From: a virus
Strand: one strand, 5' to 3'
Virus record (IMG/VR): IMGVR_UViG_3300040801_001899
Coordinates: 1 to 39,833 of that record
Length of the DNA stretch: 39,833 nt
Shown: positions 1 through 39,833 of the stretch, one piece after another
Position numbering within the stretch: position 1 is the first letter of the stretch
Layout of the letters: every line of letters starts with the position of its first letter
Translations under genes and position numbers: made by a program
Notes under the pieces: generated by a model
Databases searched by the model: none
What the model saw: only the letters and a program-made list of their open reading frames with translations
What the model was told of the DNA's origin: nothing

Positions 1-117
1 CAAAAAGAATATTTATTAACATCTTTAATTCTTAACGCCTCCCCCACTCCCGAAACAATAGAACAAATTAAAATTATAATTATTACTGAATACATTATGC
101 GCCTATTATCCCGTGAG
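1..117. repeat. Terminal direct repeat, copy 1 (circular contig closure)
   Basis: Bases 1-117 are identical to 39717-39833. The shared block starts inside the membrane-protein gene and ends inside the last codons of the fibre gene, so it falls within genes rather than in a dedicated end sequence. The simplest reading is an assembly overlap from a circular or terminally redundant genome, giving a unit of about 39,716 bp. A real short terminal repeat is possible but less likely. Confidence 0.9.
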
Positions 118-3100
118 CCACTAAATCATCATAAAGTGCCCTGCACCACGATCCTATTTGTGTAACCGTAGGCGAAGCTGGTAAAGCTGTACGGTACGCC
201 GTTCCCAAAGGCGTCGCCCACCCCGTGCGTCGTGCACCAATGATTTTATCAAGCGCCCCGCTACTGCTACGTTTTATATAAATCCCCGCCTCGTCCGTTT
301 CGTTGTTTGTTGTTCTGCTTCTAAATTCAATAAACGTAACCCCCTCATAAGCAAGTTTCAATGCCAATCTTGAACTTGAATAATTTGCACTTATCTTATT
401 TGAGCTAATCATTAAAACGTGATTATGGTTAAGATCGGATGGGTAAGTCCCCGTGTCCACAACTGCTGATGAACTATAAGAAACATACCCCGTAAAACTG
501 CTCGGCGTCGCCACCGCCACACTATATAAACAATTCGCACCCTCTGAACCTTCACTATATCCAAGTGTCATACGTGGCGTTCCCGTCGATGTCCTAAATG
601 ATGAACCCGTGATTATAACTCCAGAAATATTTCCAGCCGTTATATTTCCCTTTATGGTTAATGTGTTAGCCGTCGTCATATTCCAATCAAGTCCAGCACT
701 CAAATTTCCAGAACCGTCTTTTGTCCCACAGAATATTTTTGGAGCCCCCGTTGTATGCGTTCGCCAAACTTCAAATCCGCTTTCAGAATTTCCTATGTAA
801 GCCGTCGTCCCCGTATTCAAAGATATTTTATAAGTGCCTGTTACCACACTTAACTTTGCTGTATCAAAAGTCCACCCCGCAATACTTTGAACTGATTCAG
901 TAAAATTAACTAACACGTTCCCGCTATAAACTAATTGGAAAAATACACCCGAAGCATTAACACCCGTCTGCACGTAAGTCGTGGTAGAAATACCCCTTAT
1001 TATCAATCTTGTGCTTGTTGAATCATACCTTCCAAATACTACCGTCTCCGCAACACTATATCCACTTAAATAATCAGAGGACGTCCCGCCCAAATAAAAC
1101 TTAGAGGTCGTGTTATACAATTTATTAACATCAAACGTCCACCCCGCAATAAAATTTACATATCCTAAAGAGAATTTCCCCGCCGTATCTTTTATTCCAT
1201 AGTCCGTCGCCGACGTCCAGAACATTTTCACCGCACCGTTTTGAACTGAAACGGTTTTAGTCGCAGAACTTAAAATTATATCCGTCCCGTTACTAAGCTG
1301 TTGATGAGTGAACGTCCACCCCCCTATCGTCTTTGTAGTATTTGATAATTCAAAATAACTTGAACTGCCCTGCTTAAATGCTATTCCATAATTTGTTTGA
1401 TATGCCCCGTTGCCGTCTTTTATTTTTCCAAACGACAAATAAAAAGGAGTATCAACTGCCGAAATATCATAATTCAGATAAACACCAAACGCCGTTGATG
1501 CCGTGTATAGTACCATTTGATTATCTTTACCCCCTGCGTCCGTTACAATGTTTGAAGTAATCCCTGTTGCCGTTATATCCCACCCCCCTATCTCTCCACC
1601 CGCTAAAGCATATATCACTCCCTTTATGTAAATATTATCAACCGCATATAATCCATAACCAGATAACGCACCCCCAAAATCCGCATCCGTTATCCCTGTT
1701 AATTTTCCTAACCTTACTTTTAAATTACTTCTGCCACTCCACTCCGCCCAACTTGAAATCCCGTCCGCGACATCCATATACGGACTTGCAGAATCATCAC
1801 TCGTTAAATAAATAACACCCTGTCTTGAATCATACCCTCCGTTAGCCGTCCCGACATTTCCAACTCTCGCAAAAGCACCCCCCACCTGAATATCTGCTAA
1901 GACGGTTCCCTCCAAATAAACGCCTGCTATGTAATTGCCAGACGTGAAAAGCACCTTCACTATTGCCAGAGTAACCACGCTTGTTGAATCGGTGTCAACC
2001 GTTTGCTGTAAAATAATATCACCCGCCCAGAATGGCTGTCTGTTATTCCCTTCAGGATCTTCAAAATAAATCTGCACCTGTGCGCCCCCGCCCCCGCCCC
2101 ACGTATTACAGCTTTTGACCTTCGCTGAACTTGTTACAAATAAACTGCCATTCGTCGCCCGTATCGTGTTAATAACCAATTCATAAACATTCATTCTGCC
2201 CCTTACCCAAAGGTCGTGTAATTCTAAAGTAGACCTTGCCGTCGTCGTAATTCCATAATCTAACTGCCACCCCGCTCCCTTCCAACCAGAGGTAAAATTA
2301 TTATAAAATCTTTTATCCCCTGTTTGATTAACATCTGAACTAACTGAACTCGTCCCCGTCCCGTAAACATTTAATATTCCATCTGTTTGTAATGTTGATG
2401 AGAATCTGCCCGTCCCCGTGACATCAAGGTTGAAAGAAGGGTTTGTGTTTACTATTCCCACCTTTCCACTTGAAGGTTGAAGGATTAATGGCAAAACACC
2501 CACCCCCTGTTGAATTGCCTGTATCTGAACTATATTATTCGTCGTGTCAAGGAGAATTGTAAATTCTTTTCTCGTCCCCGACGTTACTGAATTTCCTATT
2601 CTGAAAAATGCGTTCCCGCTTGAAGCGATATGGTTGATAGTCCCACTTGCACCTTCGGTGTGTAAAAGACTTTGAGGATTCGTTACCCCGATTCCAACCT
2701 GACCCGTTGGTAGAATTGATAAGACCTCCGTCGCCCCCGCCTTGAACATAAACCTCCCGTCCGATCCATTATCTCTTCCCAAATCCCAATAATAGGCATC
2801 GCTATATCCTAATCTTAATTGACCGACCCCCGCCGTGCCGTCAGAACAAACAGTAAGGTTTCTTCCCGCAACCGTCGTTCCTATTCCAACTTTACCCAAA
2901 ACTAATAATCCATCTGTCGGAGCCGTGCTAATTCCCGCAAAAGTAGAACCTATAACCACACCTCCGTTTACGTCTAACTTATTGACAGGCGACACAATAT
3001 TGATTCCAACCTGATAAGCGACAAGCGTATCAGCTACAAGAGTTTTTCCATTAAGCCCCCCGATCATATTCGGGAATATTTCGTATGTCGTCGCATCCAC

Positions 3101-4105
3101 TCCCGTCCCCGATTGTTCCGTCCACGTTACCGTGTCAAAATCATTTGAATGTAAAAACTTTACGTAAGCCGTTGCCGTGGACGTCTCCCCGTTTGATCCT
3201 CTTAATAACAACCTGAAATAAATTATATTTCCATCGACCCTAAATTGTAACTCCCAGTAACTTACTTGAGGTATCATGTGCCGTGGCGTCTGGAACGTCC
3301 CCGTCGCATTAAACCACTTATTGTTGAAAGGATATGCCAGACCTGATAGAGCATAAGAACTCAAATAATCCATACCATAAGCAACAGGTATTCTATATCT
3401 CGACGCCTGTCCAAACCCCGGCCCATTAAATAATAACTCAACGTCAAACACACCCTCTAAAGAAAGAAAAGTAAAATATCCTATTTCATAATAAGTGTTC
3501 GCCGTCGGTGGAAATGTAATACCCGAAATAACCCTTTCAACATACGTCCTCACTCTTTTCTCTTGGAACATCAGCTTATTGGAAGAGTTCATATACAGCC
3601 AATCACTCGTAACGATTGTTGCACTTGTAAATTTCAGATAACCCGATAAATTTAAACTTGAAAATGTAGGACTACTCGTCGTCGTAATATCCTGAATTGT
3701 GTTTAATAGATTAGTCGTTAATTTTAAATTCGTTGAACTATAACCCAAAGAGAACTGTCCCGTCCCGCTATTATAACTCAATGGGTATGAAGCACTAAAG
3801 GAACTTAAACTCGCCCCACCTTCACCCCACACCAAACCCGTCGTCTGCGTCGAATCTGCTTTTAATACCTGACCGTCCGCCCCCACCCCTAACCTCGCAG
3901 GTACTGTTGAATAACTTAATAAATCCCCCTTCGTCGTTAATAAACTGACATCAAGTTTTCCACTAAATAAATTCATCAAATCTGTTTGACTTGATATACT
4001 CCCCGTTATCCCTCCCCAAATAGCCGTCCCCCCTGCTATTATAGAACTCGTTCTGCCAAATCTGAATATTAAATCTTTTACTTCTTTGTTAGTTAAATTT
4101 TTCAT
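95..4105 (-). CDS. Large tail fibre / receptor-binding protein
   Basis: The 1336-residue product is very probably the distal tail fibre. Its N-terminal part has the TTKGDLL...GVGADGQVLKAD...GLVWG module common at the start of phage fibres. The middle and C-terminal parts are Gly/Ser/Thr-rich, with recurring segments such as GWTFD...KL and GIGT/VGIG that suggest a trimeric beta-rich shaft. No endosialidase-type chaperone or catalytic motif is recognised. It is the last gene of the tail module, 9 bases after the baseplate gene, where receptor-binding proteins usually sit. The start has only an AT-rich leader and no clear Shine-Dalgarno. Its stop overlaps the start of the four-helix membrane protein across the contig junction (TAATG), suggesting translational coupling. 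The exact receptor role is inferred from position and composition. Confidence 0.8.
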   Translation of the reverse strand: MKNLTNKEVKDLIFRFGRTSSIIAGGTAIWGGITGSISSQTDLMNLFSGKLDVSLLTTKGDLLSYSTVPARLGVGADGQVLKADSTQTTGLVWGEGGASLSSFSASYPLSYNSGTGQFSLGYSSTNLKLTTNLLNTIQDITTTSSPTFSSLNLSGYLKFTSATIVTSDWLYMNSSNKLMFQEKRVRTYVERVISGITFPPTANTYYEIGYFTFLSLEGVFDVELLFNGPGFGQASRYRIPVAYGMDYLSSYALSGLAYPFNNKWFNATGTFQTPRHMIPQVSYWELQFRVDGNIIYFRLLLRGSNGETSTATAYVKFLHSNDFDTVTWTEQSGTGVDATTYEIFPNMIGGLNGKTLVADTLVAYQVGINIVSPVNKLDVNGGVVIGSTFAGISTAPTDGLLVLGKVGIGTTVAGRNLTVCSDGTAGVGQLRLGYSDAYYWDLGRDNGSDGRFMFKAGATEVLSILPTGQVGIGVTNPQSLLHTEGASGTINHIASSGNAFFRIGNSVTSGTRKEFTILLDTTNNIVQIQAIQQGVGVLPLILQPSSGKVGIVNTNPSFNLDVTGTGRFSSTLQTDGILNVYGTGTSSVSSDVNQTGDKRFYNNFTSGWKGAGWQLDYGITTTARSTLELHDLWVRGRMNVYELVINTIRATNGSLFVTSSAKVKSCNTWGGGGGAQVQIYFEDPEGNNRQPFWAGDIILQQTVDTDSTSVVTLAIVKVLFTSGNYIAGVYLEGTVLADIQVGGAFARVGNVGTANGGYDSRQGVIYLTSDDSASPYMDVADGISSWAEWSGRSNLKVRLGKLTGITDADFGGALSGYGLYAVDNIYIKGVIYALAGGEIGGWDITATGITSNIVTDAGGKDNQMVLYTASTAFGVYLNYDISAVDTPFYLSFGKIKDGNGAYQTNYGIAFKQGSSSYFELSNTTKTIGGWTFTHQQLSNGTDIILSSATKTVSVQNGAVKMFWTSATDYGIKDTAGKFSLGYVNFIAGWTFDVNKLYNTTSKFYLGGTSSDYLSGYSVAETVVFGRYDSTSTRLIIRGISTTTYVQTGVNASGVFFQLVYSGNVLVNFTESVQSIAGWTFDTAKLSVVTGTYKISLNTGTTAYIGNSESGFEVWRTHTTGAPKIFCGTKDGSGNLSAGLDWNMTTANTLTIKGNITAGNISGVIITGSSFRTSTGTPRMTLGYSEGSEGANCLYSVAVATPSSFTGYVSYSSSAVVDTGTYPSDLNHNHVLMISSNKISANYSSSRLALKLAYEGVTFIEFRSRTTNNETDEAGIYIKRSSSGALDKIIGARRTGWATPLGTAYRTALPASPTVTQIGSWCRALYDDLVAHGIIGA

Positions 4106-4114
4106 ATTATTTTT

Positions 4115-5335
4115 TTACCAATGAGCATATTCCCCTATATCCTCTTGTCTTATCTTGCTTACTAACTTTTCTTTTGTAACTTCTATTTTATTATTTAACA
4201 CGCAGGGTTTTGTAAATACAGGCGACGTCTCAATCCTCGTCTCCGTGTGTAACCCCCACCTTGATAATAATTCGTTAGACAACATTGTGCCTAACTTCAT
4301 ATAAATTCCACTAACCGTCGTGCTTGATACTGTTCTATCCCCGATAAAAACCATTAAATGTTGCATAACATAAAGACCATGCAACCCCGTCCCCTCGTGA
4401 TATTCTCTTGGTTGATATTCATTATTGACATCTGCGTACCACTGTCTAACGGTCGTCGAATGATAACCAGAACTGTAATCCCACTTCCCCGCTATCCAAC
4501 TATAATTATACCCCTCCGCAGACGGAATGTCTGGTTCAATATCAATCTGCTCAAATGAAAATTTATCACTATCCGCAACCGTATAATTTCTTGTCGCCTT
4601 CGTTGAAATAAATTTATGTAAAATAAAACTTGGCGTCGCACTATACGTCGGGTTAGGTGAAATTGAAAAACCAAACAAGGAACATAATTCACTTAACAAA
4701 TCAAAAAAATTTAATTTATTATCTGAATAATTTTCTGTCAATGTAACCGAATCGATATTATCGTGCTGAGTTGAATACGGTTGATTCAAACACCACAGCA
4801 TATTTAAATCCATCCTTAACTTATGGTAATAAATATCATAAGGATAGATAGGCGTCCAATACGTTGAACTCGCCCAAACTGTATTATCAATTTCAGAAGT
4901 GTCTAAAAGCATCCCCGCCACCGTGAATAATTTTTTCATCAAGAAAATAATTTGAACAAACGGGTAACCCTGAGAATCACTCGCCGTATATTGATCCCCC
5001 GTTCCCGTCGCTATTGCCGTAAATAAGGTATCATACTCCACAACGTAATTCTGTAACTTTGCTAAATGACTTTCCACCTCACAATAATAGCTTCGTGAAT
5101 CCCAATCATAGGTAGTATTTTTTATAATCCCGATAAACCTCACCGATCCATCATAATAAATATGAACTTTAACGCCTCTGTTCAGCCACGTCTTAGTCGT
5201 CGCCCCGTTAAACCTTATATCCGCAACACCGATTGCAGGTCTATAATTTTTATTTCTCTTGACGTGATCGAATGAAAAACCTCCGTATAAATAACTACTC
5301 CTATCCGTCCCGTCTAAATAAACTTGAATAGCCAC
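4115..5335 (-). CDS. Baseplate / distal tail hub protein
   Basis: The 406-residue protein lies directly between the tape measure and the fibre gene, the usual place for the distal tail or tail-hub protein of siphoviruses. The N-terminus (YLDGTDRSSYLYGGFSFDHVKRN) followed by RGVKVHIYYDG..RFIGIIKNTTYD resembles the opening beta-sandwich and hub domain of baseplate proteins that bend the tube towards the tip. The middle (about residues 95-260) is aromatic-rich. The start codon is GTG, placed immediately after the TAA stop of the tape-measure gene, so expression is probably coupled. The assignment rests mainly on gene order and length; an associated peptidase is not seen. Confidence 0.65.
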   Translation of the reverse strand: MAIQVYLDGTDRSSYLYGGFSFDHVKRNKNYRPAIGVADIRFNGATTKTWLNRGVKVHIYYDGSVRFIGIIKNTTYDWDSRSYYCEVESHLAKLQNYVVEYDTLFTAIATGTGDQYTASDSQGYPFVQIIFLMKKLFTVAGMLLDTSEIDNTVWASSTYWTPIYPYDIYYHKLRMDLNMLWCLNQPYSTQHDNIDSVTLTENYSDNKLNFFDLLSELCSLFGFSISPNPTYSATPSFILHKFISTKATRNYTVADSDKFSFEQIDIEPDIPSAEGYNYSWIAGKWDYSSGYHSTTVRQWYADVNNEYQPREYHEGTGLHGLYVMQHLMVFIGDRTVSSTTVSGIYMKLGTMLSNELLSRWGLHTETRIETSPVFTKPCVLNNKIEVTKEKLVSKIRQEDIGEYAHW

Positions 5336-8101
5336 TTAAACCTCGTCCGTCCCCTTCCCTAATCTCATTAATCTTTTTTGATTAGGGTTTACAGTATTCT
5401 GCGTAAATACAAGTCCGTCAATGTTCGCACTTATTCTTGTACTCATATCCTTACTGATAAAATTTTTATTTAATGCCTGAATGGAATCGACAATCTTGTT
5501 TAACATCTGCGTCTCCCCCGTCCCCGACGTCATTCCCGCCTTTGACGTAACACTCACTCTTTCGCCACTCTCTACCATCATAGGAAAAGAATCATTCGGG
5601 TAACCCTGCGGAACCACAAATGATCCGCCCCCCGCCATTTTTACAACCCCTCTTGGCGTCCCCTTAAACTCTCCCCCCTTGTTTGCAAATAATCCTGTAA
5701 TCAATCCAACTATTCCACCGCTCCCCGAATCAAAGGCACTTGAAAATATTCCTATCACACTGCTTACAACATTTGCAATTTGATTTGCAACTTCCAATGC
5801 ACTAACTAACTGACCGTAAAACGTGTTCCCCGCTATATGAAAAGCGTTTTGAATTGCAAAAGCACTCCCCATCATTCGGTTCATCAAATCGGTCTGTCTC
5901 GTCATACTATTTGTAATTTCATCATTATTCTTTTTTCTCTCTTCGTCCGTCTCTATTTCTGGTTTTTTTATTTTTGTATCTGGTTCATCAACATCATACA
6001 AAGGTAATTCCTTCGCCTTGGCGTCCGCCCTATCTTTTAATGTTCCCGTCCACGGATAGTTAGGGTATATATCCATATCCCTCCCAATCTTTTCTGATCT
6101 TTTTTTCACCTGAGCATTTTCTATCTCCTGAACTTCTTTCAATGCTTTTAAATACGCCTCCGTATCCCTTACCATTTGTCCAGATAATTGTGCCCTCGCC
6201 GTTTCAAGTTTAAAGATCTCCCCCTCCGTTAATTTCTGATTCAATAATGCTTTATCTATTTCTTTAATCTGATCCTCAACTGTTTTCATCGGACTAACCA
6301 AACCCTCAATATATTCCGCCATCTTACTAAGTCCGTCCCCCGCCTCCGTGAAATCAATTTTCTTTGATAATTCCTCAATCTCTTTTAACGTCGGCACTAA
6401 ATCCTTATCATTTATTGTCATTAACTTTACGTCCGCCGTCAGTGCCTCAATCCTTTTCTCAATCTCATCTATCGTTGCCGTGTTCACATTAAATTTAATA
6501 TCTATTACATTTGCTTTTTCTTCACCCTTCGGTGCAACACTTCCCCCGAATGCATCTATAAATCCACCAAACTTCGGCATAAATTTATTTACACCTTCAA
6601 ACTTTGTTTTTAGTCTCTCCGTCGCATCCGCAATCTCTTCAATACTCATCTTGGTTCTGTAATTAAAGGGTCCCCCTATTTTTTCATTTAATTCATCTAA
6701 CCAATAAATTCCGTCTTTCACTCCACTCGTAAACCACTCAAACGTGTCCGCCACCCCCTCCACACTCCACTTGACCGCATCTAAAGCATAACCTAACGTT
6801 CTCATAGGGACATTTTTTACATACCAATTAATCATTTCAAATAATTCTGAAAAAACATTTTCTGTTTCTTTTGTCTTATGCGATAATTCCTCTTGTTCGT
6901 CCTGTAATTCTTTTTGTTTGTCTTTTATTTCTTGTAATAATTCTCCCTGTCTCTCTAAAGATAAATTCCCTTTCTCCATCCCCGCCCCATACTCATTGGT
7001 TAATCTTTTTAAATCTCTTTCCAGAATATCAACATCTGCCAAAAATATATCCCAAACGTCAATGTAAGATTCCAATAACGGTATAGCATACTCCACTGTT
7101 TTTATTAATGCATTTTCGATCGCCGTCTGTGCCTTTTCAATCTTATGCGACCAACTCTGCGTTTGAACATCATAGGCAACTCCTAACGCCCCTAAACTAT
7201 CCTGCATCTGTCTAATATCATCACTCGCCATCTGAAAATTCTGCCCCGTTACACCGACTATTGCGTTCACACCCTCAATACGTCCTATCATTTCCTTTAA
7301 TTTATTTTGACTTCCCCCCGCAATTTCCAACATCTTACCGAACGCCTCTTGTAACGTATAGGTATTTCTCCACCCGTCCCCTAATTCTTTATTAACCCCG
7401 ATTAATGCCCCCCGTATCTGTGTCATAGCAACACTCGTGGGCGTCCCCTGTTTCGTTAGGGTTGCCACCATAGCACTAACCTCTTCAAATCCCACACCCA
7501 TAACACTTGCGATATTTGCAACTGTTGAATAACTACTCGCCAACTCTTCAAACGTCGTCTTACCTAACCTGACCGTCGTAAACATTTGATCCGCCGTCTT
7601 CTCAACATCTTTAGCATCAATCTTAAAGGCGTTCATAACAGTTGTTAATCCATCAACCGCAACCTCCGTGCTTGTTAATCCTGCTATTGCGGATCTACTC
7701 GCGACATCCAAATACTTTATAGCGTCCCCCGCCTGAACCCCCGCACTCGTTACCTGATAAAATGCCCCCGTTAAATCCTTTGTTCCAACTCCTAACTTTG
7801 TAGATAAAGCTAAGACCTCGTCCCCGTATTTTTTTAATTGTGTTTTACTGACATTTATAATTGTATTTACATTCTGCATCCCTTTATTAAATTCCAGAAA
7901 TGCCTGTACTCCTTTTTTGACCGCCCCCGCTATCGCAACCGCACTAAACGCCCCAAGCATAGCACCTTTCAAACTATTCATTGTATTTGATATTCTTTTA
8001 CTTGCCTGTGTCGTCCTCGTCTCCGCCGTCTTCAACGCCCTTTCCAGATTCCCCACCCTTCCCTCTATATCAACATACAATTCCGCAATACGTTCTGCCA
8101 T
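5336..8101 (-). CDS. Tail tape measure protein
   Basis: The 921-residue protein sets tail length and occupies the tail lumen. Residues about 85-260 match the TP901-type tape-measure core: a long helical region with LTGAFYQVTSAG, STEVAVDGL, LGKTTFEELA and TKQGTPTSVAMTQIRGAL. This is followed by coiled-coil segments rich in Lys and Glu (about 370-410 and 560-680). Hydrophobic stretches near residue 50 and around 790-830 (ANVVSSVIGIF, GGIVGLITGLF) could act in membrane passage during DNA ejection. It starts with ATG overlapping the stop of the frameshifted chaperone (TAATG). By the usual proportionality of about 1.5 angstrom per residue, the tail would be roughly 140 nm long; that figure is an inference. 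Confidence 0.92.
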   Translation of the reverse strand: MAERIAELYVDIEGRVGNLERALKTAETRTTQASKRISNTMNSLKGAMLGAFSAVAIAGAVKKGVQAFLEFNKGMQNVNTIINVSKTQLKKYGDEVLALSTKLGVGTKDLTGAFYQVTSAGVQAGDAIKYLDVASRSAIAGLTSTEVAVDGLTTVMNAFKIDAKDVEKTADQMFTTVRLGKTTFEELASSYSTVANIASVMGVGFEEVSAMVATLTKQGTPTSVAMTQIRGALIGVNKELGDGWRNTYTLQEAFGKMLEIAGGSQNKLKEMIGRIEGVNAIVGVTGQNFQMASDDIRQMQDSLGALGVAYDVQTQSWSHKIEKAQTAIENALIKTVEYAIPLLESYIDVWDIFLADVDILERDLKRLTNEYGAGMEKGNLSLERQGELLQEIKDKQKELQDEQEELSHKTKETENVFSELFEMINWYVKNVPMRTLGYALDAVKWSVEGVADTFEWFTSGVKDGIYWLDELNEKIGGPFNYRTKMSIEEIADATERLKTKFEGVNKFMPKFGGFIDAFGGSVAPKGEEKANVIDIKFNVNTATIDEIEKRIEALTADVKLMTINDKDLVPTLKEIEELSKKIDFTEAGDGLSKMAEYIEGLVSPMKTVEDQIKEIDKALLNQKLTEGEIFKLETARAQLSGQMVRDTEAYLKALKEVQEIENAQVKKRSEKIGRDMDIYPNYPWTGTLKDRADAKAKELPLYDVDEPDTKIKKPEIETDEERKKNNDEITNSMTRQTDLMNRMMGSAFAIQNAFHIAGNTFYGQLVSALEVANQIANVVSSVIGIFSSAFDSGSGGIVGLITGLFANKGGEFKGTPRGVVKMAGGGSFVVPQGYPNDSFPMMVESGERVSVTSKAGMTSGTGETQMLNKIVDSIQALNKNFISKDMSTRISANIDGLVFTQNTVNPNQKRLMRLGKGTDEV

Positions 8102-8723
8102 TATTTGAGCACTCCTATTTTTCTAAAATATGCCACGTCCGCTAAATCCTTTTTAAGCTCTGCCTCTTTATCTTTTATTTCTCCTGATAATCTATACACC
8201 GCAACCTCTGGTAACTTACTCAATAAAAGAGAATACTGCCTCTGCGTTAAATTTCCTATCTCATTAATATCCAGACTATAAACAGAAATTAAAAGAGCAT
8301 CCGCTAACTCCGTCGTAAGGTTTAACGTTTCGCCACTACTTTTTTTTTCTCATTAACTTCTGGATTCTCTAACTTGGTAAGCAGATTTAATATTTCCACC
8401 CGATCATCTTTAATCAACTCGTCAAACTCTTCCCTTGTTAAATTCACCTCCCCATGCTTATAACTATCCCACAACATATCGTTAAGATATTTTTTTGAAC
8501 TATAAACAAATGTGCTTAACTCCGTAGGTGTGTATTCTCTTCTTAACTCCGAAACAAGCATCGCTAATCTGTCTTCTTTATCCAGAATACTTTTTTGAAT
8601 AACAGAAAAATTATGCTCTCTAAATGAGTCTGAAACAGCACCAAAATCAATGTCCTTTTTACTTCGTTCATAAAATTTTAGTGCCGTCTCTCCTATTTTG
8701 AACGTGAAACTATTTCTTTTCAT
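8101..8723 (-). CDS. Tail assembly chaperone, -1 frameshift product (gpGT-like)
   Basis: Between the gpG stop and the tape-measure start lies about 220 bases with no independent start. The -1 frame is open from the A9 run (8340-8348) to a TAA at 8101-8103. It encodes a helical tail with segments such as LADALLISVYSLDINEIG, LLLSKLPEVAVYRL and KDKEAELKKDLADVAYF. Joining the zero frame to the -1 frame at the slippery A AAA AAA gives a product of about 207 residues, and the total length of 623 bases plus one divides exactly into 208 codons. The stop overlaps the tape-measure ATG. Programmed frameshifting at this spot is well established for long-tailed phages; the efficiency and any stimulatory structure were not assessed. 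Confidence 0.85.
8322..8723 (-). CDS. Tail assembly chaperone, short form (gpG-like)
   Basis: The 133-residue acidic helical protein sits between the tail tube and tape-measure genes, where lambda-type phages encode the gpG chaperone that coats the tape measure during assembly. The codons for residues 126-128 are three consecutive AAA (Lys) inside a run of nine A on the coding strand (8340-8348), followed by GTA; the zero frame then ends five codons later. This arrangement is the classic slippery site that yields the longer gpGT form annotated separately. No sequence motif beyond helical character and position was used. The preceding leader is AT-rich, with AAGGATGC just upstream. Confidence 0.8.
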   Translation of the reverse strand: MKRNSFTFKIGETALKFYERSKKDIDFGAVSDSFREHNFSVIQKSILDKEDRLAMLVSELRREYTPTELSTFVYSSKKYLNDMLWDSYKHGEVNLTREEFDELIKDDRVEILNLLTKLENPEVNEKKKVVAKR

Positions 8724-8749
8724 TTTTTTGCATCCTTAATTAAGTTTTA

Positions 8750-9136
8750 TTACGCCTCTGCTAATGCACCATTGATCCTGCCTGTATATGCAACCTTAAC
8801 AGCACTATCAACATCCCCCCCGATTGATTTACTCAATAAGATTGCGTTGCCCGTATAGGTCTTACTTGACGTGCCGTCCGTGAATACAACAGTGATTGCC
8901 GTCTGCGTATTTAACGGTAAATCAGTTTTTGTGGCATCTTTGAAAAGATTGAAACTGATTGAGCGGGAATTTCTTCCGCCCAAATATTCACTTTCACTCT
9001 GAGCCGTCTCCGTGTCCGTAACATCTATTTCAGAAAAATTTTCTTCTAACTGTAAATCACTTACTCCGTACTTGTTAGAAGTAACACTGCTCGCACCGAA
9101 ATAAAATGTTGCCCTTGCAAATTCGTTTTTACTCAT
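8750..9136 (-). CDS. Major tail tube protein
   Basis: The 128-residue beta-rich protein directly precedes the tail chaperone genes, which is the usual position of the tail tube subunit. It has the compact all-beta composition expected, with DLQLEENFSEIDVTD near residues 27-41, a Thr/Ser-rich middle and AITVVFTDGTSSKTYTGNAILLS around residues 80-105. A strong Shine-Dalgarno (AAAGGAG) lies seven bases upstream of the ATG, consistent with abundant expression. A short palindrome (9171-9185) sits in its leader. The function is inferred from position, size and fold-like composition. Confidence 0.75.
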   Translation of the reverse strand: MSKNEFARATFYFGASSVTSNKYGVSDLQLEENFSEIDVTDTETAQSESEYLGGRNSRSISFNLFKDATKTDLPLNTQTAITVVFTDGTSSKTYTGNAILLSKSIGGDVDSAVKVAYTGRINGALAEA

Positions 9137-9170
9137 TTTGCTTTACTCCTTTTATTTATTTTTATTTATC

Positions 9171-9185
9171 CGTGAACCGTTCACG
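9171..9185. repeat. 15-bp palindrome upstream of the tail tube gene
   Basis: CGTGAAC and GTTCACG flank a central C at 9178, between the tail-terminator stop and the tail-tube Shine-Dalgarno. As RNA it could fold as a five-base stem with a five-base loop, but no U-tract follows it on the minus strand, so it is unlikely to be a terminator. It may be an RNA-stability element or a protein site for the highly expressed tube gene. Confidence 0.5.
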
Positions 9186-9187
9186 TT

Positions 9188-9574
9188 TTATTTATATACC
9201 ATTTGTAATTTGAACTCTAAATATGCAATCCAATAACCAGAATCAAATATCGTCCTCGTCGGTCTCGTTGCGTCTATTGCAAATAAATAATGCGTCCCGA
9301 TAGGCATTGAACTCTCCGCCCCGTCCAAAGCATCCAGAATACTTTTAGCCAAAGTCTCCACTACCGTTGCCGTGCTTCCATTATCATAAATAGCAAACTG
9401 TAAATAATATTCTGCAAACTTCGTCTCCGTGTCCTTTGAGAAACTACTCGCAACCACTTCAAATATTACATAAGGTTTGGTTATTTCTATCCCTTCGGGA
9501 ATTTGGTTGTAATAAATTTCACCCGTAATATTTGTTAATTTCGTTACAATAGCTTTTCTTATATCTAAATCCAC
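9188..9574 (-). CDS. Tail terminator / tail completion protein
   Basis: The 128-residue protein begins with an alpha-beta pattern (LDIRKAIVTKLTNITGEIYYNQIPEG, then KPYVIFEVV) typical of the small tail-terminator fold (gpU or DUF3168-like) that caps the tube. It sits between the gp10-like protein and the tube gene, as expected. The annotated start is GTG, with GTAAGG just upstream and no better ATG nearby; the true start could differ by a few codons. The call comes from gene order and secondary-structure pattern, not a diagnostic motif. Confidence 0.65.
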   Translation of the reverse strand: MDLDIRKAIVTKLTNITGEIYYNQIPEGIEITKPYVIFEVVASSFSKDTETKFAEYYLQFAIYDNGSTATVVETLAKSILDALDGAESSMPIGTHYLFAIDATRPTRTIFDSGYWIAYLEFKLQMVYK

Positions 9575-9689
9575 CTTACAACCGCCTGATTTTCTTTATT
9601 ACCTCTACGGAGAACTAATATTATGTCTTTTTTGACATATTACACGGGAATAAAATTAACCCGTCTTAAAACTCATTTATGAACGTTTT

Positions 9690-10190
9690 TCATATTCTTG
9701 AACTATTCCTGATTAACCCCTCCAATGCCATACTAAAAACCCTTCCAATATTATTTTTATTTCCTAAAATACCTAACCGTAAAAAAGATTGACGTCTCGT
9801 GCCTGGGTGATTCACCTTACTCGCATAATGCCACACCCCCTCTTTATCTTTCCACGCTAAGAATGGTTTCTTCTTCGGTAAAATCAAATGTGCCTTTGTG
9901 CCAAATTCAACATCCCCCGCATATTCGACCGCCGTACCTATCTTTAAAATATTAAATGCCTCTGGTTGCAATATTGTTTCCTCTTCTTTAGCCGTCGCCC
10001 CCTTCACTGGAACAGGTTTGCTCTTATCATCATACGTCGCCCACGTAATTGAACTTCTTAAATTTCCTAAATCAACAGGAGTAACCGCACGTACCACTCC
10101 CGCCGTATACTCTCCCGTTATCGCTAATGCTTTTGGTATCAATCTTTTATATCTATCCGCCACCCCGCTACCGCGCCAAATTAAACTCAT
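9690..10190 (-). CDS. HK97 gp10-like head-tail joining / tail completion protein
   Basis: The 166-residue protein carries the pattern of the HK97 gp10 family: AVTPVDLGNLRSSITWAT near residues 39-56, then KIGTAVEYAGDVEFGTKAHLILPK around 82-106 and NHPGTRRQSFLRLGI near 127-141. Members act at the neck or tail completion step. It opens the tail module, after the M15 peptidase gene and a 69-base gap. It is separated from the head-tail connector genes at 18.6-19.5 kb by the appendage and lysis modules, an unusual split of the connector set. A GGGAA-type Shine-Dalgarno precedes the ATG. Confidence 0.8.
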   Translation of the reverse strand: MSLIWRGSGVADRYKRLIPKALAITGEYTAGVVRAVTPVDLGNLRSSITWATYDDKSKPVPVKGATAKEEETILQPEAFNILKIGTAVEYAGDVEFGTKAHLILPKKKPFLAWKDKEGVWHYASKVNHPGTRRQSFLRLGILGNKNNIGRVFSMALEGLIRNSSRI

Positions 10191-10259
10191 TGATTCCCTT
10201 TTTTAATTTAGATAAAAATATTTTTTTATGAGATAACTATAAACCCTATTGTTTTAAGG

Positions 10260-10700
10260 TTATCCCTTCCACCTTGATCCATTAAAACCTAACGTCGCCC
10301 TCGTATCAAAATGAATAAATGTTTTATATCTGCCTATTCCAAATGCGCATTTATAATTTGTTAATCCAATATCCCACGCATCCAATTTTAAATACAATTT
10401 ATTTAAATCCTTTTTATCACTCACTGTAAAATCTATTGCGTTAAATAACAAATGCATAGATTTTCTCGCCCCTCCCACCGATCTATTGTATTCAGGACTT
10501 CTATAACTTGAAGAAATGAATATTGGGTTTTTATACCACCGTCTCAAACTCTGCAACACCTCCACCGTCGGTATAATATTTCTCAATAAATCCTCAGGAA
10601 CATCCCACCCATTGCATATTTCCTTACCAGAAAAATTTATTATTCCTAACTCTGCAAATTTTTCATCAAGAAACTTTATGTCATCCAAATTGCTCGACAT
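10260..10700 (-). CDS. M15-type peptidase, probable endolysin
   Basis: The 146-residue protein matches the zinc D-Ala/D-Asp-type peptidase family M15_3. SSYRSPEYNRSVGGA at residues 63-77 precedes His83 and Asp90 (H...NAID), and a second zinc His is at 130 in FIHFD. These are the expected zinc and catalytic-region residues for cleavage of peptide cross-links in peptidoglycan. No signal peptide is visible, so export probably depends on the holin. The ATG follows the spanin-like gene with a GGAGG Shine-Dalgarno embedded in the end of that gene. The helical N-terminal part and the lack of a separate binding domain are normal for this family. Confidence 0.85.
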   Translation of the reverse strand: MSSNLDDIKFLDEKFAELGIINFSGKEICNGWDVPEDLLRNIIPTVEVLQSLRRWYKNPIFISSSYRSPEYNRSVGGARKSMHLLFNAIDFTVSDKKDLNKLYLKLDAWDIGLTNYKCAFGIGRYKTFIHFDTRATLGFNGSRWKG

Positions 10701-10701
10701 C

Positions 10702-11175
10702 CTAACCTCCGCCTAATAAAAATATTGTTACCGCAAGAATTATTCCTGCGATAAAATTAAATAAAGGTTTTTCATAAAACAGGACATCCTCGTACTTTAT
10801 AATTTCATACGGCAATTTCAAGGTGTCCGTTATATATTCCTTGCTCTTCACCATATCAAAAAACTGATTGACGCTAAAAGTAGAATCAGATATAAAATAT
10901 TTAATATCCGTTTCAATCCTTGCTGTATCTCCGTCTGAAATATATTCGCTTCTGTGAACTGTCTCCGCCGTGTCATTTTTTACCTCCGCCCTGACCTCTT
11001 TTATTGAATGGTAATAATGTTTCTCAATAACCCTGACCGTGTCCCCTTTTACCAGAACAGGATCAGGCGGTTTTATCGGATCTTTTTTATTTACATAAAG
11101 AGAAATAAAAAAACCAAGTGCGATAAGTGATAAAACAAATACCGCACCAAGTATAATTTGGTAAATAGGTTTCAA
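10702..11175 (-). CDS. Spanin-like membrane protein of the lysis module
   Basis: The 157-residue protein has an N-terminal transmembrane helix (about residues 7-27) and a second hydrophobic segment at the C-terminus (about 139-154), separated by a charged beta/coil region with many Asp, Thr and Lys. It lies between the holin-like and M15 peptidase genes, so a role in outer-membrane disruption or as an accessory lysis protein is likely. It is not a standard Rz/Rz1 pair. The two-anchor topology could instead represent a unimolecular spanin or another envelope protein. The start is TTG immediately after the TAA of the preceding gene, which suggests coupled translation. Confidence 0.5.
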   Translation of the reverse strand: MKPIYQIILGAVFVLSLIALGFFISLYVNKKDPIKPPDPVLVKGDTVRVIEKHYYHSIKEVRAEVKNDTAETVHRSEYISDGDTARIETDIKYFISDSTFSVNQFFDMVKSKEYITDTLKLPYEIIKYEDVLFYEKPLFNFIAGIILAVTIFLLGGG

Positions 11176-11385
11176 TTAAATATCTGCTTTTAATTTTCTT
11201 GCCTCTGTACTCACTCCTGCCCTAATACTTCCAACTCCTAAGAATACTAAAATCATATTCACCAAATCCCACACCTGATTGTCAAGCGTCCACCATCCCG
11301 CCACTACCCCGATATTAAAAACAAACCCCACTATCATAATGATGTAGGTTTTTTTCCCCTGTAACCATTCCTGAATTGCCGTCAT
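11176..11385 (-). CDS. Holin-like small membrane protein
   Basis: The 69-residue protein has the pattern of a small phage holin: a short N-terminal helix ending in QGKKTYI, a transmembrane segment (about residues 13-31), a second one (about 39-55) and a charged C-terminal tail after LGVGSIRAGVS. It sits next to the M15 peptidase and spanin-like genes. A GAAAGG Shine-Dalgarno lies before the ATG. The alternative is a structural membrane protein, but size, topology and neighbours favour holin. Confidence 0.7.
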   Translation of the reverse strand: MTAIQEWLQGKKTYIIMIVGFVFNIGVVAGWWTLDNQVWDLVNMILVFLGVGSIRAGVSTEARKLKADI

Positions 11386-11415
11386 AACGCAACCTTTCTT
11401 TTTTATTTATGGATA

Positions 11416-11766
11416 TTAATTGCCATTCCCTCTATAATATTTTATTCCTAATGAATTACAAATACTTTCAAGGTTAATGTGTATTCTCTGTAATGCTAAA
11501 TGAGTGAACTCCTGCTCTTTCTGTAACGCTTTTTCCAGACCTGTCCGATATAATGCCGTCTCCGTCTGCGTCGTCCGTCGTGAAGATTCTAATTCCGTGA
11601 TCCTATCAGTAAACGGACAATGGTTATCAAATTTTTCCTCTATCATTTCCTCTACTCTTTTCTCTGAAGGTTTGTCCTTAAATGTCTTAAACATCACACC
11701 CGCGTTGAATAAAAGGGTAATGATAAATAGTAACACCTGCCAGTGATCTATAATAATTTTTTCCAT
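11416..11766 (-). CDS. Single-pass membrane protein with coiled coil (lysis module)
   Basis: The 116-residue protein has one N-terminal transmembrane helix (about residues 9-27, VLLFIITLLFNAGVMF) followed by a charged helical region with a lone Cys and a likely coiled coil from about residue 57 to 100. It precedes the holin-like gene. Such a topology suits an i-spanin or an antiholin-type regulator, but no family motif is recognised. It could pair with the spanin-like gene at 10702-11175. Confidence 0.5.
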   Translation of the reverse strand: MEKIIIDHWQVLLFIITLLFNAGVMFKTFKDKPSEKRVEEMIEEKFDNHCPFTDRITELESSRRTTQTETALYRTGLEKALQKEQEFTHLALQRIHINLESICNSLGIKYYRGNGN

Positions 11767-11769
11767 ACC

Positions 11770-12192
11770 TTATTTGCTCTCCCTAAAATTGACAACAGGA
11801 GAACCATATTTGTTTGGAACATACCCGTTGAAAAAAAACCAAACATATTTGTTTTCGTTTATTAAATTCCCCTCCCTATCCCCGATATTCTTAGCACCGA
11901 CATAATAACTTTTTCTATAAGGCAATTTCTCCGTTATCAAACAGACTAACGTCGTGTCCGCTATCTGTATGCTGTCTAACTCCGTTACAATTCCGACTTT
12001 ATAAATCCTGAATATTTTATGTTCCGTCGTGTCCGCGTATAATACCATATAATTCCCCTCATATAACAAACTGTCAATGCTCATAGGTTTGCTAAATTCA
12101 ATCAATATTACTGACGTCGTGTCACTGTATTGTGCAAATTCAGGCGGAGTTATCGTTAACCACGCACCAATTATAAACAATGAACTCCACAC
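11770..12192 (-). CDS. Secreted Ig-like (SbsA-type) domain protein
   Basis: The 140-residue protein starts with a short hydrophobic segment (SSLFIIGAWLTI) acting as a signal peptide or membrane anchor. One bacterial Ig-like domain of the SbsA type follows: a strand with VILIEFSKPMSIDSLL, then NYMVLY, DSIQIADTTLVCLIT and SYYVGAKNIGDREGN. Such domains are common in surface proteins of Bacteroidota. The start is GTG with GGAGAAAA upstream. It lies in the lysis/envelope module after a predicted lipoprotein. It may act at the host surface, for example in exclusion of other phages, or be a capsid-external decoration; both are inferences. Confidence 0.6.
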   Translation of the reverse strand: MWSSLFIIGAWLTITPPEFAQYSDTTSVILIEFSKPMSIDSLLYEGNYMVLYADTTEHKIFRIYKVGIVTELDSIQIADTTLVCLITEKLPYRKSYYVGAKNIGDREGNLINENKYVWFFFNGYVPNKYGSPVVNFRESK

Positions 12193-12195
12193 TTT

Positions 12196-12579
12196 TTATT
12201 TTCTCCTTAACCCGACAAGTTGCGGGGTTGCAGGAACTACCCCTACCACTCCCGTGCCCGTCCCCATTCCAGAATAATAACCCGAAATATTTTCTGCCAC
12301 TACCCCGACCGTATATTCCGCCCCGTCATTAACTAATGTAATATCAAAAATAGGAATTGACGCTTCACCAACTTTGAACTGCGTAACATTCGGACTTAAA
12401 TAATCCATCCCCTCCACCAAAGAGTAAGGGGTCTGTGATTTTTTTTCCATAAAAAAGTGATATTTAGTCGCCCCCGCTACCAATCCAGAATAAATTTGAT
12501 ATTCGTTTTTTGGTTGTCCGTTGCAACTCATTGTAAATACAATTACAACCAATGCGATAGAAAAAAATAATTTTTTCAT
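12196..12579 (-). CDS. Predicted lipoprotein with Fn3-like domain
   Basis: The 127-residue protein has a clear export signal: MKKLFFS, a hydrophobic stretch and a lipobox-like ending TMSC at residues 16-19, so Cys19 would be lipidated. The mature part looks like a small beta-sandwich (YQIYSGLVAGATKYHFF ... YTVGVVAENISG), resembling fibronectin type III. A phage lipoprotein beside lysis genes could be an outer-membrane spanin partner or a superinfection-exclusion protein; the length is rather long for an Rz1 protein. An AGAAAGG Shine-Dalgarno precedes the ATG. Confidence 0.65.
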   Translation of the reverse strand: MKKLFFSIALVVIVFTMSCNGQPKNEYQIYSGLVAGATKYHFFMEKKSQTPYSLVEGMDYLSPNVTQFKVGEASIPIFDITLVNDGAEYTVGVVAENISGYYSGMGTGTGVVGVVPATPQLVGLRRK

Positions 12580-12593
12580 CTTTAACCTTTCTT

Positions 12594-12875
12594 TTATTTC
12601 AATATAAATCTATAAGCAAAATTATCTGTAAATTCTTCTCCCCGTGTGTCCCCCGATTGAATCCTCGCTTTGATCGCGTCTACCGCGTTCATCGCCTCCG
12701 CACCAACAGAAAAAGCAATTTCCATTCTTATTGACTTCGTGAATATTGTATTCACCCCATCGTTCGTTAGTAGAGTTGTCAATCTTAAAATTTCTTCACC
12801 CTGTCTTGCACTCTCCGCCTCCAGAGTCATTAACCTCTCCGTCAGTTGTAATCTCTCTTCTATGTTTAATGCCAT
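12594..12875 (-). CDS. Small helical protein of unknown function
   Basis: The 93-residue product is not recognised. The N-terminal half is a predicted amphipathic or coiled-coil helix (LQLTERLMTLEAESARQGEEILRL) and the rest mixed helix. It lies between the repeat fibre module and the lipoprotein gene. GGAGAAAAG lies before its ATG. Its 5' end overlaps by 80 bases the downstream part of the small basic gene at 12796-13035. Confidence 0.65.
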   Translation of the reverse strand: MALNIEERLQLTERLMTLEAESARQGEEILRLTTLLTNDGVNTIFTKSIRMEIAFSVGAEAMNAVDAIKARIQSGDTRGEEFTDNFAYRFILK

Positions 12876-13035
12876 TTTCTTTTCTCCATTTTAATGTCTT
12901 TGAATAAAAATATTTTTTATGTTTTAAATAATACTCTCTCTGGTATTTTTTTCTTTTCTCTTCTTTACTTAATTCTTTCTCTTTTTTTTCAATCGGCTGA
13001 GTGATCATGAGCCAATATATTTCCTCTGCGTTCAT
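12796..13035 (-). CDS. Small basic protein of unknown function
   Basis: The 79-residue product has a very basic middle with EEKRKKYQREYYLKHKKYFYSKTLKW, a pattern seen in many short phage and endonuclease-associated proteins without firm function. It starts two bases after the TAG of the 950-residue fibre protein. Its last 80 bases overlap the next gene in another frame, and that C-terminal part looks unlike protein coding, so the functional part may be only the first 50 residues. It could also be a decaying gene. Confidence 0.4.
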   Translation of the reverse strand: MNAEEIYWLMITQPIEKKEKELSKEEKRKKYQREYYLKHKKYFYSKTLKWRKENGIKHRREITTDGEVNDSGGGECKTG

Positions 13036-13037
13036 CT

Positions 13038-15890
13038 CTAAATAATAAAATTTCTATTCTCTTCACCAACTAAATAACCTCGTCCATCAAAAGCAACCCT
13101 AATTTCCCGAGTATCCGTTAATACCTTAAATTCCCTGTTAGATAAACTAACCTCGTAAACCCTTCCATCATACTTAACATAAAATATATTTTCCTCCGCC
13201 GTCTTGCTGTTCCATCTATCCCGTATTCGTATAATCTCAAATACATTTACTTTTAAACTATCAGGATTGAGATAAACCACTAACTCGGAAATAAATATCT
13301 CTTCGTCTATCTCTATAAATAATTTTCCAAACTCTCCCGTAATTTCTGATATTTCCAGAGTATCAAATCCAAATGCAGATAAAACACTCTGCTCAAAATC
13401 CTCGTCCGTTAATACTATTGAATCACTTACCGAAATATTAAAAGCACCCGTCTCTAATTTTAACCACTCTTGAAGGTTAATCTGCTCAATAATATTTACA
13501 ATCAAACTCGGTATAGAACCCGTTATTAAACTTAACCCCTCACTAATCCTTAAGGAATCATAAACATTAACTGCAAGTGCCGTCAAATCAAGAGTTATGC
13601 CCGTTCCTATATCCTGAATAAATAAGGATTCATTAACATAAATACTGTAAACCCCCGCATCCCTTTTTATCTTATCAATAAACTCGTTGATTCTTAGAAC
13701 ATCATAAACACTTACCCCGATATTTTCCCGTCCCTCTGATATTCCAGAAATAAACACGGTTTCCACTACTGATAAACTTAAACCCGTAACATCATATTTA
13801 CTGACCGTAATATTCTCTTCAATTCTTAGAACATCATAAACAGATAAATCAATTCTTACGTTGCCCGTCTTTGATTCTGATATTCTTAGAACTTCGTAAA
13901 CATTTATTTCAAGAGAAACAACCCCACCCGCGTAAACACTTTCCGCATCCGTAATGTTTAATAATTCAAAAACATTAACACTTAATCCAATAACATCAAA
14001 TCTTTGTGCCGTAACTGATTCTGAAATTCTTAGGGTATCAAAAACATCTATCTGTAATGTTTGAACTCCACCTGCATAAACTTGAGGTGCGTCGTCAATA
14101 AATATTATTTCATTTACATTTACGTAAGAGAAATTCCCCGCCGTTCTTAACTCTGAAATATTTAAAACATCATAAACATTTATTCCCGATATTTCTTTTA
14201 ACTCTTTAAATTCAGAAATATTTATTGTGTCGTAAATATTTACTTCAAGTGTTTGAACCCCTCCCGCACTAACCGTCCTCGCATCCGTAATGTTTAATAA
14301 TTCAAAAACATTTACAAACCCACTACTGCGTACCGTAATATTTTCTGATATACTTAGAACATCAAAAACATTTATAAAACTTTTTCTGTCCCCGTTTATA
14401 CTCTCCGAAATTCTTAGCGTGTCAAATACATTTATAAAACCAGAACTCCGCCCCGTTATACTTTCTTGAATATTTAATAAATCAAATACACTGACCGTCC
14501 TTGTCGTTGCTTCAAACTTTGTCTGCGTATTATTATTTGAAATTTTTATTTCATCAAAAACATTTACGTTTAATGTTGTTACCCCACCCTCAATAAACAA
14601 TACAGGAGAATCCTGAATACTTATCGTCTCCGCAACATCAATAAATAATTTTGAACTTATTTCTATAAACTCACTGATCGCCAAATCATTCTGAACCGTA
14701 GGAAATTTTTCAAGAGCAAACGGTAACGTCGTAACCTTAAAATTTCTTATATCAACATTCGCAGGTTGGTTAGAAATTATAGCCGAATATGCGTTAATCG
14801 TCCAATATGGTTTTCCACTTATCCAGAACGTCCTTTGCTTCTGCCATACTCCGACCTCGTCTGCCGTTATTAATTTCCAATACCTTCCCCCCGCGCTATA
14901 CGTAACAGACGCACCCCTCTCATACTCCGCCCCTAATGATCCATAACAATCGTGAAATAATAAGGTAAGTTTTGATCCCGCCGTATAACTATTTACTCTA
15001 TATTCACACTCGGTATAATATATCGTCCCCGCAGGAATTTCCCCCTCGAAATAAATCTCTAAATCCTCAATGTTCTTTCGTGCTATAACATAATCAGTAT
15101 TTGACCCCGTCGTGTGCGTTGCATATAAATTATATTCAAAAGGAAAATTAGTAAGATCCGCCCCTCCCGCACCCGCACCCACTATACTAAGATAAGGTGC
15201 TGACGTTAAATAAAATCTTGCAAAATTCTGATCGTCAAGAATGGCCACCGTGTCCGCAACATTAACTGTTAAAGTTTGAGCAGGGGGGGCTCCCGAAACT
15301 TGAATATCGGTTATAACATCTGAAATGTTCAGCGTGTCAAAAACATTTATCGTTAAACTTGCAACCGAATAGGTAAGAGTAAGCGCTACGTTATCAAGTT
15401 CAACTTCTGTTTCTGCATTTTTATCGTTGGCATTATCTAACCCAACCTCTATCCGTAATCTGATTGTTGAATTACTCGGCTGTTGTGCGGAAGGTACTGA
15501 AACGGCAGACCCGTTCCTCGTCGCCCAACTCGTCGTCGAACCACCGAACGTTAATTGAGCAGAAAATGTTCCAAGTATTGTTACTCCCGTGCTATCTCTT
15601 AATTCAAACGGCCCGACGTTCCCCCCGTTAGAAACATTTGCAACCGTAACGCGCCAATCAAAATCATTCAGCGTCCCGCTTCCAACTTCCGTAACCGTTG
15701 AACCTGCAGGAACGCCTAAGTCTTCCCACGTGCCCGTCCATTCAAAATAAGAATTATCAGTATTATTCCTACCAATACTTTCAACACATAAAACACCCGC
15801 CCTAATAACCTCAACGCCCTTACCGCCAGAAGTGAAATTCCACCCTTCGTCGGTCGTGTTAAATACAAATGTTTTATTTACTGTTGCCAT
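13038..15890 (-). CDS. Long repeat-containing structural appendage protein
   Basis: The 950-residue protein has an N-terminal beta-rich head (about residues 1-175, with FVFNTTDEGWNFTSGGKG) and an inserted beta domain (about 220-400). Two dozen or so degenerate repeats of the form VNVFDxLxISE follow, each about 20-35 residues including a variable spacer. A short C-terminal cap (about 900-950) ends with VAFDGRGYLVGEENRNF. Such beta-strand ladder repeats suit a thin fibre or whisker on the neck or tail. It lies downstream of head-completion genes, so a neck appendage is plausible. The gene start overlaps the end of the Cys-cluster gene. No enzymatic motif is seen, and the exact attachment site is unknown. 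Confidence 0.65.
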   Translation of the reverse strand: MATVNKTFVFNTTDEGWNFTSGGKGVEVIRAGVLCVESIGRNNTDNSYFEWTGTWEDLGVPAGSTVTEVGSGTLNDFDWRVTVANVSNGGNVGPFELRDSTGVTILGTFSAQLTFGGSTTSWATRNGSAVSVPSAQQPSNSTIRLRIEVGLDNANDKNAETEVELDNVALTLTYSVASLTINVFDTLNISDVITDIQVSGAPPAQTLTVNVADTVAILDDQNFARFYLTSAPYLSIVGAGAGGADLTNFPFEYNLYATHTTGSNTDYVIARKNIEDLEIYFEGEIPAGTIYYTECEYRVNSYTAGSKLTLLFHDCYGSLGAEYERGASVTYSAGGRYWKLITADEVGVWQKQRTFWISGKPYWTINAYSAIISNQPANVDIRNFKVTTLPFALEKFPTVQNDLAISEFIEISSKLFIDVAETISIQDSPVLFIEGGVTTLNVNVFDEIKISNNNTQTKFEATTRTVSVFDLLNIQESITGRSSGFINVFDTLRISESINGDRKSFINVFDVLSISENITVRSSGFVNVFELLNITDARTVSAGGVQTLEVNIYDTINISEFKELKEISGINVYDVLNISELRTAGNFSYVNVNEIIFIDDAPQVYAGGVQTLQIDVFDTLRISESVTAQRFDVIGLSVNVFELLNITDAESVYAGGVVSLEINVYEVLRISESKTGNVRIDLSVYDVLRIEENITVSKYDVTGLSLSVVETVFISGISEGRENIGVSVYDVLRINEFIDKIKRDAGVYSIYVNESLFIQDIGTGITLDLTALAVNVYDSLRISEGLSLITGSIPSLIVNIIEQINLQEWLKLETGAFNISVSDSIVLTDEDFEQSVLSAFGFDTLEISEITGEFGKLFIEIDEEIFISELVVYLNPDSLKVNVFEIIRIRDRWNSKTAEENIFYVKYDGRVYEVSLSNREFKVLTDTREIRVAFDGRGYLVGEENRNFII
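13230..14660 (-). repeat. Coding repeats (VNVFDxLxISE) in the appendage gene
   Basis: Within the 950-residue gene a core of 12-14 residues recurs about 20 times, for example INVFDTLRISES, INVFDVLSISEN, VNVFELLNITDA, INVYDVLNISEL and LSVYDVLRIEEN. At the DNA level the cores share words such as AACATTTA and AAAACATTTAT on the plus strand, while spacers vary in length from about 8 to 30 residues. Two close copies near 13920-13980 and 14260-14300 share almost the same DNA. The array is prone to copy-number change by recombination. Confidence 0.75.
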
Positions 15891-16191
15891 TTTCCATTTC
15901 TTTTAAGTAAGGGCAAATTTCATAAAAAATATTTTCAAACTTTATCACTTCACAACAAGCACCGCATCTGTTACACTCGCCGTGCCTAACCCCGTCAATA
16001 AAATAATACCCACACACATCTTTATATGGCTCTAAATGTTCAGGCCACTTGGGGAATTGTTTGTAACCCTTCGGCTTATTTCCGTTTATTTTGCAATCGT
16101 ACCTTTTTATTTTTACTACTCGGCTTTTTATGAATCTTTTCCATAAAACTTTTTTCCTCACCCATCGCAGGGTATCTCTGTCCCCTCTCAT
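15874..16191 (-). CDS. Small YkgJ-type Cys-cluster protein (start uncertain)
   Basis: The readable part carries GECNRCGACCEV near residue 75, the CxxCxxCC cluster of the YkgJ family (a proposed zinc- or iron-binding domain), followed by another Cys near the end. The product is much shorter than typical family members. The ATG shown gives 105 residues but overlaps the glycosyltransferase by 116 bases in another frame, and its first 40 residues look like out-of-frame reading. No ATG, GTG or TTG lies between that overlap and a GTG close to VCGYYF, so the true start is unclear. It ends 17 bases inside the appendage gene. It forms a cassette with the methyltransferase and glycosyltransferase. Confidence 0.5.
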   Translation of the reverse strand: MRGDRDTLRWVRKKVLWKRFIKSRVVKIKRYDCKINGNKPKGYKQFPKWPEHLEPYKDVCGYYFIDGVRHGECNRCGACCEVIKFENIFYEICPYLKEMENGNSK

Positions 16192-16945
16192 CTATATGCC
16201 AACAGAATAAACTCGTATCAATCATAAAAGGATATTTCTTTTTTTGTAATTCAGGGAATCCCGCCTTTTCTAAATACTTATTCTCAATCACTCTTTTACA
16301 GAAATGTAAATCCTCCGTCCCGCTACTCGCAAACCAATTATTCGTCTGCGGATCAACATACATCCCCTGCGGTGTTTCAAATATTTTCTTTAACGTGTCG
16401 TCCCCCACCCTGTAATATGGTATTTTCGGGTCTCTTGTAAACTGTTTTAACAATTCAACATTGATTAACGTGCAACCCATCGGCAACCCGTCCACCCAAA
16501 CCTTATCCCCTAACTTCCAATCTTTATAATACCCCGTCCCCTGTCCCCGATATACTAACGGTTCTGCGGGTATTGACTTCGTGAAATATAACCCACTCAT
16601 TAAAGGTATTTTCCCATCTATCATTAACTCATTAATCCAGACAAAAAAGGTAGGTGGAATTATCGTGTCATGATCTATGAATAATAAATATTCATACCCG
16701 TCCCGTACCGCTTTATTTGCAATTATATTTCTTGCATCCGCCACTGAATACCCGATCGGTGTATTTGTGTTTATGAACTGCAACATTTCGCCCATTGCCC
16801 AATTAGTCGGAATTATCTGCATATACCTTCCCTGCACCCACTCCATCCTTACCAGACCCGTCGTCGGTATTCCAATCAATAATTTGTATTTCAACTTTTC
16901 GGTATTAATCTTAACACCCTTCTGCACAAATTTTGTGGTACTCAT
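16076..16945 (-). CDS. GT-A-fold glycosyltransferase of the structural region
   Basis: The 289-residue protein looks like a nucleotide-sugar glycosyltransferase of the GT-A fold. LLIGIPTTG near residues 22-30 opens a Rossmann-like half, DHD at 91-93 (YLLFIDHDTIIPP) is the metal-binding DXD-type motif, and SGTEDLHFC around 208-216 with His250 fits the acceptor/metal half. The C-terminus is strongly basic. It overlaps the methyltransferase by four bases (ATGA), so both are coupled. The substrate cannot be read from the sequence; virion proteins, host surface sugar or DNA are possible. It differs clearly from the TAGT-like enzyme at 27246-28019. Confidence 0.7.
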   Translation of the reverse strand: MSTTKFVQKGVKINTEKLKYKLLIGIPTTGLVRMEWVQGRYMQIIPTNWAMGEMLQFINTNTPIGYSVADARNIIANKAVRDGYEYLLFIDHDTIIPPTFFVWINELMIDGKIPLMSGLYFTKSIPAEPLVYRGQGTGYYKDWKLGDKVWVDGLPMGCTLINVELLKQFTRDPKIPYYRVGDDTLKKIFETPQGMYVDPQTNNWFASSGTEDLHFCKRVIENKYLEKAGFPELQKKKYPFMIDTSLFCWHIDERGQRYPAMGEEKSFMEKIHKKPSSKNKKVRLQNKRK

Positions 16946-17544
16946 AACTTCACCTCTTTATTATCTACTTTGTTTATATAACTTGCCCTTTTTTCTAATA
17001 AGACTTCTTGATTCCCCCCCGTGTGAAAATTCGCCTCTATTATCTTAAAAGGTTTCGGTCTGTAGATATACCACAAATAGGAATCAGGATCGAAATACTG
17101 CCACGTCGCCTCGTTGCAAGGATTTATATGAGTAGGATCTTGTTGATAACCGAAACTCACACCATACGGCAAAGAGAACGCCACCCTCCCCCCGAACTTT
17201 AACAACCTCCAAACCTCGTTCATAAATCTTATAAACTTCGGCTCATCCGTCACCTCCCCGCAATACATGAATACTTCGGAATGCGTTATTATTTTTTTAT
17301 CTAATAATAACTGAATCATCCCGATTAACTTGGCGTCCGTCGCAAAAGGAGAAATATGTTCAACTATATGTGAACCCACTATTGATAAGCAACTTTCACT
17401 CTCCAAAGGGTATGGAAATATTTCTAAATCGTGAACTATATCAACACCCTTTAACTTTCTTTTATCCATCCCCACGAATCCGTGCCTCTTGTTCTCCCCG
17501 CACCCTAAGTCCAATAATATACCTTTGTGTTTTTCACTACTCAT
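16942..17544 (-). CDS. Class I SAM-dependent methyltransferase
   Basis: The 200-residue protein has the SAM-binding motif I as LDLGCGENKRHGFVGMD (residues 11-27), an acidic end of strand two, and SHIVEHISP at 58-66 in the position of motif IV of small-molecule or sugar methyltransferases. A later FGGRVAFSLPYG matches the core strand after the catalytic helix. No DNA-methylase signature (such as DPPY or PCQ) is present, so a protein, sugar or small-molecule acceptor is more likely. It is the first gene of the cassette with the glycosyltransferase and Cys-cluster protein, and has an AAGGATG Shine-Dalgarno. Confidence 0.8.
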   Translation of the reverse strand: MSSEKHKGILLDLGCGENKRHGFVGMDKRKLKGVDIVHDLEIFPYPLESESCLSIVGSHIVEHISPFATDAKLIGMIQLLLDKKIITHSEVFMYCGEVTDEPKFIRFMNEVWRLLKFGGRVAFSLPYGVSFGYQQDPTHINPCNEATWQYFDPDSYLWYIYRPKPFKIIEANFHTGGNQEVLLEKRASYINKVDNKEVKL

Positions 17545-17577
17545 CTTGCATCCTTAAAGATTATGAATAAAAAAATA

Positions 17578-18069
17578 TTATACTGTTGCAAATCTAATTT
17601 GGTAAGTAACTTCAACCTGTTGGTTACTCGCTAATTGTGAACTCGAAAATGTGTTACCCGCCATAATTGATCCACCGTTTACCGTACTCGTCGGGAATAA
17701 CCCGATATTATTTAACTGAACTGTCGAAGGTGAAGTAACAAATGAATCTGAACTCGCGAAGGTCGCCGTAAACTGAGCCGTCTTACTTGCTAATTTAGCT
17801 GTTGTGATTGCTTTTCTTTTTTGTAATTCACCCGATAGACTTGTGTCTGCGTCCGCAGGTGCTCCGCCCGTCCCTAATGCTATATGGGAAACTCTTAGCG
17901 ATCCCGCCTGTGCTAACATCAAATCAACGAGGTAATGTTCAATCCCCGTGTTCGTTGTGTTATTCTTATTCCATCCAGACTTACCGACTAACTTCCCGTC
18001 TGAATTTCTTATGTTCAACCTGAAAAACCCCTGAGGCATTATATTCGTTTGAACTGCTTTTTTTCTCAT
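17578..18069 (-). CDS. Structural protein, probably neck or tail-fibre associated
   Basis: The 163-residue protein carries VSHIALGTGGAPADADTSLSGEL near residues 60-82 and later NNIGLF and GGSIMAGNTFSSSQLASNQQVEVTYQIRF (about 122-160). This fits a beta-sandwich found in small phage structural proteins near fibres, often read as a fibre adaptor or head fibre. The basic N-terminus (MRKKAVQTN) is exposed. It follows the 84-residue gene, with GGAGAAAAA before its ATG. The exact location in the virion is not established. Confidence 0.6.
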   Translation of the reverse strand: MRKKAVQTNIMPQGFFRLNIRNSDGKLVGKSGWNKNNTTNTGIEHYLVDLMLAQAGSLRVSHIALGTGGAPADADTSLSGELQKRKAITTAKLASKTAQFTATFASSDSFVTSPSTVQLNNIGLFPTSTVNGGSIMAGNTFSSSQLASNQQVEVTYQIRFATV

Positions 18070-18085
18070 TTCTTTTTTTCTCCTA

Positions 18086-18340
18086 TTATTTTATTTGAAC
18101 GCTTACACTCTCTTGTATTCCTAAACTATCCCCCGTCGTCTTCCTCTCTTCTAACTGATCCCTGTAATAATAAACCAAAGTCGCAAAATCCACACTGCTT
18201 AACTGTAACTCCAATTTCCTTTCAGGACTTAGACTTTTCAATTTTTTTATTATCTCATTTTCAGGCAACCTCTGCCCGTATGCATCAAATAAAAAAGGGT
18301 AAATAGTATGATCCTTTGTGATAACTCTTGTAACTGTCAT
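18086..18340 (-). CDS. Small protein of unknown function in neck module
   Basis: The 84-residue protein is not recognised. Residues 26-70 (LPENEIIKKLKSLSPERKLELQLSSVDFATLVYYYRDQL) look helical and amphipathic, and the ends look extended. It lies between the fibre-adaptor-like protein and the 163-residue structural protein, so a structural or assembly role is likely. Confidence 0.6.
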   Translation of the reverse strand: MTVTRVITKDHTIYPFLFDAYGQRLPENEIIKKLKSLSPERKLELQLSSVDFATLVYYYRDQLEERKTTGDSLGIQESVSVQIK

Positions 18341-18344
18341 TTTA

Positions 18345-18620
18345 TTATTTCTCCTTAACTAAAATAATTATTGTTTGATCGTTCTTACGTCCGTCCGTCG
18401 TCTCAATACTATTCTTAACTTTATACTTCACCCCCGCCGTGCCTCCGCTTAACCAGACCGTTGCTTTTTGTGTAGTATTACTTTCACTATCCTTTGTAAT
18501 TCCACTATCCAGAACCCAACTGCTGACCGTTATCTCATCCGTTACTAACCAATCCGTCCAATCTATTACATAATCCACAACCGCATCTGGGTCTTTTATA
18601 AAAATATTATCTGCTGACAT
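18345..18620 (-). CDS. Fibre-tail adaptor-like small structural protein
   Basis: The 91-residue protein matches the small beta-sandwich often called phage fibre-tail adaptor: VVDYVIDWTDWL (residues 14-25), DEITVSSWVLDSGIT (28-42), KATVWLSGGTAGVKYKVKNSI (52-72) and TDGRKNDQTIIILV near the end. Such proteins lie beside head-tail connector genes and probably mount appendages or stabilise the neck. It starts three bases after the stopper gene. Confidence 0.75.
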   Translation of the reverse strand: MSADNIFIKDPDAVVDYVIDWTDWLVTDEITVSSWVLDSGITKDSESNTTQKATVWLSGGTAGVKYKVKNSIETTDGRKNDQTIIILVKEK

Positions 18621-18623
18621 TTT

Positions 18624-18944
18624 TTATTTTTCCCTTTTTAATTCAACTTCTTTATGTTGGTTCAAACCAAAATCAGCATCCACTAATGTAACCACTTCAT
18701 AATTATTCCCCCCTATTGAAATGATGTCCGCCTCCCTTATATCCACACTCGTATAAGTATATAATCTATTGGTAACTTCAATTCCTGACATCTTATATTG
18801 TAACTGTTCATACTGTCTAACAGGCAATAATTTCCCCTTACTCGTAACAACCGTCGATAACGTCTGGGTATAACTACCCCCGCCCTCCGCCACTAATATT
18901 TTTCTCTTCACTTCAAACGGTGTGTTGAATAACGCCTGAATCAT
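18624..18944 (-). CDS. Head-tail stopper / head closure protein (SPP1 gp16-like)
   Basis: This protein of about 106 residues has the pattern of the small beta-barrel stopper: FEVKRKILVAEGGGSYTQT, an internal GKLLPV, TNRLYTYTSVDIREADIISIGGNNYEVV, and an HKEVELK end. It would close the head pore after packaging and dock the tail. A TTG three codons upstream (18951-18953) is also in frame, but the ATG at 18944 lies just after the stop of the connector gene and is preferred. Gene order matches SPP1-type head completion. Confidence 0.7.
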   Translation of the reverse strand: MIQALFNTPFEVKRKILVAEGGGSYTQTLSTVVTSKGKLLPVRQYEQLQYKMSGIEVTNRLYTYTSVDIREADIISIGGNNYEVVTLVDADFGLNQHKEVELKREK

Positions 18945-18946
18945 TT

Positions 18947-19522
18947 CTACCAACTTAATTTTTTGTACTTATTAAACATCCCTAAAATTTCTTTAGGAAT
19001 TTCCTCAGCATACGTAACCGAATAACTAACTAATGATTCACTCTTTACACCCTTTAAACCTTCTTTATTCAATAGGTATTGAATCAACCTCGCCGTAGGC
19101 ACTTTTAATCCCTTCGGGTAATTGACTTTCCTTATTGTTACAAATGAATCAATCGGACTTTCATCGGTTAGCGTCTCCCCTATTGCATTTTCAAAGGTAA
19201 GAGTGAGTTTATCCCCCGCCACTGTTTTTATTTCATACAGCCCGTCGTTGTAATATGATCCTATTACTCTGACATCCAAACCACTAACAAAATAATTTTC
19301 TGAGAATCCAGAAAGACTGTCCGTGATCCATCCGTCCGCTTTGCTAAACGTAAAGCTGTTTGATTTATAATAAACGAGTGCGTCCAGAAAGGTGTTTTGC
19401 AATATATCGAAACAAACTAAATTACGGACAAATGGAATTAATGATTCTATCGTCTCATCATAACTATTGTCCGCCGTTAATTGTAATATGCCCTTCACCT
19501 CTTCAAGTGTTATTAAAGGCAT
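18947..19522 (-). CDS. Head-tail connector / adaptor protein (gp15/gp6-like)
   Basis: The 191-residue protein starts with LITLEEVKGILQL...DETIESLIPFVRNLVCFDI, the typical helical opening of gp15/gp6-like adaptors that bind the portal. The middle part (about 50-130) is an additional beta domain, and the C-terminal part resumes helical character (TARLIQYLLNKEGLKGVKSESLVSYSVTY, then EEIPKEILGMFNKYKKL). It precedes the stopper gene. The inserted beta segment makes it longer than simple adaptors. Confidence 0.75.
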   Translation of the reverse strand: MPLITLEEVKGILQLTADNSYDETIESLIPFVRNLVCFDILQNTFLDALVYYKSNSFTFSKADGWITDSLSGFSENYFVSGLDVRVIGSYYNDGLYEIKTVAGDKLTLTFENAIGETLTDESPIDSFVTIRKVNYPKGLKVPTARLIQYLLNKEGLKGVKSESLVSYSVTYAEEIPKEILGMFNKYKKLSW

Positions 19523-19526
19523 ATCC

Positions 19527-19730
19527 TTATCCCTTCTTAGAACCTAATTTTTTCTTGTCTGTTTTAACTATTCCAGAATCTTTTTGTGTCCCCTCGTCGT
19601 CTCCGCCCTCCTCTTCAACTCCCTTTAACTCTATTTTGCGTAATGCAACATATTTCTTAACTCTTCTATCAAACCTTGAAACTTTTATTGCTAAAGATAG
19701 GGGTAACTCCACCATAATTTCGTTCGACAT
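19527..19730 (-). CDS. Small charged protein of unknown function
   Basis: The 67-residue product is helical at the N-terminus and ends in a strongly charged tail (EEEGGDDEGTQKDSG, then KKKLGSKKG). It lies between the decoration gene's terminator and the connector gene, so a role in head completion is possible. No family is recognised. Confidence 0.6.
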   Translation of the reverse strand: MSNEIMVELPLSLAIKVSRFDRRVKKYVALRKIELKGVEEEGGDDEGTQKDSGIVKTDKKKLGSKKG

Positions 19731-19765
19731 AATAAATTCCTTTTTATTTTTTTATAAACCTGATT

Positions 19766-19799
19766 AAAAAAAAGATAGGGAGTATTTAACTCCCTTATC
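19766..19799 (-). terminator. Rho-independent terminator after the capsid genes
   Basis: On the minus strand a ten-pair stem with one bulge (GATAAGGGAGT paired with ACTCCCTATC) and a short AT loop is followed by eight U. It lies right after the decoration-protein gene. It probably sets a high level of capsid transcripts with partial read-through into the connector genes. Confidence 0.85.
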
Positions 19800-19800
19800 A

Positions 19801-20154
19801 TTAACCGTTTTTAAGTTTAAACACCCTGACAAATCCTGCCGAATCGGTCGCCCACGTAATAGAAAGTTTTCCCGCACTCTTGAACCTTGAGCTGGGACCG
19901 AACTTAATTAAATGAGAAATACCACTTCCAACCAGATAGGTCTGTGCCCCCTTACCTTTATCGACAAAATCCCCCGCACCCACCACCATACCAGTAGACG
20001 CGTGGTCGCTATCAACTTGAATTAACAGCGTGTCGTCTTTCTCATATGCTATTGTGTTTGTGTTTGCCTGTACGATTGCCGTACCCGCCCCCTGCGTAAT
20101 AACCGCACCCGCAGAACTATCTAAATCAACGGGTGTCAATGCAACTATTGCCAT
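19801..20154 (-). CDS. Probable capsid decoration protein
   Basis: The 117-residue protein is all-beta in character (VALTPVDLDSSAGAVITQGAG, NTIAYEKDDTLLIQVDS, GKLSITWATDSAGFVRVFKL). It follows the major capsid gene directly, the place of small decoration or cement proteins. No motif beyond this is known to me. A strong terminator lies immediately downstream, in keeping with an abundant product. Alternatives such as a minor structural protein remain possible. Confidence 0.65.
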   Translation of the reverse strand: MAIVALTPVDLDSSAGAVITQGAGTAIVQANTNTIAYEKDDTLLIQVDSDHASTGMVVGAGDFVDKGKGAQTYLVGSGISHLIKFGPSSRFKSAGKLSITWATDSAGFVRVFKLKNG

Positions 20155-20209
20155 CTTATTATTTCCTTATTTATTTTTTTTAAATGTTAATTACTGAACG
20201 GCAATAAAA

Positions 20210-21058
20210 TTATGCCTCTGCTGTCTTATCAGCATACCATACCAAAGTCATATCAGGCCTAATACACTTTCCACCATATACGTGCAAACCTTTCATTGCA
20301 TCTGCAAATCTTTTTTCAGGTCGATATGCTTCAACACTTGCAATTTGTTCTGCGAATGTAAATGATTGTCCCCGCACCCCTGCTATGTTTCTGGTAATAT
20401 CCCAACTCGAACTATTCTTAGAAACGTTGGTTGATACTAAAATATCAAATCCAAATATTCTATCCACTAACCCATTAGCCCATAATCCATCATTAACTGT
20501 CTTTGTAGTTAATCCCGCACCGATCAATTTTGATAATACCCACGGAGCCACTACAAGAAATCTGCCTTCCATCGGAATCGACGCGTCGTTAAATGTTTCC
20601 TGAATTGCTAAAATTTCATCCTCAACATTTAAGGTTGTCAAATCAACAGGAGACGCAGAGGTATTTCTCGCCATCCCCGCCTCTGAATATTTCCCTGCAA
20701 AGAATGTATCCACGACATCACGCAACTTATAACCCGCCTTGCGTGTCGCCTCATTCATCAGTTGAACATTTCCTTGACGTTTGTCAATATCGTCAATCTG
20801 AAAATTGAAATATTTCTGCTGATCGATTGTGAGAATGGTTTGAGCATCCGTCAATGCCTCTGGGTCTGCTATATCGGTGTCCTTTGTGTAAGTATTAATT
20901 GTTGGTTCACCCACCATATTTATTCTAACCGTGTCCCCCGCCTGTGATATTTCCCCCTCGTAACTCCTGTTTGCAAGGTTTGCAAATATGTGGCTCTTTT
21001 CAAGTGTGCTGAGAATGTTAGCACTCCACAATTCAGGAATGAAATTATTTAAAGACAT
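20210..21058 (-). CDS. Major capsid protein (P22-coat-like, HK97 fold)
   Basis: The 282-residue protein fits a P22-type coat protein: FIPELWSANILSTLEKSHIFANLANRSYEGEISQAGDTVRI (residues 6-46) is the typical N-terminal arm and E-loop region. RQGNVQLMNEATRKAGYKLRDVVD is the spine-helix region, and GRFLVVAPWVLSKLI..., LVDRIFGFDILVSTNV and GKCIRPDMTLVWYADK belong to the A- and P-domains. It lies between the scaffold and decoration genes. No propeptide or protease gene is apparent, consistent with a scaffold-driven shell. Confidence 0.92.
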   Translation of the reverse strand: MSLNNFIPELWSANILSTLEKSHIFANLANRSYEGEISQAGDTVRINMVGEPTINTYTKDTDIADPEALTDAQTILTIDQQKYFNFQIDDIDKRQGNVQLMNEATRKAGYKLRDVVDTFFAGKYSEAGMARNTSASPVDLTTLNVEDEILAIQETFNDASIPMEGRFLVVAPWVLSKLIGAGLTTKTVNDGLWANGLVDRIFGFDILVSTNVSKNSSSWDITRNIAGVRGQSFTFAEQIASVEAYRPEKRFADAMKGLHVYGGKCIRPDMTLVWYADKTAEA

Positions 21059-21088
21059 TTTTTACTCTTTCTTATTTATTTATTAAAA

Positions 21089-21766
21089 TTATTTTTTCCA
21101 ATGCCCTGAACTCTCGTTGATCTTATCAATGTTAGCAACTCTTTCTCTCGGCGTCATTGAATCAAATTGTTCCCTCGTAACAAATCCATCTGGTAAATCA
21201 ACATCCAGATTAATCCTGTTACCCGCAATCTTTTTTTCTCCAAACAAATCTTTGTATTCGTTCTTTATCGGTTCAATAATTTCCTTTGCGTTCTTTATCT
21301 CTTCACCTTCCAACTCTATTTTATTCAAATCAAACTTTGATAATAATAAGTCGGGGTGCTTTGCCCCGCTTGACCTCAATGCATCCTTTAAGGCAAATCT
21401 TTTTTGAATCTCCGCCGTCCGTTTCTCCCCCTCCGTCTCGTTCAATTTGATTCTATCCTGTAGTTCTGCTAATTGGGTCTGTAACTCCGTTGCACTCAAA
21501 TTCGCTTTTTTCAGAGTTGCTAACTCCTTTGCGTACTCCGTCGTCTGAGATTTTAGGGTTTTAATCTCATCCAATTTCTCGTTAAACTTTTCTTTAGGTA
21601 ACCACTCACCATTGTTGGTAACCGCCACCGTCTCGTCACTTTTATGTAAGAACGCTTTTTGACCTTTCGGTACTAACTCTAAACTCGCCCCGTCGGTCAA
21701 TTTTTCACTGACCTGTCTAAATAAATCTTCGCCTAAGATTTTTTTTATTGCTTCCATTCTATTCAC
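21089..21766 (-). CDS. Scaffolding protein (gp20-like)
   Basis: The 225-residue protein has a long predicted coiled coil (about residues 60-130, KLDEIKTLKSQTTEYAKELATLKK and onward). A charged C-terminal part follows, with DLPDGFVTREQFDSMTPRERVANIDKINESSG, the pattern of phage minor structural GP20-type scaffolds. It lies directly before the coat gene, with an AAAGGAGTG Shine-Dalgarno. It should guide capsid assembly and then leave or be retained. Confidence 0.85.
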   Translation of the reverse strand: MNRMEAIKKILGEDLFRQVSEKLTDGASLELVPKGQKAFLHKSDETVAVTNNGEWLPKEKFNEKLDEIKTLKSQTTEYAKELATLKKANLSATELQTQLAELQDRIKLNETEGEKRTAEIQKRFALKDALRSSGAKHPDLLLSKFDLNKIELEGEEIKNAKEIIEPIKNEYKDLFGEKKIAGNRINLDVDLPDGFVTREQFDSMTPRERVANIDKINESSGHWKK

Positions 21767-21794
21767 TCCTTTGATTATTTTAGGTTATCAACCC

Positions 21795-21832
21795 GAAGGA
21801 AAGAGAATTTTTTTAGTTGTCTCTTTCAACCG
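21795..21832 (-). promoter_or_regulatory. Hairpin in the leader of the scaffold gene region
   Basis: GAAAGAGA and TCTCTTTC form an eight-base inverted repeat around a T/A-rich loop, between the 77-residue gene and the scaffold gene. On the minus strand it is followed by CUUCGGG rather than a U-tract, so it is more likely an RNA processing or stability element than a terminator. Confidence 0.4.
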
Positions 21833-21877
21833 ATTGTAAATTAAGTATTTTTATTTTTTATCCGCAACCTTATTTAA

Positions 21878-22111
21878 TTAAGGTATCAACTCATATCTCA
21901 AATATGATGAACTTCTAAAGGGCAGAAATTCCAGAAATTTTTCTCCGTCCTCTACTTCGATCCTCTCCCCCGTCTCAGGATGAATCTTTCTTTCCTTATC
22001 CAATTTTTCTAATAACTCCTTATTATCGCAAATCACTTCCCCCTCGTCAATCCTGAACTCTGCAATCTTTTTTTTCTCCCCGTTCTCATAACTATATGTA
22101 ATTACTTTCAT
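21878..22111 (-). CDS. Small protein of unknown function
   Basis: The 77-residue product has a beta-hairpin-like start (KVITYSYENGEKKKIAEFRIDEGE) followed by charged helix (NKELLEKLDKERKIH). It lies between the MuF-kinase gene and the scaffold gene, with an AGAAAGG Shine-Dalgarno. No family is recognised. Its position next to the kinase fusion makes an immunity or modulator role worth testing, but that is only a guess from position. Confidence 0.6.
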   Translation of the reverse strand: MKVITYSYENGEKKKIAEFRIDEGEVICDNKELLEKLDKERKIHPETGERIEVEDGEKFLEFLPFRSSSYLRYELIP

Positions 22112-22126
22112 ACTGATCCTTTCTTT

Positions 22127-23959
22127 TTATTCCCACCAATCTTTATGCTGATAGAATGAAGGTTGTTCCCAATCATGCTCTGATAAATATTTTGCCCTTG
22201 CAAACATATCATCTATTTTATGTTGAGCCAACTCCACCTCTTTTAATCTCGCCTCCACCCTCGTCCTGTTACTTAGAAACTTTTTTAATTTTTCTTTAAT
22301 CCCGTCGTTCATCTTCCACCCCCAGTGATTCCCCGCCTCTTCCACTAAATCATTGAAATACGTCTGCCCCCTGAATATAATTCCGTTGTCTATTAAAGCG
22401 ACCTCCCCCGTAGAATTTATCATTAAATTTCCCCCGTGCCTGTCCGTGTTTGCTAAAATAGCATCCATTAAACTTATTCTCTCTCCTAAATCAGTGTCTA
22501 TTATTATATCTCTAACCCTCTCAATATCCCTCGTCCCCGCCGTGTTCAATGTTTTATATCCGTGCTTAAATTCCTGCAAACTCCCCACCCCCGCCCTTGC
22601 GTCCGTATACTTAACTGTTGTCGGAACCAAATTCATCCCTAACTCTTCATCTATTATTGAAGCAGATATTTCATTCTTCCACTGTTCCAAATTAGCAAAC
22701 CCCCCGTATTCCATTGACTTCGGTTTGAATACTCCCTTCGTCCCGTCAGGTGCTGTCTTAATGAAACTTCCATTAACACCTCCGCCCAAATCCTCCGTCG
22801 TCGTATAATTCGCACTCTCCAATCTCTTTCTGTTTGATTCAACAGGAGAAATTTTTCTGTCCCTCTTCATTGGTTTTATTTTTTCTTTTTTCTCTTTTTT
22901 CACCCTCTCTTTTTTTACTTTCTCCTTGACTACCTTCGGTTTTTTTACTTTCTCTTTTATTATTTTTTCTTTTATAACATTACTCGGAACGGTTAACGCT
23001 TTTAACGGTGCAGGATTTTTTATAGGTGCTTTTACTTTTAGAACTCTATTCTGGAAATACTGATTATACGTTTCATATTTTTTTACACCCTCCCCCCTCA
23101 CTCTCATTAAGCTTGGTTTCATCCCCTCAATATTCGTAACCGTCGTACATCTGCAATTTATATCCTGACTTGCCACCCCTGACATAGTAGGTGCTTCCGT
23201 CCACGTCCCGTCGGGTAATATCCATCCACCTTCTTTTGTTTTTTCCTCTTCCCTGCCATCCATATCAATGTGATCCTGCCTCGTCCTTGAATCCAGAGTT
23301 GATAACCACACCCTTGTCATTTTTAACCCCGCCTCCTCCCCGTATTCCTTTGCCTGATTATAAGAGGTTAAATTTCCCCAGTTGTGTGCCCTCTGGCTCT
23401 CCGTCCTGACTATTCTTAAAATATTATTACTAAAATATTTTCCCATCGTGTCCTTGACTTCAATAGCCGTCTTTCTATACCCATCCCCCCTTATCAATCC
23501 ATCAAATACCTTCTGTCTTATCCCCTTATTCAAGTTGTGTGCCCCTAAATCCATCCTCTCCTGCCATTTAATCCTGTCATAAGGGTTTATCATTGACGCC
23601 TCAATCGTCTTTTCATTTAATAAACCAAATCTTAAATCCATCCCCGTCGCACTCTCATATCCCCACCCCGCCCCGTAATAACTCTTTGCAAATGTTTCTT
23701 TGATTAGTTTCTCCGTCCCCCCGTTAATCTCACTATTCATTCGGTTCAGAATACCCGCAATTTGTTTTTCCATATTTTCAAGGCGTCCGTATCTGAACGC
23801 CTCATTGATATTCTTTGCCTTCCCGTGCAACTCCGCTAATCGATCTTTAATCTCATTGTAATAATCAAGGTACTTTGAATATATCCTTAATTCAAACTGA
23901 GATAATCGTGCGTCGTACTCATCCCTCGTCCACTTGAAATATTGGCTTAACTCGTTCAT
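22127..23959 (-). CDS. MuF-type minor head protein fused to a PI3/4-kinase-like domain
   Basis: The 610-residue protein has two parts. Residues 1-275 form a MuF/SPP1 gp7-type head morphogenesis domain, with VRTESQRAHNWGN (184-196), WLSTLDSRTRQDHIDMDG (218-235) and the ending ASQDINCRCT (263-272). A Lys-rich linker (about 328-370) follows. Residues 385-610 look like a PI3/PI4-kinase-type or HipA-like catalytic domain: glycine loop GGGVNGSF (392-399), VFKPKS with Lys412 as ATP-binding lysine, ISASIIDEELG for the helix that pairs with it, catalytic NTDRHGGNLM (504-513) and metal-binding IDNG (523-526). All key kinase residues are present, suggesting activity on a lipid, protein or small molecule. 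MuF proteins ride in the head, so delivery into the host is plausible but inferred. It starts two bases after the portal gene. Confidence 0.85.
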   Translation of the reverse strand: MNELSQYFKWTRDEYDARLSQFELRIYSKYLDYYNEIKDRLAELHGKAKNINEAFRYGRLENMEKQIAGILNRMNSEINGGTEKLIKETFAKSYYGAGWGYESATGMDLRFGLLNEKTIEASMINPYDRIKWQERMDLGAHNLNKGIRQKVFDGLIRGDGYRKTAIEVKDTMGKYFSNNILRIVRTESQRAHNWGNLTSYNQAKEYGEEAGLKMTRVWLSTLDSRTRQDHIDMDGREEEKTKEGGWILPDGTWTEAPTMSGVASQDINCRCTTVTNIEGMKPSLMRVRGEGVKKYETYNQYFQNRVLKVKAPIKNPAPLKALTVPSNVIKEKIIKEKVKKPKVVKEKVKKERVKKEKKEKIKPMKRDRKISPVESNRKRLESANYTTTEDLGGGVNGSFIKTAPDGTKGVFKPKSMEYGGFANLEQWKNEISASIIDEELGMNLVPTTVKYTDARAGVGSLQEFKHGYKTLNTAGTRDIERVRDIIIDTDLGERISLMDAILANTDRHGGNLMINSTGEVALIDNGIIFRGQTYFNDLVEEAGNHWGWKMNDGIKEKLKKFLSNRTRVEARLKEVELAQHKIDDMFARAKYLSEHDWEQPSFYQHKDWWE

Positions 23960-23961
23960 CT

Positions 23962-25512
23962 TTATTTATTTTTTTCCTGACCTTCCCCCTCATCCTCATC
24001 CTCCCCGTCTGGTTCATTCAGGTAAGGGTCATTTATTTTCATCTCCTCCTGTTCCGCTTCCATCAAATCAATTTCATTCTCCTTTGCGTACGGGTGTTCA
24101 CTTACTATTGTTTCCATACTCAAAATTCCACGACTTTCGTTCAATGATTTAATTTTTTCTGCCTCATTCGTTATTGCGGACTTATCAAACGTCACCGCTA
24201 ATAATTTGTAATCATACTCCCCGCCATCCTTTGCAACATCTTTCAGATAAACCGAAATAAAATAAAACAAATCACTTAACGCCAAATTTAATTTCCTGAT
24301 AATTACATTTGCTTTTAAATCCAATAAAGAATAAATAAACTTCAACGCCACCCCCGAAGGTGCGTTTCCAAACTTATCTGTTTTCAGATTGACCGCCATA
24401 CCATTGATAAAAATATTATCCTCTTCCCTGTCTAAATGTGCCTTACTCGCCTTTTCAGGTAAATCCAATACCTTCGGTTCTGCCCCTCCGTCCTCTCCCA
24501 CCTTCAGCGCCTTATAGGTTTTCAAATTTTTCCTAAATTCCCTTAGACTATCCCCCTCGTAATTCTCTAATACCCAAATAGCATCCTGCAAATCTGCAAG
24601 TTTATTACTCATATCTGAATTGTGTAAATCGTAATCATCTATCAAATTTTTAATCGGTCTTAGGTCGTTTATCCTTTCATCATTATTCGGCAACTCAATG
24701 AACGGCACACTCCCCCAACTTCCAGAAATAATATTTTCAGGATCTTCTGTATTATACTCTACCCAGTGAGGACGTGGGTTTCCCCCGTTCATCGCTTCCT
24801 GAATATCCAGAACATAATAATTGTCCCCGTAACTCCCTCCCCTTTTCTCTTCAATGTAAAAAGTAACTTTCTCCTCATCGTACCATTCCACTTTCTTTTT
24901 AAATTCACTTTCCCCCTTAGAATTTATAAACTCAAATTCATAATACCTGATAATACTCATTAACTTTTTTTGGTAACGTGAATCATAGACAGGAATTATT
25001 TGTTCTGCGGGTATAATTACATAATCAAACTCCCCCTCTTCATTTATAAACACGTGTAACCACTCCGTCCCCTTATTACTCGCCCCCTTAATCCATTGAG
25101 GTAACATATCATCAAACTGTTCCCCTAAAATCTCAATCACTTTATCCTTAAACTCTTCCGCCATCTTATTGTCTTTCTCCTTAGACGTAATCTTGATCGG
25201 CTTCCCTGCAATATATCCCGCCTTCTGCTCTACAATGATCCTGTGGAACGTGTGCTGTAACTTTGCGTTACTTGCCTCCTTATCCTCAACCTCCTGAGAA
25301 TCTAAGAAATAAGTAATCTTTCTTCTATTTATTTCAATGTGCTTCGCCTCGAAATACTTCACCCCCGTCCGCATCTCTTTTTTTAACTCACTGAACTCAT
25401 CTTTTTTAATCAAGTGTTTCAATACCTCTGAATCACTTACACTCTGCTGATGTTTTTGTTTAGCTAACCTTAACCGTGTGTTTGCTATGTCCGTCTGCGT
25501 TAAATATGCCAT
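23962..25512 (-). CDS. Portal protein (SPP1 gp6-like)
   Basis: The 516-residue protein has the features of the SPP1-type portal: RTGVKYFEAKHIEINRRKI near residues 48-66, IIVEQKAGYIAGKPIKI (about 91-107), an internal SWGSVPFIELPNNDERINDLRPIKNLIDDYDLHNSDMSNKLADLQDAIWVL segment (about 265-315) and a helical LDLKANVIIRKLNLAL part. The last 25 residues are strongly acidic. It forms the dodecameric DNA gateway bound by the terminase, and lies directly after the large terminase gene. Confidence 0.93.
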   Translation of the reverse strand: MAYLTQTDIANTRLRLAKQKHQQSVSDSEVLKHLIKKDEFSELKKEMRTGVKYFEAKHIEINRRKITYFLDSQEVEDKEASNAKLQHTFHRIIVEQKAGYIAGKPIKITSKEKDNKMAEEFKDKVIEILGEQFDDMLPQWIKGASNKGTEWLHVFINEEGEFDYVIIPAEQIIPVYDSRYQKKLMSIIRYYEFEFINSKGESEFKKKVEWYDEEKVTFYIEEKRGGSYGDNYYVLDIQEAMNGGNPRPHWVEYNTEDPENIISGSWGSVPFIELPNNDERINDLRPIKNLIDDYDLHNSDMSNKLADLQDAIWVLENYEGDSLREFRKNLKTYKALKVGEDGGAEPKVLDLPEKASKAHLDREEDNIFINGMAVNLKTDKFGNAPSGVALKFIYSLLDLKANVIIRKLNLALSDLFYFISVYLKDVAKDGGEYDYKLLAVTFDKSAITNEAEKIKSLNESRGILSMETIVSEHPYAKENEIDLMEAEQEEMKINDPYLNEPDGEDEDEGEGQEKNK

Positions 25513-25540
25513 ATCACTAACCTTTCATTTAAAAAAAATA

Positions 25541-26797
25541 TTATTTAAGAAACTCAATCGGTCGTCCCCTTATAACAGGTTCTAACCCGTACCGCATAGC
25601 ATCCATAAGGTGGTTATTAAAATCGACGGGAGTTTCCTGAACTATCCCGTCCTTATCCTTTTCGTAAACATAACTCTGAACTTCACTAATAAAATTAACA
25701 CACTCGGAATTTATATGCATAAAATGCGACCTGATCCATCCAATCCCGTGCGTTACCGAATCCTTTTCTTTCTTCGCCCCCACTACCCGCCAATTATCTT
25801 TTCTCCAACTCTTCAACCTCGCAGGTTCTGCACTATCCGCTACCACCCTGAAAGGTCTCGCACCAAATTTTTCAACCTCAACCATTAACTCTGGATTATC
25901 TAAACCCCTGACATATAACTCCCTTAAAATAAATATCTCGTCGTCCTTAAATCCAATCATACACGTTGCACTCGGTTCATTAAAACCGAAATCCTGCCCC
26001 ACGTAAACCTCTGATTGGTGGAATATTATATCTGGTTCATATTCTTTTGGCTCATATACCCCCTCAATCCAGTATTTAATTTTCTCAATCTTATAATTTG
26101 AGTAAACCGTTTCCCCTAATACACCCCAATTCCCCAATGCGTAAATGTCATATAAATTTTTATTCTTATTCTTTAACCCCTCCAATTTATTTTTGTAACC
26201 CTCATCCACAAACCTGTTTAACAGATAAGTAGACTTCATTAAATAAATATCGTCCCGTTCATAATCAAAAAACTCTTTCTTAATCCAACTCAATGAACTA
26301 ACAGGATTAAAACTCATTGTAATATTAAACGGTACGTTATACTTTCCCCTCAATCTTAAATCTAATAAATCAAAATCCTCCTGCGTCACCTGATCCGCTT
26401 CCTCTATCCAGATGTCCGTCAATATACCTTTCTTGAATGTAATAGATTTTAATTTACTGACATCATCCAGACCCGCAAACGCAATCTCATTCCCATTAAC
26501 GCACTTAATACTCAACTGCCCCGTATTACTTTTAAACCACCTCTCGCAATCCCACTGGTATATGCACTTGTTTATTTCCGCAAACGTACTTAACCGATTA
26601 TCCTTTGCAACTTTCCTAACCACTAATAAATTTCTCCCCCTCGTCTCTAATATTTTCTTAACCTGTTTCTGTACTACAAATACACTTTTACCACTCCCCG
26701 CACCCCCGTAATAAATTTCATATCTTTTATCGTGCTTATTGAAATATGGGTAAAATGCATCATTTATATTATTCTTTGGAATACTTAAACTTGCCAT
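25541..26797 (-). CDS. terL: Terminase large subunit
   Basis: The 418-residue packaging motor has an ATPase half with Walker A GGAGSGKS (31-38), Walker B ILTDIWIEEAD (125-135) and a coupling motif around SFNP (162-165). The nuclease half has acidic residues in GQDFGF (Asp269), VADSAE (Asp321) and NHLMDAMRYG (Asp399). It belongs to the PBSX/Terminase_3-type group. The small subunit is just upstream and the portal just downstream. Packaging type (cos or pac) is not readable from the sequence. Confidence 0.96.
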   Translation of the reverse strand: MASLSIPKNNINDAFYPYFNKHDKRYEIYYGGAGSGKSVFVVQKQVKKILETRGRNLLVVRKVAKDNRLSTFAEINKCIYQWDCERWFKSNTGQLSIKCVNGNEIAFAGLDDVSKLKSITFKKGILTDIWIEEADQVTQEDFDLLDLRLRGKYNVPFNITMSFNPVSSLSWIKKEFFDYERDDIYLMKSTYLLNRFVDEGYKNKLEGLKNKNKNLYDIYALGNWGVLGETVYSNYKIEKIKYWIEGVYEPKEYEPDIIFHQSEVYVGQDFGFNEPSATCMIGFKDDEIFILRELYVRGLDNPELMVEVEKFGARPFRVVADSAEPARLKSWRKDNWRVVGAKKEKDSVTHGIGWIRSHFMHINSECVNFISEVQSYVYEKDKDGIVQETPVDFNNHLMDAMRYGLEPVIRGRPIEFLK

Positions 26798-26809
26798 ATT
26801 CCCTTTGTT

Positions 26810-27241
26810 TTATTCAATCACTTTAACAACTATATCAACATCCGTCTCCCCGCTCCATTCCATTTTATCACTTTGCTGTAAATAATTTTTCCCTAAGAAT
26901 ATCGCCATCGCAACATTATTCTCTGCTAATTGAAACTGACGTCTCCGCAAACTGATTAACCCTTTAACTCTTTTTTGTGCAAATACGTCGGAAAAACTCT
27001 TCCCCTTATACCTTCCACTAATTAATCTGTCTAACGTTTTATCCGTAATTCCAAACCACTCGCACAATTCAATGTTCGTGCATTGAAACTGACATAATAA
27101 TTCAAATTCATTCCACTTCTTTTCATCAAATTCCACACTTGGGCGACCGCCCTTATTTTTACCGTCACCAACCTTCTTTAATTTCCTTTTTTTGCCGTCC
27201 TGCTTCGAGTTTGCAACCGTTTTCCCTTTATCCTTATCCAT
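26810..27241 (-). CDS. terS: Terminase small subunit
   Basis: The 143-residue protein has a strongly basic N-terminus, the KNKGGRPS signature (residues 28-35) and a helix-turn-helix around CTNIELCEWFGITDKTLDRLI (54-74), both typical of small terminases that bind the packaging site. The C-terminal helix region (SLRRRQFQLAENNVAMAIFLGKNYL) should oligomerise. It precedes the large subunit by 12 bases. The packaging site may lie within or near this gene. Confidence 0.9.
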   Translation of the reverse strand: MDKDKGKTVANSKQDGKKRKLKKVGDGKNKGGRPSVEFDEKKWNEFELLCQFQCTNIELCEWFGITDKTLDRLISGRYKGKSFSDVFAQKRVKGLISLRRRQFQLAENNVAMAIFLGKNYLQQSDKMEWSGETDVDIVVKVIE

Positions 27242-27245
27242 TATA

Positions 27246-28019
27246 TCAAATTCCTTTAATTGGTACTTTTATGATAGGGTTATAATCAATCTGTCTTTTC
27301 TTTTTTTTCAGATTATGCGACCTGTCGTTATTATCACTTCTTACAATATCACTACCCCACTTTTTTTGTAATAATCTTAACTGCTCTTTCTCTTTATCCA
27401 TATTCCTGTAATCAGCACAACCCCCCGCCTGTTCTGATTGTTTAACATCATAAAAAAACTTATTAACCCTTAAGACCTTTCTGTATTTATTTAACTGCTG
27501 TATCGTCATATCGTAATCCTCTTTTAAGGGCAACGTCTCGTCATAATAACACTCGTTCCCTTTTAAAAAAACCCCGAAGGGTCCGCCACAAAAACTCGTA
27601 AAACTAAACGGCGTATATTCCCGATAATTCTGAGGATCAGGAGAAACGTTAACCCCCCAATAATAAGCACCCAATCCCCGAGCAATTAAAGAATATTTAT
27701 TTATGAAAAATAAAAACTCTTCTTGGCTGACTAAATATTTTTTTTGTTTTTCCCAGTAATATAAACCCTTCATATCGTCGTCAAGAATTACAACAGCATC
27801 CACCCCCTGCTTAAATTCTGTTTTTAATATATGATTCCTGATCCTGCTTACATTCCCCTGTATCCCCTTTTTACATTTTATTATCTCAAGGTAACCGTTG
27901 GTTAACTTGTATTCTTTGTATTCACTTTCATCAACATAAACTTTTATAAACCCTAAATACTCCCCCGTCTTCACTCTCGGTCTTTTATAACTCGGAACAC
28001 AAACAGAAATCTTAAGCAT
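27246..28019 (-). CDS. GT-A glycosyltransferase resembling TET-associated phage enzymes (TAGT-like)
   Basis: The 257-residue protein opens with ISVCVPSYKRP (residues 4-14) and continues with GNVSRIRNHIL (55-65), the metal-binding LDDDM (79-83), CGGPFGVFLKG (144-154) and LKEDYDM (165-171). This layout fits the GT-A-fold TAGT group that Iyer, Aravind and colleagues linked to phage DNA base modification. Such genes often sit near ParB-like and terminase genes, as here. The gene overlaps the ParB-like gene by eight bases and is followed by both terminase subunits. No TET/JBP oxygenase, base hydroxylase or cytosine methylase is visible in this genome, so the acceptor base or another acceptor is unknown. 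Similarity to TAGT is judged by eye. Confidence 0.6.
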   Translation of the reverse strand: MLKISVCVPSYKRPRVKTGEYLGFIKVYVDESEYKEYKLTNGYLEIIKCKKGIQGNVSRIRNHILKTEFKQGVDAVVILDDDMKGLYYWEKQKKYLVSQEEFLFFINKYSLIARGLGAYYWGVNVSPDPQNYREYTPFSFTSFCGGPFGVFLKGNECYYDETLPLKEDYDMTIQQLNKYRKVLRVNKFFYDVKQSEQAGGCADYRNMDKEKEQLRLLQKKWGSDIVRSDNNDRSHNLKKKKRQIDYNPIIKVPIKGI

Positions 28020-28641
28020 TGCGTATCCTTTCTATTGCCTCCGTACCCCTCAATACCCTTCCAACTCCTTTTTTTTCAAATCCCTTTTTACTATTCAATG
28101 CCTTAACTGTCTTTAATCCTAATACCGTCTCCGCCTGTAACCAATCCACCGCATTGTCAAAATACAATACAACGTAATTATGTTCTTCTAATAATTCCTC
28201 CGTAAACTCCACCTCCGCCTCAATTCTCGGTTCATCCATATTCCCTAATAATTCCTTTTCATCAAATCCATATTTTAATAACTTGTCATAGTCATACTGA
28301 TTAGCGAGTATATCCATATCAAAAACTCCGCCCGTGTTTTTATTTAATCTTATATTCAATTCCTCCACCTCTTCATCGGTCAGCATCCTGTTCGGTACTT
28401 GGCAATTACATTTTGTTTTCCCTTGCTTCTTTAATACTTTAATCCTTGCATGTCCCCCGATAATTACATTATCAAGGTTAATAACTATCAACTCCGCCAA
28501 ACCAAATTTCTTTAAACTCTCTCCTAAATCCGCCATCCCTTTTTTAATAAACTTTCTCGGATTTTTATAATAGGATTTTAATTCAGAAATTTTTCTGCTC
28601 TCGGTTTTCCAGACTATCTCGTCTGTTAATTTTTTCTTCAT
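28012..28641 (-). CDS. ParB/Srx-like nuclease-fold protein
   Basis: The 209-residue protein has a ParB N-terminal-like domain (about residues 15-95): RKISELKSYYKNPRKF, then SLKKFGLAELIVIN and the signature GGHARIKVLKKQG (61-73). Members bind DNA or act as CTP-switch or nuclease-like proteins, and in phages often precede terminase and DNA-modification genes. The C-terminal half (about 135-209) ends with KGVGRVLRGTEAIERIRNA and may bind nucleic acid. It overlaps the upstream HTH gene by four bases (ATGA) and is coupled to the glycosyltransferase. Confidence 0.8.
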   Translation of the reverse strand: MKKKLTDEIVWKTESRKISELKSYYKNPRKFIKKGMADLGESLKKFGLAELIVINLDNVIIGGHARIKVLKKQGKTKCNCQVPNRMLTDEEVEELNIRLNKNTGGVFDMDILANQYDYDKLLKYGFDEKELLGNMDEPRIEAEVEFTEELLEEHNYVVLYFDNAVDWLQAETVLGLKTVKALNSKKGFEKKGVGRVLRGTEAIERIRNA

Positions 28642-28925
28642 AATTTTTCCAATGGGTAAATAATTCCTTGAATGGTTTTCGGACTTCTATTGTGTTTCAA
28701 TGCTAACGCCTCAATAATATCCCTCACTCTCCCCTCCCCTTCATTTCTCATTAACAGAAAATCTGCCCTGATCTGATAATGGAACATATTTCTGAAATCA
28801 ATTATTTTTTCATCATACAATACGGTTAATATTTTTGATAGGGTAAGATATGCCTGAACCTCGTCAAGAGGTTTTTTTTGTTGATCTGAAAGTACGTCTA
28901 TGATTTTCTCAAACGTCTTTAGCAA
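28638..28925 (-). CDS. Putative HTH regulator at the early/late boundary (start uncertain)
   Basis: From a TTG at 28925 the product has about 95 residues. A helical middle (DEVQAYLTLSKILTVLYDEKI) precedes a C-terminal helix-turn-helix-like unit, RVRDIIEALALKHNRSPKTIQGIIYPLEKL. The frame is also open to 29015, but that extension contains an intrinsic terminator (28996-29023) and begins with TTG, so the longer start is doubtful. If it were used, the first 20 residues would form a membrane anchor. Placed just after a terminator and before the packaging genes, it could control late transcription; this is inference from position and the HTH-like end. Confidence 0.5.
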   Translation of the reverse strand: MLKTFEKIIDVLSDQQKKPLDEVQAYLTLSKILTVLYDEKIIDFRNMFHYQIRADFLLMRNEGEGRVRDIIEALALKHNRSPKTIQGIIYPLEKL

Positions 28926-28995
28926 TAATTTTACTTTCTCTAATAAAATCTTATTGCGAATAAAGTAATAAATTGAATTAACTGCAAGACAGGAC

Positions 28996-29023
28996 AAAAA
29001 AAAGACGCCCGTCAAGGCGTCTT
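28996..29023 (-). terminator. Rho-independent terminator before the late genes
   Basis: A perfect eight-base stem (AAGACGCC with GGCGTCTT, loop of six) is followed on the minus strand by a run of U to 28996. It lies about 20 bases after the stop of the Cys-rich small protein. It should separate the replication operon from the HTH/ParB/terminase operon, so the latter needs read-through or its own promoter. Confidence 0.85.
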
Positions 29024-29040
29024 AATACTTCTTTACTCAT

Positions 29041-29286
29041 TTAAAAATCTATTTCAAGTTGATTCGGGTCAATCTCAAAATCTTTTTTGAACTCCTTAAA
29101 CATTTTGCACTCGCCGTCGTTATTAATTAGATAATCCAATATTAGCCGTGCCGTTTTATTATTACACGCTTCATAGTTCCAATTAAATTGCACGAAAAAT
29201 ATAGGACAATCACGTTTTCCATATTTACACCTGCTACACTGAATTAAAAGCACGTCCCCCTCTGTGCTGTTGCTAAAATATGCCAC
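29041..29286 (-). CDS. Small Cys-rich (zinc-ribbon-like) protein
   Basis: The 81-residue protein has cysteines at 17, 20, 27, 41 and 60 in CSRCKYGKRDCP, ACN and GECKMF, suggesting a metal site. The opening MAYFSNSTEGD and the closing ECKMF resemble small proteins common in phages and prophages of many hosts. The start is GTG with a GGAGG Shine-Dalgarno inside the end of the previous gene. It ends the replication operon just before a terminator. Confidence 0.65.
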   Translation of the reverse strand: MAYFSNSTEGDVLLIQCSRCKYGKRDCPIFFVQFNWNYEACNNKTARLILDYLINNDGECKMFKEFKKDFEIDPNQLEIDF

Positions 29287-29287
29287 C

Positions 29288-29602
29288 TCACACCTCCGTG
29301 AATAATTTTTTCACTCTCATAAAAACAGACTTCAGTGCCTCAATCTTTTTTAACCTACTCCCCGTGCCGTCCGTCTTTCTCCTGATAGCATAATTCTTTT
29401 CATAAACAGTTTCCCCCGTCATATCCCTTCCCTCCTTATATCCCCTTCTTAACAAATCACTAATCGTCGCTGACTTTTCATACTCATTATGATAAACGGG
29501 ATAGACTAAATGCACAACATCCACACCCTCGTATGGTATATTTTTATAACTTACCTGCCAATCCCCGTCCTCGTCTGAAATTATAATTCTCGGAACTTCC
29601 AT
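29288..29602 (-). CDS. Small protein of unknown function
   Basis: The 104-residue product has a beta-rich first half (PRIIISDEDGDWQVSYKNIPYEGVDVVHLVY) and a basic helical end (RLKKIEALKSVFMRVKKLF). It lies after the winged-helix-like gene, with an AGAAAGGG Shine-Dalgarno. No family is recognised. Confidence 0.65.
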   Translation of the reverse strand: MEVPRIIISDEDGDWQVSYKNIPYEGVDVVHLVYPVYHNEYEKSATISDLLRRGYKEGRDMTGETVYEKNYAIRRKTDGTGSRLKKIEALKSVFMRVKKLFTEV

Positions 29603-29635
29603 CTTCGTGCCCTTTCTTTTTTTTTATGATTGATT

Positions 29636-30046
29636 TTAAACACCAAATAAATCCCCGCCCATCCCCTCTAATTTCTCCACTTCTTTTTTAAACTCCCTTT
29701 CTACAAATACCATTAACCCCTCACTCGCAGAAATAATCGCCCCCGCCCTCTCTTGAAGTGATTTAATTTCTTTCATCAACTCCCCCCTGTCCTCTGATAG
29801 GTAATATCCCTCTGATGTTCCAATTACAGGCAGAATACTTTTTGACCTTAACAGATTAATCATTTTTCTTAACCTCGCCTGTGGATATTTCTTTAACCCC
29901 GCCACCTCTTTAATTCTCTCGACAAGTGCAGGTGCTTTTATTGGATTCATCTTATGCCTGAATTTCAATATATCAACCAATGCACTTAACGCTTTTTTCT
30001 CATCACTCGTAAGGTCGTATGTTATCTTTTCAAAATTCGTAATCAT
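29636..30046 (-). CDS. Winged-helix-like early protein
   Basis: The 136-residue protein has a DNA-binding-like N-terminal domain: PALVERIKEVAGLKKYPQARLRKMINLLRSKSILPVIGTSEGYYLSED (residues 40-88) reads as a winged helix with its wing. A predicted coiled coil follows to residue 125. Similar small proteins occur in phage replication regions. Its start overlaps the end of the 39-residue membrane protein (TAATG). Confidence 0.65.
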   Translation of the reverse strand: MITNFEKITYDLTSDEKKALSALVDILKFRHKMNPIKAPALVERIKEVAGLKKYPQARLRKMINLLRSKSILPVIGTSEGYYLSEDRGELMKEIKSLQERAGAIISASEGLMVFVEREFKKEVEKLEGMGGDLFGV

Positions 30047-30165
30047 TATTCCCCCCTCCCTAATCGTTTCCTTAAATCCTTATTCTCTTTTTCTAATAAA
30101 TACAACCTAAATAAAGCAAACGGCGTTACTACCGTCGTAATCAATAAACCTATTCCAACTAACAT
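30046..30165 (-). CDS. Small single-pass membrane protein (39 residues)
   Basis: An ATG at 30165 with an AGAAAGGA Shine-Dalgarno opens a frame of 39 residues: MLVGIGLLITTVVTPFALF as a membrane helix, followed by the charged tail YLLEKENKDLRKRLGRGE. Its TAA overlaps the ATG of the winged-helix-like gene by one base. It fills an otherwise empty 144-base gap. The function is unknown. Confidence 0.6.
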   Translation of the reverse strand: MLVGIGLLITTVVTPFALFRLYLLEKENKDLRKRLGRGE

Positions 30166-30190
30166 ACTATTCTGTCCTTTCTGATTGTTA

Positions 30191-30643
30191 TTAAATTTTT
30201 ATTCCTAACCTTCCCCTCTGTTCCTGACATTTCACCCGATAAACTTCTGCAATCTGCGGGTAATTGAAAAAGTTCTGTTTCAATTTATGCCTGTCTCTGT
30301 TTAACTCTTCAAACCCCGCCTCCCCCAATTTATTTTTTAATCCCCTTTCGTAATTTGATTTGTCCCCTCCCGCATAAGTATTCAAATAAGAAAATTGCCC
30401 GTTTACATTCCTTTCATCAAATCTAACTGAGCCGTATTTATCAGCGTTCCAATAATGTGAAGCACACCATTCCCGCCCGTTCATTATTTGATTATTTGAA
30501 TTAAGTACGGCCACCCACTTCTTACCAGAGGAAATACATATTCCAAAAATATTTCCTTTATCATCTTTTTGTAAATCCCTTAGACAAATAAATTTATTAA
30601 AATACTTAACCGCCCGTTCCTCAAATTTACTTTTATATTTCAT
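30191..30643 (-). CDS. NinG/Rap-like recombination protein, diverged
   Basis: The 150-residue protein has the layout of the lambda NinG (Rap) family: ICISSGKKW (35-43), WCASHYWNADKYGSVRFDERNVNGQ (59-83), then YLNTYAGGDKSNYERGLKNKLGEAGFEEL. His63 and the RFDERN core are kept, but most of the usual zinc Cys are replaced (CxxC reads CISS, and the later QC..CN reads QFSYLN). It may still bind Holliday junctions with a changed metal site, or be a non-catalytic derivative. It lies in the replication/recombination operon after the loader-like gene. Confidence 0.65.
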   Translation of the reverse strand: MKYKSKFEERAVKYFNKFICLRDLQKDDKGNIFGICISSGKKWVAVLNSNNQIMNGREWCASHYWNADKYGSVRFDERNVNGQFSYLNTYAGGDKSNYERGLKNKLGEAGFEELNRDRHKLKQNFFNYPQIAEVYRVKCQEQRGRLGIKI

Positions 30644-30656
30644 AAATCACTTAAAT

Positions 30657-31124
30657 TTATAATTGATCCTTTTCAATAAAATAAGTTCTGTAACTTCCAT
30701 CCTCCACCGTCCCCTCTTCTTTAAATTCCATTTTCTCCCAAAATTTTTTCTTCCCCTCCGCAGACATCTTGTCTGTTTCCCTGACTATTTCTGCGTGTGT
30801 CCACTTTCTTTTCATCCTATCGAAACTTAAAACCTCCGCCACCGTCGGTCTCGGATATTTACAAGTCTTAATCAGATTAACCACCGCGTCCGCAAATTTC
30901 TTATCCGTAAATTTTTCTATGTCCAGAAATTCATTTAATACCTCATACCACCCTTTCGGTAAATCAGGAAAAGCACTTTTTATTTTCTTACAACCACGTG
31001 CAAAAACTTCTGCACTCACTTTCCCCTTTCCGTATACACTAATTGCCGTGCCGTATGTATCTGCTTGTAGATATTCTGGCAAGTTCCTCGTCTGTTGCCC
31101 CGCTACCATTATTTCTGTTGTCAT
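30657..31124 (-). CDS. Putative helicase-loader-type replication partner
   Basis: The 155-residue protein follows the initiator gene and overlaps it by 86 bases in another frame. A good Shine-Dalgarno (GGAAGGGAA) supports this start despite the overlap. Its core, FTDKKFADAVVNLIKTCKYPRPTVAEVLSFDR (about 72-103), resembles the small helical domain of helicase loaders or inhibitors such as SPP1 G39P. Position and pattern suggest it links the initiator to the host helicase. This call is tentative. Confidence 0.5.
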   Translation of the reverse strand: MTTEIMVAGQQTRNLPEYLQADTYGTAISVYGKGKVSAEVFARGCKKIKSAFPDLPKGWYEVLNEFLDIEKFTDKKFADAVVNLIKTCKYPRPTVAEVLSFDRMKRKWTHAEIVRETDKMSAEGKKKFWEKMEFKEEGTVEDGSYRTYFIEKDQL

Positions 31125-31923
31125 AATTCCCTTCCAATAATTTTATGTAATTGTTTTTACTTAATACTAACCAATCAAATGTAACTTTCCAATCCGCCCC
31201 CTTCTTTATCCCTTTCAAAAAATCTGATTGATCTATTTTTTTTAAACACTCTAACATATTAAAATTTTTCTCACTCAATCTGTTTAATATTCCAGACCTC
31301 CGTCTGTCCGTAATAACCTTAACCTTACTTAAACCAGACTTGTCGCAATATAGATTCCATAATTCCACAACCTCATTAACTATATTGTTCCGTCCCTCCA
31401 TGTTCATCTTTTCAATTTCTTCATTAATACTGTCTTTGTCTTTCTCCTTATCTTTTACTTTATCTTTATCTTTATCTTTATCCTTGTCTTTCTCTTTCTC
31501 TTTCTCTTTCTCTTTGTCTTTAGGGTCTCCCCCGATCCTCCTTAGGGTCTCCTTAGGGTCGGCACTATTCTTTGTTTTTCCTCTATAATCAAAGATTCCA
31601 TATTTTTCTAATATTTCCATAACACTTTTGTGAACCTTGTTACTTTTATTCAATTCAACGCCATACTGGAACTCAATGAACTTCGGTAAAAACCAATATC
31701 TCCCGTCGTCAATCTCTATTACTCTGTCTTTCATAATTCTCGTAACCTCCGTCGGTTCTAAATTATCCCCGACATAAAACTGAGCAAGTTTCCAATTCAC
31801 CTGCCACATTCCCGCATACGTACACTTCGTTAAAAGATAAATCCAGAATAATTTATATTTCTGTGGTAAATCCATAAACCAAGCGTCGTCGAATAACTCC
31901 GTTGTTAAATATCTCTTCGCCAT
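31039..31923 (-). CDS. Replication initiator / replisome organiser-like protein
   Basis: The 294-residue protein starts with a winged-helix-type domain (DDAWFMDLPQKYKLFWIYLLTKCTYAGMWQV, about 11-41), as in phage replication O/DnaD-like initiators. A striking KEKEKDKDKDKD linker lies at about 135-170. The C-terminal part ends with ADWKVTFDWLVLSKNNYIKLLEGNY (about 240-266), common to phage replication proteins. It should bind an origin, possibly the hexamer-repeat DNA encoding its own linker, and recruit helicase. A terminator lies just upstream. Confidence 0.75.
   Translation of the reverse strand: MAKRYLTTELFDDAWFMDLPQKYKLFWIYLLTKCTYAGMWQVNWKLAQFYVGDNLEPTEVTRIMKDRVIEIDDGRYWFLPKFIEFQYGVELNKSNKVHKSVMEILEKYGIFDYRGKTKNSADPKETLRRIGGDPKDKEKEKEKEKDKDKDKDKDKVKDKEKDKDSINEEIEKMNMEGRNNIVNEVVELWNLYCDKSGLSKVKVITDRRRSGILNRLSEKNFNMLECLKKIDQSDFLKGIKKGADWKVTFDWLVLSKNNYIKLLEGNYDNRNNGSGATDEELARISTSRYIRHGN
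31436..31526 (-). repeat. Hexanucleotide tandem repeat within the initiator gene
   Basis: About 15 tandem copies of the degenerate hexamer GAKAAA (coding strand GATAAA, GAGAAA or GACAAA) encode the Lys-Asp/Lys-Glu linker of the initiator. Lambda-type phages place origin iterons inside the initiator gene, so this purine-rich array may serve as an origin or an unwinding element as well as encoding a linker. It is also a slippage-prone microsatellite. Confidence 0.7.
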
Positions 31924-31940
31924 AGTTTTTTATCCTTAAA

Positions 31941-31966
31941 TAAAAACCACCCCGATAAAGGGGTGG
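31941..31966 (-). terminator. Rho-independent terminator before the replication initiator
   Basis: A perfect seven-base stem (CCACCCC with GGGGTGG, loop of six) is followed on the minus strand by UUUUUAUUU. It sits between the 70-residue gene and the initiator, with the initiator Shine-Dalgarno (AAGGA) directly after the U-tract. Replication genes would need read-through or antitermination. Confidence 0.85.
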
Positions 31967-31980
31967 CGTTAGATTGATAA

Positions 31981-32193
31981 TTATTTTTTTGATTTAAGTT
32001 TATCTAAATATTCCTGAAATTTCTTTGCTACCTCGTCCGCCTCTTTCTTAGTAGCAAAATAATTATTTCCCTTATCGTGTGCCTCTTCTAACTTACTGTT
32101 CTGATGGATATATTCATTTGGTTCTACTCCGTCAGGGAAAATTCTCACTGAGAAATACTTAGCACCTATTTTTATTTTTCCATTGAATAACAT
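31981..32193 (-). CDS. Small protein of unknown function
   Basis: The 70-residue product begins with a beta-like segment (GKIKIGAKYFSVRIFPDG) and ends in a basic helix (KKEADEVAKKFQEYLDKLKSKK). It follows the Bet-type gene by one base with an AGAAAGG Shine-Dalgarno and precedes a terminator. No family is recognised. Confidence 0.65.
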   Translation of the reverse strand: MLFNGKIKIGAKYFSVRIFPDGVEPNEYIHQNSKLEEAHDKGNNYFATKKEADEVAKKFQEYLDKLKSKK

Positions 32194-32194
32194 A

Positions 32195-33340
32195 TTAAAC
32201 CTTTCTGCTCAATTCAGCTTTTAATTTCTGTTCCTTATCCTGAATTAAATTTTTAATATCAGCATAATCCTGCAGAACAGGTAACGTCTGTATTTCTTTG
32301 GAATATTTCTTATAGAAATTTTGAAGGTGTGGAAGGTTATCAATCTCATTTATTTTTGATTTAAACCAATCGGACGTCCTCTCTTCTTTTAATGGTTCGG
32401 TTATCTTATTCTCGGCATTAAATTCTTTCTCTGCCTTTAATTCATCCTCTATCTGCGACCGTCTAATACTAAACCACTTTTTTACTTTATCATTTCCCGT
32501 CTGTGCCTCTGATAACAAACCCCAAACCACTTTTAACTCTTCAATCGTTTGGCAATTTAAAACCCTTAATTCAACCTCTTTTAGATTCAATTTTGCCACC
32601 TTCGGCTTTTTCTCTATGTCCGTCTTTTTTTCTTCAATAACCGTCGCAGGATCGGTTTTCTCTTCTGCCTTGACATTTACTACCTTATCCAACATTATGG
32701 GTTTAGTCTTACCATTTCCCTTCTTTGTTTCCTTTGATTCAATACCCACTCCTAACTCACTCAATACCTTCTGAGTTGTTTCCATTAACATTTCAGGGGT
32801 GACAACCTTCGGATTTTCAATCTGTTGCATTTCCTCGTCCCCGTACACCCCGCTTAAATCTTCGGGGGTTACCATTCTTAAGACACTTTCCTCTGCAACC
32901 TTCTTAATCATTGTTTCAGGAAACTGTAACCAGAATTTAGTCGGTTTGCCCTCTTTCGTAACCTGTACATATTCATTAAACGGAACTTCATCATAAAATA
33001 CCCCTCCCGTGTCCGTTACTATCTTGCAATAACCATAAAGCGTTTTTTTACCTGAAATATTTTCTTTAATCAATGTTCCACGTGAAACGTCTTTTAACTT
33101 TCCATTCCTTTGTGCTATTGCTCTCATCCCGTCGATCCCCGCCTGTATAGAATACATTTTATTCCATACTCCGTTATTGTTACTTCTTCTTTCAATTAAA
33201 TGGATCTGTCTGAGAAATGGATTTAATTTTTTCAACTCACAAACTTTAAAAAAGAAATCTATTTGTGATTGAGGTGTGTCCTTTGGTATGATTCCATTAG
33301 CTACCAATAACTTTACGTCTTCATTTGTGTATGCACTCAT
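32195..33340 (-). CDS. bet: Bet/RecT-type single-strand annealing protein
   Basis: The 381-residue protein has the Bet core: QIDFFFKVCELKKLNPFLRQIHLIER (about 26-51), YSIQAGIDGMRAIAQRNG (about 63-80), KKVAEESVLRMVTPEDLSGVYGDEEM (about 146-171). It should pair complementary single strands during recombination and replication. A charged C-terminal extension from about residue 200 is longer than in phage lambda Bet and may bind other proteins. No RecE/Exo-type or YqaJ exonuclease is visible in the genome, so it acts with host nucleases or alone. It has an AGAAAGGG Shine-Dalgarno. Confidence 0.9.
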   Translation of the reverse strand: MSAYTNEDVKLLVANGIIPKDTPQSQIDFFFKVCELKKLNPFLRQIHLIERRSNNNGVWNKMYSIQAGIDGMRAIAQRNGKLKDVSRGTLIKENISGKKTLYGYCKIVTDTGGVFYDEVPFNEYVQVTKEGKPTKFWLQFPETMIKKVAEESVLRMVTPEDLSGVYGDEEMQQIENPKVVTPEMLMETTQKVLSELGVGIESKETKKGNGKTKPIMLDKVVNVKAEEKTDPATVIEEKKTDIEKKPKVAKLNLKEVELRVLNCQTIEELKVVWGLLSEAQTGNDKVKKWFSIRRSQIEDELKAEKEFNAENKITEPLKEERTSDWFKSKINEIDNLPHLQNFYKKYSKEIQTLPVLQDYADIKNLIQDKEQKLKAELSRKV

Positions 33341-33359
33341 TTTGAACCCTTTCTTTTAT

Positions 33360-33557
33360 TTATGATTGTTTTTTTATTCCCGATCTTTGAACATAATTAT
33401 TAGCCCGTGCCGTATAATCTTTTAACTCTTCACCCGATAAAGTAACTAAAATATTATTCAGTGTTTTTAAAATTATTTGTTTACTCCTTTCTGATTCATT
33501 TATAAACCTGAATAAATCCATGCAAACCTCTACATTCTTACTTTCTGTTTTTTCCAT
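33360..33557 (-). CDS. Small helical protein of unknown function
   Basis: The 65-residue product is mostly helical, with VCMDLFRFINESERSKQIILKTLNNILVTL and LKDYTARANNYV. Its start overlaps the end of the DUF1351-like gene (TAATG), and it lies just before the Bet gene, so it may assist recombination. No family is recognised. Confidence 0.6.
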   Translation of the reverse strand: MEKTESKNVEVCMDLFRFINESERSKQIILKTLNNILVTLSGEELKDYTARANNYVQRSGIKKQS

Positions 33558-34240
33558 TACCGCACCCCCACTTTCTCATCATAACCAAACTCAATACCCT
33601 CAATCGGTTGTTCCGTAACCTGAAAATCATACGTCGCCCGTATCTGATTAATTAACTCTTCATTGATAGTCAAATACTTTCTCGGAACTTTATCAATATC
33701 GATTAACTTCCATACCTTCTTGCGTATAGATTTTAAATTAGTCGTCTCCTGACTAATCTTAGCATAATTACTTTGAACCTCTGGTATGTTCTCCAATATC
33801 CTTTCATCATTAAACAATACCGCCTCCTCTATTATATCGTCCTCCATTTCCTTTTGTTCCTTTAACCTCTCCGCCTCTTCAATCTCTCTTTTTTTCAAAA
33901 GGAATAAATTCAATTCATCCGTAAGTCTCGTTTCCTCGTCTTCATAAATTGAATACACTTTTTTGAAATAATTGTTAATGGTTTTTTCTTCCGTCCGCAG
34001 GGGCTCAACTAATTGTTTTCTGATAGGATCAAGTCTCTTTTTGAAATCCTTAAACTTCTTTAAATAAAAACCTGCCTCGTCACAATGATCGGTGGTTAAT
34101 ACTACCACGTTTTTTGATTCGGTTGCTGTCATTTCAATAACCTTCACAACCTTTTCAACTTCTATCAATACCTTGCGTCTCTCCCCGTCTACTTCAGGAA
34201 GTTGCAATATGTTATTGACAATCGTTAAATTTTTTGACAT
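33557..34240 (-). CDS. DUF1351-like protein of the recombination module
   Basis: The 227-residue protein has an N-terminal helical region, a long coiled coil (about residues 75-145, with KKFKDFKKRLDPIRKQL) and the ending DKVPRKYLTINEELINQI...IEGIEFGYDE. This end is typical of the DUF1351-type proteins encoded next to RecT/Bet annealing proteins. A GAAAGGAC Shine-Dalgarno lies before the ATG. It probably supports recombination or replication, but the molecular role is unknown. Confidence 0.65.
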   Translation of the reverse strand: MSKNLTIVNNILQLPEVDGERRKVLIEVEKVVKVIEMTATESKNVVVLTTDHCDEAGFYLKKFKDFKKRLDPIRKQLVEPLRTEEKTINNYFKKVYSIYEDEETRLTDELNLFLLKKREIEEAERLKEQKEMEDDIIEEAVLFNDERILENIPEVQSNYAKISQETTNLKSIRKKVWKLIDIDKVPRKYLTINEELINQIRATYDFQVTEQPIEGIEFGYDEKVGVR

Positions 34241-34276
34241 CTTTGTTTTGTCCTTTCAAGTAATTGATTGGTTGTT

Positions 34277-34321
34277 ACCGATTGGTACTGTTTCCCCCCA
34301 AACATACCAGTCGGTTTTTTT
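34277..34321 (+). terminator. Long hairpin with plus-strand T-tract
   Basis: An 11-base stem (34277-34287 with 34305-34315, one G-T pair) continues after a bulged C into a five-base inner stem closed by a loop of six C. On the plus strand it is followed by seven T, giving the form of an intrinsic terminator for plus-strand transcripts, although no plus-strand gene exists. On the minus strand it is a leader hairpin with a G6 loop, before the DUF1351-like gene, without a U-tract. Confidence 0.55.
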
Positions 34322-34505
34322 ATTTAATTATATACTTACTTAACACCCCAAATTTATTTTCCATATCTTTTAATAATTCTGGTTTAACTGTTCTTCGTTT
34401 CCAGATATTATAAATTGATATGTAACTCTTCTTTAACTTCCCCGCCAAACCAGAAATAGAAATGCGTTTCTCTCTTCCAAACGCATCAAAGTCAAACCCT
34501 ATCAT
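34320..34505 (-). CDS. Cro/CI-like HTH repressor
   Basis: The 61-residue protein is essentially a lambda-repressor-type helix-turn-helix: ISISGLAGKLKKSYISIYNIWKRRTVKPELLKDMENKFG (about residues 16-54). It is the second gene after a promoter with several AGTGAA-type boxes, so autoregulation is likely. Without an integrase, it more probably times early gene expression than controls lysogeny. An AAGAAAGG Shine-Dalgarno precedes it. Confidence 0.75.
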   Translation of the reverse strand: MIGFDFDAFGREKRISISGLAGKLKKSYISIYNIWKRRTVKPELLKDMENKFGVLSKYIIK

Positions 34506-34519
34506 CTTTTTTTCCTTTC

Positions 34520-34732
34520 TTAATTGTTACTGAATAAATAATTTTTACTCTCTGTTAAATTAAATTTTCTCTCCCGTGCGTGTAATATTAAAATCAAACA
34601 ATCCTCTTTTGTAGAGAACGTTACCGTAACCAATGGTTTCTTATCATACTGCATATTTGTAAGGTGTAAATCATAATTAACAGGCATCCAGAATTTTTTC
34701 TCGTCGTCCCCCTGAATTATTTTTACATACAT
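34520..34732 (-). CDS. Small early protein of unknown function
   Basis: From the ATG at 34732, preceded by AAAGGGG, the protein has 70 residues with a beta-rich pattern (YVKIIQGDDEKKFWMPVNYDLHL, PLVTVTFSTKEDCLILILHA). An in-frame ATG at 34786 would place the first codons inside the predicted promoter and is rejected. It is the first gene of the second early operon. No family is recognised. Confidence 0.65.
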   Translation of the reverse strand: MYVKIIQGDDEKKFWMPVNYDLHLTNMQYDKKPLVTVTFSTKEDCLILILHARERKFNLTESKNYLFSNN

Positions 34733-34767
34733 AAAAACCCCTTTCAATATCTTTACGTTTATTTGAA

Positions 34768-34798
34768 TAAATATAATAATATTCACTGACTTTTCAAA
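34768..34798 (-). promoter_or_regulatory. Promoter of the recombination/replication operon
   Basis: On the minus strand TTTG (34798-34795), 19 bases, then TATATTTA (34775-34768) matches the Bacteroidota form TTTG-N19-21-TAnnTTTG with one mismatch. The same DNA also reads as TTGAAA-N16-TATATT of the sigma-70 type. A TTCACT box lies in the spacer. Initiation near 34761 would leave a leader of about 30 bases before the ATG at 34732. Confidence 0.6.
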
Positions 34799-34806
34799 TA
34801 ATTACA

Positions 34807-34857
34807 TAGTGAATATTTCACTAAAAGTAATCCCGTTAGTGAAGGTTAACTAACCTT
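34807..34857. promoter_or_regulatory. Operator region with two palindromes
   Basis: TAGTGAA-tat-TTCACTA (34807-34823) is a perfect palindrome with further AGTGAA-type half sites at 34782-34787 and 34838-34843. AAGGTTA-ac-TAACCTT (34842-34857) is a second perfect palindrome. Both lie just upstream of, or within, the promoter for the operon encoding the Cro-like protein, so at least one is probably its site. Confidence 0.65.
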
Positions 34858-34894
34858 TATTGTTTTAAACTTTCTTGTAATTACATAATAAGAA

Positions 34895-34921
34895 AGGTGG
34901 AGTTGCTTCATTTCTCCACCT
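34895..34921 (-). terminator. Hairpin terminator after the DUF932-like gene
   Basis: An eight-base stem (AGGTGGAG with CTCCACCT, loop of eleven) lies 39 bases after the stop of the DUF932-like gene and is followed on the minus strand by UUUCUUAUUA. The U-tract is imperfect, so termination may be partial. It separates the two early operons. Confidence 0.65.
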
Positions 34922-34959
34922 CTCTTTTATTCACCGTGCCGTTAATCGACATTCGGTTT

Positions 34960-36087
34960 TTATCTTACCATTAAATCATAAGCGAGTTGATCTAATTCCC
35001 GTTTCCTCGTCTCGTTCTTATTCAATGATCCTAATCTCCCGACCGCCTGAGATAATTTTAACAAAGTATTCTCCCCCTGTACTCCATCTATCACTCTGTT
35101 ATTCGTAACTATCCCTTTCAATGATTCTATTTCGTTCTTACCTAACTTGTTTCTACTCGCTAAACTTTTAAACTCCTTATCTAAATCCACACTAATTGAA
35201 CCCGCCCGTTTAATCTCTTCTAAAGATTTTTTTATACTATTCGGATTCATTAACGTGCTTATTGCGTCCCGTGCTATCAGATTCCTTGTGTGCGTATCAC
35301 TCTTTACCGTATCCTCTGCTAAAATCAGATTATCAGGTAATCGTCCTCCTGCGTGTATTTCTCTTATAACTGAATTTCTCTGCATCCCGTTGTAACAAAT
35401 TATCTGAAAAGCAAACATTGATAATTCAAACGGTGAATGCCCAAAATCTGAATTTCTCATTCTTATTCCATAACCAAAAAACAGTTCTCCGTTTTTCTCC
35501 GTCTCCACTCTGAAAGGTGAAGGGTAAACACTTTCCAGAAATCCCTGCAACTCGTCGTAGTGTCCGTCAATTAACTGCATATCCAAACTTTCCGTCTGCT
35601 CAATAAAGGTCTTATAAAATTCAAGAGAATTATATCTCTTGTATCTGTCCGTTAACACCCCTCGTATTTCCTGACCGACCGCACGAACCAATACTCTGTT
35701 TCTGTCCGTATGTTCTATGAACTCGTTAAAATTATGAGCAATTAACTTGTGTTTCCATTCCACCTTACTTAATGCCAAATCTCTAATAAAGGTCGTATTC
35801 ATTCCTAATTTTTCACCCGTCTGCACTATTGCATTATTATGTAACGTGAACTCATCCCTCTCCGTCCCTGCGTTTCTTACAATTTCCATTTTAACATCAC
35901 CGTTACCAGAAAAACGTATCGGAGAACCCTTACCTAAATTCAAAATAAAATCATTTAACTGTTCCCCGTCATTCTGTATTCTATCCAGAACTCTTTTAGC
36001 TTTATCCTGTCCCCGTTCAATCCTTTTAACTAACATTTCTTTTTGTAATTCATAGTTATTGGTTGGGTTTACTTCTGTGTTTGTCAT
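34960..36087 (-). CDS. DUF932-like early protein
   Basis: The 375-residue protein resembles DUF932 (phage/plasmid-like) proteins: VEWKHKLIAHNFNEFIEHTDRNRVLVRAVGQEIRGVLTDRYKRYNSLEF (about 110-158), followed by GELFFGYGIRMRNSDFGHSPFELSMFAFQIICYNGM (about 206-241). Related genes occur in many phages and plasmids with unknown function, often near recombination genes. It is the last gene of the first early operon, so it should be expressed early and in quantity. Confidence 0.6.
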   Translation of the reverse strand: MTNTEVNPTNNYELQKEMLVKRIERGQDKAKRVLDRIQNDGEQLNDFILNLGKGSPIRFSGNGDVKMEIVRNAGTERDEFTLHNNAIVQTGEKLGMNTTFIRDLALSKVEWKHKLIAHNFNEFIEHTDRNRVLVRAVGQEIRGVLTDRYKRYNSLEFYKTFIEQTESLDMQLIDGHYDELQGFLESVYPSPFRVETEKNGELFFGYGIRMRNSDFGHSPFELSMFAFQIICYNGMQRNSVIREIHAGGRLPDNLILAEDTVKSDTHTRNLIARDAISTLMNPNSIKKSLEEIKRAGSISVDLDKEFKSLASRNKLGKNEIESLKGIVTNNRVIDGVQGENTLLKLSQAVGRLGSLNKNETRKRELDQLAYDLMVR

Positions 36088-36096
36088 TTTAATAAC

Positions 36097-36558
36097 TCAC
36101 TTTCTTTTTTTATTGGTTGTTTTTTTATTTACTTCTTTTTTCCACTGTAATACTGACTTCAAATAAGTTGATTCTAAATACAATAATTCGTTCCTCGTTG
36201 TTTCTACCTCCCCCGTCCGCCTCCCTTCATAATATTGAATAAAATGTGTTAATTCGTGAATGAGTGATGATGTCCAGATTATTTTATAATCTAAACACGG
36301 CACCGCCGTCTTATATGTCCCCAAACTCTTTCGTTCATACAAATATATTAGGTTATCCTTTCCTATCCTTAACCTTATTTTTTTTGAATGGTTATAATAA
36401 GAAGAGTGGTTACACCCTTCACTTAATTTAATTTTAATAACATCAAACGGAAATTTCTTTCCGTAAAGATTCTCTATAAACTGAGTTGCCGTTATTAACG
36501 CCTCACTCAATACCTTCCCCCTCCACCCGTACGCTAACTTGGGGTTTATTATTTTCAT
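36097..36558 (-). CDS. Small HExxH metallopeptidase-like protein
   Basis: The 153-residue protein contains IHELTHFIQYYEG (about 100-112), a zincin HExxH motif, with a further glutamate in LLYLESTY about 20 residues later as a candidate third ligand. This is the size and layout of SprT-like or minigluzincin peptidases. Its start overlaps the previous gene (TTATGA) with a GGAGGTG Shine-Dalgarno. A phage early protease could process a host or phage protein; its target is unknown. Confidence 0.65.
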   Translation of the reverse strand: MKIINPKLAYGWRGKVLSEALITATQFIENLYGKKFPFDVIKIKLSEGCNHSSYYNHSKKIRLRIGKDNLIYLYERKSLGTYKTAVPCLDYKIIWTSSLIHELTHFIQYYEGRRTGEVETTRNELLYLESTYLKSVLQWKKEVNKKTTNKKRK

Positions 36559-36821
36559 AACACCTCCGCACCCCTTAGACTATTTTTCAAGTTATTCAAC
36601 TCTTCTAACAATTTCGTATAATGAAATAAAGCCAAACCATAATTTATTCTTGGTAGATAAAACCTTGCGTCCGCAGGTGATTCATCCAACATTATTTCTA
36701 ACTGATTGAAGGCAATAAATAATGGGTCGTTAATCTCTTCTATTAACGTCTCCACTAAATCTGCTCTCGGTGTATTTGATTCCACCTGATATTTAACTGC
36801 ACCAAATTTATTTTTACTCAC
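36555..36821 (-). CDS. Small early protein of unknown function
   Basis: The 88-residue product has helical segments (ADLVETLIEEINDPLFIAFNQLEIML; INYGLALFHYTKLLEELNNL). It starts with GTG overlapping the previous stop (GTGA) and overlaps the metallopeptidase by four bases, so the three genes are coupled. No family is recognised. Confidence 0.6.
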   Translation of the reverse strand: MSKNKFGAVKYQVESNTPRADLVETLIEEINDPLFIAFNQLEIMLDESPADARFYLPRINYGLALFHYTKLLEELNNLKNSLRGAEVL

Positions 36822-37018
36822 GGCAAAAACCTCCCGTTCTGATTCTTAAATACCCTTTCCAATGTATTGAAATGTCCCTGCATAACTTTTATCACTTCCG
36901 TAACCTCTTCTTTTGTTCTAAACATTCCAATAGGCATAGGTCGTCCCATAAATCCTATGTTAGATAATTGATAAACCTTAAACCCGAAATGTCTAAATAT
37001 TTTAATTCTGAATTTCAT
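36818..37018 (-). CDS. Small early protein of unknown function
   Basis: The 66-residue product is basic (FRIKIFRHFGFKVYQL; KEEVTEVIKVMQGHFNTL). A GAAGGGA Shine-Dalgarno lies before the ATG. It belongs to the first early operon. No family is recognised. Confidence 0.6.
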   Translation of the reverse strand: MKFRIKIFRHFGFKVYQLSNIGFMGRPMPIGMFRTKEEVTEVIKVMQGHFNTLERVFKNQNGRFLP

Positions 37019-37033
37019 TTTAATTCGTCCCTT

Positions 37034-37183
37034 CTATTTAATTAAAATAATATTATCTAATGCCGTCGTTAGTGCTATTGTAAACATTTCAATCCCGATT
37101 AATAACAATAACATTCCCAATAGAACCAATAGGAAATGGACTACACCCCCCGCCCAACTAAGTTTTTTATTTTCTAACTTCAT
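37034..37183 (-). CDS. Small membrane protein (49 residues)
   Basis: An ATG at 37183 overlapping the previous stop (ATGA) opens 49 residues with a long hydrophobic stretch (VVHFLLVLLGMLLLLIGIEMFTIAL), flanked by a basic N-terminus (MKLENKKLSW). One or two membrane helices are likely. It fills the gap between the 99- and 66-residue genes. The function is unknown. Confidence 0.6.
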   Translation of the reverse strand: MKLENKKLSWAGGVVHFLLVLLGMLLLLIGIEMFTIALTTALDNIILIK

Positions 37184-37479
37184 TTTGTACCTCTTGGTAA
37201 TGACCTTGAAAATGCAACACTATCAACTTTTTGGACTCCCGTGTTTAATATTCTGCAGATTCCCAAAGTCAAATGGTTAAGGGACCTAAACTCCTCAACT
37301 ACGTCGGGTAGGCGTTCCGTTAACTGCATATTTGATAAACATTCTCTCTGTCTCCCCCTCGTGGAATATAAATTATATTCCAGAACTCCGAACCTGTCAT
37401 TCTTTACATCTAAGGTTTTACCGTTCCCCATAACATCAGTCATTAAAATTCTGATTGAAACGTCTATTAAATTTTTCAT
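37180..37479 (-). CDS. Small early protein of unknown function
   Basis: The 99-residue product has an alternating beta/helix pattern (IDVSIRILMTDVMGNGKTLDV; DRFGVLEYNLYSTRGRQRECL) and ends at the overlapped start of the membrane protein. No family is recognised. Confidence 0.55.
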   Translation of the reverse strand: MKNLIDVSIRILMTDVMGNGKTLDVKNDRFGVLEYNLYSTRGRQRECLSNMQLTERLPDVVEEFRSLNHLTLGICRILNTGVQKVDSVAFSRSLPRGTK

Positions 37480-37480
37480 T

Positions 37481-37723
37481 TTATTTACTCTCTTTCTTTT
37501 TTAATTCAATTTTTTTTAATTCTACAAATTCACTTGCGGAGATTGTTTTTCTATATACCCTAATCCCCGATCCTTTAAACATCCTTTGACGTTGCCGTCT
37601 TACCAAATGAAAATCTTCCCCTTCTATTAACTCCGCCCACCAAATTTTTCCATTTATTTTAACTGCCCGTAGTTGATTATAACATATCTGTCCGCCGTAA
37701 TTATTTAATTCAACCTGTTCCAT
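37481..37723 (-). CDS. Small early protein of unknown function
   Basis: The 80-residue product looks like a small beta barrel in its first half (ICYNQLRAVKINGKIWWAELIEGEDFHLV) and ends with a basic tail (ELKKIELKKKESK). Its ATG overlaps the previous stop (TAATG). No family is recognised. Confidence 0.6.
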   Translation of the reverse strand: MEQVELNNYGGQICYNQLRAVKINGKIWWAELIEGEDFHLVRRQRQRMFKGSGIRVYRKTISASEFVELKKIELKKKESK

Positions 37724-37932
37724 TATTCTAACCCTTTCATTTGATCGTCAAAATAAATTTCCGTCGCCTCTATTAAATAATGATCTTTGTAACTCTCTTC
37801 ATTCCCGAACCCGTCAATAGAATTTTTTTCATGATCCTCGTCGTAAGGAAATGATGCGACTAAAATATTATAACAGCTTGTAATTTCTTCTGTTATTTCA
37901 TTCTCTATTTTTTTAATTAATCTATCGGTCAT
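37723..37932 (-). CDS. Small acidic early protein
   Basis: The 69-residue product is acidic (DEDHEKNSIDGFGNEE; EATEIYFDDQMKGLE), a character seen in phage early proteins that bind host factors or mimic DNA. Its ATG lies five bases after the stop of the 45-residue reading frame, so it may be co-translated with the leader gene. No family is recognised. Confidence 0.6.
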   Translation of the reverse strand: MTDRLIKKIENEITEEITSCYNILVASFPYDEDHEKNSIDGFGNEESYKDHYLIEATEIYFDDQMKGLE

Positions 37933-37937
37933 TTTAT

Positions 37938-38238
37938 TTACTCTCTTTCTTTTTTATTAATTGATTGTTTTTTTTCTCTCTTGAGGAATTTGGCTACTTT
38001 AGGATTTAGGTTTGATTCTGATTGAGGTACTTGGTAATTCTTTTCATTGACACTGCCGTTCAACTCCAAAAACATATCCGCGGGGTCGTCCCGCACAACA
38101 TTCTCTCATACAATAAAAGAAAATCAAACTTGGTTTGCCGTCCTCTGAAATTTTAGGTATTGGTAGGTTTCCATTTGAGCCTCCGTCGTCGATAAAATCT
38201 TTATTGACTTCTAACTCTTTCTCCAAAATTCCAGACAT
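37938..38238 (-). pseudogene. Apparently frameshifted first early gene
   Basis: From the ATG at 38238 the frame reads MSGILEKELEVNKDF...PKISEDGKPSLIFFYCMRE and then runs into an unconvincing Cys/Arg-rich tail, stopping at 38044. The +1 frame is open from 38105 to a TAA at 37938 and reads ENVVRDDPADMFLELNGSV...SNLNPKVAKFLKREKK, which looks more protein-like. Joined at about 38105, the two parts give a product of about 100 residues. Either a base is missing in the assembly, ribosomes shift frame, or two overlapping genes exist (a 64-residue frame and a 45-residue frame with ATG at 38075). It is the first gene after the early promoter. No family is recognised. Confidence 0.45.
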
Positions 38239-38289
38239 CCAATATGTCAAAAAACTAAATCCTGATAGGTAAACCCCTTTTCCCCCGCA

Positions 38290-38321
38290 CAATAGTATAT
38301 AGAATTTCATAGAAAAACAAA
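38290..38321 (-). promoter_or_regulatory. Early promoter, Bacteroidota-like
   Basis: On the minus strand TTTG (38321-38318), 20 bases, then TACTATTG (38297-38290) matches TTTG-N19-21-TAnnTTTG with one mismatch. It lies about 50 bases before the first early start codon at 38238. A TATACT overlaps it and could be read by a sigma-70-type enzyme, though its -35 spacing would be short. Confidence 0.55.
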
Positions 38322-38443
38322 TAATTTGGAAGAAATTTTCACTTTTTTTTATTTGAAAATAATTAAAAAACAAACTTTTTACCCGAAATAGACAAATTCA
38401 CACCTGAGTGGTTCGTAAAAACCCGTATTTAATAACCTCACTC
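38322..38443. other. AT-rich non-coding stretch of the early control region
   Basis: Between the promoter and the phased pentamers lies AT-rich DNA with A/T runs near 38343-38380 and a single CCTGAG at 38403-38408 similar to the core of the 17-bp repeats. No convincing gene is seen on either strand in 38239-38593 beyond an unsupported N-terminal extension of the leader frame. Confidence 0.5.
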
Positions 38444-38482
38444 AATCCTGAGATAATCCCTTTTTAATCCTGAGATAATCCC
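38444..38482. promoter_or_regulatory. Four helically phased AATCC boxes / 17-bp direct repeats
   Basis: AATCCTGAGATAATCCC occurs twice (38444-38460 and 38466-38482), 22 bp apart, and each copy contains AATCC twice. The result is four AATCC at 38444, 38455, 38466 and 38477, an exact 11-bp period on one face of the helix. Placed about 120 bp upstream of the early promoter and just after the late terminator, it may bind an activator, a repressor or an initiator. Confidence 0.7.
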
Positions 38483-38499
38483 ACTTATATTTTAAATCT

Positions 38500-38532
38500 T
38501 TTTTAAAATAAAAAACCCCCGTGAAGGGGGTT
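38500..38532 (-). terminator. Strong terminator of the late operon
   Basis: A seven-base GC-rich stem (AACCCCC with GGGGGTT, loop of five) is followed on the minus strand by UUUUUUAUUUU. It lies about 60 bases after the stop of the last late gene and separates the late operon from the early control region. Confidence 0.9.
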
Positions 38533-38593
38533 GCATCACTTAGGTTAAGGATGCTAAGTTGTCGTCCCCGAAGGTAACGACTTTTTTTTATTA

Positions 38594-39007
38594 TCAACTT
38601 ACATCTAACGTGTCCGTAATATCTACGTAATCAATCGATCTGAATTTATATAAAATTAAATCCTTATACATTGACCTCTCTAAATAATATTCCTCCACGG
38701 AATACAAAATAAATTGTTCAGTAAAAGGGGGTGCGTCCTTATGTCTATAAAGCGATCCCGTGTGTCCCTCGAAATTATTTTTGGCATCCTGATATTGCGT
38801 AATAGGACTTGCGAATTTCCATAAATGCTGTAATACGTGGAACTCCCAATGTTTACCCTTTATCACAAAATTTCTATGTCCGTTTACCACACTTTCCTGT
38901 TGTATGAAATCAATCTGTGGCTCATCCTTTTCGATCGTGACATAATTCAGATTCAAGGTGTCGGGTCCCGCAATAATAAACTGAGGTGCTGATGTTCCAA
39001 AAATCAT
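38594..39007 (-). CDS. Protein of unknown function at the end of the late operon
   Basis: The 137-residue product looks beta-rich (FIIAGPDTLNLNYVTIEKDEPQIDFIQQESVVNGHRNFVIKGKHWEFHVLQHLWKF). Such a segment suits a small structural or tail-associated protein. It follows the DUF1617-like gene by ten bases and is the last gene before the terminator. No family is recognised. Confidence 0.6.
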   Translation of the reverse strand: MIFGTSAPQFIIAGPDTLNLNYVTIEKDEPQIDFIQQESVVNGHRNFVIKGKHWEFHVLQHLWKFASPITQYQDAKNNFEGHTGSLYRHKDAPPFTEQFILYSVEEYYLERSMYKDLILYKFRSIDYVDITDTLDVS

Positions 39008-39017
39008 TTTAAATCCC

Positions 39018-39383
39018 TTAGTCTTTTATATAAAAATAATCCTGTAAATGTGCCATCGCGACAGGAGAAATTTTTAACTCTCCTAACTCTGATAATTCCA
39101 TAGGTTTGTATTTTAATTCAACCTCTTCTGTAACAAGCGATTCCATTTCTTTTTTAAACTTTTCAAAATGCTCTTGTTTGATTGACATTGTCTGTCCGTC
39201 CTTACTTTTTTCTCCCCACTCTTCAAACATCTTTTGTTTGACATCATTAAACGGTTTTAAAATAACTGCAATTTCTTCAACTAACGAACCTAACCGATAA
39301 GATAATTTGGCCGGTAATTTTTCCATCATTATCTCGTTAATTGCTTCCTGAGCATTTAACAGTTTCCCGATCTGTGTTTTCAT
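39018..39383 (-). CDS. DUF1617-like small phage protein
   Basis: The 121-residue protein has LNAQEAINEIMMEKLPAKLSYRLGSLVEEI (about 8-37), a charged coiled-coil middle and EEVELKYKPMELSELGELKISPVAMAHLQDYF at the end. This resembles the DUF1617-type proteins found near tail and lysis genes. Its start overlaps the membrane protein stop (ATGA). A structural or assembly role is possible. Confidence 0.6.
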   Translation of the reverse strand: MKTQIGKLLNAQEAINEIMMEKLPAKLSYRLGSLVEEIAVILKPFNDVKQKMFEEWGEKSKDGQTMSIKQEHFEKFKKEMESLVTEEVELKYKPMELSELGELKISPVAMAHLQDYFYIKD

Positions 39384-39811
39384 TTCTCTTTTTTCTCCTT
39401 AACTATTTGTTTGTGATCCTGTTTATTTAAAAATATAACATCTATAAAAAAAACTAACATCATTAAAGGAATTTTAATATACCATTGACTAAATTTTTCT
39501 GTAAACGCCCTTGATGTTTCACTGACATAAAAGAAACTTCTTTTAAAGGCAATCAAATTTATTAATCCATCATATATAATCCAGAATACCGCCCCGCATA
39601 AAACCACTATCCCCGTGTTGAGTATAGAAAAATATTCATAGATAAAAAACTTTCTGTAAATTTCCCACCCCAAAGCAAGGAATAAAAACCTTTCAAAAAA
39701 CTGTAACGTATGCCACCAAAAAGAATATTTATTAACATCTTTAATTCTTAACGCCTCCCCCACTCCCGAAACAATAGAACAAATTAAAATTATAATTATT
39801 ACTGAATACAT
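39380..39811 (-). CDS. Four-helix membrane protein after the tail fibre gene
   Basis: The 143-residue product has four hydrophobic segments: about residues 3-17, 38-52, 64-88 and 113-128. The third ends with DGLINLIAF and the C-terminus is basic. In the closed circle its ATG overlaps the fibre gene's TAA by one base (TAATG), so it belongs to the late operon. It could be a second holin or a superinfection-exclusion protein. No family is recognised. Confidence 0.6.
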   Translation of the reverse strand: MYSVIIIILICSIVSGVGEALRIKDVNKYSFWWHTLQFFERFLFLALGWEIYRKFFIYEYFSILNTGIVVLCGAVFWIIYDGLINLIAFKRSFFYVSETSRAFTEKFSQWYIKIPLMMLVFFIDVIFLNKQDHKQIVKEKKEK

Positions 39812-39833
39812 TATGCGCCTATTATCCCGTGAG
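39717..39833. repeat. Terminal direct repeat, copy 2
   Basis: This is the second copy of the 117-base block found at 1-117. It contains the start of the membrane-protein gene (ATG at 39811) and the last codons and stop of the large fibre gene. In the closed circle those two genes overlap by one base as TAATG. Confidence 0.9.

What the first reader, a model, noticed from the sequence alone, without database searches (positions are those of the whole stretch)
22127..23959. Virion head protein fused to a complete PI3/4-kinase-like domain
Residues 1-275 show MuF/gp7 head-protein motifs (WLSTLDSRTRQDH; DINCRC). Residues 385-610 show a full kinase set: GGGVNGSF, VFKPKS (Lys412), NTDRHGGN (504-511) and IDNG (523-526), in the order used by PI3/PI4-type kinases. 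MuF proteins with variable C-terminal toxin domains are known; a kinase of this type is, as far as I know, not a standard partner. Because MuF proteins sit inside the head, the kinase could be injected with the DNA and act before any phage gene is expressed. The Lys-rich linker suggests a movable or cleavable joint.
Basis: partly seen in the sequence, partly recalled or inferred. Interest (0 to 1): 0.88.

Follow-up and report, generated by a model that had tools for sequence, protein, structure and literature searches.

The report
Phage head protein carrying a kinase
A phage head protein ends in an apparently intact kinase of the type II PI4-kinase/Fam20 kind, usually followed by one uncharacterised small gene, so it looks like a virion-carried enzyme plus its keeper, a pairing also seen on bacterial secreted-type proteins.

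Summary
The minus-strand gene 22127-23959 (610 aa), directly after the SPP1-type portal, is a MuF head protein (Pfam E 1.5e-14) fused to a kinase domain (PF00454 E 4.5e-9, over cut-off). The kinase model matches PI4KII-alpha best in the PDB (E 3.6e-9), then Fam20 and CtkA. K412, E430, D506 and D524 are invariant in 25 relatives of about 20-35% identity. The fusion is recurrent: nine other MuF-kinase ORFs in IMG/VR and one MAG, plus a Mu-type portal-kinase.

The next gene (21878-22111, 77 aa) belongs to a family absent from Pfam, NCBIfam and PHROGs. Its HMM gives 24 hits at E<0.01 in 628 kb, 23 of them behind such a kinase. All 10 MuF-kinase loci have it; none of 14 loci with related MuF lacking the kinase do. 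Secreted-toxin-like bacterial proteins carry the same pair. I read this as a MuF-type injected effector with its cognate neutraliser. Toxicity, neutralisation, packaging and substrate are inferred, not shown. Verdict: new variant of a known kind (MuF polymorphic toxins), with a new effector class and a new partner family.

The parts
22127..23959 (-). MuF head protein - linker - kinase fusion, 610 aa
   Evidence: ORF; Pfam; same architecture in nine other loci
23141..23524 (-). MuF domain (residues 146-273)
   Evidence: PF04233 E 1.5e-14; phage MuF relatives about 25-30% identical
22802..22987 (-). Lys-rich low-complexity linker (residues 325-386)
   Evidence: relatives have Pro/Ala-rich linkers
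22130..22819 (-). Kinase domain (residues 381-610), PI4KII/Fam20-like fold
   Evidence: PF00454; AF2 pLDDT 86, pTM 0.88; Foldseek PI4KII-alpha E 3.6e-9; profile vs PDB 3.4e-15
22763..22786 (-). Gly-rich loop GGGVNGSF (392-399)
22724..22726 (-). K412, predicted ATP-binding lysine (VFKPKS)
   Evidence: invariant in 25 relatives
22427..22450 (-). Catalytic motif NTDRHGGN (504-511; D506, N511)
   Evidence: D506 and R507 invariant; N504, H508, G510, N511 at least 90%
22382..22393 (-). Metal-binding motif IDNG (523-526; D524)
   Evidence: D524 invariant; PI4KII aligns here
21878..22111 (-). Partner gene, 77 aa, predicted neutraliser of the kinase; starts 15 nt after the kinase stop codon
   Evidence: leave-one-out HMM E 2.2e-8 among 7,222 ORFs; AF2 pLDDT 90.7; in none of Pfam/PHROGs/NCBIfam
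23962..25512 (-). SPP1-type portal protein, directly upstream (context)
   Evidence: PF05133 E 9.9e-82
25541..26797 (-). Terminase large subunit (context)
   Evidence: PF04466 E 3.2e-52
21089..21766 (-). Scaffolding protein (context)
   Evidence: PF06810 E 2.4e-24
20210..21058 (-). Major capsid protein (context)
   Evidence: PF25209 E 2.7e-13

Best explanation
This is a MuF-type head-carried effector. The MuF part places the protein in the head beside the portal; the C-terminal PI4KII/Fam20-like kinase is carried into the next cell with the DNA and phosphorylates a host target there, more likely a protein than phosphatidylinositol. The small gene translated right after it makes a dedicated partner that binds and restrains the kinase in the producing cell; the recipient lacks the partner, so the kinase becomes active on entry. 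Shown by sequence and model: the fusion, the intact catalytic residues, the fold, the conserved partner and the reuse of the pair on other carriers. Inferred: packaging, ejection, kinase activity, substrate, harm to the host, and neutralisation by the partner.
For: MuF plus PF00454 in one ORF, recurrent in IMG/VR and a MAG. Catalytic residues invariant and PI4KII-like fold. Partner behind a kinase ORF in 23 of 24 HMM hits with E<0.01; in 10/10 MuF-kinase loci but 0/14 loci with related MuF lacking the kinase. Partner-first genome searches find a kinase directly upstream in 5 of 6 hits. The pair sits on non-phage secreted-toxin-like proteins (L012, L013, L070) and occurs as a tandem kinase-partner-kinase-partner array (L029). 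Precedent: 89.4% of MuF toxins but 25.5% of short MuFs are followed by an ORF under 150 aa (PMC5576092); a prophage-encoded polymorphic ART toxin has two cognate immunity proteins (PMC11699363).
Against: No experiment shows toxicity, packaging or neutralisation. In L024, L039, L023 and L006 the partner is the N-terminal domain of the next, larger protein (L024: ending in a MuF-like region), which suits a regulatory subunit as well as an immunity protein. About half of the 51 kinase ORFs have no recognisable partner. Global distance matrices of kinase and partner do not correlate (Mantel r 0.06, p 0.32), although near neighbours match (p 0.0005, post hoc). Nothing shows that this phage is temperate. 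No fold match of the partner to known antitoxins such as HipS.
Confidence: 0.6

Rival explanations
1. The kinase is an injected effector, but the small partner is an activator, adaptor or docking subunit rather than a neutraliser.
For: The partner is fused to the next protein in L024, L039, L023 and L006, which could put it in the virion too; it is conserved as one family across very different carriers.
Against: Secreted-toxin-like loci (L012, L013, L070) and possible plasmid pairs have the toxin-immunity layout, and one orphan partner exists (L069).
Confidence: 0.17
2. The kinase works during assembly: it phosphorylates scaffold, portal or capsid proteins inside the procapsid, and the partner regulates it. 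Nothing is done to the next host.
For: The gene lies between portal and scaffold; carriers are often head proteins.
Against: The same kinase-partner pair sits on bacterial secreted-type proteins (L010, L013, L070) with no head genes evident in the stretches read, and possibly on plasmids; related MuF phages do without it.
Confidence: 0.1
3. A benign early-takeover kinase (T7 gp0.7 or T4 Alt logic): it modifies host machinery or defences to help infection rather than to poison the cell.
For: In other phages the same kinase lies in large polyvalent proteins with ART, 2H or HAD-like domains (L023, L003), a class described as early-phase effectors (PMC5512222).
Against: A dedicated partner, and reuse in secreted-toxin-like bacterial proteins, point to something the producer must be protected from.
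Confidence: 0.1
4. The domain is catalytically dead and only structural or DNA-binding.
For: Activity is untested; Fam20A, a close profile hit, is a pseudokinase.
Against: All key catalytic residues are invariant in 25 divergent relatives and the window has every one.
Confidence: 0.03

Closest known systems
MuF polymorphic toxins (Jamet 2017, PMC5576092; Zhang 2012, PMC3482391; Iyer 2017, PMC5512222)
   Same: MuF domain directly after the portal gene, variable C-terminal domain, small ORF directly downstream
   Different: MuF fusions named in these papers include nucleases, peptidase, RelA/SpoT, ART and zeta-toxin kinase; I found no PI4KII/Fam20-like kinase in the passages searched. Temperate life style not shown here
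Type II phosphatidylinositol 4-kinases and Fam20 kinases (PF00454 and neighbours)
   Same: Fold and motif order; best PDB match by profile and by model
   Different: About 20% identity, far smaller, in a prokaryotic virus, fused to a head protein; the lipid substrate is unlikely in most bacteria
TIGR03843 / SCO1664 family
   Same: All 25 aligned relatives hit the model, best 2e-62
   Different: Window scores 46.9 bits against a cut-off of 172.4; SCO1664 proteins are of unknown function
HipBST / HipA kinases and CtkA
   Same: Kinase toxin of the wider HipA-like group kept in check by a small protein (HipS); CtkA is a Foldseek hit (E 1.6e-5)
   Different: No HipA_C match for the window; the partner model has no PDB match, HipS included; gene order and carriers differ
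gp54 of Mycobacterium prophage prophiFSQJ01-1
   Same: VG15-type minor capsid protein, directly after the portal, with a related kinase domain
   Different: Has an extra C-terminal ADP-ribosyltransferase; the record names only the capsid and ART parts; catalytic motifs differ (NHDTHAGQ, IDKG)

Membership tests
MuF polymorphic toxins | MuF domain encoded directly downstream of the portal gene | tested here: met
   PF04233 E 1.5e-14; portal gene ends 2 nt before it
MuF polymorphic toxins | Variable C-terminal domain replacing others on related MuF proteins | tested here: met
   Related MuFs end short or carry HExxH-type domains instead
MuF polymorphic toxins | Small ORF (<150 aa) immediately downstream | tested here: met
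   77 aa, 15 nt after the stop; conserved family
MuF polymorphic toxins | Carried by a temperate phage | tested here: inconclusive
   RecT and NinG but no integrase among the genes scanned; record may be incomplete
MuF polymorphic toxins | C-terminal domain is toxic and neutralised by its partner | not testable with these tools
   needs expression assays
PI3/PI4 kinase superfamily (PF00454) | Score above the curated cut-off | tested here: met
   37.0 bits against 27.1
PI3/PI4 kinase superfamily (PF00454) | Kinase fold with ATP Lys, catalytic Asp and metal-binding Asp | tested here: met
PI3/PI4 kinase superfamily (PF00454) | Phosphorylates phosphatidylinositol | not testable with these tools
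   no assay possible
HipA/HipBST toxins | HipA_C domain in the kinase | tested here: not met
   no HipA_C hit for the window at E<=1; weak hits only in Mx1 and L020
HipA/HipBST toxins | HipS-like antitoxin fold | tested here: not met
   partner model has no PDB match below E 0.9
Truncated S/T/Y kinases of polyvalent proteins (PMC5512222) | Loss of the whole C-terminal subdomain | tested here: not met
   helices follow the IDNG strand in the model (residues 152-214 of the domain)
SCO1664 family (TIGR03843) | Score above the equivalog cut-off | tested here: not met
   46.9 bits against 172.4

The most novel reading that the evidence does not exclude
The kinase and its partner form an undescribed toxin-neutraliser family that moves between phage heads, polyvalent injected proteins, secreted bacterial toxins, archaeal viruses and plasmids. 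In some phages the kinase rides on the portal and the partner on the next head protein (L024), so both would be in the virion and be parted at ejection, which would arm the kinase only on entry.
Probability: 0.3. Interest if true: 0.87.

Novelty: new variant of a known kind. Interest (0 to 1): 0.72.

Why it matters
Domains described on MuF proteins are mostly known toxins or nucleotide enzymes. A kinase of the type II PI4-kinase/Fam20 group on phage head and portal proteins, with a dedicated-looking partner of an unlisted family, would add a new class of injected effector and a testable pair for how a phage keeps such an enzyme silent until entry. The same pair on bacterial secreted-type proteins gives an accessible system for finding its substrate.

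Tried and rejected
Single-sequence scans of IMG/VR with kinase, whole protein and portal found no relatives; the three-sequence alignment A3 solved this. phmmer of the window protein against PDB sequences gave nothing useful; only the family profile did. HipS-like partner: proposed, then rejected by fold search. Reading through the kinase stop to model kinase and partner as one chain: dropped because the joint alignment misplaced partner rows and coordinates are not returned. Kinase-partner co-evolution: two global Mantel tests negative; a nearest-neighbour test, chosen afterwards, was positive. Programmed frameshift or internal start in the A-rich linker: several slippery heptamers and one internal TTG behind a GGAGG, no further support. 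Partner search in 391 genomes of one class: nothing, uninformative. Kinase profile in 399 genomes of that phylum: only the known one. PADLOC: weak PDC-M03A matches only. HSTV-2 and HHTV-1 virion proteomics: not found in the held papers. Host not identified: no tRNA, no Rfam hit.

Full report
Observation. The window is a 39,833-base IMG/VR virus record, 37% G+C. The gene at 22127-23959 lies on the minus strand and encodes 610 aa. It sits between an SPP1-type portal (23962-25512) and a scaffold and capsid pair, the usual MuF position. Pfam gives PF04233 (MuF) at residues 146-273, E 1.5e-14, and PF00454 (PI3_PI4_kinase) at 493-530, E 4.5e-9, both above the gathering score.

What the kinase is. 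An alignment of 25 relatives, about 20-35% identical to the window, keeps K412, E430, D499, D506, R507, I523, D524 and R588 invariant, and N504, H508, G510, N511 and G526 at 90% or more. The AlphaFold2 model of residues 381-610 has mean pLDDT 86 and pTM 0.88. Foldseek against the PDB gives PI4KII-alpha first (E 3.6e-9, TM 0.67 by query length, rmsd 4.9), then Fam20A/C and CtkA (about 1.6e-5) and VPS34. By sequence profile the best PDB chains are PI4K2A (3.4e-15), PI4K2B, Fam20A and Fam20C. Phosphatidylinositol is rare in bacteria outside a few groups (general knowledge), so a protein target is the more likely one; this is inference.

The fusion is recurrent. Scans with a three-sequence alignment found 34 viral and 11 genome loci. 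MuF and kinase lie in one ORF in L009, L021, L028, L033, L035 and L036 by Pfam with MuF above cut-off, in L031 and L043 with MuF below cut-off, and in L022 by motif only. L021's kinase is recognised by the family HMM rather than by Pfam, and L036's PF00454 score is below cut-off. L024 has a Mu-type portal fused to the kinase. L023 has 2H and HAD-like domains before it. A Mycobacterium prophage protein recorded as capsid plus ART also holds a related kinase-like domain with altered motifs. Isolated phages rarely have it: tblastn of the window domain in 50,697 records finds only Myxococcus phage Mx1 at E<=0.01.

The partner. Starting 15 nt after the kinase stop codon lies a 77-aa gene (21878-22111). 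Small ORFs at the same place in relatives share a pattern ending in D-G-x-x-F-L-x-x-L-x-x-x-Y-x-G-S-Y-x-R-A. A leave-one-out HMM recovers the window gene at E 2.2e-8 among 7,222 ORFs; 10 of 12 members are recovered below 1e-5, and L009 and L036 are not. The full HMM then gives 24 hits at E<0.01 among 4,528 ORFs of 50 loci holding 51 kinase ORFs; 23 lie behind a kinase ORF (touching or within 40 nt, L006 228 nt; L020 and L028 inside over-long ORF calls) and one (L069) is an orphan. Twelve of these were training members. Three further weak hits (L010, L030, L063; E 0.4-0.7) also lie behind kinases. L021 and L028 were not in training and were found (5.9e-5, 2e-8). All 10 MuF-kinase loci have the partner; 14 IMG/VR loci with related MuF but no kinase have none. 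Searching genomes for the partner first gave 6 good hits (E<=1e-5), 5 with a kinase directly upstream; four of those five genomes were not independent of the earlier kinase scan except G538 and G739, which were new. The family is in none of Pfam, PHROGs or NCBIfam at a useful score, and its confident model (pLDDT 90.7) matches nothing in the PDB (best E 0.9).

The pair changes carrier. It occurs on MuF proteins, a Mu portal, polyvalent proteins (L068, 2,042 aa), and secreted-toxin-like bacterial proteins (L012, L013, L070, and probably L010); that these are secreted toxins is my reading of their N-terminal regions, not a family hit. L029 has two copies in tandem. Three actinobacterial plasmids have a 298-410-aa kinase followed by an 84-94-aa ORF, but the partner match there is weak (E 0.0018, 0.009 and 0.5 in a 12-sequence set). 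Archaeal viruses HSTV-2 (gp16) and HHTV-1 (gp13) have the kinase near head genes; their following small ORFs do not match the partner HMM. In L024, L039, L023 and L006 the partner is the N-terminal domain of the next protein; in L024 that protein ends in a MuF-like region by eye.

How it most likely works. MuF proteins are head components, and enzymes fused to them are thought to be delivered with the DNA (PMC5512222, PMC5576092). [quoted passage not shown] A prophage-encoded polymorphic ART toxin has two proven immunity proteins (PMC11699363). The window has the same layout. The best reading is an injected kinase with a partner that restrains it in the producing cell. The rival that deserves most weight is a partner that activates or docks the kinase, because in some phages it is fused to the next protein. 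Global kinase and partner distances do not correlate; a post hoc near-neighbour test does (p 0.0005), so the pair is matched at least at short range.

Novelty. In the papers I could search, MuF fusions to zeta-toxin kinase, RelA/SpoT, ART, 2H and Nudix domains are described; a PI4KII/Fam20-like kinase on MuF is not, and SCO1664 appears in one paper only. The library lacks most subscription journals and all bioRxiv, so this is not proof of absence. I rate it a new variant of a known kind.

Noticed in passing
window 27246-28019 (-): TET-associated glycosyltransferase domain (PF20691, E 1.8e-11), a hint of glycosylated modified DNA in this phage.
   Followed up: no
window 32195-33340 (-), 30191-30643 (-): RecT recombinase (E 7e-29) and NinG (E 1.7e-10); no integrase among the ten genes scanned.
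   Followed up: partly
L024:4315-8383: Portal-kinase fusion followed by partner fused to a protein that ends in a MuF-like region: kinase and partner on two different head proteins.
   Followed up: partly
L029:4057-6806: Tandem array kinase-partner-kinase-partner.
   Followed up: partly
L069:2594-2857 (-): Orphan partner gene with no kinase in the 12 kb fetched.
   Followed up: no
L062, L063, L064: Actinobacterial plasmids (Microbacterium, Brevibacterium pAP13, Micrococcus luteus) with a stand-alone kinase plus small ORF, like a toxin-antitoxin pair; partner match weak.
   Followed up: partly
L076, L077, L080, L086: Related MuF proteins ending in HExxH-containing, metallopeptidase-like domains.
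   Followed up: no
L003:2627-6139: Mycobacterium prophage capsid-ART protein holds an unannotated kinase-like domain in its middle.
   Followed up: partly
window 22802-22987 (-): A-rich linker DNA with several slippery heptamers in the MuF-kinase gene.
   Followed up: partly
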